DNA of 64,000 bases from Nitrobacteraceae bacterium AZCC 2146 (lineage in GTDB: Bacteria > Pseudomonadota > Alphaproteobacteria > Rhizobiales > Xanthobacteraceae). Made by a program: the position numbers and the translations under genes. The number at the start of each line of letters is the position of its first letter. The stretch's first letter is position 1. Shown here in pieces: positions 1 through 64,000 of this stretch. The notes below the pieces were generated by a model, which made no database searches, was not told where the DNA came from, and was given only the letters and a program-made list of their open reading frames with translations. The stretch spans positions 1,054,001 through 1,118,000 of the forward strand of contig JBAGRP010000001.1 of assembly GCA_036924855.1 (NCBI GenBank), written 5' to 3'.

Positions 1-435
1 CACCTCAGGCGGGGTCGGCTGCACTTCCCGGGTGATCGCCAGCGGCTCGTTCACGGCCGCATGCGCTTCGGCCTCGACGAAGGTCTCCGGCGTCGGCGGC
101 TCCGGCGTGGTCGGCGTCGTCACGGGGGTGTCGATGTTCTCGATCTTGTCGATGGTCATGGCGTCGCTGACGTCCTTGGTCAGCGCGGTCATGATGTTGT
201 TCTTGGAAAATCCGGAGGCGGCTTCCTTGACGTCGTCGAAGGCTTTCTTGACGTCGGCCATTTCGGCTTCGCGCATCGCCTCGTTGAACTGGCCCTGAAA
301 CTCGGAGGCCATTTTTCGCGCTTTGCCCATCCACTGCCCGACCATGCGCAGCACGCCGGGCAGTTCCTTCGGGCCGATGGCAATCAGCGCGACGACCGCG
401 ATGACGACCAGTTCACTCCACCCGATGTCGAACAT
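1..435 (-). CDS. tatB: Sec-independent protein translocase TatB (3' end outside window)
   Basis: TatB works with TatC as the twin-arginine signal receptor at the inner membrane. The protein opens with MFDIGWSEL, followed by one hydrophobic helix (about residues 8-20), the glycine-proline hinge GPKELP, and an amphipathic helix rich in Lys, Arg and Glu, the standard TatB plan. About 145 codons are visible before the left edge, and the visible tail is a Pro/Thr-rich linker. It lies 116 bp downstream of tatA on the same strand, and tatC would be expected next, outside the window. Identity is firm; the C-terminus cannot be seen. Confidence 0.93.
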
Positions 436-551
436 GAAAAAATCCGCTCCCGCCAGGCTGAACCACCCCGCGTCTCCCTCAATGGCTCTGCCGCAATCCC
501 GCCGCAAGACAAATCGTTGCCTTGGGTTTGCCGCAAGCCTCCGCAGCTGTT

Positions 552-791
552 TCAGACGGCCTTGCTGCCGACGTCGGAACGGGCCGCGGTCGGCGCCGGG
601 GCGGTCTGGTCGATGGTCCGGACTGGTTCGGCGGGTTTGTCCGCCGGCTTTTCGTCGTCCGCCATGCCCTTCTTGAAGGCCTTGATACCCTGCGCGACGT
701 CGCCCATCAGGTCGGAAATCTTGCCGCGCCCGAACAACAGCAGGACCACTCCGATCACGACGATCCAGTGCCAAATGCTGAGTGAACCCAT
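552..791 (-). CDS. tatA: Sec-independent protein translocase TatA
   Basis: TatA oligomerises to form the protein-conducting element of the Tat system. The 79-residue product starts MGSLSIWHW, has a single N-terminal membrane helix (residues 7-20), the FGRGKI hinge, an amphipathic helix with GxKAFKKG, and an acidic, Pro/Ala-rich tail. A start 14 codons upstream is open, but the MGSLSIWHW start matches the family length and N-terminus. It sits between scpB and tatB on the minus strand and is probably co-transcribed with tatB. A GC-rich inverted repeat lies between scpB and tatA. Confidence 0.95.
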
Positions 792-853
792 CCTGATAAT
801 CCTCCAACACGCGGCCAGTCGCCCGGCCGTCAATCTGACCGGAACGTAGGCTG

Positions 854-885
854 CGGGGGTGTCAAAAACAAGGACTTAACCCCCG
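854..885 (-). terminator. inverted repeat between scpB and tatA
   Basis: CGGGGGT at 854-860 is complementary to ACCCCCG at 879-885, leaving an 18-base A-rich loop. It lies in the 144-bp gap between the scpB stop and the tatA start. There is no clear U-tract, so this could be a weak terminator or processing hairpin rather than a true intrinsic terminator. Confidence 0.3.
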
Positions 886-935
886 TGGAATCACGCATGC
901 CGCGGCGCATTGCCGCGAGCGTTAATTCCCTGGGA

Positions 936-1922
936 TCAGTGCTTGGTGTCCTCGTCCGGCTCGTCGGCGTCCGGTTCTTCGGTATCGGGCGCCAGATCGT
1001 CGGCTTCAGCAACCTCGATCTCGTCGGCCTCCAGTTCCGCCACTTCCAGTTCGGCGGTTTCAGGCTCTTCCGGTTCGGGCTCGATCGCTTCCAACCCGGC
1101 CGTTTCAGCCTCAGTTACTTCCGGCTCGGCCGCGCCCAGTTCGGATTCGACGACGTCCGACTCGACGGCGGCCAACTCCGCCGCTTCCTGTTCGGTGACC
1201 TTGAGTTCGGCAAATTCCGGCTCCGGCGCCGACAATGCCAGTTCGAGATCGCCGACTTCCAGGGGATCCTCGTCGTCGCGCAGCGCCGGATCGTCCGACG
1301 GGTTGGGAACGCTGAAGCCGGAGGGCAGCCGCGAATCCAGGAGACCGGTGCCCTTCAGTTCTTCCAGGCCCGGCAGATCGCCAAGCGCCTCGAGGCTGAA
1401 CTGCGAAAGAAAACTGTCGGTGGTCCCAAAAGTCAGCGGCCGGCCGGGCGTCTTCCTGCGGCCACGCGGCCGGATCCAGCCGGTTTCCAGCAGCACGTCC
1501 AGCGTGCCCTTGGAGGTGACGACGCCGCGAATGTCTTCGATCTCGGCACGAGTGACCGGCTGGTGATAGGCGACGATGGCTAGCACTTCGACCGCCGCGC
1601 GCGACAGTTTTCGGGTCTCGGTGGTTTCGCGGGTCATCAGCCACGACAGATCGCCGGCGGTGCGGAACGTCCATTTGTTGGCAACGCGAACCAGATTGAC
1701 GCCGCGCATGGCATAATCGGCCTGCAGCTGTGCCAGCGCCGACTTGATGTCGACGCCGTCCGGCATGCGCTTGGCCAATGCCGCCTGGTCGAGTGGCTCG
1801 GTGGAGGCAAACAGCAGCGCTTCCAGCAGACGCAGTTCCTCGGGACGCGCCTCCAGCTGATTCTCCGGCTGCGCGATCTGATCCTCGGCATCGTCGATAC
1901 GTTTCTCGGCGAGGCTTGCCAT
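936..1922 (-). CDS. scpB: Segregation and condensation protein ScpB with long acidic tail
   Basis: ScpB is the winged-helix partner of kleisin ScpA in the Smc chromosome-condensation complex. The conserved part covers about residues 25-190: LRLLEALLFASTEPL, then the two winged-helix modules, including AIVAYHQPVTRAEIE and RGRRKTPGRP. After about residue 230 comes roughly 100 residues of Glu/Ala/Val-rich low-complexity sequence ending DEPDEDTKH, longer than usual for the family. I chose the ATG at 1922 (328 aa) because AGGAGAT lies just upstream. A GTG at 1943, abutting the scpA stop, is in frame but lacks such a site. Translational coupling to scpA is likely. Confidence 0.92.
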   Translation of the reverse strand: MASLAEKRIDDAEDQIAQPENQLEARPEELRLLEALLFASTEPLDQAALAKRMPDGVDIKSALAQLQADYAMRGVNLVRVANKWTFRTAGDLSWLMTRETTETRKLSRAAVEVLAIVAYHQPVTRAEIEDIRGVVTSKGTLDVLLETGWIRPRGRRKTPGRPLTFGTTDSFLSQFSLEALGDLPGLEELKGTGLLDSRLPSGFSVPNPSDDPALRDDEDPLEVGDLELALSAPEPEFAELKVTEQEAAELAAVESDVVESELGAAEPEVTEAETAGLEAIEPEPEEPETAELEVAELEADEIEVAEADDLAPDTEEPDADEPDEDTKH

Positions 1923-1943
1923 GTCTGGATCTCCTTCTTCCAC

Positions 1944-2777
1944 TTACTCGGCCGGAACTTCCGGCTCCGCCAGCGCGGCCGACGCGGAACGCGGCGGGGG
2001 CTTGCGAAAATACAAAGGTGCGAACGCTTCTTTCTGGCTCAGGTCCAGCGTGCCTTCGCGAACCATCTCCAGTGCGGCGGCAAAGCTCGACGCCATCACG
2101 GTGGCGCGCTGCGTGGGATCGACGACATAGGCCAGCAGGTATTCGTCGAGCCGGCTCCAGTCCTCGGCCATACCGACCAGCCGCTCCAACGACGCCCGCG
2201 CTTCGCTCAACGACCACACCGTACGGCGGGCAAGATGCACCCGGGTCAGCACCCGCGCCTGCCGCTGCGTGGCATAGGCAGACAGCAGATCATACAAGGT
2301 CGCGGTAAAGCGCGGATGCTTCACCTCGGCAATCGCCTCGGGAATGCCGCGCGGAAAGATGTCGCGATTGAGCTGCGGCCGGGTCATCAGCCGGTTCGAG
2401 GCCTCGCGAATGGCTTCGAGGCGGCGCAAGCGATTGGCCAGCGCAGTCGCCATGTCCTCGGCGCTGGGACCGTCCGGCGTCGCCGGCTCCGGCAGCAGCA
2501 GCCGCGATTTGAGGAACGCCAGCCACGCCGCCATCACCAGATAGTCGGCAGCGAGTTCCAGGCGAATCTTGCGGGCGGCCTCGATGAACAGCAGATACTG
2601 GTCGGCCAGCGCCAGGATCGAGATCTTGTGCAGATCGACCTTCTGCTGCCGCGCCAGGGCCAGCAGCAGGTCGAGCGGGCCTTCGTAACCCTCGACATCG
2701 ACGACCAGCGAGGGTTCATCGTCGGCGACGATCTCGGCGGGCCGTCCGGTTTCAAACGACAGAATTTCTGCAGTCAT
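1944..2777 (-). CDS. scpA: Segregation and condensation protein ScpA (kleisin)
   Basis: ScpA is the kleisin that bridges the Smc heads and binds ScpB. The 277-residue protein carries the diagnostic N-terminal YEGPLDLLLALARQQKVDL block (about residues 30-48) that forms the Smc-neck helix. A helical middle follows (LVMAAWLAFLKSRLLLP), with a C-terminal winged helix around LDLSQKEAFAPLYF. The start overlaps the nagZ stop by 4 bp (ATGA), and its TAA directly precedes scpB, so the three form a coupled operon. Confidence 0.95.
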   Translation of the reverse strand: MTAEILSFETGRPAEIVADDEPSLVVDVEGYEGPLDLLLALARQQKVDLHKISILALADQYLLFIEAARKIRLELAADYLVMAAWLAFLKSRLLLPEPATPDGPSAEDMATALANRLRRLEAIREASNRLMTRPQLNRDIFPRGIPEAIAEVKHPRFTATLYDLLSAYATQRQARVLTRVHLARRTVWSLSEARASLERLVGMAEDWSRLDEYLLAYVVDPTQRATVMASSFAAALEMVREGTLDLSQKEAFAPLYFRKPPPRSASAALAEPEVPAE

Positions 2778-3799
2778 GCGCTCGCCCCCGCTCGGCTGAT
2801 CAACGCGTCCAGTTCAGCCCGGCCCGCTTCGCGGTCAAAGGGCTGCGGCTGGCGCCGCGACGCCAAGGCCAGTCTGGCGCGCTCCAGCGCCTTGCCGGCC
2901 AGAATGGGCGTTTCGCCGGCGACGGCGCGCATCTCATCGAGCTTGCCGTTGCAATGCAGGACGATGTCGCAGCCGGCCATGACGATCGCCTTGGTTCGCT
3001 CGGCAATCGATCCCGCCAGCGCATTCATGGAGACGTCATCACTCATCAACAAACCTTGGAACCCGATACTGCCGCGAATCACCTGTTCGATGATTGTCGC
3101 AGAAGTCGTCGCCGGTTGGGCGGGGTCCAAGGCGCTAAACACAACATGTGCAGTCATTGCCATCGGCAAATCGGCCAAAGGCCGGAATGCGGCGAAATCG
3201 GCCGCCTCGAGTTCCGCCTTGGAGGTATCCACGACCGGCAATTTGAAATGGGTGTCGGCGGTGGCGCGGCCGTGGCCGGGAATGTGCTTGAGCACCGGCA
3301 GGATGCCGCCCTGCTCCAGCCCCTCAGTGACGGCGCGGGCGATCGCCGCGACCTTGCCGGGCTCGGTGCCATAGGCCCGATTGCCGATCACGGCGTCGGC
3401 GCCGTCTACCGGAACATCCGCCAATGGCAGGCAGTCCACCGTGATGCCGAGATCGACCAGATCGGCCGCGATCAGCCGGCTGCTCAAGCGTGCAGCCTTG
3501 AAGCCCAGCACGGGATCGATGTCGTACAGCGTACCGAAAACGGCGCCGGGGGGATAGGCGGGCCAATGCGGCGGGGCGAGCCTTTGTACCCGGCCGCCTT
3601 CCTGGTCGATCAGGACGGGGGCGTCGACATTACCAGTCGTTTCGCGAAATTCATCAACCAGCCGAGCGACTTGTTCTGGGTTATCGATATTTCGCTTGAA
3701 GAGGATAAAGCCCCACGGCAGCTCGGCGCGCAGAAACGCGCGCTCCTCAGCGGTCAATTCCAGTCCAGATACGCCGGTGATGAATGCGCGCGTGCTCAT
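2774..3799 (-). CDS. nagZ: Beta-N-acetylhexosaminidase NagZ (GH3)
   Basis: NagZ is a cytoplasmic glycoside hydrolase family 3 enzyme that removes GlcNAc from anhydro-muropeptides during peptidoglycan recycling. The 341-residue protein has DQEGGRVQR near residue 65 and the NagZ signature KHIPGHGRATADTH at 171-184, which contains the His of the Asp-His catalytic dyad. LLMSDDVSM near residue 253 carries the nucleophile Asp. There is no signal peptide, as expected. It overlaps scpA by 4 bp and lies 46 bp downstream of the SPOR-domain gene, which links cell-wall and chromosome genes in one transcription unit. Confidence 0.95.
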   Translation of the reverse strand: MSTRAFITGVSGLELTAEERAFLRAELPWGFILFKRNIDNPEQVARLVDEFRETTGNVDAPVLIDQEGGRVQRLAPPHWPAYPPGAVFGTLYDIDPVLGFKAARLSSRLIAADLVDLGITVDCLPLADVPVDGADAVIGNRAYGTEPGKVAAIARAVTEGLEQGGILPVLKHIPGHGRATADTHFKLPVVDTSKAELEAADFAAFRPLADLPMAMTAHVVFSALDPAQPATTSATIIEQVIRGSIGFQGLLMSDDVSMNALAGSIAERTKAIVMAGCDIVLHCNGKLDEMRAVAGETPILAGKALERARLALASRRQPQPFDREAGRAELDALISRAGASA

Positions 3800-3845
3800 G
3801 GGGCCGATTAGCCCCCATCAACGCCCAGGGTCAAGGAAACGGCCG

Positions 3846-5279
3846 TTAATTCCTTTGGACGACGCACTGCCCGCCGGCAGTTTTCAGACTGCCGCAGAAC
3901 TGCGAGGCCTCGTCGGGCGACCCGAACGGACCGACCATGGCCCGGTAGTAGGTGCCCTTGTCGCCCAGATCGGCCCGCTTGATCAGCGGGGTGCGCGATC
4001 CCAGCACCGACGGGAACTTGCCCTGCAGCGCCCGGAACGAGGCCTGGGCGTCCGCTTCGTTACGCTGCGACGAGATCTGCACCAGGTAGCCGCCGCTGCT
4101 CGCGGTGGCCGGTGCGATCTGCTGCGGGGCATTATTGGATGCGACACGCGCCGGGGCTGGCGCTGCCGTCTGCGGGGACGGAGACAGTGACAGCGGTGCG
4201 TTGGCCGACGCATTGGCGTTCGACGGCGCAGCCGCCCGTGCCGGCGCTGTGGCGGGCGCAGATGTCGGTGCAGGCGCGGCGATGCGTGCCGGCGCCTGCC
4301 GGGCCGCCGGTGTCGCCGTGCCCTCAGGCTGGTCGCCCTTGACCGCGAAAGTGCGGATCTTGCGCGGCTCGTCGCCCTGCATCGAGCCGTTGCCGACCAT
4401 CGGCTTGCTGGCCGGCGAAACGCTGGCGGTCGATGGCGGATTGGCATTCTGGTTCAGCGGCGGAAACACCACGCGCGGACCGGCCTTGGTGTTGTCCTGC
4501 ACGTTGACCGGCTGCTCTTCGCGGGAGACGAGTTTCTCCGGCGCGGCACCGCCAAGGCGATCCTGGATCAGCTTGCTGTTGGCATCCGATGACGCAGACG
4601 GGGGCACCACCTTGTTCGGGCCGGCATCGGCCTTGATCACTGGCGGCTCGCCGCTGCGCGGGGAGCCGATAAAGGTGCGATAGGCGAAGGCCGCACCGGT
4701 GCCGACCACGGCCAGCGCCAGTACCACCGCAACGGTCACCAGCCCGCCGCGGCGCTTCGGAGCCTCCTCCTCGGCATAGCCGTCCTGATAGGCGTAGGGA
4801 TCGTCCTGATAGTGATCGTCTTGCGGATGCGGCTCGTGGCCGTCGGACTGACCGTACAGCGCCTCGTCGTAGCGATCGGGATCCGCCTGCTCGTGCGCAT
4901 GATAGTTCGCGTCCGCCGCGAAGGACGGCCCCTGATGGTAGTCGGGCTCGGGTTCAGGCTGCTGGACAGCGTAACGTTGGGCCGGGTGCAAATTCTCAAA
5001 TTCCTGCTGATGTGTCTCTTGGGCGGCGGCGCGCTGCATCCATGGCGGCGGCCCGGGCGGCGCCACATCGGACTCGTACTCCGGCTCTTCCTGCGGCGCA
5101 GGATCGGCGCGGCGCGACGCCGGCATCTCGCGACCCAGGTTGGCAAACGGGTCTGTCTGCCCGATCAGGCGCGCCAGTTCCGCCAGCGGATCGCCCTCGC
5201 CTTTAGGCTGCGCATGGCCGGAGCCGCGGCTGTACTCGTCATCCGCGGGGAAAGGTCGGTCCTGGTATCGATTAGCCAT
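3846..5279 (-). CDS. SPOR-domain membrane protein
   Basis: This is a predicted septal peptidoglycan-binding protein. It has a long hydrophilic cytoplasmic N-terminus rich in Asp, His, Tyr and Gln (residues 1-175). One membrane helix follows (about 180-201, VTVAVVLALAVVGTGAAFAY), then a Pro/Ala-rich periplasmic linker. A C-terminal SPOR domain spans about 395-473 (GGYLVQISSQ...TYYRAMVGPFGS). SPOR domains bind denuded glycan at division sites (family knowledge). It lies between argS and nagZ in the common alphaproteobacterial order. A specific name such as FtsN or DamX cannot be assigned from sequence alone. Confidence 0.85.
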   Translation of the reverse strand: MANRYQDRPFPADDEYSRGSGHAQPKGEGDPLAELARLIGQTDPFANLGREMPASRRADPAPQEEPEYESDVAPPGPPPWMQRAAAQETHQQEFENLHPAQRYAVQQPEPEPDYHQGPSFAADANYHAHEQADPDRYDEALYGQSDGHEPHPQDDHYQDDPYAYQDGYAEEEAPKRRGGLVTVAVVLALAVVGTGAAFAYRTFIGSPRSGEPPVIKADAGPNKVVPPSASSDANSKLIQDRLGGAAPEKLVSREEQPVNVQDNTKAGPRVVFPPLNQNANPPSTASVSPASKPMVGNGSMQGDEPRKIRTFAVKGDQPEGTATPAARQAPARIAAPAPTSAPATAPARAAAPSNANASANAPLSLSPSPQTAAPAPARVASNNAPQQIAPATASSGGYLVQISSQRNEADAQASFRALQGKFPSVLGSRTPLIKRADLGDKGTYYRAMVGPFGSPDEASQFCGSLKTAGGQCVVQRN

Positions 5280-5383
5280 GGTGATGTCGCGTCCCCTTCG
5301 GGAAAGCCGCCAACTCGCTCGTCAAACGAAACAGCCGCACTTAAAAGCCGTCACAGATCCCTGCGTGACTGGCCGTCCCCCGT

Positions 5384-7171
5384 CTACCGCATCTCGTCTG
5401 GAGCGGTGACGCCGAGAACGGCAAGGCCCGATGCCAGAACCGAAACAACGCTCTGGACCAATGCCAGTCGCGCCTTGGTTAGTTCTGCATCATTAGTGAT
5501 AATGAAGCGTAAATGAGGCATATCGCGCCCCCGGGTCCACAACGCATGAAACTCGCTGGCAAGATCATACAGGTAAAACGCGATTCTGTGCGGCTCGTGA
5601 GCGGAGGCGGCAGACTCGATCATCCGCGGATATAGCGCCAGCTGCCGCATCAAGCTGAGTTCCGTGGCATCGTCGAGCCGCTCCACCGCGGCATCCTTCA
5701 AATATACCGCCCGTGCCCCCGCCTCTTCCGGCAGGTCCGTCAGCATCTCCCGCGCATTGCGGAAGATCGAATGGCCGCGGGCATGGCCGTACTGGACGTA
5801 GAATACCGGATTGTCCTTGGACTGCTCGATCACCTTGGCGAGGTCGAAATCCAGCACAGCGTCGTTCTTGCGGAACAACATCATGAAGCGCACCGCGTCG
5901 GAGCCGACCTCGTCGACCACTTCGCGCAGCGTAACGAAGTCGCCGGAGCGCTTCGACATCTTCACCGGCTCACCGTTGCGCAGCAGCTTGACCAGCTGCA
6001 CGATCTTGACGTCGAGCGCGGCCTTGCCGGCGGTGACCGCCTTGATCGCCGCCTGCACGCGCTTGATGTAGCCGCCGTGGTCGGAGCCCCAGACGTCGAC
6101 AAGGTTGAGGAAACCACGGTCGAACTTGGTCTTGTGATAGGCGATGTCGGAAGCGAAATAGGTGTAGCCGCCGTCGGACTTCAGCAGCGGCCGATCGACA
6201 TCGTCGCCATAGGCGGTGGCGCGGAACAAGGTCTGTTCGCGGTCTTCGTAATCATCGACCGGCTTTCCCTTCGGCGGCGGCAGACGGCCGACATAAACAT
6301 CACCCTTGGCGCGCAGGAATTCGATGGTCGCAGCGACCATGTCCGTGCCGCCATCGATCAGCGAGCGCTCCGAAAAGAACACCTCGTGGCTGATGTTGAG
6401 CGCGGCGAGATCGCCGCGGATCATCTCCATCATCATGGCGATGGCCTTGGGCCGCACGATCGGCAGCCATTGCTCCCTCGGCATGTCCAACAGCTTGGTG
6501 CCGAATTCGACCTTTAGTGCCTCGCCAACTGGGATCAAATAGTCGCCCGGATATGTGCCATCCGCCATTACAAGCACACCGCCGCGGATGGCGTGCTCGT
6601 AACGCAAGTACGCCGAGTACGCCAAGACGTCGACCTGCGCGCCGGCGTCGTTGATGTAGTATTCCCGGGTGACGTCGTAGCCAGCGGTCGCCAGCAGGCT
6701 CGCCAGCGCATCGCCGAACACGGCGCCGCGGCAATGTCCGACATGCATCGGCCCGGTCGGATTGGCCGAGACGTATTCGACGTTGACCTTCTCGCGTGCA
6801 CCGACGGAGCTCTGTCCGTAGGACGCACCGTCGCGCAATACCGCGCGCAACGCGTCGGCCCATGCCGACGTTTTCAAAGTGAGATTGATGAAGCCCGGCC
6901 CGGCGACTTCGACCGACGCGATCAGATCGTCTTCGCGCAGTTTGGCGGCAATCGCTTCGGCGAGGTCGCGCGGCTTCGCCTTTGCTTCCTTCGCCAGCAC
7001 CATCGCGGCGTTGCTCGCCATGTCGCCATGCGAGGCGTCCTTGGTCGGCTCCACCACCACGCGCGCCAGATCGAGGCCAGCCGGCAGCACACCGTCGGCG
7101 GCGAGCTTGTTGCAGACCGCGTGGACGCGCGCGAGCACGTTGGCGAACAGATGCGGAGACGGAGCGGGCAT
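5384..7171 (-). CDS. argS: Arginyl-tRNA synthetase
   Basis: ArgS charges tRNA-Arg. The 595-residue class I synthetase has the N-terminal Add1 domain. The ATP-binding HIGH-type motif is HVGH at 143-146 within [20 protein letters not shown]. The second signature is KMSKRSG in the stretch [15 protein letters not shown], and the C-terminal DALR anticodon-binding domain begins around [12 protein letters not shown]. Length is normal. It follows dgt by 158 bp and precedes the SPOR gene by 104 bp, all on the minus strand. Confidence 0.97.
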
Positions 7172-7329
7172 GAGCGTATGAAGACCAGAACTTGCGCCGG
7201 ACGATTCCGGCTGGATTGCATCAGGATGGATAGCGGTTTCGCGGACGATCCGCCAATTCTTTGAAGAAGCGCTTACCGGCTATGGCAAAGCCGGATTTTG
7301 CTGCCCCGAAAGGCACTTAGGGGCGTCGC

Positions 7330-8532
7330 CTAACGCAATTCCGGGGTCGAGTCAAAGAGCCGGATGTGCTCGGTAATGGCGAAACGGTCGGTCATCCCGG
7401 CGATGAAATTGCCGATCCGCCGCGCCCGGTCGGTCTCTGATTCCGGCTCGGCCCCTTTCGGCGGCAGCCATTCCGGTGGCAGGTCCTGTGGCGCGCGCCG
7501 GTAGCGCGCGAACAGGTCGAACAGGATACACTCCGCCTCGCCCATCACCCGCATCACCCGCGCGTGGCGATACATCCGCTCCTTCAGGAACGCCTTGATC
7601 CCCTGCTCGGCCTTTTCCGCTTCGCGCGGAAACGCGATCAGCACCGCGCCGTGACGGCGCACGTCCTCCACCGAACTCAGCCGCGCCGCGCCCAGTCTTC
7701 TTTCCGCTTCGGCCACGACAGCCCCGATCAGGTACGAGATCAGCTCGCGCACCAGTTCCGCGCCACGCCGGCTTTCGTCGAGATCCGGATAGCGCGCCGC
7801 GATGTCGTCGATCATGTCGGCGGTGAGCGGCATCTCCCGCAAATCGGTCACGCTGAACAGCCCGGCGCGCAGGCCGTCGTCGATGTCATGGGCGTCATAG
7901 GCGATGTCGTCAGCGATCGCCGCCACCTGGGCCTCCAGCGAGGCAAAGCTCGACAATTCCAGATCGTAGATCCTGTCATAGTCCGTCATGCCGAACGGCA
8001 GGCCGCGGGCGGCATAGCGGCCAATCGCATCGCCCTTGGCGTCGGTCAAAGGGCCGTTGTGCTTGGCGATCCCCTCCAGGGTTTCCCAGGTCAGGTTGAG
8101 CCCATCAAACTCGGGATAGCGGTGCTCCAGCGCGGTCACCACGCGCAAGGTCTGGGCGTTGTGATCGAACCCCCCGTGCTCCTGCAGGCAACTGTCCAGC
8201 GCGCGCTCGCCGGCGTGGCCGAACGGGGGATGGCCGATGTCATGGGCCAGCGCCAGCGTCTCCGTAAGATCCTCGTCCAGCCCCATCTGCCGGGCGATGG
8301 CGCGGGCGATCTGCGCCACTTCCAGCGAATGGGTCAGCCTCGTGCGGTAATGATCGCCCTCATGGAACACAAACACCTGGGTCTTGTGCTTCAGCCTGCG
8401 AAACGCGGTGGAATGGATCACCCGGTCGCAATCCCGGCGAAAAGCACTGCGGGTCTTGCTGGCGGGCTCCGCAAACAGCCGGCCGCGGCTGCGATCGGGA
8501 TCGCAGGCATAAAGCGCGCGGGGGGCAGCCAT
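7330..8532 (-). CDS. dgt: dGTPase-like deoxynucleotide triphosphohydrolase
   Basis: This HD-domain enzyme hydrolyses dNTPs to deoxynucleoside and triphosphate. The 400-residue product shows [10 protein letters not shown], the paired histidines in [22 protein letters not shown], the HD centre [16 protein letters not shown], and a later [13 protein letters not shown] metal-binding stretch. I chose the ATG at 8532 ([18 protein letters not shown]) rather than the frame-open start at 8643. The longer form would run into the divergent erpA promoter and add 37 non-conserved residues. It is the first gene of the minus-strand run leading to argS. Confidence 0.93.
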
Positions 8533-8654
8533 TCCGACCGACACAGTGATTTGTCCTTGATGCAATTGATTCCGCTGTCCGGCGCACTTAACTATGCTGG
8601 GCGGCAGATACAAATAATTTGGGTATGGTCGCCCTGCCGCCACTGGAGCTTGTC

Positions 8655-8987
8655 ATGACTGCAGCCAACGTCACCATCAGCGAGCGGGCGGCCCGCCGCA
8701 TCGGGGAAATCCTCAAGACCGAGGGTGACGGCGCCATGCTGCGCATATCGGTCGAGGGCGGCGGCTGCTCCGGCTTCCAGTACAAGTTCGACGTCGAGCG
8801 CGCCAAGGCCGAGGACGACCTGGTGATCGCGCGCGAAAGCGCCGTGGTGCTGGTCGACCCCGCCTCGGTGCCGTTCCTGGCTGGCTCCGAAGTCGATTTC
8901 GTCGACGACCTGATCGGCGCCTCGTTCCGGGTGGTCAATCCGAACGCCACTGCGTCCTGCGGCTGCGGCACCAGTTTTTCGATCTGA
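8655..8987 (+). CDS. erpA: Iron-sulfur cluster insertion protein ErpA
   Basis: This A-type carrier delivers Fe-S clusters to apoproteins. The 110-residue protein has the three conserved cysteines of the family: one in EGGGCSGFQY and two in the C-terminal SCGCGTSF. The start at MTAANVTISERAA is chosen because a GGAG site precedes it; the upstream in-frame ATG at 8619 lacks one. It is divergent from dgt, with about 120 bp between starts, a common alphaproteobacterial arrangement. It converges with the amidohydrolase gene, with a 24-bp gap. Confidence 0.95.
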   Translation: MTAANVTISERAARRIGEILKTEGDGAMLRISVEGGGCSGFQYKFDVERAKAEDDLVIARESAVVLVDPASVPFLAGSEVDFVDDLIGASFRVVNPNATASCGCGTSFSI

Positions 8988-9011
8988 CGACGATCGGCAC
9001 AAAACGATCTT

Positions 9012-9866
9012 TTAGCGCTTTTCGGTGAACAAAGCCCTCGCGTTGCCATGGGCAATCTGCGCGGCGACCTTCGGCGCCAGTTGCGCCAGCCAGGCGCGGT
9101 AGCCATCCATGATGTCACCGTAGCTGGCCCAGCGCTCGGGCACCCAGGTGTCGGAGCCGAGCAGGAAACGGTCGGAATATGTTTCGAACAGCGCGCGCCA
9201 TTCCGGCGTCAGCCTGCCAGCACCATCCGTGATGCCGCTGCGGTAGGACAGTTCGCCCCACACTTTTGGATATTTCGCGAGCAGCGCACCTACCCGCTCC
9301 GGCGGCAGGCTGAAGCCGGTATGCGCCCAGATGATCCGCGCGCGGGGATTGTGCCGCATCAGGATTTCGACGGCTTCAGCATCCGCGTGGGCGTGCAGAT
9401 AGAGGTCGTTTGCGACCGCGAAATCGACGGTCTTCTTCACCATCTCGGTGTCGGCGGCCTTGCCGGACAGATGGAATTCACCGACGCCGCGATAATAGCC
9501 GCGCTTGAATTCCTCCTGCACCAGATCGAAGATCACGGGATCATTGAACCAGCTGCCGATGTCGGCGCGGATCCGGTACGGCCGGATGAACGGCACGACC
9601 TGCAGCCCTTCCGCCTTGGAATCCATCAGCACATGGGTGCCGGTGTTCGGCCGGCTGGTGGCCAAAATGCCGGTGACGCGGTGCTTTTTCAGCAGCGCCA
9701 GCACTTCGGCCGGCTGGTAGTACGGCTTCGGCTCCCAGTTGTAATGCAGATGCGCGTCAAAAATCTCAATCGGTTCGGCCGCACGCACGGGTACAGCAAA
9801 AGCGATCAGCATGAGCAGGATCGCGATGGGCCGCAGCCACGTCCGCAGCGGCGAACCGAGCGCCAT
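9012..9866 (-). CDS. Secreted amidohydrolase (metal-dependent, TIM-barrel)
   Basis: This is a predicted metal-dependent hydrolase of the amidohydrolase_2 type, exported by an N-terminal signal (residues 1-29, hydrophobic core AILLMLIAFAVPVRA with a cleavage-like ARA/AEP). Metal-ligand motifs appear in order: DAHLHYN, HAHADAE, WAHTGFS and GSDTWVPE. The substrate is unknown. Its ATG shares one base with the stop of the RND transporter gene upstream (TAATG), so it is translationally coupled to the efflux pump. The two genes may act on the same class of compounds, which is inference. Confidence 0.8.
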   Translation of the reverse strand: MALGSPLRTWLRPIAILLMLIAFAVPVRAAEPIEIFDAHLHYNWEPKPYYQPAEVLALLKKHRVTGILATSRPNTGTHVLMDSKAEGLQVVPFIRPYRIRADIGSWFNDPVIFDLVQEEFKRGYYRGVGEFHLSGKAADTEMVKKTVDFAVANDLYLHAHADAEAVEILMRHNPRARIIWAHTGFSLPPERVGALLAKYPKVWGELSYRSGITDGAGRLTPEWRALFETYSDRFLLGSDTWVPERWASYGDIMDGYRAWLAQLAPKVAAQIAHGNARALFTEKR

Positions 9867-12800
9867 TACTCCGCCGCCACCACATGCGGCCTCTCGGCGG
9901 CTTCGATATCTTCATTCTGCGGCTCGAGGCGGCGCTTCAGTCTGCGGTCGATCCGATCCAGATAGATGTAGATCACCGGCGTGATGAACAGGGTCAGCAG
10001 CTGCGACACGCAGAGGCCGCCGACCACCGCAACGCCGAGCGGCTGGCGCAACTCCGCGCCGGCACCGGCGCCAAGCGCGATCGGCAGCGTCCCGAAGATC
10101 GCCGCGAACGTCGTCATCATGATCGGCCGGAAACGCAGCAGTGCGGCTTCGCGGATGGCGTGCTCGGCGCTCAATCCGACGCGCCGGCGCTCCAGCGCGA
10201 AATCCACCATCATGATGGCGTTCTTCTTGACGATGCCGACCAGCATGACAATGCCGATCATCGCGATCACCGACAGCTCCATGTTGAACAGCATCAGGGT
10301 CAGGATCGCGCCGATGCCCGCCGACGGCAGGCCGGAGATGATGGTGATCGGATGAATGAAGCTCTCATAGAGGATGCCGAGGATCACGAAGGCCGCGAAC
10401 ACCGCCGCCAGAATCAGCACGCCCTGCCCGCGCAGTGAATCCTGGAACACCTGCGCGGTGCCGGAGAAGCCGGTATTGATGGTGATAGGCAGATTGGAGG
10501 CGCCCTCGATGGCGGTGATCTGGTCCACCGCATAGCCCAGCGAATAGCCCGGTGTCAGGTTGAACGAGATCGTCACCGCCGGCTGCTGGCCCTGATGGTT
10601 GATCTGCAGCGGCCCCACCGTCGGCACCAGCCGCGCCACTGCGCTGAGCGGAATGGTCTGGTTGTTCGCCGTCTTCATATAGAGCTTTGAGAGGTCCGAC
10701 GGATCGATCCGGAACTGCGGCTGCGCCTCCAGAATGATCTGGTAGTCATTGGTCGGCATGTAGATGGTGCCGACCTGGCGCGAACCGAACGCGTTGTAGA
10801 GCTGGTTGCGGACCTGATCGACGGTGATGCCGTAGACCGCGGCCTTCTCGCGGTCGATGTCGACGGTCATCTGTGGATTCTTGATGTAGAGATCGGTGGT
10901 GACGTCGAGCAGCCCCGGCACTTTCGCGATCTTCTCGCGCATCTCCGGTGCCAGACGATACAGCGTCTCGGTGTCACCGCTCTGCAGCACGTATTGATAC
11001 TGGCTCTTCGATATCCGACCGCCGATGTTGAGGTTCTGGATGCTCTGGAAGAACACCTGCAAGCCGGGGACCACCGTCGCCTTCTGCCGCAACCGCGTCA
11101 TCACCACCTGGGCGCTATCGCGCTCCTTCTGCGACTTCAGCGCAATAAATAGCCGGCCGTAATTCGCGGTCGGATTGGGACCGCCGGACCCGATCGTGCT
11201 GTTGATGTATTCCACCGCGGGATCTGATTTCAGCACCTCGGTCAGCGCCTGCTGCCGTTCCTTCATGGCCTCGAACGAGGTATCGGTGGCCGCTTCGGTG
11301 ACGCCGGTCAGGAAGCCGGTGTCCTCCTGCGGGAAGAAGCCCTTCGGCACCAGCATGTAGAGATAGACCGTGCCGCCGAGCGTCGCGATCGTCACCAACA
11401 GCATCAGCGCCTTGTGTGCCAGCACGTGGTCGAGCGCCCATTCGTAGCCGCGCAGCCAGGCGCTGAACATCCGCTCGAAGACGCGCAGGACGAAGTTCTC
11501 TTTCTTGCCGGAGTCGTGCGCCTTCAGCACCCGCGCGCACAGCATCGGCGTCAGCGTCAGCGACACGAAGCCGGACACCACGATCGCAACCGCGATCGTC
11601 ACCGCGAATTCGCGGAACACGCGGCCGACGATGCCGCCCATCAGCAGCACCGGAATGAACACCGCAATCAGCGAGAAGGTGATCGAGATGATGGTGAACC
11701 CGATTTCACGCGCACCTTTCAGCGCCGCTTCGAACGGTTTCATGCCGTGCTCGATGTGGCGAACGATGTTTTCCAGCATGACGATGGCGTCGTCGACCAC
11801 GAAGCCGACCGACAGCGTCAACGCCAGCAGCGTCATGTTGTTGATGGAGAAGTCCATCATGTACATTACGGCGCAGGTGCCGAACAGCGAGATCGGCACC
11901 GCCAGCGCGGGAATGAAGGTGGCAGATGCCGAGCGCAGGAACAGGAAGATCACGACGATCACCAGCCCGACCGCGATCAGCAGCGTCTCCTCGACATCAC
12001 TGACGGCCTGCCGGATCGACACCGAGCGATCCATCATGACGTTGACCTTGATCGACGGCGGAATCTGCGCCCGCAGCGCCGGCAGCTTTGCCAGCACGCC
12101 ATCGACGACAGCAACGGTGTTGGCGTCCGGCTGCTTCTGGATCGCCAGCACGATGGCGCGCTCGCCATTCAGCCAGGTCGCGACCTTGTCGTTCTCGACG
12201 CTGTCGTAGATCTTGGCGACTTCGTCCAGCTTCACCGGCGAACCGTTGCGCCAGGCCACGACGACCTGCCGGTAGTCGACCGCCTTGTCCATCTGGCCGG
12301 AGGCTTGCAGCGAGATGTCCTGCTTCGGGCCATTCAACGTACCAACCGGGGTCGAGGAGTTGGCGCGCGACACTGCGGCGCGGATGTCCTCCAGCGACAG
12401 CCCGCGCGCTGCAGCGGCTTCGGGATCGGCCTGCACGCGAATGGCGAATTTCTGGGTTCCGAAGATCGATACCTGCGCCACGCCGGGAATCTGCGACAGT
12501 GCCTGCCCGATGGTGATGTCGCCATATTCATTGACCGTCGACAGCGGCAGCGTGTTCGACGTCAGCGCCACAAATAGCACCGGGAAATCGCCGGGGTTCA
12601 CTTTGCGGAAGCTCGGCGGGGTCGTCATCTCGACCGGCAGCCGGCGCTGCGCAATGGTCAGCGCGGTTTGCACGTCCAAGGCTGCGGCGTCGATATTGCG
12701 ATTGAGGTCGAACTGGATGGTGATGACCGTCGTGCCCTGCGACGAACTCGATGTCATCGAGGAGACGCCGGCGATGGTCGAAAGCTGGCGCTCGATAATG

Positions 12801-12994
12801 CCGGCGACCGAAGCCGCCATGGTATCCGCGCTCGCACCCGGCAAGGTCCCGGTCACCGCGATGGTCGGGAAGTCCACCTTCGGCAGCGCCGAGACCGGCA
12901 GCAGCCGGAAACCGAAAATACCGAACGCGATGATCGAGGCGGTGATGAGCGTGGTCATCACCGGCCGGCGGATGCAGAGTTCCGAGAGTGTCAT
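9866..12994 (-). CDS. RND efflux transporter, HAE1 family
   Basis: This is the inner-membrane proton-driven drug or solvent pump of a tripartite system. At 1042 residues it has normal AcrB/MexF length. It starts MTLSELCIRRPVMTTLITASIIAFG, with TM1 at about 10-30. It carries the two large periplasmic loops and the central TM4 segment NMTLLALTLSVGFVVDDAIVMLEN, whose paired Asp residues serve proton relay. C-terminal TM bundles include SAGIGAILTLMLFN and GIVKKNAIMMVDFAL. It lies 3 bp after the adaptor gene and overlaps the amidohydrolase by 1 bp. No outer-membrane factor or TetR regulator is adjacent. Confidence 0.95.
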   Translation of the reverse strand: MTLSELCIRRPVMTTLITASIIAFGIFGFRLLPVSALPKVDFPTIAVTGTLPGASADTMAASVAGIIERQLSTIAGVSSMTSSSSQGTTVITIQFDLNRNIDAAALDVQTALTIAQRRLPVEMTTPPSFRKVNPGDFPVLFVALTSNTLPLSTVNEYGDITIGQALSQIPGVAQVSIFGTQKFAIRVQADPEAAAARGLSLEDIRAAVSRANSSTPVGTLNGPKQDISLQASGQMDKAVDYRQVVVAWRNGSPVKLDEVAKIYDSVENDKVATWLNGERAIVLAIQKQPDANTVAVVDGVLAKLPALRAQIPPSIKVNVMMDRSVSIRQAVSDVEETLLIAVGLVIVVIFLFLRSASATFIPALAVPISLFGTCAVMYMMDFSINNMTLLALTLSVGFVVDDAIVMLENIVRHIEHGMKPFEAALKGAREIGFTIISITFSLIAVFIPVLLMGGIVGRVFREFAVTIAVAIVVSGFVSLTLTPMLCARVLKAHDSGKKENFVLRVFERMFSAWLRGYEWALDHVLAHKALMLLVTIATLGGTVYLYMLVPKGFFPQEDTGFLTGVTEAATDTSFEAMKERQQALTEVLKSDPAVEYINSTIGSGGPNPTANYGRLFIALKSQKERDSAQVVMTRLRQKATVVPGLQVFFQSIQNLNIGGRISKSQYQYVLQSGDTETLYRLAPEMREKIAKVPGLLDVTTDLYIKNPQMTVDIDREKAAVYGITVDQVRNQLYNAFGSRQVGTIYMPTNDYQIILEAQPQFRIDPSDLSKLYMKTANNQTIPLSAVARLVPTVGPLQINHQGQQPAVTISFNLTPGYSLGYAVDQITAIEGASNLPITINTGFSGTAQVFQDSLRGQGVLILAAVFAAFVILGILYESFIHPITIISGLPSAGIGAILTLMLFNMELSVIAMIGIVMLVGIVKKNAIMMVDFALERRRVGLSAEHAIREAALLRFRPIMMTTFAAIFGTLPIALGAGAGAELRQPLGVAVVGGLCVSQLLTLFITPVIYIYLDRIDRRLKRRLEPQNEDIEAAERPHVVAAE

Positions 12995-12997
12995 GGC

Positions 12998-14128
12998 TCA
13001 GGCCCCGGCCTTGCGGGCCCGGGGTTCGACCCGGGTGCCTTCGGTCAGCAGCAACTGCCCATCGACCACGACGTCTTCCGATCCGGAGAGGCCGGAGGTG
13101 ATGACCGAAACGCCCTGGAAGGTACGGTCGACCTTCACCGGCTGTACATGCGCCACGCCGTCCTTGACGGTGAACACGAAGTTGCCGGTCTGGCTACGCT
13201 GCACGGCGACTGTCGGCACCACCACGCCGTCCTCGGTGCGGACGATCAGCTTGGTCTGCACCAGGATGCCCGGCCACAGAGTCTCGTTTGTGTTGTTCAT
13301 GATGCCGCGCACGGTGACCATGCCGGTGGTGGAATCCACGGTGTTTTCCACCATCGCGACCTTGCCGTCCTCGGAACGGCCACTGTTGGGGATGGTCGCG
13401 ATCACTGTGGTCGATCCCGCCGCCATGGCGTCGCGCAGGTCGCCCAGCACCCGCTGCGGGATCGCGAAGGAGACATAGACCGGCGCCATCTGGTTGATGG
13501 TCGCCAGCGGCGCGGTATCGGCCGGGCGTACGAAATTGCCGACTTTCACATTGGCGGCGCTGATCCGGCCGGCGAACGGCGCGCGGATCAGGGTGTAACT
13601 CTTCTGAACCTTGAGATTGTCCAGCGCCGACTGGTCGGCCTGGATGGTGCCGGCGAGGATATCGGCCTGGGTCTTGGCGTTGTCGACGTTGACCTGGGTG
13701 GTAGCGCCCTTGCCGATCAGGTCGCTGAAGCGCTTGAGGTCGCGCTCGGCGCCGGCGAGCTGGGCACGGTCCTTGGCCAGCATGCCTTCGGCCTGCTCGA
13801 TCTGGGCGTCAATCTGCCGGGCATCGAGGGTGAACAGCAGGTCGCCTTCCTTGACCTTGGCGCCGTCCTCGAAATGCACGGAGACGATGGTGGTCTCGAC
13901 CCGGGACTTGAGTGCAACACTGGAGATCGGGGTTACCGTGCCGATGGAATCGACATCGACCGGGATCGGCTTGCGCTCAGCCTTGGCCAGTTCGACTGAA
14001 ACGACCCGCACTCGCTGCGGGGCCTGAGCGGTAGCGTTGCCGCCGGTCCACGACGCTCGCGTCAGATAGGCCGTCAAAGCGGCGGCGCCCAACACGACAA
14101 CCAAGGCAATCGATGTACGTTTCTTCAT
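12998..14128 (-). CDS. RND efflux periplasmic adaptor (membrane fusion protein)
   Basis: The adaptor links the RND pump to an outer-membrane channel. The 376-residue protein has an N-terminal anchor (residues 5-22), a lipoyl/hairpin module with the paired half-motifs FEDGAKVKEGDLLFTLD and RAPFAGRISAANVKVG, and a beta-barrel and membrane-proximal domain ending in GSEDVVVDGQLLL. I chose the start MKKRTSIALVV at 14128. The ORF extends 17 codons further but without conserved sequence. Expression is probably from the divergent region shared with xthA. Confidence 0.93.
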   Translation of the reverse strand: MKKRTSIALVVVLGAAALTAYLTRASWTGGNATAQAPQRVRVVSVELAKAERKPIPVDVDSIGTVTPISSVALKSRVETTIVSVHFEDGAKVKEGDLLFTLDARQIDAQIEQAEGMLAKDRAQLAGAERDLKRFSDLIGKGATTQVNVDNAKTQADILAGTIQADQSALDNLKVQKSYTLIRAPFAGRISAANVKVGNFVRPADTAPLATINQMAPVYVSFAIPQRVLGDLRDAMAAGSTTVIATIPNSGRSEDGKVAMVENTVDSTTGMVTVRGIMNNTNETLWPGILVQTKLIVRTEDGVVVPTVAVQRSQTGNFVFTVKDGVAHVQPVKVDRTFQGVSVITSGLSGSEDVVVDGQLLLTEGTRVEPRARKAGA

Positions 14129-14194
14129 AATATCCCACGTCAATTGGCCAGAAGATCGGGTGCCCCGTTCCCTGCCCATGACAGCGACTTATGC

Positions 14195-14210
14195 GCTTTA
14201 TGCTTAAAGC
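14195..14210. promoter_or_regulatory. palindrome in the RND/xthA divergent region
   Basis: GCTTTA-TGCT-TAAAGC forms 6-bp perfect inverted arms in the 156-bp region between the adaptor gene and xthA. Short AT-rich palindromes in such regions are typical operator candidates. No regulator gene is adjacent, so the binder is unknown. Confidence 0.25.
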
Positions 14211-14284
14211 TTATCATGGCGGCCTAGATGATGGTATGCCACGCAGACTTATTTTTGCCATTGTTGTTACCGGAATCCCATAGG

Positions 14285-15076
14285 ATGAGAATTGCTACGT
14301 GGAATGTGAATTCGGTCCGGCAGCGGCTCGACCATCTGCTGACCTGGCTGAAGGACTGCGCGCCGGACATCGTCTGCCTGCAGGAGATCAAATGCGTCGA
14401 TGAGGCGTTCCCGCGCGAAGCCATCGAGGCGCTCGGCTACAACGTCGTCACCCACGGCCAGAAGACGTTCAACGGCGTCGCCTTGCTGTCAAAATATCCG
14501 CTCGAGGAAGCCACCTCCGGCCTCGCCGGCGACGACGAGGACGTCCACGCCAGGTTTATCGAAGGCGTGGTGTCGCTGAAGTCAGGCGTGGTTCGGGTCG
14601 CCTGTCTCTATCTTCCCAATGGCAATCCGGTCGAGACCGAGAAATATCCCTACAAGCTGAAATGGATGTCGCGGCTGCAGGAGTTCACGCGGCTCCGGCT
14701 GAAAACCGAGGAGCCGCTGATTCTCGCCGGCGACTTCAACGTGATCCCAGCACCGTCAGACGTCCACAACCCCGCCGCCTGGGTCAACGATGCGCTGTTC
14801 AAGCCGCAGACTCGCGAGAGCTTCCAGGCCCTGCTCGGCCTGGGGATGACCGACGCGCTGCGCGCCGTCACCGACGAACCCGGCCAATATACATTCTGGG
14901 ATTATCAGGCCGGCGCCTGGCAGAAGAACTGGGGCATCCGCATCGACCACCTGCTGCTGTCGCCGCAAGCCAGCGACCGACTGATCGACGTCGGCATCGA
15001 TAAATACGTCCGCGCCTGGGAAAAACCGTCGGATCATGTACCGGTCTGGATCGACCTGGATCTCGAGGCGGCGTGA
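14285..15076 (+). CDS. xthA: Exodeoxyribonuclease III
   Basis: This base-excision repair nuclease has 3'-5' exonuclease and AP-endonuclease activity. The 263-residue protein shows the family order: MRIATWNVNSVRQRL, CLQEIKC (metal Glu), YLPNGNPVETEKYPYKL, LAGDFNVIPAPSDVHNP (catalytic Asp, Asn) and the C-terminal RIDHLLLS...SDHVPVW (Asp-His). The start at MRIATWN is chosen because it begins the conserved fold and follows an AGG-rich site; a start 19 codons upstream is open. It converges with the ExoR-like gene, with a 10-bp gap. Confidence 0.95.
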   Translation: MRIATWNVNSVRQRLDHLLTWLKDCAPDIVCLQEIKCVDEAFPREAIEALGYNVVTHGQKTFNGVALLSKYPLEEATSGLAGDDEDVHARFIEGVVSLKSGVVRVACLYLPNGNPVETEKYPYKLKWMSRLQEFTRLRLKTEEPLILAGDFNVIPAPSDVHNPAAWVNDALFKPQTRESFQALLGLGMTDALRAVTDEPGQYTFWDYQAGAWQKNWGIRIDHLLLSPQASDRLIDVGIDKYVRAWEKPSDHVPVWIDLDLEAA

Positions 15077-15086
15077 GCTTAACAGC

Positions 15087-15893
15087 TCAGTCCTTGCGGC
15101 CCTGCACCCAGTGCTCGAGCATCTGCAGCGCCATGGCGCGGTCGTCCTCGGACGCCTTGCTGATGGCCTTGTTGTAGCTTTCCCTGATCCAAACCTCATC
15201 CGGCCCGGCGTTGTCACGCGCCAGCGTCAGCCACATCAGGCCGCGGGCCATCTGCTTCGGCAGTTGCTCGCCGTTGAACAGCATCTGGCCGAGCATGGCC
15301 TGGGCCTGGTGCTGGCCTTTCTGGGCGGCGAGACCGAGCCAGCGCGCGCCATATTTGGTGTCGCGCGGCGCGCCAATACCCTTGAGATACAGCCGGGCCA
15401 GGTCGTATTGGGCGTCGGCGTTGCCAAAATACGACGCGGCATAGGAGAACATCTCCCGGGCTCGCTCGGTATCGACCTTGACCTTCGAATTCGGGATGCC
15501 GTCGAGATAATAGCGGCCGAGCGCCACGAAGGCGTTGGCGACGATGGTTGCCTGCGGCGCCGACGGGCTGTCCTCTGCATGGGCATTGGCGATGCGGCTG
15601 AAATATTCGAACGCCCGCAGGTCGTCCTGGGCGACGCCGTTACCGTCGGCATACATCCGGCCGAGCTTCCACTGCGCGATCGGATGCCCCCCCTCGGCGG
15701 CGTATTGCAGCGCCGTCAGCGAGGTGTCCGAGGTATTCTTCTTCAACGAGGGGACAGCGCCCGGCAACGCCGAGACCACCGGGATGGTCGCGTCCGCGCC
15801 GACCGGCGCGCCGTCAAAGGCAAACGCGGGAACGGCCACAGACGCGGCACCCAAAGCAAACGCTACAAAAATGGTACGCTCAAATATCCGCAT
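15087..15893 (-). CDS. Sel1-repeat periplasmic protein, ExoR-like
   Basis: The 268-residue protein has a signal peptide (residues 1-25, [20 protein letters not shown]) and a solenoid of Sel1/TPR-like repeats: [67 protein letters not shown], then a [13 protein letters not shown] stretch. Length, export signal and repeat content resemble rhizobial ExoR, the periplasmic inhibitor of the ChvG/ExoS sensor kinase, but this is from memory of the family and not proven. Its ATG lies 14 bp inside the 3' end of ilvD, so it is probably co-expressed with it. Confidence 0.7.
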
Positions 15894-17604
15894 AACATTG
15901 TTTCTCGTGCGCCCCACCAGGATGGGTGACGGCGCCATCGACGGCCGGTCCGACCTGCTGGGCATACTTCCAAAGCGCGCCTGACGTATGGTCTGTCGCG
16001 CGAGGCCTCCATTTGGTCTTGCGCTCAGCCAGTTCGGCGTCAGTCAATTTTACGTTAAGAGTGCCGACGTCGGCATCGATCTCGATGATGTCGCCGTCCT
16101 GCAACAGGGCGATCGGGCCGCCAATGGCGGCTTCCGGCCCGACATGACCGATGCAGAAGCCTCGGGTGGCGCCGGAGAACCGGCCGTCGGTGATGAGCGC
16201 AATTTTACCGCCCATGCCCTGCCCGGTCAGCGCCGCCGTCGTCTGGAGCATTTCCCGCATGCCGGGACCGCCGCGCGGTCCCTCGTAGCGGATCACGAGA
16301 ACCTCGCCTTCCTTGTAGGTCTTGTTCTTCACCGACTCGAACGCATCCTCTTCGCGATCAAAGCAACGCGCCGGTCCAGTGAATTTCAGGTTCGACATTC
16401 CGGCGACCTTCACGATCGCGCCTTCTGGCGCGAGATTTCCCTTCAGGCCGACAACGCCACCAGTGACGGTGATCGGCTTGTCGGCAGAACGCACGACGTC
16501 CTGATGGGGATTCCACTTCACGTTCTTCAGGTTTTCCGCAATGGTCCGGCCGGTGACGGTCAGACAGTCGCCATGAAGGTATCCGTGATCGAGCAATGTC
16601 TTCATCAGAAGCGGTATGCCACCAACTTCAAACATGTCTTTGGCGACATAACGGCCACCCGGTTTCAAATCCGCGACATAGGGTGTTTTTTTGAAGATTT
16701 CGGCAACGTCGAACAGATCGAACTTGATACCGCATTCATGCGCGATCGCCGGCAGATGCAGCGCAGCATTGGTCGAACCGCCTGACGCAGCAACGACCGC
16801 AGCGGCGTTTTCCAAGGCCTTGCGCGTGACGATGTCGCGCGGGCGGATGTTGAGCGCGATCAGCTCCATCACTTTTTCGCCCGCAGTGGTGCAGAACGCA
16901 TCGCGGATTTCGTAAGGCGCCGGCGCCCCGGCCGAATAGGGCAGCGCCAGTCCGATCGCCTCGGAGACAGTCGCCATGGTGTTGGCGGTGAATTGTGCGC
17001 CGCACGCGCCGGCTGACGGGCACGCCACGCGCTCGATCTCGTCGAGCTCGGCATCCGACATCTCGCCGACCGAATGCTTGCCGACCGCCTCGAACATATC
17101 CTGCACGGTGATCTGCTGGCCACGCCACGACCCCGGCAGGATCGAGCCGCCATAGATGAAGATCGAGGGCACGTTGAGGCGGACCATCGCCATCATCATG
17201 CCCGGGAGCGACTTGTCGCAGCCGGCCAGGCCGACCAGCGCGTCGTAGGAATGGCCGCGGATGGTCAGCTCGACCGAGTCGGCGATGCATTCACGGGACG
17301 GCAGCGACGAGCGCATGCCGTCGTGGCCCATGGCGATGCCGTCGGTGACGGTGATGGTGCAGAATTCGCGCGGGGTGCCGCCGGCGGAGGCGACGCCCTT
17401 CTTGACGGCCTGGGCCTGGCGCATCAGGGAAATGTTGCAGGGCGCGGCTTCATTCCAGCACGACGCCACGCCGACGAACGGCTGGTGGATCTGCTGGGTG
17501 GTCAGACCCATCGCATACAGATACGAGCGATGCGGCGCCCGGTCCGGCCCCTCCGTCACATGACGGCTGGGCAGATGCGACTTGAGGTTGGTCTTGGCGT
17601 CCAT
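15880..17604 (-). CDS. ilvD: Dihydroxy-acid dehydratase
   Basis: IlvD dehydrates dihydroxy-acids to 2-oxo acids in isoleucine, valine and pantothenate synthesis, using an Fe-S cluster and Mg. The 574-residue protein has [13 protein letters not shown] and [17 protein letters not shown] with cluster cysteines, [16 protein letters not shown], and the family end [13 protein letters not shown] chose ATG 17604 ([11 protein letters not shown]), because the 44 upstream codons in the open frame are not conserved. Transcription continues into the ExoR-like gene. A leader of about 200 nt upstream holds short inverted repeats. Confidence 0.96.
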
Positions 17605-17776
17605 TCCGAACCTTGTTTCCCCGGCCGTCTCTTGCCCCCGGAAAATCTCGTGATTTCCCATCGTCTTCGTGAGCGCCGGGGCCGTTAGCTGACGAAGAAT
17701 GATTTCATGGAGGCGTGTGGCTAAATAGCGGCGCACGCAAGGGCTGGCTGGTCAGACGGTTAAATGTTGGAGAACT

Positions 17777-17812
17777 GTTGCCCGCCCGCAACATTCGTTG
17801 CCCCCAAGCAAC
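17777..17812. promoter_or_regulatory. two tandem GTTGC/GCAAC inverted repeats upstream of ilvD
   Basis: GTTGC-N6-GCAAC at 17777-17792 is followed four bases later by GTTGC-N6-GCAAC at 17797-17812. The pair lies between the terminator of the small secreted gene and the ilvD start, about 170-210 bp upstream of ilvD. It could be tandem operator half-sites or small hairpins in the leader. No regulator is identified. Confidence 0.3.
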
Positions 17813-17844
17813 CCTTTAGACCGCAACTAAAGTAGAGGGCCAAA

Positions 17845-17869
17845 GAAAAAGCCGGCTACGGGGGCCGGC
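17845..17869 (-). terminator. Rho-independent terminator of the small secreted protein gene
   Basis: Read on the minus strand, GCCGGC, a 7-base loop, and GCCGGC (17851-17856 with 17864-17869) are followed by TTTTTCTTT. This lies 22 bp past the stop of the 82-residue secreted protein gene. A GC stem plus U-tract is a standard intrinsic terminator. Confidence 0.75.
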
Positions 17870-17891
17870 CTGTTCTTCAGCTGCGAGCCGG

Positions 17892-18140
17892 TCAGCGTCC
17901 GGCAGGGGCCGATGTCGCGCCGCCATAGATCAGGCCCGGATACACGCCGTAGGCCGGCACTGGGTCTCGCCCCCAACCGGGATAGTAGGAATCAAAGGCA
18001 TTGCGCGGATCGGCGTTGGTGCTGACACTCTGCTGCTGGACATGCCGGCGCGCATGATGACGCTCGGATGCACTGGCGGCGTTCGCGACCGACAACGCCA
18101 TCAGCGCTGCACCAACCGCGGCGTAGGTGATTTTCTTCAT
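17892..18140 (-). CDS. Small secreted hypothetical protein
   Basis: The 82-residue product is not recognised as a named family. It starts MKKITYAAVGAALMALSVANAASA, a clear Sec signal peptide cleaved near residue 23. It continues with a His/Arg/Gln-rich stretch (SERHHARRHVQQQ) and a Tyr/Pro/Gly-rich tail. GGAGATT precedes the ATG, and an intrinsic terminator follows, so it looks monocistronic. The open frame extends 41 codons upstream but without a coding signature. Similar small exported proteins are common in Bradyrhizobium; the role is unknown. Confidence 0.7.
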   Translation of the reverse strand: MKKITYAAVGAALMALSVANAASASERHHARRHVQQQSVSTNADPRNAFDSYYPGWGRDPVPAYGVYPGLIYGGATSAPAGR

Positions 18141-18302
18141 AACAATCTCCCATGGCTTCGTCGGCGTGACGCCGGCATTCTGCTGGACCGACGGCGCGTG
18201 ATGCGCCTGGCCTGGACAGCAAATAACGCTGGGAGACAGTAGTTTTAGCCCGCCCGCCATCACGAAGCGGCGAGCATCTTTTTTAGCCAGAAATTTTTCC
18301 GA

Positions 18303-19724
18303 CTACATATTCAGCACGCGCCCATAGGCGTCGAGCACGGCTTCCTTCATCGTCTCCGAAATCGTCGGGTGCGGGAAGATGGTGTGGAACAGCTCTTCCT
18401 CCGTCGTCTCCAGGTTCATTGCGACAACAAAACCCTGGATCAGTTCAGTGACCTCGGCACCCACCAGATGCGCACCGAGCAACTGGCCGGTCTTCTTGTC
18501 GAAGATCACCTTGGCCATGCCCTGGTCTTCCCCCATCGCGATCGCCTTGCCATTGCCTACGAAGGGGAAACGGCCGACGCGAATCTCGCGGCCGCCTTCC
18601 TTGGCTTTCGCTTCCGTAAGACCCACCGACGCCACCTGCGGGTGGCAATAGGTGCAGCCGGGGATCAGCAACTTGTCCATCGGATGCGGGTTCATGCCCT
18701 TGATCTTCTCGACGCAGATCACGCCCTCATGCTCGGCCTTGTGCGCCAGCATCGGCGGTCCGGCGACATCGCCGATGGCGTAGATACCGGGCACGTTGGT
18801 CCGGCAGTAGCCATCGATCACGATGCAGCCGCGCTCGGTCTTCACGCCAAGCTTCTCCAGCCCGATGTTCTCGATATTGCCGACCACGCCGACCGCGGAG
18901 ATGACCCGATCGACGGTCAGCGGCTGCGTGCCGCCCTTGCCGTCCTCGATCGTCGCGGTGACGCTATCGGCCTTCTTGTCGAGCTTCGTGACCTTGGCGC
19001 CGGTCATGATCTTGATGCCCTGCTTCTCGAAGGACTTGCGCGCGAAGGCGGCGATCTCGGCGTCCTCGACCGGCAGGATCTGCGGCAGCACCTCGACCAC
19101 GGTGACGTCGGCACCCATGGTCTTGTAGAACGACGCGAATTCGATGCCGATGGCGCCGGAGCCGACCACCAGCAACGACTTCGGCATCTTGTCAGGGTTC
19201 ATCGCCTCGAAATAGGTCCAGACCAGCTTCTTGTCGGCCTCGAGCCCCGGCAGTGCACGCGGCCGCGCGCCGGTAGCAACAATGATGTGCTTGGCCTGGT
19301 AGGCACCCTCGCCCAATGCGCCCTTCGGCGCCTCGGCCTGCGATTTTTTCACCGTGAACTTGCCGCCGCCGTCCAGCGTCGCCTCGCCCCAGATGATGCT
19401 GATCTTGTTCTTCTTCATCAGATATTCGACGCCCCCATTGAGGCGCTTCACGACGCCGCGCGAACGCGCGATCACCGACTTGATATCGAACGACACATTA
19501 TCCGCGGAGAGGCCGTAATCCCCCGCGTGCTGCATGTAGTGGAAGATTTCCGCCGAGCGCAGCAGCGCCTTGGTCGGAATGCAGCCCCAGTTGTTGCAGA
19601 TGCCGCCGAGATAAGCCTTCTCGACGATCGCGGTCTTGAAGCCCAGCTGCGCGGCGCGGATCGCCGTCACATATCCGCCGGGGCCGGAGCCGATTACGAC
19701 GACGTCAAAGGAATTATCGGCCAT
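18303..19724 (-). CDS. lpdA: Dihydrolipoyl dehydrogenase (E3)
   Basis: This flavoprotein reoxidises dihydrolipoamide in the pyruvate dehydrogenase complex. The 473-residue protein has the FAD motif VVVIGSGPGGYVTAIRAAQLG, the redox-active disulfide in GGICNNWGCIPTKALL, an NAD-binding LLVVGSGAIGIEFASF, and the interface motif HTIFPHPTISE with the catalytic His. It is last in the pdhA-pdhB-DUF5076-pdhC-small membrane protein-lpdA run, 17 bp after the small gene, so it is the dedicated PDH E3. Confidence 0.97.
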   Translation of the reverse strand: MADNSFDVVVIGSGPGGYVTAIRAAQLGFKTAIVEKAYLGGICNNWGCIPTKALLRSAEIFHYMQHAGDYGLSADNVSFDIKSVIARSRGVVKRLNGGVEYLMKKNKISIIWGEATLDGGGKFTVKKSQAEAPKGALGEGAYQAKHIIVATGARPRALPGLEADKKLVWTYFEAMNPDKMPKSLLVVGSGAIGIEFASFYKTMGADVTVVEVLPQILPVEDAEIAAFARKSFEKQGIKIMTGAKVTKLDKKADSVTATIEDGKGGTQPLTVDRVISAVGVVGNIENIGLEKLGVKTERGCIVIDGYCRTNVPGIYAIGDVAGPPMLAHKAEHEGVICVEKIKGMNPHPMDKLLIPGCTYCHPQVASVGLTEAKAKEGGREIRVGRFPFVGNGKAIAMGEDQGMAKVIFDKKTGQLLGAHLVGAEVTELIQGFVVAMNLETTEEELFHTIFPHPTISETMKEAVLDAYGRVLNM

Positions 19725-19741
19725 GGTGGCTCCCGTTCAAC

Positions 19742-19981
19742 TCAAGCAGTCGTTGTGCCGCGCGCGCGGCGATTCAAGATAAGGCGTCTGACGAACCATT
19801 CCAGCGCTCCGAGCGCGGCCAGGAAGGTAGTTGCCATCAGAACGATCGGCCTCCAGATATTTCGCGACAATGCTTCACCGGAGAAGAACGCGCTGGAGAG
19901 AATGTCGAGGCCAAGAGGATTGAGCGCCAGGACGGCGCTCAGCAGCATCGTGATCCAGGGCCAAACGGTCTTGACGCGCAA
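19742..19981 (-). CDS. Small membrane protein between pdhC and lpdA
   Basis: The 79-residue product is not a family I can name. It has two hydrophobic segments (about residues 7-25 and 44-62) and a basic C-terminus (RRLILNRRARG), consistent with a small inner-membrane protein. It lies inside the pyruvate dehydrogenase operon, 17 bp before lpdA and about 70 bp after pdhC. That placement supports it being a real gene, but any link to the complex is inference. Confidence 0.6.
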   Translation of the reverse strand: MRVKTVWPWITMLLSAVLALNPLGLDILSSAFFSGEALSRNIWRPIVLMATTFLAALGALEWFVRRLILNRRARGTTTA

Positions 19982-19989
19982 CGCAGTGC

Positions 19990-20040
19990 CCCCTCACCCG
20001 TCCGCCTGCGGCGGCCCCCCTCTCCCACGAGGGGAGAGGG
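19990..20040. repeat. GC-rich hairpin element between pdhC and the small membrane gene
   Basis: The 69-bp gap after pdhC holds a CCTGCGG/CCGCAGG-type stretch and a strong hairpin (CCCCTCTCCC, ACGA, GGGGAGAGGG; 20016-20040). This resembles the short interspersed elements common between genes in Bradyrhizobium relatives. It may act as an mRNA-processing or stabilising hairpin. It is not followed by a U-tract on the transcribed strand. Confidence 0.4.
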
Positions 20041-20050
20041 AAGAACAAAC

Positions 20051-21394
20051 TCACACCACCATCATGACCGGATTTTCGATCAGCAGCTTGAACGCGCCGA
20101 GCAGTTGCGCGCCAAGCGCGCCGTCCATGGCGCGATGGTCGCAGGTCAGCGTCACCGTCATGATGGTCGCGATGTCGAGCTTGCCGTTGCGCACCACCGC
20201 GCGCTCCTCGCTGACGCCGACCGCCAGGATCGAGGTCTGCGGCGGATTGATCACGGCGGTGAACTGCTTCATCCCGAACATGCCGAGGTTCGAAACCGCG
20301 GTCGAGCCGCCCTGGTATTCGTCGGGCTTCAGCTTGCGCGCCTTGGCGCGCGCCGCGAGGTCCTTCATGTCGGCGGAAATCTGCGCCACCGATTTGATAT
20401 GGGCGTTGCGGATGATCGGCGTAATCAGCCCGCTCGGGACCGAGACCGCCACCGAAATGTCCGACACCTTGTGGTGCAGCATGGCCTCGTCGGTCCAGCT
20501 CACATTGGCCTCGGGCACGCGCTGCAACGCCAAGGCCAGCGCCTTGATGATGAAGTCGTTGACCGACAGCTTGTAGGCCGGCTTGCCGTCCTTGTCCTTC
20601 GGCGCCAGCGCGTTGATCTCCTCGCGCGCCGCCACCAGTCTGCCGACGTCACAATCGGCGGTCAGGTAATATTGCGGAATATCGCGATCGGCCGCCGACA
20701 GGCGCTGCGCGATCACCTTGCGCATGTTGTCGTGCGGAACGACCTCGTAACTGTCCGGCTTGAACAGCGCGCGGATCTGCTGGTCCGACGGGCCCACCGA
20801 AGGGGCCGCGGCTGGTGCTGCCGCAGGCGCTTTCAAGCCGCTGCCCGACTTGGCCCGCTCGACATCCTTGGCGATGACGCGGCCATGCGGGCCGGAGCCG
20901 GTGATGCGGCCGAGCTCGATGCCGGCATCTTTTGCCAGACGCTTGGCCAGTGGCGAGGCGAACACGCGGGCGCCGTTCGATGCCGGCGCGGCTTCCCTGG
21001 CGGGGGCCGGTGCAGCGGCGGCAGGCGCCGGTGCCTTCTCGGCGGCAGCGGGAGCCGGCGCAGCGGCAGCCTTCGGAGCTTCTTTCGGCGCTTCGGCAGC
21101 AGGCCCCGGCTTCGCGGCGGAAGCCCCTGCCCCGGCCGCCTTCACGTCCTCGCCATCGCTGGCCAGCACCGCGATGATGTCGTTGACCGGCACGTCCTGA
21201 GTGCCTTCCGGCACCAGGATTTTTGCGATCGTGCCCTCGTCGATCGCCTCGACCTCCATGGTCGCCTTGTCGGTCTCGATCTCGGCGATCACGTCGCCGG
21301 ACTTGACCTTGTCGCCCTCTTTCTTGAGCCACTTGGCAAGGTTGCCCTTTTCCATCGTCGGCGACAGCGCAGGCATCAGAATATTGATTGGCAT
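20051..21394 (-). CDS. pdhC: Pyruvate dehydrogenase dihydrolipoyl acetyltransferase (E2)
   Basis: E2 forms the core of the pyruvate dehydrogenase complex and transfers acetyl groups to CoA. The 447-residue protein has an N-terminal lipoyl domain with the lipoylated Lys in [14 protein letters not shown] long Ala/Pro linker follows, then a peripheral subunit-binding domain ([16 protein letters not shown]...[12 protein letters not shown]). The catalytic domain ends at [16 protein letters not shown], with the HRxxDG signature. The start [14 protein letters not shown] is fixed by homology to the pdhB lipoyl domain. It follows the DUF5076 gene by 2 bp. Confidence 0.96.
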
Positions 21395-21396
21395 TG

Positions 21397-21702
21397 TCAG
21401 TGACCTTGTTGCGACCGCGATGTGGTGGTGCCCACGTCGGTCGGCCGCGCGATTTCGGCTTCGAACATGTCGACGATGCGCCTCAGCGCCTCGTCCTCGG
21501 AATAGCCGCTCTCGCGCGCATAAGCACGCGCGGCGTGGCGGGCGATGTCGACCAGCAGCATGCCCCACATGTCGGGCTCCTCGAACGCGCGGGTGAACGC
21601 GATCGAGAGGCCGCCATCGAGAACGAACGCGCGCAACACCTCGACGGCGTCATCGCGGCCCGCAACGTCTGGCGGCAATGGTTGCTGCTTCGGTCCGGTC
21701 AT
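21397..21702 (-). CDS. DUF5076-type protein in the PDH operon
   Basis: The 101-residue soluble protein has no signal peptide or membrane segment. Its core [20 protein letters not shown] and [17 protein letters not shown] matches what I recall as DUF5076, a small alphaproteobacterial family of unknown function. It is embedded between pdhB (3-bp gap) and pdhC (2-bp gap), so it must be translated with them. A role tied to complex assembly or regulation is inference from position alone. Confidence 0.75.
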
Positions 21703-21705
21703 GGC

Positions 21706-23109
21706 TTACCGATAGCAAACGGCTTTGGCCGCTGCGACCACGTCGGCCACCGAGGGCAGAGCCAGCTTTTCGAGGTTGGCGGCGTAGGGCATCGGCACGT
21801 CCTTGCCGGACACCCGGCCGACCGGCGCATCGAGGTAGTCGAAGGCGTGCTCCACGATTCTTGCTGCGACTTCGGCGCCGACGCCGGACTGCTGCCAGCC
21901 TTCCTCCACCGTGACCGCGCGCGAAGTCTTCTTCACCGAGGCGATGATGGTCTCGGTGTCGAGCGGTCGCAGCGTGCGCAGATCGATCACCTCGGCTTCG
22001 ATGCCTTCCTTCGCCAGCTCGTCGGCGGCCTTCAGCGCGTAGCTCATGCCATTCGACCACGAGATCAGCGTGACGTCCTTGCCGGTGCGGGCGACCTTCG
22101 CCTTGCCGATCGGCACCACGTAATCATCGAGCTTCGGCACTTCGCCGGAATGCCCGTAGAGCATTTCGTTCTCGAGGAAGATCACGGGGTTCGGATCGCG
22201 GATCGCGGCCTTGAGCAGACCCTTGTAGTCGGCGGCGGAATACGGCGCGACCACCTTGAGGCCGGGGATTTGCGAGTACCAGGCCGAGTAGTCCTGGCTG
22301 TGCTGCGCGCCGACGCGCGCCGCGGCGCCGTTCGGGCCACGGAACACGATCGAACAGGTCATCTGGCCGCCCGACATGTACAGCGTCTTCGCCGCCGAGT
22401 TGATGATCTGGTCGATCGCCTGCATCGCGAAGTTGAAGGTCATGAATTCGACGATCGGCTTCAGGCCGGACATCGCCGCACCGACGCCAACGCCGGCAAA
22501 GCCGTGCTCGGTGATCGGCGTATCGATGACGCGGCGGGCGCCGAATTCCTGCAGCAGGCCCTGCGTCACCTTGTAGGCGCCCTGATATTCCGCGACTTCC
22601 TCGCCCATAATGAAGACGTCTTCGTCGCGGCGCATCTCTTCGGCCATCGCGTCGCGCAAGGCGTCGCGGATGGTCATCGTCACCATCTCGGTGCCTTCTG
22701 GAATACTCGGATCGGCCTCGACGGCAGCCTTCGGCGCGGCGGGAGCAGCCTGCGCAGCGGCGGGTTCTTCCTTCGGCGCCGGTGCGGATTTGGCTTCAAC
22801 AGCCGGCGGCGCGGACTCCGCGGCCTTTTCCTGTTTTGCGGGTGTCGGCGTCGCGGAAGCATCCTCGCCATCGGCCAGGATGGTGGCGATCGGAGTGTTC
22901 ACCGCGACGTCGTTGGTCCCCTCGGGGATCAGTATCTTGCCGAGGGTGCCTTCGTCGGTGGCTTCGACTTCCATGGTGGCTTTGTCGGTTTCAATCTCGG
23001 CAATCACGTCGCCGGATTTGATCGCCTCGCCTTCCTTCTTCAACCATTTGGAGAGATTTCCCTTCTCCATGGTTGGGGACAGCGCGGGCATCAGCACTTG
23101 AATGGCCAT
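21706..23109 (-). CDS. pdhB: Pyruvate dehydrogenase E1 beta subunit with N-terminal lipoyl domain
   Basis: E1 beta, with E1 alpha, decarboxylates pruvate-derived substrate using thiamine diphosphate. The 467-residue protein carries an extra N-terminal lipoyl domain ([14 protein letters not shown]..., Lys in [13 protein letters not shown]). A Pro/Ala/Lys linker leads to the transketolase-like E1 beta core from about residue 140 ([47 protein letters not shown]). The lipoyl-E1 beta fusion is typical of alphaproteobacteria. It is 32 bp after the pdhA stop. Confidence 0.96.
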
Positions 23110-23141
23110 AATAACTCCAGATCAATCTTTAAGCTGCGCGC

Positions 23142-24174
23142 TCAACGGTAGACGTCGGTGTAAAGTTCGGACGCATCGGGCTCGGCATCGTGCTGCGCGA
23201 AATCCGCGGCGGCGTTGACGATGTCGCGGACTTCCGCATCGATCGCCTTGAGATCCTGCTCGGTCACCTTCGCGGCCAGCAGGCGGTTGCGGACCTGCTC
23301 GATCGGGTCCTGGTCGTGGCGGACCTTGTCGACCTCCTCGCGGGTGCGATACTTCGCCGGGTCCGACATCGAATGGCCGCGGTAGCGATAGGTCTGCATT
23401 TCCAGAATGTAGGGACCCTTGCCCGCGCGGCACCATGCCACAGCCTTGTCGCCTGCCGCCTTGACGGCGCGGACGTCCATGCCATCGACCTGCTCGCGCG
23501 GGAATATTGAAGGAGATGCCGCGCTTGGAAAAATCGGTCTGCGCCGAGGAGCGCGTCACCGAGGTGCCCATGGCGTAGCGGTTGTTCTCGATGATGTAGA
23601 TCACCGGAAGCTTCCACAGCTCCGCCATGTTGAAGCTCTCATAGACCTGGCCCTGGTTCGACGCGCCATCGCCGAAGTAAGCGAGGCTGACGAAGTCATT
23701 GCCGCGGTAGCGATTGGCAAAGGCGAGTCCGGTACCGAGCGAGACCTGCGCGCCGACGATGCCGTGACCGCCGTAAAAATTCTTCTCCTTGCTGAACATG
23801 TGCATGGAGCCGCCCTTACCCTTGGAATAGCCGCCATGGCGTCCGGTCAGCTCGGCCATGACGCCCTTGGCGTCCATGCCGCAAGCCAGCATGTGGCCGT
23901 GATCGCGATAGCCGGTGATCACCTGATCGCCGTCCTTCAAGGCCATCTGCATGCCGACCACGATGGCTTCCTGGCCGATATAGAGATGGCAAAAGCCGCC
24001 GATCGCGCCCATGCCGTAGAGCTGTCCGGCCTTTTCCTCGAAGCGCCGGATCAGCAGCATGTCGCGCAGCGCGTGCAGCTCCTGGTCGCGGTTGAAATCG
24101 GGCGGCGACGGCTGGGTGGCGCCATTGCCCGTTGCCTGCCCTGCAGGAGCGACGCTTTTCTTCGGTGCGGCCAT
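23142..24174 (-). pseudogene. pdhA: Pyruvate dehydrogenase E1 alpha, interrupted by a 1-bp insertion
   Basis: E1 alpha carries the thiamine-diphosphate site of pyruvate dehydrogenase. The first frame (from 24174) gives MAAPKKSV... through RRFEEKAGQLYGMG, the ThDP motif region YFGDGASNQGQVYES, and KRGISFNIP. It then turns into Arg-rich nonsense. The correct sequence resumes one frame over as QVDGMDVRAVKAAGDKAVAW...YRYRGHSMSDPAKYRTREE, ending TDVYR at 23142. A GGG run at 23500-23502 needs one base fewer; removing it gives a normal 343-residue E1 alpha. The gene is central to metabolism, so a sequence error is the likelier cause. Confidence 0.85.
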
Positions 24175-24357
24175 GAAAATTCCGGATGCGAGAGTGAATG
24201 GCCCTCTCTACTCCAACTCCCAACAGCATGAAAGGGATTGCGTCGCGTGGAAATCGGCGGCTGCTATGTCACGTCATATCGCACTGCAGCGAAGCTTTGA
24301 AACTTTCGAAATCGAATTGGTTGAGTTTTGTAATTTGCGGAAATCCAAGCGCTGCAT

Positions 24358-24437
24358 CGTCATCGCGAGCGGAGCAATCCAGTCATCGAGACATCAAGAA
24401 CTGAACTGCCTCGTCGCAAGGACTCCCTGCAATGACG
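24358..24437. repeat. Degenerate interspersed palindromic repeat
   Basis: In the 273-bp gap between the FtsB-like gene and pdhA, CGTCATCGCGAGCGGAGCAA (24358 onward) mirrors a right arm ending CTGCAATGACG (to 24437), with a CTGCCTCGTCGC centre. This is a worn copy of the cgtcattgcgagc/gcaatgacg palindrome frequently seen between genes in Bradyrhizobium and Rhodopseudomonas. Nothing else is visible in this gap apart from AT-rich sequence upstream of pdhA. Confidence 0.55.
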
Positions 24438-24447
24438 AAGAGACGAC

Positions 24448-24765
24448 TCAGTTCGGCTTGATGACTTTGACGAGATCGCGGGGGTGGGCGTAGTCGAGCT
24501 GGTAGCGGACGCGCTCGTCGAGCATGTCGGGATCGAGGCCGGTGGAGCGCAGCGAGGAGACCCGCTGCTCGCCTTCGGCGCGTTCCTGTTTCAGCCGCAC
24601 CAGCTCGGAAGTCAGCGCGACGATTTCCTGGTCGAGTTCCTGGCGGGCATTGAGGCCGTATTTGCCGGTATAGGCGTTGACGCCGAAATAGCCGATCATC
24701 ATCGCCGCCAGCGCATAGAGCGCGAGCCCGGTGAGCACGGATTTGAGTCTGGTATGCTTGACCAT
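24448..24765 (-). CDS. Septum formation initiator family protein (FtsB/DivIC-like)
   Basis: This bitopic divisome protein is expected to act with FtsL and FtsQ homologues. The 105-residue product has a short cytoplasmic N-terminus, one membrane helix (residues 11-31), then a coiled coil (ELDQEIVALTSELVRLKQERAEGEQRV) and a conserved C-terminal DPDMLDERVRYQL element of the DivIC/FtsB family. It precedes pdhA on the minus strand, the usual alphaproteobacterial order after eno. Here eno is separated from it by about 7 kb of other genes. Confidence 0.88.
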   Translation of the reverse strand: MVKHTRLKSVLTGLALYALAAMMIGYFGVNAYTGKYGLNARQELDQEIVALTSELVRLKQERAEGEQRVSSLRSTGLDPDMLDERVRYQLDYAHPRDLVKVIKPN

Positions 24766-24833
24766 GCCCCAAACATGCGACGGCCCGGTTAAGGCAAGCC
24801 TAACAACCGGGCCGCGACAAAGATTCGGGAGGC

Positions 24834-25388
24834 TTATTTCTTCTGCTTTTCGACCCAGGCCGCGAAGGCGTCGATATAGGCCTGCAGCACCGGCCGCAGC
24901 GACTCCTTGGCGATCTCGCCCTTGTCGTCGAAAGCGTCGCCAATTCCGTTCAGGTAGATTTCGGGCTGTTGCATGATCGGGCCGGTGATGCCCGGCAGCA
25001 GCTGCTTCAGGCTCATCGCTGCGGCGACGCCGCCCAGCGGACCCGGCGAGTTGCTGACGATACCGACCGGCTTGCCGAGGAACGAGCTCTTGCCGTAAGG
25101 CCGCGAGGCCACATCGATGGCGTTCTTCAGCACGCCGGAGATCGAGCGGTTGTATTCCGGGGTCACGAACAGCACGGCGTCGGACGCCTGGATCGTCTCG
25201 CGAAACTTGAGCCAGTCGGCCGGCGGCGCGGCTTCCAGGTCCGGGTTGAAGAACGAGAGGTCATGCAGCGTCACGATGTTCAGCTTCAGCGACGCCGGCG
25301 CCAGTTTGGCGAAGGCGTGCGCGATCTTGAGCGAGAACGACTGCTTGCGGAGGCTGCCGACGATGACGGCAACGCTGTGAGTGGCCAT
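24834..25388 (-). CDS. NADPH-dependent FMN reductase family protein
   Basis: This is a flavodoxin-like quinone, azo or chromate reductase type enzyme. The 184-residue protein begins MATHSVAVIVGSLRKQSFS, with the phosphate-binding GSLRxxSxS loop. It has FVTPEYNRSISGVLKNAIDVASRP, the family signature around residue 75, and SNSPGPLGGVAAAMSLKQLL. I chose ATG 25388; the frame is open for 160 more codons but with no homology. It is a single gene 69 bp upstream of the FtsB-like start. Substrate unknown. Confidence 0.88.
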   Translation of the reverse strand: MATHSVAVIVGSLRKQSFSLKIAHAFAKLAPASLKLNIVTLHDLSFFNPDLEAAPPADWLKFRETIQASDAVLFVTPEYNRSISGVLKNAIDVASRPYGKSSFLGKPVGIVSNSPGPLGGVAAAMSLKQLLPGITGPIMQQPEIYLNGIGDAFDDKGEIAKESLRPVLQAYIDAFAAWVEKQKK

Positions 25389-25512
25389 ATTATATCCCCG
25401 AATGAAAAAGCGCCGGAGGCGCGAAGCAAGGTGCCCATACCTCTCCCCCATCCGGCAACAAGATGCAAGTGCATGGATTGCATCCCCGTACCGCGGTTTA
25501 TCGAAAACCGTG
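25389..25512. other. gap with no feature seen
   Basis: This stretch is the upstream region of the FMN reductase gene. Beyond a probable promoter I see no gene, repeat or structured element in it. The next 243 bp hold a probable CoA-transferase remnant, and 25756-25815 is the leader of the LysE-type gene. Confidence 0.4.
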
Positions 25513-25755
25513 CTATTCCGCGGATACAGCGCGGCTCCCGGCGAACACTTCTTCGTTAGGGGTGCCGAGCTTCGACGCATCGCTGCCGGGTAGCGTGCGC
25601 AGCAGACCGGCAGCCCGAAGCTGTTCGGTCTCAGCAAGTTCGGGGATGTTGTTGATCGGGCTGCAGGGCGCCGGCTGTCCGTTTGATGGGCGCACGACAT
25701 GCGCATCGGCCTCACCAATGTCGAAGTGTGCAATTGATCGCTCGGGCGGGCCCAC
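25513..25755 (-). pseudogene. Possible CaiB/BaiF CoA-transferase C-terminal remnant
   Basis: The 80-codon minus-strand frame has PAPCSPINNIPELAETEQLRAAGLL, which resembles the PCxPxNxxxE...RxRG stretch near the C-terminus of CaiB/BaiF (formyl-CoA transferase-like) enzymes. The rest of such a ~400-residue enzyme is absent, and no start-proximal motif is present. It therefore looks like a leftover 3' fragment in the 427-bp gap between the FMN reductase and LysE genes. The call is from recalled motif similarity only. Confidence 0.35.
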
Positions 25756-25815
25756 TTGCCTAACGTTGCAAGCCCCGACATTCTGGCATCCGTCATTGAC
25801 GATGGACCATCAGCC

Positions 25816-26427
25816 ATGAGCCTCGAATTCCTGATCACCTCGCTGATCGTGGTGGCCTCGCCCGGCACCGGCGCGCTCTACACGCTGGCTGCGGGCTTTT
25901 CGCGGGGATCGCGCGCCAGCCTGGTCGCGGCTTTCGGCTGCACGCTCGGCATTGTTCCGCACATGGCGGCGGCGATTTTGGGACTTGCGGCGCTGCTGCA
26001 CACCAGTGCGCTGGCGTTCCAGATCTTCAAGTATCTCGGCGTCGCCTATCTACTCTATATGGCTTGGAATACGCTGCGCGAGCACGGCGCGCTGAAAGTC
26101 GAGAAGGAAGTTGATGCGCGCTCAGTGCTGCAGGTGACGGTGACCGCGATCCTGATCAACATCCTCAATCCAAAGCTGTCGATCTTCTTCCTCGCCTTCC
26201 TGCCGCAGTTCGTCAGCACCGACGAGGTCCATCCGCTGTCGCAAATGCTGAGGCTGAGCGCGGTGTTCATGGCGATGACCTTCGTGGTGTTCGCCATCTA
26301 CGGCCTGTTCGCCGCATCGATCCGCGAGCATGTGATCTCGCGGCCGCGCGTGCTGACCTGGATGCGGCGCAGCTTCGCCGGCGCCTTTGCCGCGCTCGGC
26401 GCGAAGCTCGCCTTTGCGGAGCGCTGA
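25816..26427 (+). CDS. LysE/RhtB family amino-acid exporter
   Basis: This small inner-membrane exporter of the LysE superfamily has 203 residues and six predicted membrane helices. It shows VVASPGTGALYTLAAGFSRG (the PGP-like signature near residue 15), FGCTLGIVPHMAAAILGLAALL, FKYLGVAYLLYMAWNTL, and ILINILNPKLSIFFLAFLPQF, the conserved NPK motif. I chose the ATG at 25816 (MSLEFLITSL); the frame is open 20 codons earlier. The substrate cannot be predicted. It converges with the MFS gene, with a 12-bp gap. Confidence 0.88.
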   Translation: MSLEFLITSLIVVASPGTGALYTLAAGFSRGSRASLVAAFGCTLGIVPHMAAAILGLAALLHTSALAFQIFKYLGVAYLLYMAWNTLREHGALKVEKEVDARSVLQVTVTAILINILNPKLSIFFLAFLPQFVSTDEVHPLSQMLRLSAVFMAMTFVVFAIYGLFAASIREHVISRPRVLTWMRRSFAGAFAALGAKLAFAER

Positions 26428-26439
26428 TCGCGCGGCGCC

Positions 26440-27600
26440 CTATTCCAGCCGTTCGACATTACGCAGCGCCGGAAACAGCTTCATCCACAATAGCGCCACC
26501 GCGATCGTGCCGATGCCGCCCAGCAGTGCCGCCGGCATGGTGCCTAACAGCGCCGCGGTGACGCCACTCTCGAACTGGCCGAGCTGGTTGGAGGCGTTGA
26601 TGAACAAAAAATTCACCGCGCCGACCCGGCCGCGCATCTCGTCCGGCGTCGCCAGTTGCACCAGCGACACCCGGATCACCACGCTGACCGTATCGGCTGC
26701 GCCCATGATCGCGAGCGCGAGAAGCGACAGCCAGACCAGTTGCGAGACCGCGAACACCGCCGTCGCAATGCCGAACACAATCACCGCCTGGAACATCCGC
26801 ATCCCGACCCGGCGATTGATGGAGGTGCGCGTCAGCACCACCGTCATCAACAATGCGCCGACGGCGGGCGCGGCGCGCAGCACGCCGAGGCCCCACGGCC
26901 CGGTTTGCAGGATGTCGCGGGCATAGATCGGCAGCAGCGCCGTGGCGCCGCCGAGCAGCACCGCGAACAGATCGAGCGAGATGGTGCCGAGGATCGCCGG
27001 GTTGCGGCGGACGAAACCGACGCCGGCGAACAGTGCGGCAAATGTAGGCGGCTCCCTCGCAACGATCGCACGCTCGAGCTGGATCGCGCTGTTGAGCAAT
27101 CCGCCGACCAGCCAGAACCCGGCCATAACAGCGTAAGGCACGCCGGGCGACAGCGCATAGGCCACGCCACCCAATGCAGGGCCGCAGATCGTGGCGAGCT
27201 GGAAGATTCCGGTGGTCAGCGCGGAGGCCTTTTGCAGCCGGCCTTCCGGAACGACACCGGGCAGCAGCGCGGAGGCCGCGGGGCTTTCGAACGCAGTGGC
27301 CGCGCCGAACACCGCCACCGCGGCAAAAATCTCCGGCACCGTCAGCCAACCGGCAAAGCTGCCCCAGGCCAGATAGGCCGCGGTCAGTCCTTGCACGGTC
27401 TGGCAAGTCTGCACCACACGGCGGCGGTCGTAGCGATCCGCCGTGTGCCCGCCGGCAAACACCAGCACCAGCATCGGGACGAACTGCACCAGCCCGACCA
27501 TGCCGAGCTGGAATGCGCTGCCGGTCAGGTCATAGACCTGCCAGCCCACCGCCACTGCGGCGATCTGCGAGGAAAACCGCGAGAAGCTGCGCGACCACAC
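26440..27600 (-). CDS. MFS exporter, start and N-terminal frame uncertain
   Basis: This major facilitator protein of the multidrug/enterobactin-exporter type has FSRFSSQIAAVAVGWQVYDLTGSAFQLGMVG and the loop 2-3 motif AGGHTADRYDRRRVVQ. Twelve helices need residues upstream of the GTG at 27600. The same frame continues as GAGDLLSHRPFLFYVW, which looks coding but contains no ATG, GTG or TTG before a stop. An ATG at 27683 overlaps the upstream stop (ATGA) but is one base out of frame. Either a rare start or a 1-bp loss in 27620-27670 is implied. Confidence 0.75.
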   Translation of the reverse strand: MWSRSFSRFSSQIAAVAVGWQVYDLTGSAFQLGMVGLVQFVPMLVLVFAGGHTADRYDRRRVVQTCQTVQGLTAAYLAWGSFAGWLTVPEIFAAVAVFGAATAFESPAASALLPGVVPEGRLQKASALTTGIFQLATICGPALGGVAYALSPGVPYAVMAGFWLVGGLLNSAIQLERAIVAREPPTFAALFAGVGFVRRNPAILGTISLDLFAVLLGGATALLPIYARDILQTGPWGLGVLRAAPAVGALLMTVVLTRTSINRRVGMRMFQAVIVFGIATAVFAVSQLVWLSLLALAIMGAADTVSVVIRVSLVQLATPDEMRGRVGAVNFLFINASNQLGQFESGVTAALLGTMPAALLGGIGTIAVALLWMKLFPALRNVERLE

Positions 27601-27679
27601 ATAGAACAGGAACGGCCGGTGACTTAATAGATCGCCGGCCCCCGCCGGTATCGCTGCGGGATTGATTGCCTGTTGAATC

Positions 27680-28825
27680 TCATCCCACCTTGTTCGGATT
27701 GATCAGGAATTTTTCGCCGGTGGCGCGCTTCGCATAGGCGGCGATATTGTCGAGCTGCAAGACCTCCTGCAGTGACACCACCTTGGTGTAGTGGCTCGCA
27801 AACGTTGTCTTCAACTCGGCGGCGACGCGGGCGCGCAGCCGCTGCGCATCCGCCTGCCCGATCTTCTGCAGGAACGGAAACAGCAGCCAGCCGCCCATGC
27901 CCCAGGCCATGCCGAAGCTGCGGCTGAATTCCGTCGGCCGGGTATCGAGCCCGCCATAGATGTAGACCTGCTTGTGCACCGTCGAGCCGTAACGGCTGTA
28001 GACCTTTGCGGTTTTGTTGGCCGCGATTTCCATGCAGGTCAGGATCTGTCCGGCCAGCCTGCCGCCGCCGATGGCGTCGAAGGCCAGCGTCGCGCCGGTG
28101 GCGACCAACGCCGCGGTGAGATCGTCCATGAATGTCGGCGATGCCGAGTTGCAGACGTATTTGGCACCGAGCTCGCGCAGCAGTGTTTCCTGATCTTCGC
28201 TGCGCACGATGTTGACGAGGTCGATGCCGTCCTTGAGGCAGATCTTGTTGAGCATCTGGCCGAGGTTCGACGCCGCGGCGGTATGCACCAGCGCGGTATG
28301 GCCCTCGCGCCGCATGGTCTCGACCATGCCGAGCGAAGTCAGCGGATTGACGAAGCACGACGCGCCTTCCGCCGCCGTGGTGCCGTCCGGCAGCGGCAGG
28401 CAATCGGATGCTTTCATAGTGCGGTACTGCGCATACATCGCGCCGCCGATCATCGCCACGGTCTTGCCGAGCAGCGCCTGCGCCGCAGCCGATGCGCCCG
28501 CCTTGATGACGACGCCGGCGCCCTCGTTGCCGACCGGCATGGCTTCATCGAGCCGCCCGGCCATCGCCTTCATCGCCACCTGCGGCACGGTGGCCTTCAC
28601 CACAGTCGCATCGCCGGTGCCGGATGTTTTCGCGGTGGCGGGATCGGCAGCGCCGAGCAGCAGGCCGAGGTCGGAGGGATTGATCGGCGAGGCCTCGACG
28701 CGAACGACGACTTCATCGGGGCCGGGCTCGGCAATCTCGACTCTGGCCAGCGACAGTTCGAGTTCGCCTGATGAGGTGATCAGCGAGCGCAGCTGCAGTC
28801 CGGTGATGTTGCCTTCGACGCCCAT
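27680..28825 (-). CDS. Zinc-type alcohol dehydrogenase/quinone oxidoreductase-like protein
   Basis: This medium-chain dehydrogenase/reductase has 381 residues. It shows an N-terminal GroES-like domain (VVVRVEASPINPSDLGLLLG), a nucleotide-binding half with TALVHTAAASNLGQMLNKICLKDG, and LAFDAIGGGRLAGQILTCME. Zinc-ligand cysteines are not evident, which favours the zinc-free quinone oxidoreductase/enoyl reductase group. Its TGA overlaps a downstream ATG by 4 bp, so it was probably coupled to the MFS gene. The substrate is unknown. Confidence 0.8.
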   Translation of the reverse strand: MGVEGNITGLQLRSLITSSGELELSLARVEIAEPGPDEVVVRVEASPINPSDLGLLLGAADPATAKTSGTGDATVVKATVPQVAMKAMAGRLDEAMPVGNEGAGVVIKAGASAAAQALLGKTVAMIGGAMYAQYRTMKASDCLPLPDGTTAAEGASCFVNPLTSLGMVETMRREGHTALVHTAAASNLGQMLNKICLKDGIDLVNIVRSEDQETLLRELGAKYVCNSASPTFMDDLTAALVATGATLAFDAIGGGRLAGQILTCMEIAANKTAKVYSRYGSTVHKQVYIYGGLDTRPTEFSRSFGMAWGMGGWLLFPFLQKIGQADAQRLRARVAAELKTTFASHYTKVVSLQEVLQLDNIAAYAKRATGEKFLINPNKVG

Positions 28826-28854
28826 GGAAGTCTCCCTGTGTTTTTATGCCGGCG

Positions 28855-29442
28855 CTAGTAGATGCCCGGGATGATACGTTTGGTCTCGCGCATATAGGCA
28901 CGATAGTCGTCGCCGAAAGCCTCAAGCAGCATCCGTTCTTCGAAGTCGATCCGGGTGAAGAACAGGATCGCGATCGCCACCAGCCCGCTCAGCGCCGCCA
29001 CCGCGTTCGGCAGCAGGAACGCCTGCGCCAGTGCCCACAGCCAGAACGAGGCATACATCGGATGCCGGATCCGGCGGTAGACGCCGGCGCGGACGATCTG
29101 GTGGCTCTCGCGAATTTCGAGGCTCGCCGACCACTGCCGCCCCAGATCCTTGTGCGAGCGGCGAAACAGCCACAGCGATGCGACATATAACAATGCACCA
29201 ACGACTACCGCCGCATAGTTCAGATCGTAGTTCAGCGCGCGCGGCCAGCCGGTAGCGAGCCACAGCACGGGAATGACAAACAGCCCGATCGTGGCCACCG
29301 CCAGCAGGATGCGCTCGCGGCTCCAGCCGACGGCGCGCAGCGTCGCGGTGCGGCGGGCCTTTCGCGCATAGGGATAGCGGATCACGAACCACGCGATGAC
29401 GCCGATGGCCCAGACGTATATTCCAAGATGTGACGCGGTCAT
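28855..29442 (-). CDS. Isoprenylcysteine carboxylmethyltransferase-like membrane protein
   Basis: The 195-residue integral membrane protein has about five helices. The C-terminal ICMT/PEMT methyltransferase signature is VYRRIRHPMYASFWLWALAQAF, with ERMLLEAFGDDYRAYM (the E-x-x-L...Y-x-x-Y box) near residues 170-186. Bacterial members methylate small molecules or lipids rather than prenylated proteins. It sits 29 bp downstream of the quinone-oxidoreductase-like start on the same strand direction. Specific substrate unknown. Confidence 0.82.
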   Translation of the reverse strand: MTASHLGIYVWAIGVIAWFVIRYPYARKARRTATLRAVGWSRERILLAVATIGLFVIPVLWLATGWPRALNYDLNYAAVVVGALLYVASLWLFRRSHKDLGRQWSASLEIRESHQIVRAGVYRRIRHPMYASFWLWALAQAFLLPNAVAALSGLVAIAILFFTRIDFEERMLLEAFGDDYRAYMRETKRIIPGIY

Positions 29443-29460
29443 GTGTTTCCGTTCAGGCCG

Positions 29461-30717
29461 TCATGCGGCACGGATGGGTGTCCCGAGCGGCGGCGGTTCG
29501 GCGTTCCGCACCCCGGCTGACGCGTCCGGCAGCAACAGCGCACCATCCGTACCAAAACGGTCGACGCCGCCGGCGGGTGCGGTGATCTCGTCGAAAGGCA
29601 ACGGGCCGCAGATCACCATGCAGTAGTCATACTGGGATCGCTGGTCGTTCCCCATCACCATCTGATAGTGCATCCGCATGAAATTGAACCGGTGCCGCTT
29701 GAAGGATTCCGGACTCATCATCGTGTGCATCTGGACGCGGCGGATGTTCGGACGGCCGTCGCCGCGCTCGCGGCCGACGCGTTTCAAGGTCACCGGATCG
29801 AAGCGGTAGAAGCTGATCGCATCGTCGCGGGCATGGTATTCCGCCCAGCGGATCGACGTCTCGTTGGCCACCGCCTGTGTCGCTGCACGGACATTCTTGC
29901 CCGCGGGATGCAGCGCGAATTTCGGGATCGTCGCGCCGACCGTGAGAACGCAGATCGTCGGACCGTGACGCGTCAGATCCGGATCGAGTTTCAAGGCGCG
30001 CGCTACCGATTCCATCACCAGCGCCGCACCGAGGCAGTGCCCGACAATGACGATCTCCTCGACATCAGCCATTTTCGCCCGTGCGACGATCGCCTTGGCA
30101 AAGTCATCGACGCGGGCGTCCATCAGCGGCCTTTGGCCGTAGACGAACTGCCGCGAAAAAATCCAGTCGTCGAACACGTGGTTGATCGGCCGGCGCCAGC
30201 CGAACCAGTGCAACAGGCCGGTGAAGATCGCGATGGCAACGACCGCGCCGACAATGAAAGCGCTCACGCCATGCAGGCCGGCCAGCCACGTCAAAGCGAA
30301 CCCAACGCCCGCGCCCAGCAGAGCGAAGGCCGTGACCCACAGATACGGAAACAGGAAGAAGCCGGCGTACTTCCAACTCGATCGCATGAAACGGAACAAG
30401 GTGCCGGTGACGATCCAGTCGCCCAGCGTCACCATCGACGCCCCCAGCCGCGACAGCATTCCGCGCGCGTGGTCCTGCAGGATCAGATCGTCCCAGCGCA
30501 ACATCTCGTAACTGGTATTTGTCTTCCAGTTCGGACCGGAAGTCTCGGCCTGCCACGACGAACTCACCTGGTTCGAGTCGGCAGGACCTGGTGCGCTTGC
30601 GGACACATTCCACGTCTTCTGGAAGCTCGACAGCGATCGCCGGAACCGCGCCAGCTGCGTCTCCGGTACAATCGGATCGTAGCCGCCGATGTGGAAGACA
30701 TGTCGCCGGCCGATCAT
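29461..30717 (-). CDS. Membrane-anchored alpha/beta hydrolase-like protein
   Basis: The 418-residue protein is not assigned to a named family. The N-terminus RHVFHIGGYDPIVPE is a beta-strand/turn typical of alpha/beta hydrolases. Two membrane helices occur at about 118-145 (FFLFPYLWVTAFALLGAGVGF) and 150-172 (AFIVGAVVAIAIFTGLLHW). A nucleophile-elbow-like IVIGHCLGAALVMESVA has Cys in place of the usual Ser. It may be a cysteine variant or inactive. It is divergent from a second GHSAGA-type hydrolase, with a 247-bp gap. Confidence 0.65.
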   Translation of the reverse strand: MIGRRHVFHIGGYDPIVPETQLARFRRSLSSFQKTWNVSASAPGPADSNQVSSSWQAETSGPNWKTNTSYEMLRWDDLILQDHARGMLSRLGASMVTLGDWIVTGTLFRFMRSSWKYAGFFLFPYLWVTAFALLGAGVGFALTWLAGLHGVSAFIVGAVVAIAIFTGLLHWFGWRRPINHVFDDWIFSRQFVYGQRPLMDARVDDFAKAIVARAKMADVEEIVIVGHCLGAALVMESVARALKLDPDLTRHGPTICVLTVGATIPKFALHPAGKNVRAATQAVANETSIRWAEYHARDDAISFYRFDPVTLKRVGRERGDGRPNIRRVQMHTMMSPESFKRHRFNFMRMHYQMVMGNDQRSQYDYCMVICGPLPFDEITAPAGGVDRFGTDGALLLPDASAGVRNAEPPPLGTPIRAA

Positions 30718-30964
30718 TGTCCGTTAGCTCCCAATTGCATCGCGGTTCGCGATTTGCATCCCGGTGCATAGCAAATTCGCAGGCCATCACAAAGCAGCCC
30801 GGCTCAAATACGCGGCATCAAGCAGCTTTTTGTCGCTTGCATGTCACAGGACCGCAGTTTAGCGGATTTCGCCATCACAATAAGGGGATTCTGATCCGGC
30901 CGCGATTGACGAGCGGTGTTTATGTCTGAAGATGTCGCCGGTCTTTTCAAGGAAGAAAGCACTG

Positions 30965-31651
30965 ATGTCGACGATATTGATTGGCGCAAAACGGCCGTCC
31001 CGAAGTTTGTTGGCCGGCGTTTTGCTGATTCTGTTTTCCCTGTTCGTGACGGCGCTGGCCGGTTCCAGCGATGCCCATGCCGCCACCGGCAAGCGGCCCG
31101 GTCACGTCTATCTGCTGCGCGGCCTGCTCAACGTATTCTCGCTCGGCATGGACACGCTCGCCTACAAGCTCGAGGCCGTCGGCGTCACCGCCACCGTCCA
31201 TAACCATTCCGTTTGGCGCGGGCTGGCCGACGACATGATCGCGAATTACCGTTCCGGCAATCGCGAACCGATCATCCTGATGGGTCACTCGGCGGGGGCC
31301 GATTCCACCATCTCGATCGCGCGCAAGCTGTACGAGAGCGGCATTCCGGTGGCACTGATCGTGAACTTCGATCCGGTCAGCCCCGACCCGGTGCCGCCAA
31401 ACGTCCGCCAGATCGTGAACTATTACGTACCTGCCGGCTGGGGGGCCGCCGTTGCCGCTGACAAGCGCTTCAAGGGTAAGCTCGCCAATGTGAACGAAAA
31501 CGCCACGACCAACCATTTCTCGATCGACAAGAACGACGACCTGCATCGCCAGGCCATCGCCAGAGTGCTGCAGGTGGTCGGCGGCGGCGCACGTCGCGGG
31601 CTTGCAAAGCCGAAGCCCACGCAGCAACTTTCCGCCGCCCCGGCGCAGTAA
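30965..31651 (+). CDS. Secreted or anchored alpha/beta hydrolase-like protein
   Basis: The 228-residue protein has an N-terminal hydrophobic segment (SLLAGVLLILFSLFVTALAG) followed by an AHA/A-type site near residue 41. The core has VYLLRGLLNVFSLGMDTLAYKLEA, the nucleophile elbow IILMGHSAGADSTISIA, and VNFDPVSPDPVPPNVRQIVNYYV. A C-terminal NHFSID His could complete a triad. I chose ATG 30965, preceded by AAGGAAG, over the in-frame ATG at 30932. No close family name. It ends before a strong hairpin shared with eno. Confidence 0.7.
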   Translation: MSTILIGAKRPSRSLLAGVLLILFSLFVTALAGSSDAHAATGKRPGHVYLLRGLLNVFSLGMDTLAYKLEAVGVTATVHNHSVWRGLADDMIANYRSGNREPIILMGHSAGADSTISIARKLYESGIPVALIVNFDPVSPDPVPPNVRQIVNYYVPAGWGAAVAADKRFKGKLANVNENATTNHFSIDKNDDLHRQAIARVLQVVGGGARRGLAKPKPTQQLSAAPAQ

Positions 31652-31660
31652 ACAAGCTTC

Positions 31661-31688
31661 GTTGGCCGCGCAGGTTCGCGCGGCCAAC
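31661..31688. terminator. Hairpin between the hydrolase gene and eno
   Basis: GTTGGCCGCGC (31661-31671), AGGTTC loop, and GCGCGGCCAAC (31678-31688) form a perfect 11-bp stem between two convergent genes. It probably acts as a bidirectional terminator although the flanking U-tracts are weak. Confidence 0.65.
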
Positions 31689-31697
31689 GCGTCTATC

Positions 31698-33600
<1,903 letters not shown>

Positions 33601-33648
33601 TCTGACGTCCAAATCGCCCGGGTCCCACAATCGTCACGGCCGCTGAAT

Positions 33649-33679
33649 TTGACACAACCATGATGAGGTCAGATACGAT
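33649..33679 (+). promoter_or_regulatory. Candidate sigma-70 promoter of garD
   Basis: TTGACA at 33649-33654 and TACGAT at 33674-33679 are spaced by 19 bp (an AGATAC alternative gives 16 bp), upstream of garD. This is plausible but the spacing is not ideal. A GGAGGAA ribosome site lies at 33728-33734 just before the garD start. Confidence 0.35.
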
Positions 33680-33737
33680 GCGGGTCTGAGCCGGCTGTCG
33701 TAGGCTCCCATCCAAGCAATAGAATTTGGAGGAATGC

Positions 33738-35300
33738 ATGCTGACGCAGGAAGCACATCAGACCGGCGAGCCGCTCTACATCCGGCTGCGCGACGACGAC
33801 AATGTCGCGATCGTCGCCAACCAGGGCGGCCTGCGCCCAGGCGCCCGCTTCGCCTGCGGGCTCAGCCTGATCGAACAAATCCCGCAAGGCCACAAGGTCG
33901 CGCTGGCGGATATCGCCGCCGGTGCCGCCATCACGCGTTATGGCGAAGTGATCGGCCATGCGGCAGCGGCGATCGCCAAAGGAAGCTGGGTCAAGGAAGC
34001 CCTCGTCGTGATGCCGGAGGCCCCTTCCCTAAGCAATCTGCCAATGGCGCGGGGCGCGCTGTCTGCGCAAGAACCGCTGGAAGGCTTTACGTTCGAGGGC
34101 TATCGCAATGCCGATGGCTCCGTCGGGACCCGGAATATTCTGGCGATCAGCACCAGTGTGCAGTGTGTTGCGGGCACCGTGGACTACGCGATCAAGCGTA
34201 TCCGCGACGAGTTGCTCCCCAAATATCCCAACATTGACGATGTGATGGCGATCACCCACGCCTATGGCTGTGGCGTCGCCATCAACGCACCCGGCGCGGC
34301 GGTGCCGATCCGAACGCTACAAAATCTGGCGCGCAATCCGAATTTCGGCGGCGAGGTGATGATCGTCGGTCTCGGCTGTGAAAAATTGCAGCCGGAATTG
34401 TTGTTACCGGAAGGGATGGCCTCGGCCACCATGGACGACAGCGATATCGTCCGCATGCAGGATGAGAGCCTGACCGGCTTCGGTGAAATCGTAGAGAGCA
34501 TCGTGGAGATGGCCGACAAACGGCTTCAGGCTCTCAACCTTCGCCGCCGCGAAACCTGTTCGGCGGCCGACCTCGTTATCGGACTGCAGTGTGGCGGTAG
34601 CGATGCCTTCTCCGGCGTGACGGCGAATCCCGCTGTCGGCTTCGCAGCGGATCTGCTGGTGCGCGCCGGCGCCACCGTGATGTTTTCGGAAGTGACCGAG
34701 GTCCGGGATGCGATCCATTTGCTGACACCGCGGGCGGTCAATCAGGATGTCGCAGATGCGCTGATCCGCGAAATGGACTGGTACGACCGGTATCTGCAGA
34801 CGGGCGAAGCGGACCGCAGCGCCAATACGACCCCCGGCAACAAGAAGGGCGGCCTCTCCAACATCGTCGAAAAGGCCATGGGCTCGGTGATCAAGTCGGG
34901 CACGTCAGCCATTTCCGGCGTGCTGTCACCCGGCGAGCGCGTGCGTGAGAAGGGGTTGATCTTCGCAGCCACGCCGGCAAGCGACTTCATCTGCGGGACG
35001 CTGCAACTGGCATCCGGAATGACGCTTCATGTGTTCACGACCGGCCGTGGCACGCCCTACGGCCTGGCTGCCGCGCCGGTCATCAAGGTTTCCACGCGGA
35101 GCGATCTGTCGCAGCGCTGGCATGATCTGATCGATGTCGATGCGGGAACCATCGCCACCGGCAAAGCGAGCATCGAGGATGTCGGCTGGGAGATTTTTCA
35201 CCTCATCCTGGAGGTTGCCAGCGGGCGCAAGAAAACCTGGTCCGACAAATGGGGGATCTTCAATTCGCTCGCACTCTTCAATCCCGGCCCGGTGACGTAA
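33738..35300 (+). CDS. garD: Galactarate dehydratase
   Basis: GarD dehydrates galactarate (meso-galactaric acid) to 5-dehydro-4-deoxy-glucarate. The 520-residue protein matches the enterobacterial enzyme along its length. It has an N-terminal SAF domain with [14 protein letters not shown] and [79 protein letters not shown] [23 protein letters not shown], and the end [13 protein letters not shown] 33738 follows GGAGGAA; an ATG at 33734 is in another frame. The later pathway genes (aldolase, reductase) are not adjacent. Confidence 0.93.
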
Positions 35301-35327
35301 CCGACCAAGCGCCTGGCCCGCCACAGC

Positions 35328-35409
35328 ATCCGCCGGCTTCGTTGACCGCAACAGCTTCGCGCAGGCAAAGCCCAGTGCAAAGATAACAGCGGCGCTGGCG
35401 AGCAGCGTC
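35328..35409 (-). repeat. MFS 3'-tail copy A
   Basis: These 82 bp match 40959-41040, the 3' end of the intact MFS gene, at about 69 of 82 positions by hand alignment, in the same orientation. On the minus strand it still reads as a matching peptide (ALGFACAKLLRSTKPADA against ALGFACAKLLRPTKPADA). Most differences are at third codon positions, so it derives from a diverged but once functional homologue. It sits between garD and the Fe/2OG oxygenase module. Confidence 0.85.
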
Positions 35410-35513
35410 GCGGTGTAGGCCTGAAGAAAGTGAACGCGAGTAGGCCGCGCGCGGGAGATGCTTAATTTGGCAGATGAGTAACTGTTTGAAAGACGGCGCG
35501 ACCGCGGCTGTTA

Positions 35514-35529
35514 TGGCACGGAATATGCT
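35514..35529 (+). promoter_or_regulatory. Sigma-54 (-24/-12) promoter upstream of the oxygenase gene
   Basis: TGGCACG at 35514-35520, four bases, then ATGCT at 35525-35529 matches the TGGCACG-N4-TTGCW consensus except for one T to A change. GG and GC are separated by exactly 10 bases. It lies about 66 bp upstream of the oxygenase start, on the correct strand. Sigma-54 promoters require an AAA+ activator; none is encoded in the window. Confidence 0.6.
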
Positions 35530-35594
35530 TGCTATTAGCCTGCAACTGCGATGCTGCCCTGTTGTGCAGGTACTTCAAACGATGGACACAACCT

Positions 35595-36608
35595 ATGACG
35601 CTCACGAGTATCCCGGTCATCGATATTTCTCCATATCGCATGGGTTCTTTGGATGGCAAGCAAGCTGTGGCCAAGGCGGTAGCCCAAGCCTGCCGCGACA
35701 TCGGATTTCTGGTCATCACGGGGCACGGCGTCTCCCCCGCGCTGGTCAATCGGGTAGATGCGAGCGCTCGGACTTTTTTCGATTTACCAACTGCGGACAA
35801 GATGGCGATCAAGCGGCCAAAGGACGATCAGGTTCGCGGCTACAGTGCTGTCGGCGATGAGGGCCTTTCCTACAGCCTCGGTGAAAAATCTCCCGGCGAT
35901 CTGAAGGAATCATTTTCAATCGGTCCCGTTGTCGTGCCGGACGATCCGTATTTCACTGGCCCGGCTGCCGGACCGCATTTCGCACCTAATCTCTGGGCAG
36001 AGCAAATCCCGGACTTCAAGGAATCTTGGCAAGAATATTTCCAAGCGATGTCCGATCTCTCCAAAACGTTGATGCGCATCTTCGCGCTCGGTCTTGATTT
36101 GCCGGAAACTTATTTTGACGACAAGATCGACCGACACATCAGTATGTTCCGCGCGCTCAAATATCCCAACCAGCACGAGGAGCCCTTGCCCGGTCAACTG
36201 CGCGCCGGTGCGCATTCGGACTACGGCAGCCTGACCATCGTGCGCACGGAAGACCGCCCAGGCGGCCTGCAGGTCTACAACAAGGCTGGAGAGTGGGTCG
36301 ATGTTCCGGCGGTGGGCGGGGGATTCGTCGTGAATATAGGTGACCTCATGATGCAATGGACCAACGACCTGTGGTCGTCAACGCTGCATCGCGTCGCCAA
36401 TCCCCCACGAGAGAAGGCTGGCAACAGCGCGCGGCTTTCCCTGGTGTTCTTTCACCAGCCGAATTACGACGCGATCGTCGAATGCCTCGAGAGTTGTCAG
36501 GGGCCGGGTAACCCCGCCAAATACGAGCCGGTGTCATCAGGCGATCATCTGACCAGCAAGTTCGTTAAGCAGACGACCTTCGGCGAAGGTTCCAGAAAAT
36601 CAGCATGA
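35595..36608 (+). CDS. Fe(II)/2-oxoglutarate-dependent oxygenase, isopenicillin N synthase-like
   Basis: The 337-residue non-heme iron oxygenase begins with SIPVIDISPYRMG and ACRDIGFLVITGHGV, the N-terminal DIOX_N block. It carries the metal triad in AHSDYGSLTIV (His, Asp) and LHRVANPP (His), and the 2OG-binding Arg in ARLSLVFFHQPN. Soluble, no signal peptide. ATG 35595 begins the conserved region. Its TGA overlaps the VOC gene start by 4 bp, so they form a two-gene operon behind the sigma-54 promoter. The substrate is unknown. Confidence 0.88.
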   Translation: MTLTSIPVIDISPYRMGSLDGKQAVAKAVAQACRDIGFLVITGHGVSPALVNRVDASARTFFDLPTADKMAIKRPKDDQVRGYSAVGDEGLSYSLGEKSPGDLKESFSIGPVVVPDDPYFTGPAAGPHFAPNLWAEQIPDFKESWQEYFQAMSDLSKTLMRIFALGLDLPETYFDDKIDRHISMFRALKYPNQHEEPLPGQLRAGAHSDYGSLTIVRTEDRPGGLQVYNKAGEWVDVPAVGGGFVVNIGDLMMQWTNDLWSSTLHRVANPPREKAGNSARLSLVFFHQPNYDAIVECLESCQGPGNPAKYEPVSSGDHLTSKFVKQTTFGEGSRKSA

Positions 36609-37024
36609 CGGATTCTACGATCGAGACACCAGACAGGGCGACGCTGTCCTACGTCAACGTCTTTGCTCGGGACATTGTCGCCCTGAGTCGGTTCTACATG
36701 GACGTGTTCGACTTCACGGAGATCGAGAAAATCCGTTCCCCCATTTTCCGGGGGCTGGACACCGGACGCAGCAGCCTCGGCTTCAATGCGCAGGACGCTT
36801 ATGGCCTATTGAAGCTGGACGCGTTCTCGGAGGTAAGTGGAATCAAGTTTCTGCTCAACATCGATGTCTTCAGCGTTGCCGAGGTCGATCGGCTGACGCC
36901 AAAGGCCGTTTCATTGGGCGCACAATTGGTGAAGCCGCCCTACACGACCTATTACAACTGGTATCAGGCCGTTTTGCTGGATCCCGAACAGAACGTTTTC
37001 CGCATCAACCACATTCTCGAATAG
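36605..37024 (+). CDS. VOC (glyoxalase/dioxygenase-fold) family protein
   Basis: The 139-residue protein has the paired beta-alpha-beta-beta-beta units of the vicinal oxygen chelate fold: LSYVNVFARDIVALSRFYMDVFDF at residues 14-37 and KFLLNIDVFSVAEVDRLTPKA in the second half. It ends LLDPEQNVFRINHIL with a possible metal Glu. It overlaps the oxygenase stop by 4 bp (ATGA), so both are translated together. It could be a lyase, dioxygenase or binding protein; no specific reaction is assignable. Confidence 0.8.
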   Translation: MTDSTIETPDRATLSYVNVFARDIVALSRFYMDVFDFTEIEKIRSPIFRGLDTGRSSLGFNAQDAYGLLKLDAFSEVSGIKFLLNIDVFSVAEVDRLTPKAVSLGAQLVKPPYTTYYNWYQAVLLDPEQNVFRINHILE

Positions 37025-37091
37025 CGACCGCGACGCCGCTCGACGTTACTGCAAGGGTCTCGGCGCCGGCCTTGGACTAGGCCGCGCCACT

Positions 37092-37170
37092 ATCCGCCGG
37101 CTTGGTTGGCCGCAACAGCTTCGCGCAGGCAAAGCCAAGCGCGAAGATGATCACCGCGCTGGTCAGCAGT
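37092..37170 (-). repeat. MFS 3'-tail copy B
   Basis: These 79 bp match 40959-41037 at about 76 positions, same orientation, and encode ALGFACAKLLRPTKPAD on the minus strand. Two of the three changes are synonymous in the MFS frame; the third falls at the junction end. It is joined directly to a decayed queF 3' end (37171-37284), so the junction between MFS and queF sequences is the reverse of the native order. Confidence 0.9.
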
Positions 37171-37284
37171 ATCGCTGAAGCTCTACATCGCCGGTTTCCG
37201 CAACCACGGCACGTTCCACAACGACTGCACGGTAGCGACTGGCGAGCGCATCGTGGCCGTCGCGCCGTATAGGGGGCGGGGTGA
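37171..37284 (+). pseudogene. queF 3'-end remnant
   Basis: The sequence ATCGCTGAAGCTCTACATCG onward matches queF from 33366 and reads [21 protein letters not shown] before an internal deletion of about 125 bp. It then resumes at the queF end VAPYRGRG and TGA at 37282-37284. The conserved His-Glu pair of queF (FHED) is changed to FHND, so it would be inactive even if complete. It directly follows MFS tail copy B. Confidence 0.85.
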
Positions 37285-37304
37285 GCCCGCCTCCCCTGCG
37301 TGCG

Positions 37305-38516
37305 TCATGCCGTGGCAAACCGGCTTTCGTTCCGACAGGCGACAGCGGCCTGCTCGACATCGTAGTCATAGAGCGATTTGCGGAACGCCGCCGAGTTGGC
37401 GATCTCGCGATCGCGCTGCTCAAGGCTCTCATACTTGGAGTCGTAGCGGAGCCCGTTTTGCCGCGCTTCGGCCTGAATCACATCGGTGCGGACCCGGCGA
37501 AATTTTTCATATTCCGGCAGGATATTCACAACTTCGGCTGCGTGCCGCCCTTCGAGAAAGCTGGCCAGAGCGGCGCCGTCCTCGATGGCCTGATTGGCTC
37601 CCTGGCCGAGATGCGGAAGCATCGGATGCGCCGCGTCGCCCAGTAAGACCAGCCGTCCCTTCGTCCACGATGCGAGCGGTCTGCGATCATATAAGCCCCA
37701 CCAGAAGCAGCTCTCCACCTTTTCGAGCAGCCCGACGACGCGCGGATCCCATCCGTCGAAGGATGCCGCAAGTTCGTCACGGTCTCCAACCGCGGACCAT
37801 GACTCGATGATTTGGTTTGTTGTCGGGACGAAGCCAACGTAATTGAGAAGCCGGCCACTCCGAACCGGGAACGCCATGAAGTGCTTACCGTCACCCATCC
37901 AGACCTGGTGCGCCTCATCACGCCACCCGGGAAGTTTCTCGCGGGGGATCAAGCCGCGGTAGGCGCGCACGCCCGAATATTCGGGCGATTTCGGCTCGAC
38001 GACATAGTTCTGCAACACCGACTGAATGCCATCGGCAGCGATGACGATATCGGCTTCGGCCGTTTCACCGTTCGCAAATTTCAGTTGCGCCGCGGCGTCG
38101 CTCTGTTCGAACCCAATACAGCGATGCCCCGTGCGGATCGCGCTTGGCGGCAGGGCTGCCGCGAGCGCGTTCAGCAGATCGGCCCTGTGCATGCCATACA
38201 TGCCATTCCAGCCACTCGAGTCGGTGGTGAGAATGGGCCCGACGACGCTGCCGTCCATCCGATAATATTGCGAGCCGCTACCAACCTTTGCGCCCACCGC
38301 CGCCAGTGCCTTGCCCAATCCAATTCGCTCGAGCTGCCGCAGGCTGTTCGGATAGATGAAAACGCCGGCCCCGACCTCCCCCAGCGCATTGGCTTGTTCG
38401 AAAACTTCGACATCGATACCTCGCCGATGCAGGAAGTTCGCCGCGGACAGACCGCATATTCCTCCCCCGACGATGGCAGCGCGAAGCGGTTTGGTTGATG
38501 TCGTTCTTTCTTTCAT
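37305..38516 (-). CDS. FAD-dependent aromatic-ring monooxygenase-like protein
   Basis: This class A flavoprotein monooxygenase has 403 residues and resembles salicylate or 3-hydroxybenzoate 6-hydroxylases. It has the FAD dinucleotide motif [21 protein letters not shown] (residues 13-33), [18 protein letters not shown], the DG motif [12 protein letters not shown], and the GD motif [29 protein letters not shown]. Soluble. It is co-directional with the upstream MFS gene (38615-39859), 98 bp away, suggesting import and hydroxylation of one compound, with the divergent LysR controlling it. Confidence 0.85.
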
Positions 38517-38614
38517 GTGGTTCTCTTTCGTTCCTGCAAGACGAGACGGGCTTTGTCCGGAAGTTGCTCGTCTTGCGTGGATTCAAGTATTGTGAAGCGG
38601 CTCACTCACGAGCG

Positions 38615-39859
38615 TCAGCGCTTGCGTGGCGGATAAGGGTAAGGCCCCAACGTCGCGACAAGGACGATCGCTGCGGATAGCGCGATCCCAAGACCGATCA
38701 GGCCGACGGAGTAGCTGCGATAGGCATCGAACGCATGCGCCATCAGCCACGGACCGAGACCAGAGCCGAGGGTGAAAAAGGCAAGAATGCAGCCATAGAT
38801 CACGCCATAATGCGCCATGCCGAAATAGCGGCCGGTCAGATACGCCATGATGTCGCCTTCGGCGCCGATACCGAGGCCGAGAAGAACAGCCGCGACCACC
38901 GCAACCGGGCCCACCGCGCCCAGGCCGAGCATCGCCATGCCGATCAACGGGATCATGAAAAAGAATCCCGCGACGTAAGGCCCGCGGAAACGATCGAGCG
39001 CCAGGCCGGAAAGCATGCGCCCGATAATCAGCGACAGTCCGGCAGCCGCGACCGCAGTGGTAGCGGTGCCTGCCGGGATGCCGCGGTCTGACAGAATCGG
39101 CACAATATGCGCGATGGTGCCGTTGATCGCTGCGGCCGCGAACATCATGGAGATCGACGCGAACCAGAAGCGATAGGTGCTGAGCGCCTGCTTGAGCGTC
39201 AAACCCTCGGTGTACGTAGCTTCTGCCCCGGCTCGCAAAGGCCGATCCCTGACGAAGAGCGCAACCGACGAGAAGCCAACAACGAAGAGCAGAGCACCCA
39301 AGGCAAAATAAGCCTCACGCCAACCATAGCTGGAAACGAAATACTGCGTGTATTTCGGAATCACTGCAGCACCGATGCCGATGCCCGCAAGCGTGATGCC
39401 GAGCGCCAGACCGCGCTGCGCATCAAACCAGGTCGAAACGGCGCGCGCGTAGATCAACGTCGAATGCCCGGCACCAACGAGGCCGAGAAATGCATAGAGC
39501 AAGATGAAGGCCATCAGGTTGTTGCCAAGCAATCCGCCGGAAGCGGTTGCCAACGCAAACATCGTGATCGCAGGAAGCGCGATCCGTTTCACGCCAAAGC
39601 GATCAACCAAAGTGCCGACGAACGGCATCATGACAGCGCCGGCAATGTGAGATGTCACGACTGCTGCAGCGAGCGAACCGCGCGGCCAGCCGAATTCTGC
39701 GCTGATCGGCTGCAGCAGAACGCCGAAGGTAAAGAGGATGATGGGACCGTTGCCCACGATAAGCGCAAGCGTCGAGCCAACGACAACAAGCCACCCGGCG
39801 GAAACACGATCACTGGAAAGTGGCGTGGCAAGACGTTCTTCTACGGCGACGCTTCTCAT
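38615..39859 (-). CDS. MFS transporter (oxalate/formate or monocarboxylate-like)
   Basis: The 414-residue protein has twelve predicted helices. It includes the first cytoplasmic loop motif GTLVDRFGVKRIAL, YAFLGLVGAGHSTLIYARAVSTWFDAQRGLALGITLAG (helices 4-5, as in the OFA/MCT group) and GEGDIMAYLTGRYFG-like EGDIMAYLTGRYFGM in helix 10. I chose ATG 39859, preceded by GGGAGGATTG. An upstream in-frame ATG at 39871 lacks such spacing. It is divergent from the LysR gene and co-directional with the FAD monooxygenase. Confidence 0.85.
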   Translation of the reverse strand: MRSVAVEERLATPLSSDRVSAGWLVVVGSTLALIVGNGPIILFTFGVLLQPISAEFGWPRGSLAAAVVTSHIAGAVMMPFVGTLVDRFGVKRIALPAITMFALATASGGLLGNNLMAFILLYAFLGLVGAGHSTLIYARAVSTWFDAQRGLALGITLAGIGIGAAVIPKYTQYFVSSYGWREAYFALGALLFVVGFSSVALFVRDRPLRAGAEATYTEGLTLKQALSTYRFWFASISMMFAAAAINGTIAHIVPILSDRGIPAGTATTAVAAAGLSLIIGRMLSGLALDRFRGPYVAGFFFMIPLIGMAMLGLGAVGPVAVVAAVLLGLGIGAEGDIMAYLTGRYFGMAHYGVIYGCILAFFTLGSGLGPWLMAHAFDAYRSYSVGLIGLGIALSAAIVLVATLGPYPYPPRKR

Positions 39860-39938
39860 CAATCCTCCCATCGCGCTTTTTTAAACGGGCAGCGCTGATG
39901 GCAAGGTAGGACGAGGCGATTTATTTGACAATTCGCCT

Positions 39939-39950
39939 TTGATAGATCAA
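39939..39950. promoter_or_regulatory. Candidate LysR operator TTGATAGATCAA
   Basis: TTGAT-AG-ATCAA is a perfect inverted repeat in the 130-bp region between the divergent MFS and LysR genes. LysR-type regulators usually bind such dyads near their own start. It lies about 40 bp upstream of the LysR GTG. Confidence 0.4.
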
Positions 39951-39989
39951 GTGATATGAAATCGTTATAAATAAGCCGGGAGCGACAGC

Positions 39990-40916
39990 GTGAGCGTCAC
40001 CTTTCGTCAGCTCAGTGCACTTCTTGCGGTGGCCGAAACCCGGAATTTTACCCGTGCGGCGGAGCGGCTGCGGATGGCGCAGCCAATGATCTCCGGCCTG
40101 ATCCGGGATCTGGAAACAGAACTTGGTTTTCGCCTGTTCGATCGATCGACGCGTCGGGTGGAGCTGACCGAAGCGGCGGCCGAGTTCCTGCAGGATGCGA
40201 GACGCCTCACGGGCGACATGGACGGTGCCATTCGCCGGGCTCGCGATGTCGCCACGCGCCGGCGCGGCCGTATCACAGTCGGGGCTCCACCACTTCTCGC
40301 AGCAGCGCTGCTGCCGCAGGTAATCAGCGCTTTTTCGCAATCATCGCCGGGCGTATCGGTGACGGTTGTCGACCGCCCTATTTCGGCGATCTATCGGCTG
40401 CTGAAAGAAGGCGAGATCAATCTTGCGGTCGGCACCTTCCTGGGCAACGAGGATGGCATCGCGCGCATCCCGCTCGTCTCCTATCTGTTCGCCTTGCTGT
40501 GCCGAGCGGACCATCCGCTAGCCGGAAACATGCGGCCACGCTGGAACGATCTCGCGGGCGTTCCGCTGATCGCGCTGCGCCGCGGAAACGGCATCCGCGA
40601 ACAGCTGGAACGCGGTTACGCGGCGGCGGGACTGGACGCGGAGCCCGCCTTCGAACTGGACCAACTGACCACGATCGTCGCGATGGTCGAGGCCGGGTTC
40701 GGCATTACGGTGTTGCCCCTCTACGCGATCAAGGCACTTTCGACGCCATTGCTGGTCGCGCGCCCCCTCGTCGATCCGCCGGTCACACGCGAGATCGACG
40801 TAGCTCATCGGGATGACCGTTCGCTTTCCCCCGCGGCCGAGGACTTCGTTCGTCTTTTGAAAATCGGTGCGGTACAGCTGCAATCGCAGGGCGAAAGCCT
40901 GCTGGATAAGGAGTGA
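39990..40916 (+). CDS. LysR-family transcriptional regulator of the monooxygenase/MFS pair
   Basis: The 308-residue protein has an N-terminal winged HTH (residues 4-62: TFRQLSALLAVAETRNFTRAAERLRMAQP, then a co-inducer-binding domain with GVPLIALRRGNGIREQL). It starts with GTG at 39990. It is divergent from the MFS gene, which is typical of a local regulator of a catabolic pair. The effector would be the transported or hydroxylated compound, not identifiable here. It ends 28 bp before the MFS gene that carries tail copy C. Confidence 0.88.
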   Translation: MSVTFRQLSALLAVAETRNFTRAAERLRMAQPMISGLIRDLETELGFRLFDRSTRRVELTEAAAEFLQDARRLTGDMDGAIRRARDVATRRRGRITVGAPPLLAAALLPQVISAFSQSSPGVSVTVVDRPISAIYRLLKEGEINLAVGTFLGNEDGIARIPLVSYLFALLCRADHPLAGNMRPRWNDLAGVPLIALRRGNGIREQLERGYAAAGLDAEPAFELDQLTTIVAMVEAGFGITVLPLYAIKALSTPLLVARPLVDPPVTREIDVAHRDDRSLSPAAEDFVRLLKIGAVQLQSQGESLLDKE

Positions 40917-40943
40917 GCTTCGCGGCCTCGGTCGGCGGACTGG

Positions 40944-42122
40944 CTATGCTGCGATCGCATCCGCCGGCTTGGTCGGCCGCAACAGCTTCGCGCAGGCAAA
41001 GCCGAGCGCGAAGATGATCACCGCGCTGGTCAGCAGCGTCGGCAGCTTGCCTAGATGCAGAATTCCGAATCCGTAGGCGATCGGCCCGACCGACTGGCCC
41101 ATGAAGAAGCAGAAGGCGTGCAGCGACATCGCGCTGGCGCGCGCTTCCTGGGACAACTCGCTGGAGAACACCTGCAGCGAGCCGTGCAGCATGTAGAACC
41201 CCCAGCCCATGAACAGCAGACAGAGCGCCTGAACCTGCCAGGGTGGGCCAAAGGCGATGACGGCGAGCTGCAGCGCGATCATGATGCCGCCCCCGATCAT
41301 CATGCCGTTGACGCCGATCCGCGGCAGCATTCGCGAGATCGTGCCGGTGTAGAACAGCCCGCCGAATGCAAAGCAGGCCAGCACCAGGCCGGCGATCGAG
41401 AGACTGGTAACGCCAAGTTCGAACAGGAACGAGGCGACGAAGGGAAACAGCCCGAGGATGCAGCAGCCTTCGATAAAGACAGCACTGTAACAGATCGCCG
41501 TGTTCGGATTGGCGAAGATGGTGCGGTAGCCGTGCCGGAGCACGCCGAAATCCACCCTGCCCGGCGGCTTCGCCAGTTTTGCGCTCTTGAAACCGAGCGA
41601 TACCGCGACCGAAGCCACGATCGCCAGCACGCCGAGCGCCGCGAGCACGCCGCGCCAGCCGAAGAAATCGCCGATCACCCCGGACGCGGTGGCGCCAAGC
41701 AGATTGCCCGTCATGGCGCCGGCCAGCACGCGGCTGATCGCAATCTGCCGCTTGGCGGGAGCGACGAGGTCGCTGGTGAGACTCAACGTCACCGGAAACA
41801 CGCCGCCGGCGCCGATGCCGCCGAGTACGCGGGTGGCGAGCAGTAGCGGGTAGGACGTGGTCAGCGCCCCAAGAATATTGGCGATGCCGAGCAGGACGAG
41901 ACAGAACACCATCAGCCGCGCCTTGCCGAACAGATCGGCAGCGGCGCCGAGCACCGGCTGCACGATGGCAAAGGTAAAGGCCAGCGCCGACGAGAGGCCG
42001 GCCGCGGTAGCAATGGTCACGCCGAGTTCGTCGGCAACATGCGGCAGCACCGGATCGAGCGCACGCATCGATAGCGCGGCCGCAAACGACGCCAGCGCAA
42101 TGATATTGAGGACGGGCGGCAT
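40944..42122 (-). CDS. MFS transporter, source of the repeated 3' tail
   Basis: The 392-residue drug/sugar-type MFS protein has twelve helices. It includes GGIGAGGVFPVTLSLTSDLV and loop motif ADLFGKARLMVFCLVLLG, ending ALGFACAKLLRPTKPADAIAA. I chose ATG 42122 (MPPVLNIIALASF), the first conserved residue; the frame is open 30 codons earlier. The last ~80 bp recur at 35328-35409 and 37092-37170, so this intact gene forms the right border of the island. It lies 34 bp after kdsA on the minus strand. Confidence 0.88.
   Translation of the reverse strand: MPPVLNIIALASFAAALSMRALDPVLPHVADELGVTIATAAGLSSALAFTFAIVQPVLGAAADLFGKARLMVFCLVLLGIANILGALTTSYPLLLATRVLGGIGAGGVFPVTLSLTSDLVAPAKRQIAISRVLAGAMTGNLLGATASGVIGDFFGWRGVLAALGVLAIVASVAVSLGFKSAKLAKPPGRVDFGVLRHGYRTIFANPNTAICYSAVFIEGCCILGLFPFVASFLFELGVTSLSIAGLVLACFAFGGLFYTGTISRMLPRIGVNGMMIGGGIMIALQLAVIAFGPPWQVQALCLLFMGWGFYMLHGSLQVFSSELSQEARASAMSLHAFCFFMGQSVGPIAYGFGILHLGKLPTLLTSAVIIFALGFACAKLLRPTKPADAIAA
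40959..41040 (-). repeat. MFS 3'-tail copy C (native location)
   Basis: This is the native segment of the MFS gene that is repeated as copies A and B. It encodes ALGFACAKLLRPTKPADA. It is listed so that the direct-repeat set can be located: copies A, B and C are in the same orientation, about 1.76 kb and 3.87 kb apart. Confidence 0.9.
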
Positions 42123-42156
42123 CAGCGCGCCATGGTCGACACGGAATGCAGCTGCA

Positions 42157-43032
42157 TCAATGAGCTTCGGCCTTGATACTGGCCCTGGCACTGGCCTTGG
42201 CAAGCGCGTCAAACGCCATCAGGTTGCGGATCAGCGCCTCGAAGTCGCGCAGCGGCACCATGTTCGGGCCGTCGGAGGGCGCATGGTCGGGATCGGGATG
42301 GGTCTCGATGAACACGCCGGCGACGCCGACCGCCACCGCGGCACGCGCCAGCACCGGGACGAATTCGCGCTCGCCGCCGGATGACGTTCCCTTGCCACCG
42401 GGCTGCTGCACCGAATGGGTGGCGTCGAAGATCACTGGCGCGCCGGTGGTGCGCGCCAGGATCGGCAGCGCCCGCATGTCCGAGACCAATGTATTGTAGC
42501 CGAACGAGGCGCCGCGCTCGGTGACCAGCACCCTGTCATTGCCACCTGATGTCAGCTTGGCGACCACGTTGGCCATGTCCCACGGCGCCAGGAACTGGCC
42601 CTTCTTGACGTTGACCACCTTGCCGGTGGCCGCCGCCGCCAGCAGCAGGTCGGTCTGCCGGCACAGGAACGCCGGGATCTGCAGCACGTCCACCGCTTCG
42701 GCGGCGCGCGCGCATTGTTCGGCCTCGTGGACGTCGGTGAGCACCGGCAAGCCGAAGGTCTCGCGGATCTCGGCGAAGATCGGCAGCGCCTGGTCGATAC
42801 CGATGCCGCGCGCGGCGGACGCGCTGGTGCGGTTGGCCTTGTCGAACGAGGTTTTGTAGACGAGCCCGATCTTGAGCCTGGTCGCGATCTCTTTCAGCGC
42901 GCTGGCAACCTCGAGCGCATGCGCCCGGCTTTCCAGCTGGCACGGCCCGGCAATGATGGCGAGCGGCAGTGCGTTGCCGAATTGCACGGCGCCGGCGGAG
43001 ACGATCGGGGCTGCTGAGGACGTGGTGTTCAA
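42157..43032 (-). CDS. kdsA: 3-deoxy-8-phosphooctulonate synthase
   Basis: KdsA condenses phosphoenolpyruvate with arabinose 5-phosphate to form KDO 8-phosphate for lipopolysaccharide. The 291-residue protein has [76 protein letters not shown] and [21 protein letters not shown] in family order. The start is TTG ([11 protein letters not shown]), preceded by AAAGGAATC. It lies on the minus strand downstream of the NIPSNAP gene. Confidence 0.95.
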
Positions 43033-43098
43033 GTCAGATTCCTTTGCCGTCGGCAGGATGGGTGTCGCAAGCGCTCAACCCATCCCGCGAGCCCGTCG

Positions 43099-43425
43099 TT
43101 ACTTCATCGCCGAGAATGCGGTCGGCGCCAGCAACTGGCTGACGATATTGCCAACGATCTGCCCGCTCTCCTCGGTCTTCGCCCGTGCCGAAATCCAGTC
43201 CGGATCGCTCTGAAATGCGTTCCACTTGGTCTCGCGGTCTGCCATCGAATCCCAGGCCAGAATGTAAGTCAGCTCCTGGTTGGACTCGCCGATCAGCGTC
43301 GTGAAAAAGCCGGCCTGCTTGATGCCGTGCTTGTCCCACAGCTTCAGCGTGGTGTTCTGGAAACGATTCAGCAGCGCCGGCAGACGGCCGGGCAGACAAC
43401 GGTAGACGCGCATTTCATAGATCAT
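43099..43425 (-). CDS. NIPSNAP-family protein
   Basis: The 108-residue ferredoxin-like-fold protein starts MIYEMRVYRCLPGRL and has ELTYILAWDSMADRETKWNAFQSDPDW, the classic NIPSNAP/dabb core. Function is unknown for most bacterial members. It lies between pyrG and kdsA on the minus strand. It has no signal peptide or membrane segment. Confidence 0.85.
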   Translation of the reverse strand: MIYEMRVYRCLPGRLPALLNRFQNTTLKLWDKHGIKQAGFFTTLIGESNQELTYILAWDSMADRETKWNAFQSDPDWISARAKTEESGQIVGNIVSQLLAPTAFSAMK

Positions 43426-43512
43426 AGGAACTCCCTGGATTGTTGTTCTTGCGACTTCAACGAAGGCTTTGTCGCAACAATCGGGGTATCCGTCAAAGTA
43501 GCTGCTCGCGGA

Positions 43513-45156
<1,644 letters not shown>

Positions 45157-45171
45157 TTAAGGCTCACAAAC

Positions 45172-45191
45172 CGATTCGCAAAAGCGAATCG
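45172..45191. promoter_or_regulatory. Perfect 8-bp hairpin upstream of pyrG
   Basis: CGATTCGC-AAAA-GCGAATCG lies 27 bp upstream of the pyrG start, on the leader side of the transcript from secG. It could form a stable hairpin in the mRNA near the ribosome site, or act as an operator. No binder is known. Confidence 0.45.
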
Positions 45192-45248
45192 CAGCCGTCC
45201 GCCGAATGTTGGATAGGCTGTGGGTGACTTGAAAATCAAAGTAATTGC

Positions 45249-45299
45249 AGTCCCTTGATGGGGACTGTTGATGCAGGATGGTAGTCCCCCGTCCTGCAT
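45249..45299 (-). promoter_or_regulatory. Competing stem-loops or pseudoknot in the secG-pyrG spacer
   Basis: On the minus-strand RNA, ATGCAGGA (45292-45299) pairs with TCCTGCAT (45271-45278). Its loop holds GGGGACT (45283-45289), complementary to AGTCCCC (45260-45266) just downstream. That same AGTCCC can instead pair with GGGACT (45249-45254). So a pseudoknot and a simple hairpin are mutually exclusive. No U-tract is present. Confidence 0.4.
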
Positions 45300-45311
45300 G
45301 GCGCCCCTGCT

Positions 45312-45692
45312 TTATTGCGAACGCGGTGCCTGCGGGCCGCTCGGAGCCTGCTGCTCGTCCGACTTCTTCAGCGAATCCAGGAGACCGCCGGAGGTCGGCG
45401 GTGCCAGCGCACCGCCCGGCTGCGAGATCGGCGCGGTGGTGCTGTTGATGATCGAAGTCGGCTTGCGTTCATAGGCCGCGAGCCAGGACAGGAACAGGCT
45501 GGTCACGAAGAAACCCGCGGCCAGAATGCCGGTGGTGCGGGTCAGCAGGTTCGCCGTGCCCCTGCTCGACATGAAGCCGCCACCGCCGCCGCCACCAACG
45601 CCCAGGCCACCGCCCTCGGACTTCTGCAACAGCACCGCCGCGATCAGGGTCGCGACGATCATGAGGTGGATAACGATAATGACGCTCTGCAT
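45312..45692 (-). CDS. secG: Preprotein translocase subunit SecG
   Basis: SecG is the small membrane partner of SecYE. The 126-residue protein starts MQSVIIVIHLMIVATLIAAVLLQKSEGGGLG, with the family's first helix and Gly-rich loop (GGGGGGGF), then a second helix (ILAAGFFVTSLFLSWLAA) and a hydrophilic Pro/Ser tail, which is longer than in E. coli but common in alphaproteobacteria. ATG 45692 is chosen; the frame is open 15 codons earlier. It lies between tpiA and pyrG. Confidence 0.93.
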   Translation of the reverse strand: MQSVIIVIHLMIVATLIAAVLLQKSEGGGLGVGGGGGGGFMSSRGTANLLTRTTGILAAGFFVTSLFLSWLAAYERKPTSIINSTTAPISQPGGALAPPTSGGLLDSLKKSDEQQAPSGPQAPRSQ

Positions 45693-45845
45693 CGGGTCCT
45701 TCCATCGCAAGCACGCCGCGCCGCTGGCCGGCTGCAATCGTCGCTTGCGGGGTTTGAAGTCGTGCGCTGTCTACACGATCGGACGGGGGATTGTCACCCC
45801 CCGGAAGGATCGGTGCGGACCGCAAATTCCAGCATTTCGCGATAC

Positions 45846-46619
45846 TTAAGGACAGCCCGCGGCAATCGCAAGGAAATCGGTGGCTTTCAGGCTGGCGCCG
45901 CCGACCAGTGCGCCGTTCACATTCGGCACCGCCATCAGTTCCCTGGCGTTGGAGGGCTTAACCGAACCGCCATAGAGAATGCGAATTCCGGCCCCCTCCC
46001 CCTTAAAGCGTTCCATGAGGCGATCACGGATAAAGCGATGAACTTGCTCGACATCTCCAGTAGTCGGAGTCAGCCCGGTTCCGATTGCCCAGACCGGTTC
46101 GTAGGCCACGATCAGATTGGCTGATGAGGCATTGTCGGGCAACGAGCCCTCCAGCTGCGCGCCGCAGATATCCAGCGTGCGGCCGGCGTCGCGCAGCGCC
46201 TGGGTCTCGCCGATGCAGACGATCGCGGTCAGCCCGGCGCGCCACGCGGCCTGCGCCTTCTGCCGCACCACCGCGTCGGATTCACCGTGGTCGGCACGGC
46301 GTTCGGAATGGCCGACGATGACGGCGCTGGCGCCGGCATCGGCCAGCATCTCCGCCGAGATATCGCCGGTGTGGGCGCCTGAGACGCCGGGGTGGCAATC
46401 CTGCGCACCGACCGTCACCACTCGACTGCCCTCCTGCCCGAAACTCGAGGCCTTCGCCGCGAAGGTCGCCAGCAGCGTCAGCGGCGGACAGACCAGCAGG
46501 TCGGTCTTGTACAGAACCTCCGGCGCGCCGCGCAGTATCGCCTCGAACTCCACCATCGAAGCCTTGAGGCCGTTCATCTTCCAGTTGCCGGCAATCACAG
46601 GCCTAACGGCGTCAGTCAT
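45846..46619 (-). CDS. tpiA: Triosephosphate isomerase
   Basis: TpiA interconverts dihydroxyacetone phosphate and glyceraldehyde 3-phosphate. The 257-residue TIM barrel has IAGNWKMNG (Asn, Lys), [14 protein letters not shown] (catalytic His), [12 protein letters not shown] (catalytic Glu) and [13 protein letters not shown], ending [14 protein letters not shown]. It heads the tpiA-secG-pyrG run on the minus strand. It is divergent from ppiD across 338 bp. Confidence 0.97.
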
Positions 46620-46957
46620 GAGGATGTCCCGCGGTGAAAGGATGCTGACCTGAGCTAACAGAGCACACGCTGACGCTCAAGGTCAGTCCGCCGCTGCGCG
46701 GTAGCGTTCACGCTTGATCCCGTCGGTGTTGAAATCCCAAGCCGCCGCCCGGCCCGACAAAGCGGCACCCGGCCGCAAGGTTCCACCCTCGCGGCCAATC
46801 GCCGTGCCGCGGGCCAAACCGCTTCAATCCGCCCCTCCCCAGCCGGTTGCGACGCGGCTTCTGCCACTTTATGATGGGCACCCAATCTGGCGACGCCCTC
46901 CAGCGGATTCCGCTGCAGGCGCGAGCCGGTTCCCCTCCTGACAGATAGAATGATCCC
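46620..46957. other. Divergent tpiA/ppiD intergenic region
   Basis: This 338-bp stretch must hold both promoters. I see no open gene, terminator, or obvious palindrome in it, only a GC-rich sequence. I could not assign a -35/-10 pair with confidence. Confidence 0.4.
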
Positions 46958-48865
46958 ATGCTTCGCGGAATGCGCAACGCCTCGAAAAACTGGCTCGGCA
47001 AGACCGTCATGACCGTCGTGATGACGGTGCTGATCGGCAGCTTCGCCATCTGGGGCATCGCCGACATCTTCAAGGGCTATGGAAAATCGACGCTGGCGAC
47101 GATCGGCAGCACAGAGATCTCCACCGAGCAATTCCGCCAGCTCTACAATGACAAGCTGCAGCAGATCGGCCGCCAGTTCGGCCGCCCGCTGACCTCGGAT
47201 CAGGCCCGCGCCTTCGGCGTCGACCGCCAGGTGCTGCAACAGGTGATCGCCGAAGCAGCCCTCGACGAGGACGCTCGCCGCAAGGGCCTCGGCGTCGCCG
47301 ACGCCGAAGTGATGCGCCAGATCGTCAATGATCCGAACTTCAAGGGCTCCACCGGCACGTTCGATGCGCCGCGCTTCCAGCAGCTGATACGCTCGCTGGG
47401 TTATTCCGAGCAGCGCTACATCGCCGAGCAGCGCAAGGTCTCGCTGCGCCGGCAGATCGCCGGCACCGTCACCGCCGGCATCGAGCCGCCGAAGACCCTG
47501 ATCGAGGCGCTGAGCCGTTTCCAGAACGAACAGCGCACCATCGAATATGTGAAGCTCGATGCCGCCCACGCCGGCACCGTGGACGCGCCGTCGCCCGAAG
47601 CCCTGGCTGCCTATTTCGAGGACCACAAGACCCAGTTCCGCGCCCCCGAATATCGCAAGATCGCCTTCGTGGTGATGACGCCGGAAGAGATGGCGAAGTG
47701 GTCGGTGGTGTCCGACGACGACGCCAGGAAGGTGTTCGAGGAGCGCAAGGACAAGCTGGCGACGCCGGAGCAGCGCCAGATTTCGCAGATCGTGTTCCCG
47801 AGCGCCGAGGAAGCGCACGCGGCCCGCGCCAAGCTCAGCGATAGCTTCTCGTTCAACGACCTCGCCAAGGAGCGCAGCCTGTCGCCGTCCGACATTGATC
47901 TCGGCATGGTCGCGAAATCAGGGATCCTCGATCCGTCGGTTGCCGACGCCGCGTTCTCGCTGGCGCCGGATGGCATCAGCCAGCCGATCACTGGCCGATT
48001 CGGCGTCACCTTGGTCAAGGTCGGCAAAGTCGAAGCCGGCACCCAGCCAACCTATGACAGCGTCGCCGTTGCGCTGAAGCGCGATCTGGCCATCGAGCGC
48101 GCGCGCGCTGTGGTCGCCGACATGCACAACAAGATGGAAGACGAGCGCGGCGGCGGATCCAACGTGGTCGATGCCGCCAAGAAGCTCGGCCTGACCTCAG
48201 TGACCATCGACGCCGTCGATCGCTCCGGCCGTACTCCGGCCGGCCAGCCCGTCGCCGGCATTCCGGCCGGCCTCGACATCGTCTCGCAGGCCTTCAACAG
48301 CGACGTCGGCATCGACAACGACGCGCTGCAGGTCGGCGGCGGCTATGTCTGGTACGACGTGCTCGGCGTCACGCCGTCGCGCGACCGCACGCTGGACGAG
48401 GTCAAGGACCAGGTCGAGGCACGCTGGCGCGACGATCAGGTCACGACGCGGCTGCGCACCAAGGCCGACGAGATGGCGAAGAAGCTGAGCAGCGGAGTGA
48501 AACTATCCGACGAAGCCGCCGCGGCCGGCCTCAAGGTCGAGACGTCCGCTCCGTTCAAGCGCGACGCCAGCGTCCCCGGCCTCTCCGCCGGCGTGATCCA
48601 GTCGGTGTTCCGCAGCGCCAAGGACGACGCCGGACAGGCCCAGGGCTCGACACCCTCTGAGTGGATCGTGTTCCGCGTCACCGACATCTCGGCGCCGCCG
48701 GTGGACATGGCCTCCGACGAGGTCAAGAAGCTGAAGGACACCCTGCAGCGCGGCCAGACCGACGAACAGGTCGCGCAATATGTCACCAAGCTCGAAAGCC
48801 AGATCGGCACCCGGATCAACGAGGAAGCCGTCGCGCTTGCGACCGGCGCGGCCAGCAACAACTGA
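46958..48865 (+). CDS. ppiD: Peptidyl-prolyl isomerase PpiD-like membrane-anchored SurA-type chaperone
   Basis: This inner-membrane anchored periplasmic folding factor acts on emerging outer-membrane and periplasmic proteins. The 635-residue protein has an N-terminal anchor (TVVMTVLIGSFAIWGIADI), a SurA_N-like region, and a parvulin-type rotamase core around LATPEQRQISQIVFPSAEEA to DPSVADAAFSLAPDGISQPI. A long C-terminal helical domain follows. It is divergent from tpiA and precedes trpD by 34 bp on the same strand. Confidence 0.88.
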   Translation: MLRGMRNASKNWLGKTVMTVVMTVLIGSFAIWGIADIFKGYGKSTLATIGSTEISTEQFRQLYNDKLQQIGRQFGRPLTSDQARAFGVDRQVLQQVIAEAALDEDARRKGLGVADAEVMRQIVNDPNFKGSTGTFDAPRFQQLIRSLGYSEQRYIAEQRKVSLRRQIAGTVTAGIEPPKTLIEALSRFQNEQRTIEYVKLDAAHAGTVDAPSPEALAAYFEDHKTQFRAPEYRKIAFVVMTPEEMAKWSVVSDDDARKVFEERKDKLATPEQRQISQIVFPSAEEAHAARAKLSDSFSFNDLAKERSLSPSDIDLGMVAKSGILDPSVADAAFSLAPDGISQPITGRFGVTLVKVGKVEAGTQPTYDSVAVALKRDLAIERARAVVADMHNKMEDERGGGSNVVDAAKKLGLTSVTIDAVDRSGRTPAGQPVAGIPAGLDIVSQAFNSDVGIDNDALQVGGGYVWYDVLGVTPSRDRTLDEVKDQVEARWRDDQVTTRLRTKADEMAKKLSSGVKLSDEAAAAGLKVETSAPFKRDASVPGLSAGVIQSVFRSAKDDAGQAQGSTPSEWIVFRVTDISAPPVDMASDEVKKLKDTLQRGQTDEQVAQYVTKLESQIGTRINEEAVALATGAASNN

Positions 48866-48899
48866 CCGTCTAACTCCCGCATCACTCTGAAAGCATCTG

Positions 48900-49919
48900 A
48901 TGGACAATCTCAGGGCAATCATCGCCAAGGTCGCGACCGGCGCCACGCTGTCGCGTGAGGAATCCTCGGCGGCGTTCGACAGCATGATGTCGGGCGAAGC
49001 CACGCCGTCGCAGATGGGCGGCCTGTTGATGGCGCTGCGGGTGCGCGGCGAAACCGTCGACGAGATCACCGGCGCGGTCGCCGCGATGCGCAGCAAGATG
49101 CTGCGCGTGACCGCGCCCGCTGGCGCCGTCGATGTGGTGGGCACTGGCGGCGATGGCTCCGGCTCCGTCAACGTCTCGACCTGCGCCTCCTTCATCGTCG
49201 CCGGCTGCGGCGTGCCGGTCGCCAAGCATGGCAACCGCGCGCTGTCATCGCGCTCCGGTGCGGCGGATGTTCTCTCCGCCCTCGGCATCAAGATCGACAT
49301 TACACCGGAGCAGGTCGGCCACTGCATCGCGGAGACCGGGATCGGCTTCATGTTCGCGCCGTCGCATCATCCGGCGATGAAGAATGTCGGCCCGACCCGC
49401 GTCGAGCTCGCCACCCGCACCATCTTCAATCTGCTCGGCCCGCTGTCCAATCCCGCCGGCGTGACCCGGCAGATGGTCGGCGTGTTCTCGCGGCAATGGG
49501 TGCTGCCGCTGGCGCAGGTGTTGAAGAACCTCGGTTCTGAATCGGCGTGGGTGGTGCACGGCTCTGACGGTCTCGACGAGATCACGCTGACCGGCCCGAC
49601 CTTCGTCGCGGCTCTGGAGAACGGCACCATCCGCAGTTTCGAGATCACACCGGAAGACGCCGGCCTGCCCCGCGCCGGCGCCGACGCGCTGAAGGGCGGC
49701 GACGCCCACGCCAATGCGATTGCGCTGCAGAGCGTGCTTGACGGCATGCCAAGCCCTTTTCGCGATGTCGCCTTGTTCAATGCCGCGGCGGCGCTGGTCG
49801 TCGCCGGCAAGGTCAAGGACCTGAAGGAAGGCGTCGCGCTCGGCCAGAAATCGCTGGACAGCGGCGCGGCGCTGGAAAAACTGAAGCGCCTGGTTACCGT
49901 CTCCAACGCAACGACGTAA
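48900..49919 (+). CDS. trpD: Anthranilate phosphoribosyltransferase
   Basis: TrpD transfers phosphoribose from PRPP to anthranilate in tryptophan synthesis. The 339-residue protein shows the glycine-rich [66 protein letters not shown] and [16 protein letters not shown], in family order. It is 9 bp upstream of trpC, forming the trpD-trpC-moaC operon. Confidence 0.97.
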
Positions 49920-49928
49920 GGCGACGGC

Positions 49929-50750
49929 ATGTCCGACATCCTGACCAAGATCGAAGCTTACAAGCGCGACGAGATCGCCGCCGCGAAACGCGCATATCCG
50001 CTGGCGAGTGTCGAAGCGCTGGCCAAGGCTGCATCCGCCCCGCGCGGTTTCATGACCGCGATCCACGACAAACTGTCGGCCGGCGACTACGCACTGATCG
50101 CCGAAGTGAAGAAGGCCTCGCCGTCCAAGGGGCTGATCCGCGCCGACTTCGATCCGCCGACGCTGGCAAAGGCCTATGAAGCTGGCGGCGCGGCGTGCCT
50201 GTCGGTGCTCACCGACACGCCGTCGTTCCAGGGCCATCTCGATTTCATGGTGGCCGCGCGCGCCGCAGTGAAACTGCCGGTGCTGCGCAAGGATTTCATG
50301 TTCGACACCTATCAGGTGGTCGAAGCCCGCGCCCATGGCGCCGACTGCATCCTGATCATCATGGCCGCACTCGATGACGCCGCCGCGCGCGATATCGAGG
50401 ATGCCGCCATCGCTTATGGCATGGACGTGCTGCTCGAAGTCCACGACGCCGCCGAGCTGGAGCGCGCGCTGAACCTGCGCTCGCCGATGATCGGCATCAA
50501 CAACCGCAACCTTCGAACGTTCGAGACCACGCTGGCCACCAGCGAGACGCTGGCGCCAATGATCCCGAAGGATCGCCTGATGGTCGGCGAAAGTGGCATC
50601 TTCGCCGCCGCCGATCTCGCCCGCCTCGAGCGCGTCGGCATCTCGACCTTCCTGGTCGGCGAGAGCCTGATGCGCCAGAATGACGTGACCGCCGCGACCA
50701 AAGCCTTGCTCACGCGCAGCGACGCGCCACGCGCGACAGGAACACATTGA
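49929..50750 (+). CDS. trpC: Indole-3-glycerol phosphate synthase
   Basis: TrpC closes the indole ring in tryptophan synthesis. The 273-residue TIM barrel has [22 protein letters not shown] (substrate Lys), [55 protein letters not shown] and [12 protein letters not shown]. Its TGA shares one base with the moaC ATG, so translation is coupled. It is the standalone form, not fused to trpF. Confidence 0.97.
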
Positions 50751-51277
50751 TGGCCGGCAAGAAGTCGAAGCGCGACGCCAGCGAAGCGCCCGCCCTCACC
50801 CACATCGATTCCTCGGGCGAAGCGCGGATGGTGGACGTCTCGCAAAAGCCCGCGACCGAGCGTATCGCCGTGGCCGAGGGCCTGGTGATCATGAGCAAGG
50901 CAACGCTGGAGTTGATCGTCTCCGGCAACGCCAAGAAGGGCGACGTGCTCGGCACCGCCCGCATCGCCGGCATCATGGCGGCGAAGCGCACCTCGGATCT
51001 GATTCCGCTGTGCCATCCCCTCGCGCTATCCAAGGTCACGCTCGACATCGCGCCCGACAAGAAACTGCCGGGCTGCCGCGTCCGTGCCTCCGTCAAGGTC
51101 AGTGGCCCGACCGGCGTCGAGATGGAAGCGCTCACCGCGGTGTCGATCGCATGTCTCACGATCTACGACATGATCAAGGCGGTGGAGCGTGGCGTCCGCA
51201 TCGAGGGCATCCACCTCGTCGAGAAAAAAGGCGGCAAGTCCGGGCACTATCTGGTGACGGACAACGCCGCGAATTGA
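50750..51277 (+). CDS. moaC: Cyclic pyranopterin monophosphate synthase
   Basis: MoaC forms cyclic pyranopterin monophosphate in molybdenum-cofactor synthesis. The 175-residue protein has [50 protein letters not shown] (active-site block) and [26 protein letters not shown]. It follows trpC. In related genomes moeA often follows directly; here moeA is 9 kb away, with the intervening block of accessory genes. Confidence 0.96.
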
Positions 51278-51298
51278 ACACCCCGCAGTCGACCGGCG

Positions 51299-51760
51299 TC
51301 AGCCGCACACATACACGCTCCGCCATCGCCAACCGTGATAAGTCCGCACCCGGATAACGTCATAGCAGTCGTTGTAGTACGGATAGCCTGCGTAGGCGTA
51401 GGACGAACCGAACCCGATCGCAAACGGAGCGAAATTCCGGAAGTGGCGATTGTGGTGACCGAAGTGGCTGAAGCCTCGATTAGGCATTCCGGCGAAGCGT
51501 GCTCCACCGGGCATGGCAGTGAACCGGGTTGCGCCGATCCCGCCGCTGTGTAGACCGCCCATCGCCATACCACCGCCGTGGAAGCCACCGCCGTGAAAGC
51601 CACCACCTCCGTGAAAGCCACCACCACCGTGGAACCCGCCACCACCGCCACCACCACCGCCATGTCCGCCGCCGCCGCCGCGCGCGGAAGCATCCATCGG
51701 CACGGACGTCATGCCGATGGCCGCAACTGTTGCAAGTCCGATCAAGATTTTCCTGAGCAT
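51299..51760 (-). CDS. Secreted Gly/His-rich protein
   Basis: The 153-residue protein has a signal peptide (residues 1-26, LIGLATVAAIGMTSVPMDASA), then a low-complexity segment rich in Gly and His (FHGGGGFHGGGG repeats, about residues 28-66) and a C-terminal Tyr/Phe/His part (FGSSYAYAGYPYYNDCYDV, WRSVYVCG). Such proteins are common in Bradyrhizobium; the function is unknown, and metal binding by the His-rich part is only a guess. Confidence 0.7.
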   Translation of the reverse strand: MLRKILIGLATVAAIGMTSVPMDASARGGGGGHGGGGGGGGGFHGGGGFHGGGGFHGGGFHGGGMAMGGLHSGGIGATRFTAMPGGARFAGMPNRGFSHFGHHNRHFRNFAPFAIGFGSSYAYAGYPYYNDCYDVIRVRTYHGWRWRSVYVCG

Positions 51761-51857
51761 GGCACACTCCTGTCGCAGGTGTGGCCCCCAGTCATCAGAA
51801 CCCCGGTTGCCGCAAATAATTCCCCGTGATCGCCAGCACCATCAAACAGTTTGGCCA

Positions 51858-53072
51858 TCACTTGATCAGCGGGCAGCCGCCATCGGCGATCGGCCGGAAC
51901 GCCTTGTCGGCGGGGATCGTCGCGAGCAGCTTGTAATAGTCATACGGATATTTCGATTCCGCGGGCTTCTTGATCTCGAACAGGTAGACCGGATGGATCA
52001 CCCGGCCATCGGCGCGGATGGTGACGTCGCCGAACAATTTGTCCTTGCCCTTGAAGGTCTTCATTTGCGGCACGGCATCCTTGGCGTCATCGCTGCCTTT
52101 GGCGGCGACGGCGTTGAGGTACGCCAATGTGGAGGCATAGACGCCGGCCTGGTTGCCACTCGGCATCTTGCCGTTCATGCCCGGCCGCTGCGCGAAGCGC
52201 TTGGCGAAGGCGCGGGTATCGTCATCCATGTCCCAGTAGAAGGATTCCGTCAGCAGCAGGCCCTGCGCGGTCTTCAGCCCCATGCCATGGACGTCGTTGA
52301 TGAAGATCAGGAACGCCACCATCGTCTGCCCGCCCTCCTGCATGCCGAACTCGCCGGCCTGCTTCACCGCATTGATGGTGTCGGCGCCGGCGTTGGCGAG
52401 GCCGATCACCTTCGCTTTGGAGTTCTGCGCCTGCAGCAGCAGCGAGGCAAAGTCCGAGGTGCCGAGTGGATGTTTTGAGGAGCCCAGTACCTTGCCGCCG
52501 TTCTTGGTGATGTAGTTGGTGGCCTCGGCCTCGATGCCCTGCCCCAGTGCGTAGTTGACCGTGATGAAATACCAGTCGCTGCCGCCACGCTGCATCATCG
52601 CCGCCGCGGTGGTGTTGCCGGTAGCCCAGGCATCATTGACCCACTGGATGGTATTCGGCGAACAGTCCTTGCCGGTAAGATCGGAGCTGGCGGTCGACGA
52701 CGCCAGGAATGTCATTTTTGTATTGCGGGCGATGTTGTTGACGGACAGGCCGACGGACGAGTTCGGTACATCGACGATGGCATCGACCTTGTCGACGTCG
52801 AGCCATTTGCGCGCAATCGCCGAGCCGACATCGGCTTTGTTCTGGTGGTCGGCATAGACGATCTCGACCTTGATGTTCTTGCCGCCGCCGTTGAAATCCT
52901 CCGCGGCCATGCGTGCGGCTTCCACCGAGCCCATGCCGTTGGTGTCCTGGAACACGCCGGAGATGTCGTTGAGCACGCCGACGCGGACCACGTCGTCGGA
53001 AATTTCCGCCTGCGCCGCCCCCGCCAGCACGCAGGACGCCGCGGCCGCGAGATATGTCTTGAGACCCTTCAT
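51858..53072 (-). CDS. Periplasmic ligand-binding protein of a branched-chain-type ABC transporter
   Basis: The 404-residue Leu/Ile/Val-binding type protein has a signal peptide (residues 1-22, ending GAAQAE). It has VRVGVLNDISGVFQDTNGMGSVEAARMAAEDF and the two-lobed ligand-binding fold, with INAVKQAGEFGMQEGGQ. It is downstream of the ferredoxin and CYP199 genes on the same strand, so an aromatic acid related to the P450 substrate is a plausible ligand. No permease or ATPase genes are adjacent. Confidence 0.85.
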   Translation of the reverse strand: MKGLKTYLAAAASCVLAGAAQAEISDDVVRVGVLNDISGVFQDTNGMGSVEAARMAAEDFNGGGKNIKVEIVYADHQNKADVGSAIARKWLDVDKVDAIVDVPNSSVGLSVNNIARNTKMTFLASSTASSDLTGKDCSPNTIQWVNDAWATGNTTAAAMMQRGGSDWYFITVNYALGQGIEAEATNYITKNGGKVLGSSKHPLGTSDFASLLLQAQNSKAKVIGLANAGADTINAVKQAGEFGMQEGGQTMVAFLIFINDVHGMGLKTAQGLLLTESFYWDMDDDTRAFAKRFAQRPGMNGKMPSGNQAGVYASTLAYLNAVAAKGSDDAKDAVPQMKTFKGKDKLFGDVTIRADGRVIHPVYLFEIKKPAESKYPYDYYKLLATIPADKAFRPIADGGCPLIK

Positions 53073-53132
53073 CGTATTTCCCCCTCTGGATTTGATTGCG
53101 CGGCCCCGGACGTTGCCGGGCGCGTTGGCTGA

Positions 53133-53456
53133 CTACACCTGTCGTTCCGGCAGCCGCAGCACGAGACCGTCGAGCTCCCCGGTGATCTTGATCTGGCAGG
53201 ACAACCGGCTGTTCGGCAGCCGCTCGGCGGCAACGCCTTCCAGCAACTCATCCTCGTCATCACCGACGGGACTGAGCTTGCTCATCCAGTCCCCGTCTAC
53301 ATAGACGTGGCAGGTGGCGCAGACCGCGCCACCGCCGCATTCGCCGACGATGCCATCGATGCCATGCAGCAGCGCCGTATACATCGCACTGTCGCCGTCC
53401 TTGGCATCGACGCTCTCGGCGCGGCTGTCGGGGTGGATAAAGGTAATGCTTGGCAT
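53133..53456 (-). CDS. [2Fe-2S] ferredoxin, electron donor to the P450
   Basis: The 107-residue adrenodoxin/putidaredoxin-type ferredoxin has the cluster cysteines in GECGGGAVCATCHVYVD (C-x5-C-x2-C) and LSCQIK. It lies 10 bp after the CYP199-type gene, the same arrangement as palustrisredoxin next to CYP199A2 in Rhodopseudomonas palustris (recalled). It would pass electrons from a ferredoxin reductase, not encoded here, to the P450. Confidence 0.9.
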   Translation of the reverse strand: MPSITFIHPDSRAESVDAKDGDSAMYTALLHGIDGIVGECGGGAVCATCHVYVDGDWMSKLSPVGDDEDELLEGVAAERLPNSRLSCQIKITGELDGLVLRLPERQV

Positions 53457-53466
53457 GGCTGCTCGC

Positions 53467-54724
53467 TCAGGCTGGTGTAAGGGTAACCGGCAGGCTATCG
53501 AGCCCGCGCAGCGTGTTGTTGAAGCGACGCTTGACCTCGCCGGTGATGTCGATGGAGGCGACCTTGCGCGCCAATGCGGCGAGCATCACCTCGCCCTCCA
53601 GCCGCGCGACGAGCTGGCCGACGCACATGTGAATGCCGGAGCCGAAGCCGACATGGCCCGATGTCTTGCGGGTGATATCGTAGCGCTCGGGATCGGCCCA
53701 GCGCCGCGGGTCGCGGTTGGCGGCGCCGAGGAACATCAGAATCTTCTCGCCCTCGCCGATATGATAGCCGCCGATCTCGACATCTTTCGTGGTGGTCCGG
53801 AAGAAGGTCTGCACCGGGCTCTCGTAACGCACCGCCTCCTCGAAGGCATTGCGCGCCAGCGAGGGGTCGCTGCGCAGCCGCGCAAATTCCTCGGGATAGC
53901 GCGCGAGGCAATAGATCGCCGCGCCCAGGCCGTTGACGGTGGTGTCGATCCCCGCCGAGAGCAAGGAGCGCACCAGCATCGGCGCTTCCGCTGCGGTGAA
54001 TATCGCCTGAATCGACGCGGGCATGGATGCAGGCACCGAAGCCACCGGGCGCGAGATTGTCGCGCTGGCATTGCTCCTGCACATAGGCCTGATGCGGCGC
54101 CGAGCGCTCGATCGCATTCTGACGCAATTCGTTCGGCGGCCCGAAAGCATTGAAGACGAGACCGGCATAGGGCAGCAGGTGCTCGCGGCCCTCCTGCTTC
54201 AGCCCGACCGCATCGGGAAACACCGAGAGCGGATAGGCCTCGGCGAGATCCGTCACCGCGTCAAAACTTCGCTTCGCGAGCAGTTCATCGACCTTGGCCT
54301 CGGCCGCGGCGGCGAAGCGATCCCGGATCTGCTTCATCACGGCCGGCGACAGCACCTTGTTGAGCACCGCGCGCGTCCTTGTATGCGCCGGCGGATCGGC
54401 CTCGAGGATGAGGCTCGGCGGCCGCCACGGCTTTTCCTTGGCGAAATCGCTCAGGCCCACACCGCGGCTGGAACAGAAGGTCTGGGGATCGTTGAGCACC
54501 GCAGTGACTTCGGCATAGCGCGCCACCGCATAGACATTCCATTTGTCGAGATGCACCACCGGCCCCGCCTCGCGCAGCACTTCATTGGTCGGATGCGGAT
54601 CCTCGAAAAACGAGATCGCGAACGGATCGACGTCGAGGCCGGGGATGCGGAGGAGTGCGCCGCCGTCCACCCCTTGCACGCCGGCGGATTCAGCGGCGCT
54701 GTGTACGATGCCTGTCGTATTCAT
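53467..54724 (-). pseudogene. CYP199-type cytochrome P450, interrupted by a 1-bp insertion
   Basis: CYP199 enzymes oxidise para-substituted benzoates such as 4-methoxybenzoate. The first frame gives MNTTGIVH..., LREAGPVVHLDKWNVYAVARYAEV, KPWRPPSLILEADPPAHTRTRAVL, and up to GGFGACIHARVDSGDI. The second gives TAAEAPMLVRSLLSAGIDTTV (I helix), EEAVRYES (ExxR) and FGSGIHMCVGQL (heme Cys). Deleting one base in the AA at 53999-54000 joins them as GDITAAEAP and gives a 418-residue protein. Either a sequence error or a genuine lesion. Confidence 0.88.
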
Positions 54725-54829
54725 CCGGGCCTCCCAAAAAGTTTGTTGTTGTAAAGTCGCGCGCGGTGTTTCTATTTCTCGACCTTGTATTGAATTATTC
54801 GATCATCGCAGGCTGGGACTGGGCAACGC

Positions 54830-55327
54830 ATGAGCAAGAACGGCACCACTGCAAAAGCCAGAAGCGCGAAACCCGGTCCGACGCTCGACCTCGAACGTTA
54901 CGTTCCGGCCTTTGTCACCTTCATCGCCAACAAGCTGTCGCGTAATGCCACGGCCTTCTATCAAAAGAAGTTCGGCGTGAACGTCACCGAATGGCGGATC
55001 ATGTCGCTGCTGGCGATCGAGCCCGGCATTCCCGCGTCGCGGATCTGCCACGTCATCGGCTTCGACAAAGGCCCGGTGAGCCGGACCCTGACGCTGCTGC
55101 AAGACCGCGGTCTCGTCGCAATCAAGACCGATCCCAATGACGGCCGCAGCCATTCGATCTCGCTGACGGTCAAGGGCCGCGCCACCCATGACGCCGTCCT
55201 CGTCACCGCGCTGGAACGCGAACGCCGGCTGCTGGCCTGTCTGGAAAAGGACGAGCGCGAAGTGCTGATCGACCTGCTGCGGCGGATTCACAGCAATCTC
55301 GACGCGGTCACCGATCAGACGGATTGA
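54830..55327 (+). CDS. MarR-family regulator of the CYP199 operon
   Basis: The 165-residue protein has a MarR winged HTH with VTEWRIMSLLAIEPGIPASRICHVIGFDKGPVSRTLTLLQDRGLV and the wing KTDPNDGRSHSISLTVKGR. It starts at ATG 54830, divergent from the P450 gene with 105 bp between starts. It is a likely local regulator responding to an aromatic acid, by analogy to MarR regulators of aromatic pathways. Confidence 0.88.
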   Translation: MSKNGTTAKARSAKPGPTLDLERYVPAFVTFIANKLSRNATAFYQKKFGVNVTEWRIMSLLAIEPGIPASRICHVIGFDKGPVSRTLTLLQDRGLVAIKTDPNDGRSHSISLTVKGRATHDAVLVTALERERRLLACLEKDEREVLIDLLRRIHSNLDAVTDQTD

Positions 55328-55481
55328 ACTGATTTCAGGATGGCGTGCCGGCCGCGAGACAGCCGCGCGCGCATCGCAAAGCCCTGTCCCGCTTTGGCGG
55401 TCCATCATCGTCTTCTCCCTGCGGGGCGCGGCAGTTGACTGCTCTCCGAGGCGCCCTCTTTGGAAAGGCTCTCACAGATTA

Positions 55482-55495
55482 GTTGCCTAGGCAAC
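55482..55495. promoter_or_regulatory. Perfect 14-bp palindrome GTTGCCTAGGCAAC
   Basis: This perfect palindrome is followed by a run of seven A and lies between the 3' ends of the MarR gene and the LysR gene. It is not positioned as a terminator for either, since the A-run is on the wrong side. It looks like an operator of the MarR/TetR kind, in an unusual place. Confidence 0.45.
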
Positions 55496-55551
55496 AAAAA
55501 AATCTGAGCGAGTTGCCGTACGAAGGGACGCGATGTCGTGGACGTCTTCCT

Positions 55552-56430
55552 TCAGATCCGGAACGATGACAGCAACGCCTTCTCCGCCTGACTGGCATAC
55601 CGCTCCTTGTGCCGCAGCACGAAAAACGAGCGCCGCGGCAGATCGAATCTGATCTTGTGCAGCGACTTCGTTGCCAGCGATTGCGCCACGACCAGATCCG
55701 AAATCGCCGTCGCACAGTCGCCGGCTTCCACCGCGGCGCGCACCGCCTCGTTGGACGGCAGCTCCAGCGCGATGCGAAGATCGGAAAATTTCACGCCGAT
55801 TTTTCTAAGCGCGGCCTCGAACATCGACCGCGTCCCCGAGCCCTTCTCGCGCAATATCCACGCGGTCGAAATCAAATCCTTTGCTGCGATGTGCGTGCGC
55901 GCCGCCCATGGATGGGTACCGGCGACGACGATCACCAGCGTGTCGCCCTCGAGCTTGCGGATCGTCAGCAGGGCATCGTCGACATCGCCTTCGACGAAGC
56001 CGAGATCGGCGCTGCCCTCGCGAACCGACTGCGCGACCTGTTCGGTGTTGGCGATAGTAACATGGAGATCGATGCCGGGATGCGCCCTGCGAAACGTTTG
56101 AATACGCGACGGCAGCCAGTAGTTCGCCACCGTCTGGCTCGCCGCGATCGTCAGGGTGCCGCGCTTCAATCCGGCGAGATCGTTGAGCACCTGCGCCGCC
56201 GCCCTGGCGCGCGCCACGACGCCGCGGGCTTCCACCAGAAAATCCTGGCCGATCCGGGTCAGCACGATGCCGCGGCCGATCCGGTCGAACAGCTTGATGC
56301 CGTAGCGCGCCTCGAGCGCCGCGATGGCGGCGCTGGTCGCGGATTGCGTCAGGTTCAGCTCCGCCGCGGCCTGCGTCACATGCTGCTTCTCGGCGACCGC
56401 GATGAAGATGCGAAGCTGTTCGAGAGTCAT
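55552..56430 (-). CDS. LysR-family regulator downstream of yeiH
   Basis: The 292-residue protein has a winged HTH (MTLEQLRIFIAVAEKQHVTQAAAELNLTQSATSAAIAALEAR) and a CysB-like effector domain (VANYWLPSRIQTFRRAHPGIDL...FVEGDVDDALL). It starts 6 bp after the yeiH stop, on the same strand, so it is co-transcribed rather than divergent. It may regulate yeiH. The effector is unknown. Confidence 0.88.
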   Translation of the reverse strand: MTLEQLRIFIAVAEKQHVTQAAAELNLTQSATSAAIAALEARYGIKLFDRIGRGIVLTRIGQDFLVEARGVVARARAAAQVLNDLAGLKRGTLTIAASQTVANYWLPSRIQTFRRAHPGIDLHVTIANTEQVAQSVREGSADLGFVEGDVDDALLTIRKLEGDTLVIVVAGTHPWAARTHIAAKDLISTAWILREKGSGTRSMFEAALRKIGVKFSDLRIALELPSNEAVRAAVEAGDCATAISDLVVAQSLATKSLHKIRFDLPRRSFFVLRHKERYASQAEKALLSSFRI

Positions 56431-56436
56431 TCAGGT

Positions 56437-57516
56437 CTACCCCATCAGTTTGATCAGCGTCAGGCTGAAGCCGGCGATGAACAGGAAAGCCAGCGCGCCC
56501 AGCAAAGCCGGCCGAAAGCCTTTGGCGGTGAGCTTGCGGATATCGGTCTCCAGTCCCATCGCCGCTAATGCGACCGACAGCAGAAACGTGGTCAGCGCCA
56601 CGATCCAGATTTTTGCGCCGGCGGGAATGGCGACCACGCTGTTGACTCCGACCAGCGCCACGAAGCCGAGCACAAACCATGGCACCGGCGGCCGCGCCGT
56701 TGAAGCGGTTGCCTCCAGATTGCTGCGCCTGGCGGTGCGCGCGGCCATCAGCCCGAGCGCGATGACCATCGGCGCCAGCAGCATCACGCGTGACAGTTTG
56801 GCGATGGTACCGAACTCGCCGGCCTGCTGGCCGTCCTGGAACGCCGCGGCGACCACCTGCGCGATCTCGTGGATCGACGCGCCGGTCCATAGCCCGAAGG
56901 CGTGCGGATCAAGCTGCAGCAGCCCCGGCAGCAGAGGATAGACGAACATTGCCACCGAGCCGAATACGGTGACGCAAGCCACGGCGTAAGCAACATCTTC
57001 GTCGGGCGCGTCGGTCACTGTGTTGGTGGCAATGACAGCCGACGCACCACAGATCGACGTCCCCGCCGCGATCAGTTGCGCCAGTTTGCGCTCGACGCCG
57101 AGCCACTTGCCCATCCAGACCGTAAACGCAAACGTCGCCAGCAAGGTCGCTGCGATGATGCCGATGCCGCGGCCACCGACCGCGATCACCTGGCTCGCCG
57201 TCAATTGCAGGCCGAGCAGGATGATGGCGATCCGCAGCAGCCGGCGCAGGCTGAAGGTCACGCCCGGTTTGGCCCACACCGGCGTCCTCGCCCAATTGTG
57301 AAACGCGATCCCGATCACGATGGCGAGGATCATCGGACTCACATTCGCCATCCCCGGCAATTCCCGGATCGCGAAGGCCAGTGCGGCGATGAGCGATGTC
57401 AGACCCAGGCCCGGTAGAATGTCGATGGCAGCGGACGCGAAGGTCTTGTTGCTTTCAGTGGGAGCAAGTCCGGGCACCGCCGGTTCGATGGCCTCGCGGG
57501 TCGCGATGATTGTCAT
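56437..57516 (-). CDS. YeiH-family putative sulfate exporter
   Basis: The 359-residue integral membrane protein has about ten helices and the family segments [37 protein letters not shown], and [14 protein letters not shown]. YeiH proteins are proposed anion (sulfate or sulfonate-related) exporters. It is followed by a LysR gene 6 bp downstream. The 230-bp region upstream contains no further gene I can support. Confidence 0.85.
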
Positions 57517-57746
57517 GAGCTGGCTCCGTTGACGTCGAGCCCAGTATCAGCCGCGAAGTTCCATCAATCCAACAGATTACAATCGTCAATTCAATCGATT
57601 TTATCACTCAATTGATCCGCTCGAATAACTGCTCGATCCGAGGCCGCAAGCGAGCGGCGCCGAACAACACGGCCGCGTCGAGCGCCCGCGGCACGCCGGG
57701 TCAAAGCGTCGAAGGATGGTGTTCAGACATCATCTGTATCACCCGC

Positions 57747-58463
57747 TTACGGTCGGGAGATCCGTCCGAACGCGATGCTGGTGGTGACGCCGAGCAGTGT
57801 CCAGAACAGCAGGCTGGTGAGCGTCACCACCACGATAAAATGGTGCGACAGCGCCGCTGGAACCTCGCTGTGGAATTCCGGCGCCAGCGGCGCGCCGATC
57901 AGATGCGGCAGCGCGATCAGGCCGAGGCCGAGCACCGCGGCCCAGGCCGCCGGCCGGAACGCCAGCAGGCACAGCCCGATGGCCGTCGCCGCGGCGGTGG
58001 CGATCCACCAGGTCTGCCGCGCCGCCAGTTCGGCCACCGGCATGCCCGGCAATTCCGGCGGCAGGCCGAGGCCCGGCGCAGCTGTGAATACAACAAACCC
58101 GCCAAGCCCCCAGAGCAGGCCTTCCCGCCAGGTCACCGGCTGGCCCCGGATCGCATAGATTCCGGTGAGCAGCAGCGCGAAGCCGATGGCCGTCAGGATA
58201 TTGGCGCCGACGGTGAAGGCGTTGCGCTGAAAGCCGTCTTCGGGCTCCCATTCGCTGTCATGGCTATGGCCGGCATCATGGTCGTGAGCAGCGCCGGCAT
58301 GCTCATGCGCGGCCGAGGGCTTCGGCGCTTCCGCCTTGCGCTCGTAGACTTCGCTTTTCTGGATCAGCGGCACCGTTCCAAAGAACTGCGCGACGGAAAT
58401 GATGGCACCGACGATCAGGCCGGCAAGCGCGGCGGAAAAGACAATCGACCTGAAGATGGGCAT
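57747..58463 (-). CDS. cbtA: Cobalt transporter subunit CbtA
   Basis: CbtA is the membrane component of a predicted cobalt uptake system. The 238-residue protein has about six helices, with a His-rich loop after the first (HEHAGAAHDHDAGHSHDSEW), as expected of a metal transporter. It follows cbtB by 6 bp. No cobalamin riboswitch is apparent upstream. Metal specificity is inferred from the family. Confidence 0.88.
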   Translation of the reverse strand: MPIFRSIVFSAALAGLIVGAIISVAQFFGTVPLIQKSEVYERKAEAPKPSAAHEHAGAAHDHDAGHSHDSEWEPEDGFQRNAFTVGANILTAIGFALLLTGIYAIRGQPVTWREGLLWGLGGFVVFTAAPGLGLPPELPGMPVAELAARQTWWIATAAATAIGLCLLAFRPAAWAAVLGLGLIALPHLIGAPLAPEFHSEVPAALSHHFIVVVTLTSLLFWTLLGVTTSIAFGRISRP

Positions 58464-58469
58464 CTGTCG

Positions 58470-58652
58470 TCAGTGACAGGGAAACGCATTAGCGTGGCGG
58501 ACATCGTGGGCGGCGTTATGCACGGCGCTGATGTGCGAGAAGCCGACCACACCGACGACGAACAGGCCAAGGGCCATCGCCAGCACGGCTTGAACCACCG
58601 CGCTCGAACCGGCGGCGACTGCGGGCAGATGGGCGGTCTGGGAATGTTGCAT
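58470..58652 (-). CDS. cbtB: Cobalt transporter subunit CbtB
   Basis: The 60-residue single-helix protein has AMALGLFVVGVVGFSHISAVHNAAHDVRHANAFPCH, ending in the His-rich C-terminal signature (HNAAHDxRH...PCH) diagnostic for CbtB. I chose the ATG at 58652, preceded by GAGGATCGAC; an in-frame ATG at 58676 lacks a good site. It precedes cbtA by 6 bp, and a small hypothetical gene lies upstream. Confidence 0.85.
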   Translation of the reverse strand: MQHSQTAHLPAVAAGSSAVVQAVLAMALGLFVVGVVGFSHISAVHNAAHDVRHANAFPCH

Positions 58653-58707
58653 GTCGATCCTCGTCAAGATGGCCATGGTTTAGCCGAGAACGAATGCCGG
58701 CGCGACC

Positions 58708-58980
58708 CTAATTTTGCAATTGCCGGCTCACATCCCGGCTGGTGAGGTGAAAGTTCGCGCTCGCCGCGACCCTGGCCCGCAGCATCTTTGCGTGCGCGGC
58801 GGCCTGGAAGGCCCCTTCGTGGGCCTTAAAAAATTCTTCGCATTGGTGTGGCGACGGCATGGCCCGCATCAGCGTCCGGAACGCGCGACGGTGTACCATG
58901 CAGACGCCCTGATGACCGTCCGGCCGAAACGCCAGCGCGTCGAGGTCGTCGCGCCAGGTCGGGGATTTGGTGTGGGGCAT
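58708..58980 (-). CDS. Small conserved hypothetical protein upstream of cbtB
   Basis: The 90-residue soluble protein has no signal peptide or membrane helix. It has DALAFRPDGHQGVCMVHRRAFRTLM, CEEFFKAHEGAFQAAAHAKML and NFHLTSRDVSRQL. It looks coding (consistent codon bias, no low complexity) and lies 55 bp upstream of cbtB on the same strand. I recall similar proteins in Bradyrhizobiaceae, but not a named family. Confidence 0.6.
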   Translation of the reverse strand: MPHTKSPTWRDDLDALAFRPDGHQGVCMVHRRAFRTLMRAMPSPHQCEEFFKAHEGAFQAAAHAKMLRARVAASANFHLTSRDVSRQLQN

Positions 58981-59151
58981 CAGTTTGGCTTCTGCACTGC
59001 CCGCAGGGCGCCTGCCGGTGCTTGCAGTCTAGCAAGGATGACCGGCATGCCAAAGCGGCTGTCCACAGCACGCACGGCTCATCGATCCGACGCTGGAAGC
59101 TTTACACCAGCCTTCATTGCCCGCCTCCCGCGCCTCCGCTAAACCAGCCGC

Positions 59152-59790
59152 ATGTCCCGATCTCGCCTCTCCCCCAACTCGGCCGCTGCGCTGCTATTCG
59201 ATATTGGCCGCGTCGTGATTGATTTCGACATAGAGCGAACGCTCGCTGCATGGGCCGGTCATGCCGGCTGCGCGCCGGCTGACCTCGTCGCGCGATTTGT
59301 TCGCGACGACACCTTTTGGCGTTACGAAACAGGCGCTATCTCGGACGACGAATTCTTCGCGATCCTTCGAACTTCACTGGGGATCGAGATTTCCGATGCG
59401 CAGCTTCTCGACGGCTGGAACGCCACCTTCATCGGCGAGATGCCCGGCATCGCGCCGCTGCTGGCACAGGCCGCAGAACGCCTCCCGCTCTACGCTTTCT
59501 CCAACACCAACCGCGCCCATGTCGCGCATTTTTCGCAACACTATGCCGAGGTGCTCGGCCATTTCGGCAAGATTTTTCTATCCTCGACGATCGGGCTCCG
59601 GAAACCCCATGCGGAGGCCTATGACCATGTGGTGAAGGCGATCGGCGTTCCCGCAGAGTGCATCGTGTTCTTCGACGACCTCGCCGAGAACATCGAAGGT
59701 GCACGCGCCTGCGGGCTTACCGCGGTTCACGTCACGTCGTCGGATGATGTGGCCGATGCGCTTGCCGCACTCGGGCTGATCGCCAGCTGA
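59152..59790 (+). CDS. HAD-superfamily hydrolase
   Basis: The 212-residue phosphatase-like protein has motif I in LLFDIGRVVIDFD (Asp-x-Gly-x-Val variant; the usual second Asp is replaced by Gly-Arg), motif II in LYAFSNTNRAHVAHF, and motif IV in CIVFFDDLAENIEGARACGL, with a lysine in SSTIGLRKPHAEAY. This resembles the YihX/epoxide-hydrolase N-terminal type. Substrate unknown. Confidence 0.82.
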   Translation: MSRSRLSPNSAAALLFDIGRVVIDFDIERTLAAWAGHAGCAPADLVARFVRDDTFWRYETGAISDDEFFAILRTSLGIEISDAQLLDGWNATFIGEMPGIAPLLAQAAERLPLYAFSNTNRAHVAHFSQHYAEVLGHFGKIFLSSTIGLRKPHAEAYDHVVKAIGVPAECIVFFDDLAENIEGARACGLTAVHVTSSDDVADALAALGLIAS

Positions 59791-59808
59791 ACATAGCGCG
59801 CAGCCGCG

Positions 59809-60159
59809 TCAGGACAGGCGTGGTTGCCGAACCACCTTTGCAAACATCCACGCTGCGCCGACGCCGGCCACCGCGCCGACGATCTTGGCGATCGCGTCGA
59901 AGAAGCGCGGGTCGCGATCAGGCCGCACGAATTGCAGCAGCTCCAGCGCAATGGCGGCCGCGATCAGCCAGAGCAGCACCACCAGCAGATGGCGCGGGAA
60001 TGCCAGGCCGAGCAAAAGGCCCAGCACGGCGAAGGCAAAGACGCGGTCCAGCGACGGATACGGAAACAGATGCGGCCGCAATCCGACCGTCGCCAGCGTC
60101 ACGATGCCAATGCCGGCGATGCAGAGGAAAACCAGCGCGACGAGCAGTTTTTGGGTCAT
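59809..60159 (-). CDS. VanZ-like small membrane protein
   Basis: The 116-residue protein has four hydrophobic segments and the pattern PYPSLDRVFAFAVLGLLLGLAF and IALELLQFVRPDRDPRFFDAIAKIVGAVAGVGAA that resembles VanZ-family proteins (E-x-x-Q-x-x-x-P-x-R). It is divergent from moeA, with 196 bp between. Function unknown. Confidence 0.7.
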   Translation of the reverse strand: MTQKLLVALVFLCIAGIGIVTLATVGLRPHLFPYPSLDRVFAFAVLGLLLGLAFPRHLLVVLLWLIAAAIALELLQFVRPDRDPRFFDAIAKIVGAVAGVGAAWMFAKVVRQPRLS

Positions 60160-60355
60160 GCCCGGAACCTAGTCGAAGACGGCGACGAAGCAAATGATGC
60201 GCCGGCAGGCGCGACTCACAAGGTAAACGGAAGCTGTTGGTGCCGGACCACAGGCGATCCGGGTTTTGCCTCCGCTCCCCTGCTGCGATATGAACGACGC
60301 CTGATTTGGTCGCCGGCTCGCCGCTTCGGCGCGTCACCGGCGTGGAGAAGTCTCG

Positions 60356-61564
60356 ATGGCCTTGATGCCGGTTGCCGACGCGTTGGCCGCGGTTCTTGCC
60401 GGCGCGGAAGCCTTGCCAGAAGAAATGGTGACGCTGGAAGCGGCGTATCACCGCGTGCTGGCGCGCGACGTCGCGGCCCTGCGGACGCAGCCGCCGGAAG
60501 CGATGTCGGCAATGGATGGCTATGCGGTCCGCACCGCCGATGCGGTGGTTGGCGCGCGGCTCAAGGTGATCGGCGAGATCGCCGCCGGCCGGCCGTTCGG
60601 CCGCGCGCTGCAGGCCGGCGAGGCGCTGCGGATCTTCACCGGCGGTGTGGTGCCTGTGGGCGCCGACGCCGTGGTGATCCAGGAGGACACCACGCGGGAT
60701 GGCGATGTGGTGATCGTCAACGAAGCCGCCAGCGTTGCCAAACATATCCGCCCGGCCGGTGTCGACTTCAACGCCGGCGACGTGCTGCTGCGCAAGGGCC
60801 AGCGCCTCACCGACCGCGACCTCGCGCTCGCCGCCGGGATGAATCATCCTGACCTGCCGGTACGCCGCCGCCCGGTGATCGCCGTGCTCGCCACCGGCGA
60901 CGAGTTGGTGATGCCCGGCGCGATCCCCGGCCCCGGCCAGATCGTGCTCTCGAACGGCTTTGCGCTGCGCGCACTGGCCCGTGCCGAAGGCGCCGACGTG
61001 ATCGATCTCGGCATTGCCGCCGACACGCTGGAGGCCACCAATGCCGGCATCCAGCGTGCCATCGAAGCCGGCGCCGATATCCTCGTTACCACCGGCGGCG
61101 CTTCCGTGGGCGATCATGACCTCGTCAAGCAGTCGCTGGAGGCCGCCGGTGTCACCATGGCGTTCTGGCGGATCGCGATGCGGCCCGGCAAGCCGATGAT
61201 GCACGGCCAGCGCGGCGCGATGCGCGTGGTCGGCCTGCCCGGCAATCCCGTGTCGTCCTATGTCTGCGCCTTCCTGTTCATGGTGCCGTTGATTCGCGCG
61301 CTGTCGGGCCGCGCTGACGTGAATCATGCCATCGAATCGGCCGTGCTCGGCCGCGATCTCGGCGCCAACGACCAGCGCGAGGATTATTTGCGTGCGATCC
61401 TGACGCGGCGCGACGACGGCACGTTGATAGCAACTGCGGTGACCAAGCAGGATAGTTCGCTGTTGGGAAATCTCGCAGCGGCACAGGGACTTCTGATCCG
61501 CAAGCCGTTCGCGGCGGCGGCGACAATCGGCTCGGCCTGCGAGATCATGCGGCTACCGGTCTGA
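60356..61564 (+). CDS. moeA: Molybdopterin molybdenumtransferase MoeA
   Basis: MoeA inserts molybdenum into molybdopterin. The 402-residue protein has QPPEAMSAMDGYAVRTAD, IFTGGVVPVGADAVVIQEDT, the MPT-binding VLATGDELVMPG and VTTGGASVGDHDLVKQSLE, RPGKPMMHG, and GLPGNPVSSYV. It starts at ATG 60356. It belongs with moaC, which is 9 kb away in the window. It precedes lexA. Confidence 0.96.
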   Translation: MALMPVADALAAVLAGAEALPEEMVTLEAAYHRVLARDVAALRTQPPEAMSAMDGYAVRTADAVVGARLKVIGEIAAGRPFGRALQAGEALRIFTGGVVPVGADAVVIQEDTTRDGDVVIVNEAASVAKHIRPAGVDFNAGDVLLRKGQRLTDRDLALAAGMNHPDLPVRRRPVIAVLATGDELVMPGAIPGPGQIVLSNGFALRALARAEGADVIDLGIAADTLEATNAGIQRAIEAGADILVTTGGASVGDHDLVKQSLEAAGVTMAFWRIAMRPGKPMMHGQRGAMRVVGLPGNPVSSYVCAFLFMVPLIRALSGRADVNHAIESAVLGRDLGANDQREDYLRAILTRRDDGTLIATAVTKQDSSLLGNLAAAQGLLIRKPFAAAATIGSACEIMRLPV

Positions 61565-61613
61565 CGATTGGCGCGCGTGTTGACGGGAAATTAATCGTTG
61601 CGGAACACATATG

Positions 61614-61628
61614 GAACAGATAGTGTTC
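61614..61628. promoter_or_regulatory. LexA-binding SOS box upstream of lexA
   Basis: GAAC-AGATAGT-GTTC fits the alphaproteobacterial LexA consensus GAAC-N7-GTTC exactly. It is about 97 bp upstream of the lexA start, which points to autorepression of lexA in the SOS response. Confidence 0.85.
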
Positions 61629-61724
61629 GTTCATGATTTGTTTCGAGATTCCGCGGCTTTTGCCCACTCGCGACTGACTTGAACGACCGCGACGGCAGAC
61701 ACCGTCAATGAGGGATGGACCGAG

Positions 61725-62447
61725 ATGCTCACGCGCAAACAGTATGAACTTCTGCGATTCATCGATCAAAGGCTGAAGGAAGCCGGCGTGCCGCCCTCCT
61801 TCGACGAAATGAAGGATGCGCTCGATCTGCGCTCCAAATCCGGCATCCACCGCCTGATCACCGCGCTGGAAGAGCGCGGCTTCATCCGCCGGCTGCCGAA
61901 CCGCGCCCGTGCCATCGAGGTTATCAAGCTGCCTGAGCTCGGCGTCAGCGCCGCCGCCGCCACCGGCCGCCGCGGCTTCACCCCCAGCGTCATCGAAGGC
62001 ACGCTCGGTAAGGTCCGCCCGCCGTCCGGCAACGGTAACGGCGACATCGAGGACGACAGCCGCCGTTCGGTCTCCGTCCCCGTGATGGGCCGCATCGCAG
62101 CGGGCACGCCGATCGAGGCGCTGCAGACCCGCAGCCATACCATCAGCGTGCCGCCGGATATGCTCGGCTCCGGCGAACACTACGCCCTCGAAGTGCGCGG
62201 CGACTCCATGGTCGATGCCGGCATCCTCGATGGCGACATGGCGCTGATCCAGAAGAACGAGACCGCCGACACCGGCGACATCGTGGTGGCGCTGATCGAC
62301 GAGGAGGAAGCCACGCTGAAGCGCTTCCGCCGCCGCGGCGCTTCCATCGCGCTGGAGCCCGCCAACACCGCTTACGAAGTCCGCATCCTGCCGCCAAACC
62401 GGGTCCGGATTCAGGGCAAGCTGGTCGGGCTGTATCGCCGCTACTGA
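61725..62447 (+). CDS. lexA: SOS repressor LexA
   Basis: LexA represses SOS genes and self-cleaves when RecA is activated. The 240-residue protein has the winged HTH ([52 protein letters not shown]), a linker with the Ala-Gly cleavage site ([12 protein letters not shown]), and the peptidase domain with Ser in [11 protein letters not shown] and Lys in [18 protein letters not shown]. An SOS box is upstream. Confidence 0.97.
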
Positions 62448-62518
62448 GCGCGACGAGCGAGTCGCTGCCGTCGCGAGAGTGATCGGAGCGAGTCGCTCCA
62501 TGGCAGTGAGCTATTCGC

Positions 62519-64000
62519 TCACTGTTCATCTCCCTGAACGTCGGCCTCCGTTGGCGTCGCATCGACTGGGCGGCTGATCGCCGATCGTCCGACGCCGGCT
62601 TCCGGCTCCGGCGCGTCCGGAACCGCGGGAGACCACGGCCGATCGAGGCCACGAGGCCGGATTGCCTCCGCCACAAACCCGTCACCGGTTCGCCGCAAGC
62701 CCATCGCACCCATTTTTTGCAATTTTTCCGCGTCGATCACCAGCGCCTTGCAGTCGCCCGGCGCCTGTTTTGACGTGACGATCACCGCCGCCCGCGCGCA
62801 GTCATCGCTGAACGCATCAGGCCGCAACGCCAGCGCGACGAACGCGCCATCGGCGAGTTGCGTCACGCAGCCCGTCTCGTCACACGACACACCATCTGAA
62901 AGGGAAGTATCCGTCGGCAGCCGCGCATCGGCATCCGCAGCGAGCCACTCCTTCAGAAGAAACGAATCCTTGGCGCTGCGCATCAAATGCAGTTGGCCAT
63001 CCCTGCCCCGCACCGCGACGCTGTGGCCGTCTCCTGCGATTAGAACGTCCGGCTGCCTGACCAGCAGCGCCCAGGCGACTGAAACAACAACCACAGCTAC
63101 ACCCGCAAAACGCAGCGGGGTGCGCAGCAGGCCGAGCAAGATGATTCCTGCAGTCGCGGCAATCAAGGGCCCGGCGCCGAACGCCGCCATCCGCCCGATC
63201 GCACCAGGCAGCGCCGCGACCCATTGCGTCACCACGATCATCCATTGAATGCCGACATCCATCAGCCGCCAGAACACGGCGTCGAATCCGAACGGCATCG
63301 CCGCGAGTCCCAGCAGCCCCGCCGGCATCACCAGAACGGATACCACCGGCATCGCCAGCAGATTGGCGACGACGCCGTAAGGCGTCACCCGATGAAAATG
63401 AAATGCCGCGTAAGGCGTCGTCGCCAGTCCTGCCACCAATGACGCCAGCGCCAGCATCGCGATCTCGCGGCCGCCCCAGAGTGCGGCGCGCGCGGTGGCG
63501 GAATGATCCGGCGAGGCGAACAGGATCGGCATCCCGACCTGCACCAGCGCCACCAAGCCCAGCGTCGCGGCGAACGACATTTGAAAGCTCGGATGCACCA
63601 AAGCTTCCGGCGCCATCACCATCACGATCATCGCCGCCACGGCCAGCGTGCGAAACGTCACCGCGCGACGATCCACCATCACGGCAATCAGCACCACTGC
63701 CGTCATGAAGAACGAGCGCTGCGTCGCCACCTCCGCGCCGGACAGCAGCAGATAGAACAGCGCCGCCAGGAGCGCCGCGGCCGCCGACCATTTCTTGATC
63801 GGAAACGTCACCGTCAGCGACGGGATCAGCGCCAGCAGCGCGCGCACCGCGAAGAACACCACGCCGGCGACGACGGCCATGTGATAGCCGGAGATCGACA
63901 GCACATGGCCCAATCCGGAAATGAACATCGCATCGTTCACCGGCGCGGAAATCGCATCGCGCCGCCCAGTCAGCAGCGCCGTGGCGATGGCGCGGGAATC
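62519..64000 (-). CDS. comEC: ComEC/Rec2-type competence channel, 5' end outside window
   Basis: ComEC forms the inner-membrane channel for DNA uptake. The visible part is the C-terminal portion of the Competence domain. It has VNDAMFISGLGHVLSISGYHMAVVAGVVFF and many helices (LAVAAMIVMVMAPEALVHPSFQMSFAATLGLVAL), followed by a C-terminal soluble part with DVLIAGDGHSVAVRGRDGQLHLM. The frame is open to the right edge (DSRAIATALLTGRRD), so the start lies beyond 64000. The lexA-comEC order is typical. Confidence 0.9.
   Translation of the reverse strand, partial: DSRAIATALLTGRRDAISAPVNDAMFISGLGHVLSISGYHMAVVAGVVFFAVRALLALIPSLTVTFPIKKWSAAAALLAALFYLLLSGAEVATQRSFFMTAVVLIAVMVDRRAVTFRTLAVAAMIVMVMAPEALVHPSFQMSFAATLGLVALVQVGMPILFASPDHSATARAALWGGREIAMLALASLVAGLATTPYAAFHFHRVTPYGVVANLLAMPVVSVLVMPAGLLGLAAMPFGFDAVFWRLMDVGIQWMIVVTQWVAALPGAIGRMAAFGAGPLIAATAGIILLGLLRTPLRFAGVAVVVVSVAWALLVRQPDVLIAGDGHSVAVRGRDGQLHLMRSAKDSFLLKEWLAADADARLPTDTSLSDGVSCDETGCVTQLADGAFVALALRPDAFSDDCARAAVIVTSKQAPGDCKALVIDAEKLQKMGAMGLRRTGDGFVAEAIRPRGLDRPWSPAVPDAPEPEAGVGRSAISRPVDATPTEADVQGDEQ

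Follow-up and report, generated by a model that had tools for sequence, protein, structure and literature searches.

The unusual layout of the queF-MFS locus

Many bacterial gene hotspots lack a mobile element, and how they grow, as opposed to exchanging content, is a question that the locus described here raises directly. In a window of 64,000 nucleotides from Nitrobacteraceae bacterium AZCC 2146, three cargo modules lie in a row between queF and an MFS gene, and short copies of the MFS 3′ end follow the first two. How could whole modules accumulate at one place? The joints at this locus keep readable pieces of both flanking genes, relatives carry single-module as well as multi-module versions, and one genome allows its crossover points to be mapped, which makes the growth step directly testable. 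The features of the locus are as follows.

33112..33600, plus strand: queF, preQ1 synthase, QueF-II, the left flanking gene (TIGR03139, 146 bits, cut-off 86.9)
33738..35300, plus strand: module A, garD, galactarate dehydratase (TIGR03248, 923.8 bits, cut-off 730.85)
35313..35410, minus strand: T1, repeating the final 98 bp of MFS, after module A (85% over 35326-35410)
35595..36608, plus strand: module B, Fe/2OG oxygenase (PF14226, PF03171)
36605..37024, plus strand: module B, VOC/glyoxalase-like protein (PF00903)
37077..37169, minus strand: T2, repeating the final 93 bp of MFS, after module B (97% over 37092-37169)
37171..37285, plus strand: queF′, an internally deleted 3′ piece of queF joined to T2 (by similarity to queF)
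37305..38516, minus strand: module C, FAD-dependent monooxygenase (PF01494; protein 79% identical to its counterpart at this position in sister genome G013)
38615..39871, minus strand: module C, MFS transporter MFSb (PF07690; 80% in G013)
39990..40916, plus strand: module C, LysR regulator (PF00126, PF03466; 83% in G013)
40944..42122, minus strand: intact MFS gene (PF07690), which flanks the locus on the right, is the source of the tails and has the same place in relatives

The profile matches agree with the three modules delineated in the initial annotation, and the intact MFS gene does follow the third. Also in line with that annotation, the Pfam matches for the window's six cargo proteins include no integrase or transposase domain, and the stretch from 30 to 46 kb of the window contains no tRNA.

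Flanking-gene fragments at the joints

Both tails have the orientation of the MFS gene. T1 aligns over 35326-35410 with bases 14-98 from the stop codon (E 2e-22) and T2 over 37092-37169 with bases 16-93 (E 6e-34). The longest uninterrupted identity between T2 and the MFS end is 32 bp. The initial annotation had placed copies of about 80 bp after the first two modules; their presence and orientation hold, but the tails measure 93-98 bp because ungapped similarity extends to the MFS stop codon in both (35313 and 37077). A search of the complete 7.64-Mb genome, a single contig, with the MFS DNA gave three places only at E <= 0.001, namely the gene, T1 and T2. The two break points are about 5 bp apart, which would not be expected of independent events.

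The joints had been read as truncated MFS tails, and this reading overlooked a piece of queF at the second one. Positions 37171-37259 resemble queF at 84-88%, with 84% to the window's own queF (bases 246-334 of its last 480), and 37255-37285 correspond to bases 450-480, the end of the gene, leaving an internal deletion of about 115 bases. The order at this joint is the right end of one version followed by the left end of another. After T1, no queF remnant was detected (local score 17.0 against a shuffled mean of 18.0, with 353 of 500 shuffles scoring as high).

Modules in related genomes

Two of the three modules are found singly between queF and MFS in sister genomes, as the idea of separate acquisition had predicted: garD in G014 (queF-garD-MFS) and module C in G013 (queF-FAD-MFSb-LysR-MFS). 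garD also adjoins queF in G012, and where relatives have an empty site, queF and MFS overlap at their stop codons. Module B by itself did not turn up at any of the loci examined. A relative of its 2OG oxygenase (E <= 1e-60) is present in 30 of 391 family genomes, with the best at 62% in G171, and is not near queF in the seven other genomes for which both positions were listed. None of the loci examined outside the window holds all three modules together, so a genome with all modules and tails ancestral in this order, which would have contradicted separate acquisition, did not come up.

A hotspot across Tardiphaga and Bradyrhizobium

The queF-MFS gap is an insertion hotspot across Tardiphaga/Bradyrhizobium, in which cargo differs among related strains. 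Across 129 unique loci, the intervals range from overlapping stop codons to 10 kb, and such changing cargo within one pair of conserved neighbours is a feature of integrase-free transfer hotspots of the Oliveira type. No mobile element or integrase appears among the matches listed for 94 cargo proteins of other loci (one listing covering 25 of 74 families). Recombination in the flanking genes is visible in L176 and L218, where the 3′ end of MFS contains stretches of donor sequence.

A search of 123 intervals at E <= 1e-11 returned 11 fragments, all of MFS or queF in native orientation except for one match in L160, to the start of queF (E 1.07e-11). Dropped before counting were short matches of 26-50 bp in L024, L209 and, as extras, L176 (in one search), further matches of that size in L020, L160, L188, L194, L198, L209, L262, L278 and, as extras, L252, opposite-strand MFS or queF matches in L162, L170, L204 and L228, and 27-bp matches at interval edges produced by padded queries. 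A 204-bp tail in L138 (71%) was retained as weak. Many multi-module intervals without visible flanking-gene fragments start or finish at gene ends, and these scarless intervals were left out of the joint count. Ku is present in all six genomes tested.

MFS tails were measured at 93, 98, 149, 245 and 326 bp, with near agreement only between T1 and T2. The longer tails beside modules that the initial annotation had suggested looking for do exist in other genomes (149, 245 and 326 bp), and what the tails match is MFS, not the end of a mobile element. What marks site-specific islands, an integrase in the window's cargo and a common crossover site, was not seen.

Fossil joints in other genomes

The clearest of the further fossil joints is L176, which consists of a complete 2.8-kb version, a 326-bp MFS tail, a 40-bp queF tail and a second complete 4.2-kb version. 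The two versions occur singly elsewhere, at 95% identity in L161 and 97% in L024. Using 49 test sites that distinguish L024, we found that the intact MFS gene has the donor state at 20 of 23 sites as far as base 286 and the recipient state at 23 of the 26 that follow, while the tail has the recipient state at 18 of its 20 sites as far as base 247 and the donor state at all five after that. The two MFS copies are near-reciprocal mosaics of donor and recipient, the pattern predicted for an end-joined fragment (MFS′-queF′) that entered by one crossover in MFS. The test used 26 reference genomes, and an 8-genome set including two divergent MFS bodies gave the same pattern. The whole junction had no match in other genomes (265 searched, three candidates scored per genome).

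L252 is an independent joint of 149 bp of MFS and 50 bp of queF with different break points. Neither it nor L218 shows a reciprocal mosaic, as the tips of both MFS copies in L252 and the entire tail of L218 are recipient-like. The joints in L184 and L197 lie inside cargo and contain queF′ only, with nearly complete cargo on the right. In the window, the last bases 45-98 of MFS are closest to G013 (92% versus 77% for G014), a comparison over only 53 bp among distant relatives, and this sequence similarity agrees with an incoming 3′ end.

Proposed mechanism and alternatives

The repeated acquisition by recombination at a queF/MFS hotspot that had first been proposed is supported by modules A and C standing singly in sister species. 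Our preferred reading, to which we give about an even chance (probability roughly 0.5), is that homologous recombination together with end joining strung alternative versions of one hotspot into a row, the ends of a fragment being joined before a single crossover in MFS. A DNA fragment running from inside queF through one module to the 3′ part of MFS would enter the cell. Joining of its two ends would give the MFS′-queF′ junction that is seen at T2 and in L176 and L252. One RecA-type crossover between the MFS segment of the fragment and the resident MFS, of the kind indicated by the L176 mosaic and presumed for the window, would then insert it without loss. The old MFS 3′ end would become the tail, the intact MFS would bear the incoming 3′ end, the resident module would be kept, and repeated rounds would stack modules. 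Direct support for the precise route comes from a single locus, L176. In the window, versions A, B and C were most likely added end to end and did not replace one another; since module B was not found at the locus elsewhere, we infer its separate arrival. Gene transfer agents were dropped as the carrier because the window's genome lacks PF09343, which we take to be their marker, and one of six genomes tested has it.

The queF′-only joints of L184 and L197 would be explained equally well by one-sided homologous plus illegitimate joining. For the locus as a whole, homology-facilitated illegitimate recombination of linear DNA, with one end homologous in MFS or beyond and the other, in queF or cargo, joined illegitimately to the recipient, is a possible but doubtful account. 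These two joints favor it, and excerpts of a study of stacked T6SS immunity genes propose it there (PMC5361080), yet recipient DNA is normally lost in this process and an MFS tail of recipient type throughout would be expected, whereas the L176 tail ends donor-type. The same final layout could arise by known processes if the locus were tandemly duplicated, creating the MFS′-queF′ joint, and the cargo of one copy were then swapped by ordinary homologous recombination. Duplications made by transformation are on record (PMC3784515, as excerpted), but two events are needed per joint, and in none of the scar loci inspected is the joint flanked by two copies of one module, so we regard this as improbable.

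Two other readings have very little probability. An unseen site-specific integrase acting at the MFS 3′ end, as at tRNA genes, with each island displacing the old 3′ end, would produce a layout like tandem islands and would suit the nearly identical end of T1 and T2; the scattered end points of the other tails already disfavor it, as do the queF pieces and the window cargo, which has no integrase. Equally remote is an ancestral origin of all cargo, with modules lost in relatives and tails formed by unrelated duplications. Loss surely occurs at such loci, and many multi-module intervals lack a scar, but stop codons overlap at empty sites and the joints are chimeric, uniting versions that stand complete in other genomes.

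Extending the concatenation model, we tentatively suggest that core-gene 3′ ends might serve as makeshift attachment sites. A module flanked by MFS tails would then be an integrase-free cassette, excisable by RecA and insertable at the MFS 3′ end of any relative without evicting cargo, and arrays could form by housekeeping recombination alone; we hold this wider view to be rather unlikely.

Comparison with known systems

Tandem islands at the 3′ ends of tRNA genes have a displaced target-gene 3′ end between one island and the next. The queF-MFS locus likewise has such ends between its units, but differs in having no integrase, a protein-gene target, scattered break points and pieces of queF. 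Our search of titles and abstract openings, with subscription journals mostly outside its scope, found no paper on the queF-MFS locus and none on arrays whose modules end in flanking-gene tails. While the initial annotation knew of no named mechanism that matched exactly, published ones do fit: flanking-core-gene recombination, homology-facilitated illegitimate recombination, and circularization with a single crossover.

The integrase-free transfer hotspots described in 2017 (PMC5635113) share variable cargo between two conserved genes, no recognizable mobile element and flanking-gene recombination. In the excerpts of that paper, double recombination exchanges the content between conserved genes, whereas queF-MFS versions are added together with flanking-gene fragments at their joints. 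The T6SS immunity gene arrays of Vibrio cholerae (2017, PMC5361080) also grow by successive additions at one place that leave the old 3′ part; there, as far as the excerpted text describes, homology comes from the cargo and cargo is displaced, while at queF-MFS it comes from flanking housekeeping genes and whole modules survive. In E. coli, linear DNA was circularized by ligation and integrated by single crossing-over (Amarir-Bouhram et al. 2011, PMC3240628). Joined ends and one RecA-dependent crossover, as outlined in the excerpts of that work, would yield the L176 structure, although theirs was a laboratory plasmid assay and queF-MFS is a natural locus. The elements are already known, and the unusual part is their repeated stacking with flanking-gene tails.

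Module boundaries in the window locus

The variable interval of the window is flanked by queF on the left and an MFS gene on the right, and contains three modules, with two copies (T1 and T2) of the MFS 3' end between them. Module A is garD, module B comprises genes for a 2OG oxygenase and a VOC protein, and module C those for a FAD monooxygenase, an MFS transporter (MFSb) and a LysR regulator; the order is A-T1-B-T2-C.

33112-33600, + strand: queF, left flank of the interval
Ending at 35410: T1, 98 bp duplicated from the MFS 3' end, after garD
Ending at 37169: T2, 93 bp duplicated from the MFS 3' end, after the VOC protein
37171-37285: queF', piece of queF that lacks an internal stretch, directly after T2
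40944-42122, - strand: MFS gene, right flank of the interval

T1 matches the intact MFS gene at E = 2e-22 and T2 at E = 6e-34, and a DNA query with that gene across the whole genome found matches limited to these three places. Because T2 runs into queF', the second joint (a fragment-marked boundary between two versions, or complete cargoes, of the interval) is MFS'-queF', with just the letters TCG in common between the two genes at the junction. Joining one version's right end to another version's left end would be expected to give this order. T1 and T2 should be separate events, and yet they stop about 5 bp apart in the MFS gene; tails elsewhere stop at 149, 245 and 326. The near-identical ends could stem from a site where breaks are favoured or from common descent. 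GC content is 61.9% in module A, 56.6% in B and 60.9% in C; for queF, MFS and the flanks the values are 63.6-65.1%.

The queF-MFS site in related genomes

In relatives with an empty site (L004, L006, L044, L145, L146, L147 and L149, L006 and L145 being apparently the same genome), queF and MFS are convergent and their stop codons overlap by 4 bp. Within the genus of the window, G014 has queF-garD-MFS, G013 has queF-FAD-MFSb-LysR-MFS at 77-78% DNA identity, and G012 has queF-garD as far as the contig end, with queF DNA 97% identical. Both genes were present in 137 loci including the window, 129 of them unique, and the distance between them was at most 60 bp in 13, 61-800 bp in 13, 801-3000 bp in 42 and over 3000 bp in 61, counts that are not population frequencies as the sample favoured long intervals. 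The cargo of the loci comprises 144 protein clusters, and no integrase or transposase was among the Pfam matches listed for 94 cargo proteins of other loci (25 of 74 families in one scan).

The eno-queF and mid-pyrG gaps (L004-L043; mid is a small gene beside kdsA) also differ in length among genomes, and therefore several insertion sites lie close together. In G272, 3.9 Mb separates queF from the MFS 3' end. A 4.2-kb cargo, which in L176 encodes a glutaminase and a PF00144 serine hydrolase, occurs in six Bradyrhizobium-group loci (L024, L176, L209, L252, L262, L278); it seems to be spreading, since the copies are 95-97% identical at differing places within the interval while the MFS genes diverge more.

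Joints at other loci

Pooled MFS 3' ends and queF genes served as queries against the 137 loci, nine of which (the window, L025, L026, L138, L176, L184, L197, L213 and L218) contained credible flank-gene fragments; L025 and L213 appear to have one scar in common. Next to the decayed MFS tail of L138 (G007), the cargo includes genes for a caspase-like peptidase (PF00656) and for an ABC ATPase. Among 40 extra loci, some chosen on a hint of a second copy, 37 had both genes and four were identical to earlier loci; one of the remaining 33, L252, has a joint. Three extra loci had no full MFS downstream. One of them, L253, has a second queF 3' end, 261 bp long. In another, L254 (G511), MFS is broken at 6528-6720, where a 112-bp tail adjoins an inverted 83-bp MFS piece, and no full MFS was found within the 10.5 kb fetched.

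Wherever a joint could be matched on both sides, its left part is collinear with a version from queF and its right part with a version to MFS. L176 consists of the complete L161 cargo (95%), an MFS tail of 326 bp, a queF tail of 40 bp and the complete L024 cargo (97%). To the left of the L252 joint lie 290 bp that correspond to the end of other versions and most of the small L034 version; then come MFS' of 149 bp, queF' of 50 bp and a complete L024-type cargo (96%); because the break points differ, this joint is an event separate from that in L176. L184 joins bases 171-1257 of an L160-type cargo (96.5%) through queF' of 218 bp to bases 1-5308 of the 5605 of an L022-type cargo (92%), and L197 joins a piece of an L210-type cargo through queF' of about 29 bp to most of an L028-type cargo. 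In L218, an unmatched left part is followed by MFS' of 245 bp and bases 201-3568 of the 3588 of an L230-type cargo; in L025, a nearly whole L190-type cargo is followed by MFS' of 77 bp and about 285 bp that also occur in L213 and at the end of L202.

As a control, fragments of eno (122 query sequences), queF (176), MFS (139), kdsA (147), mid (54) and pyrG (43) were sought in 123 intervals totalling 445 kb. At E <= 1e-11 there were 11 fragments, seven of MFS and four of queF, all in native orientation, and no fragments of kdsA, mid or pyrG were found in these intervals. Weaker matches included those to queF (L026, L160), to short eno pieces on either strand (L016, L027, L191, L212) and to short opposite-strand MFS or queF pieces (L162, L170, L204, L228). 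Stretches of at least 300 bp alike between intervals numbered 2204 in the same orientation and 8 in the opposite one, each pair being entered twice and related strains being in the set.

Crossover evidence and proposed mechanism

At L176, the L024 type differs at 49 sites from 80% or more of the 26 other genomes compared; donor here means incoming and recipient means resident. Up to base 286, 20 of 23 sites in the intact MFS are donor-type (two recipient, one neither), and beyond it 23 of 26 are recipient-type (one donor, two neither). In the tail, 18 of the 20 sites as far as base 247 are recipient-type (two donor), and all five beyond are donor-type. Simple one-sided joining of donor DNA would give a purely recipient tail, in contrast to these last five sites. 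In the mechanism we propose, a unit with an MFS segment ending at base 326 and joined to queF' would integrate by a single crossover, which predicts the L176 pattern together with a short stretch that is donor-type in both copies. The same L176 outcome would follow from two crossovers with a linear donor that already carried MFS'-queF'-module-MFS. End joining is available, since Ku genes occur in all six genomes examined. The MFS genes of L161 and L021 match the L176 tail well over its last ~240 bp and far more poorly beyond, as if an MFS tip had been brought in with the cargo.

The single-crossover reading agrees with the window over 53 bp, judging from sequence likeness: at bases 45-98 the intact MFS is 92% identical to G013, the module-C carrier, versus 77% to G014, and past base 98 it is nearer G014 in six of eight bins. 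T1 and T2 at bases 45-98 are 85% and 92% identical to G013 versus 66% and 73% to G014. Three other joints speak against a general rule: in L218 the whole tail is recipient-like while its intact MFS tip is mostly donor-like, the tips of both L252 copies are recipient-like, and both queF copies of L184 are recipient-like. Bases 150-250 of the intact L252 MFS are nearest L024 among those listed.

Comparison with published systems

Hotspots that lack mobile elements are described by Oliveira et al. 2017 (PMC5635113), who propose double recombination at flanking core genes. Homology-facilitated illegitimate recombination is proposed for immunity genes that are stacked and whose 3' ends are displaced (PMC5361080), and is invoked for small variable segments (PMC2884548). 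Transformation is shown to generate duplications (PMC3784515). In E. coli, linear DNA is reported either to be degraded or to be ligated into a circle and integrated by single crossing-over (PMC3240628). By its likeness to such hotspot and recombination models, the window locus falls within a known kind of process. In contrast to the published systems, here the fragments come from both flanking genes, the resident modules survive, and the process recurred, building a three-module array.
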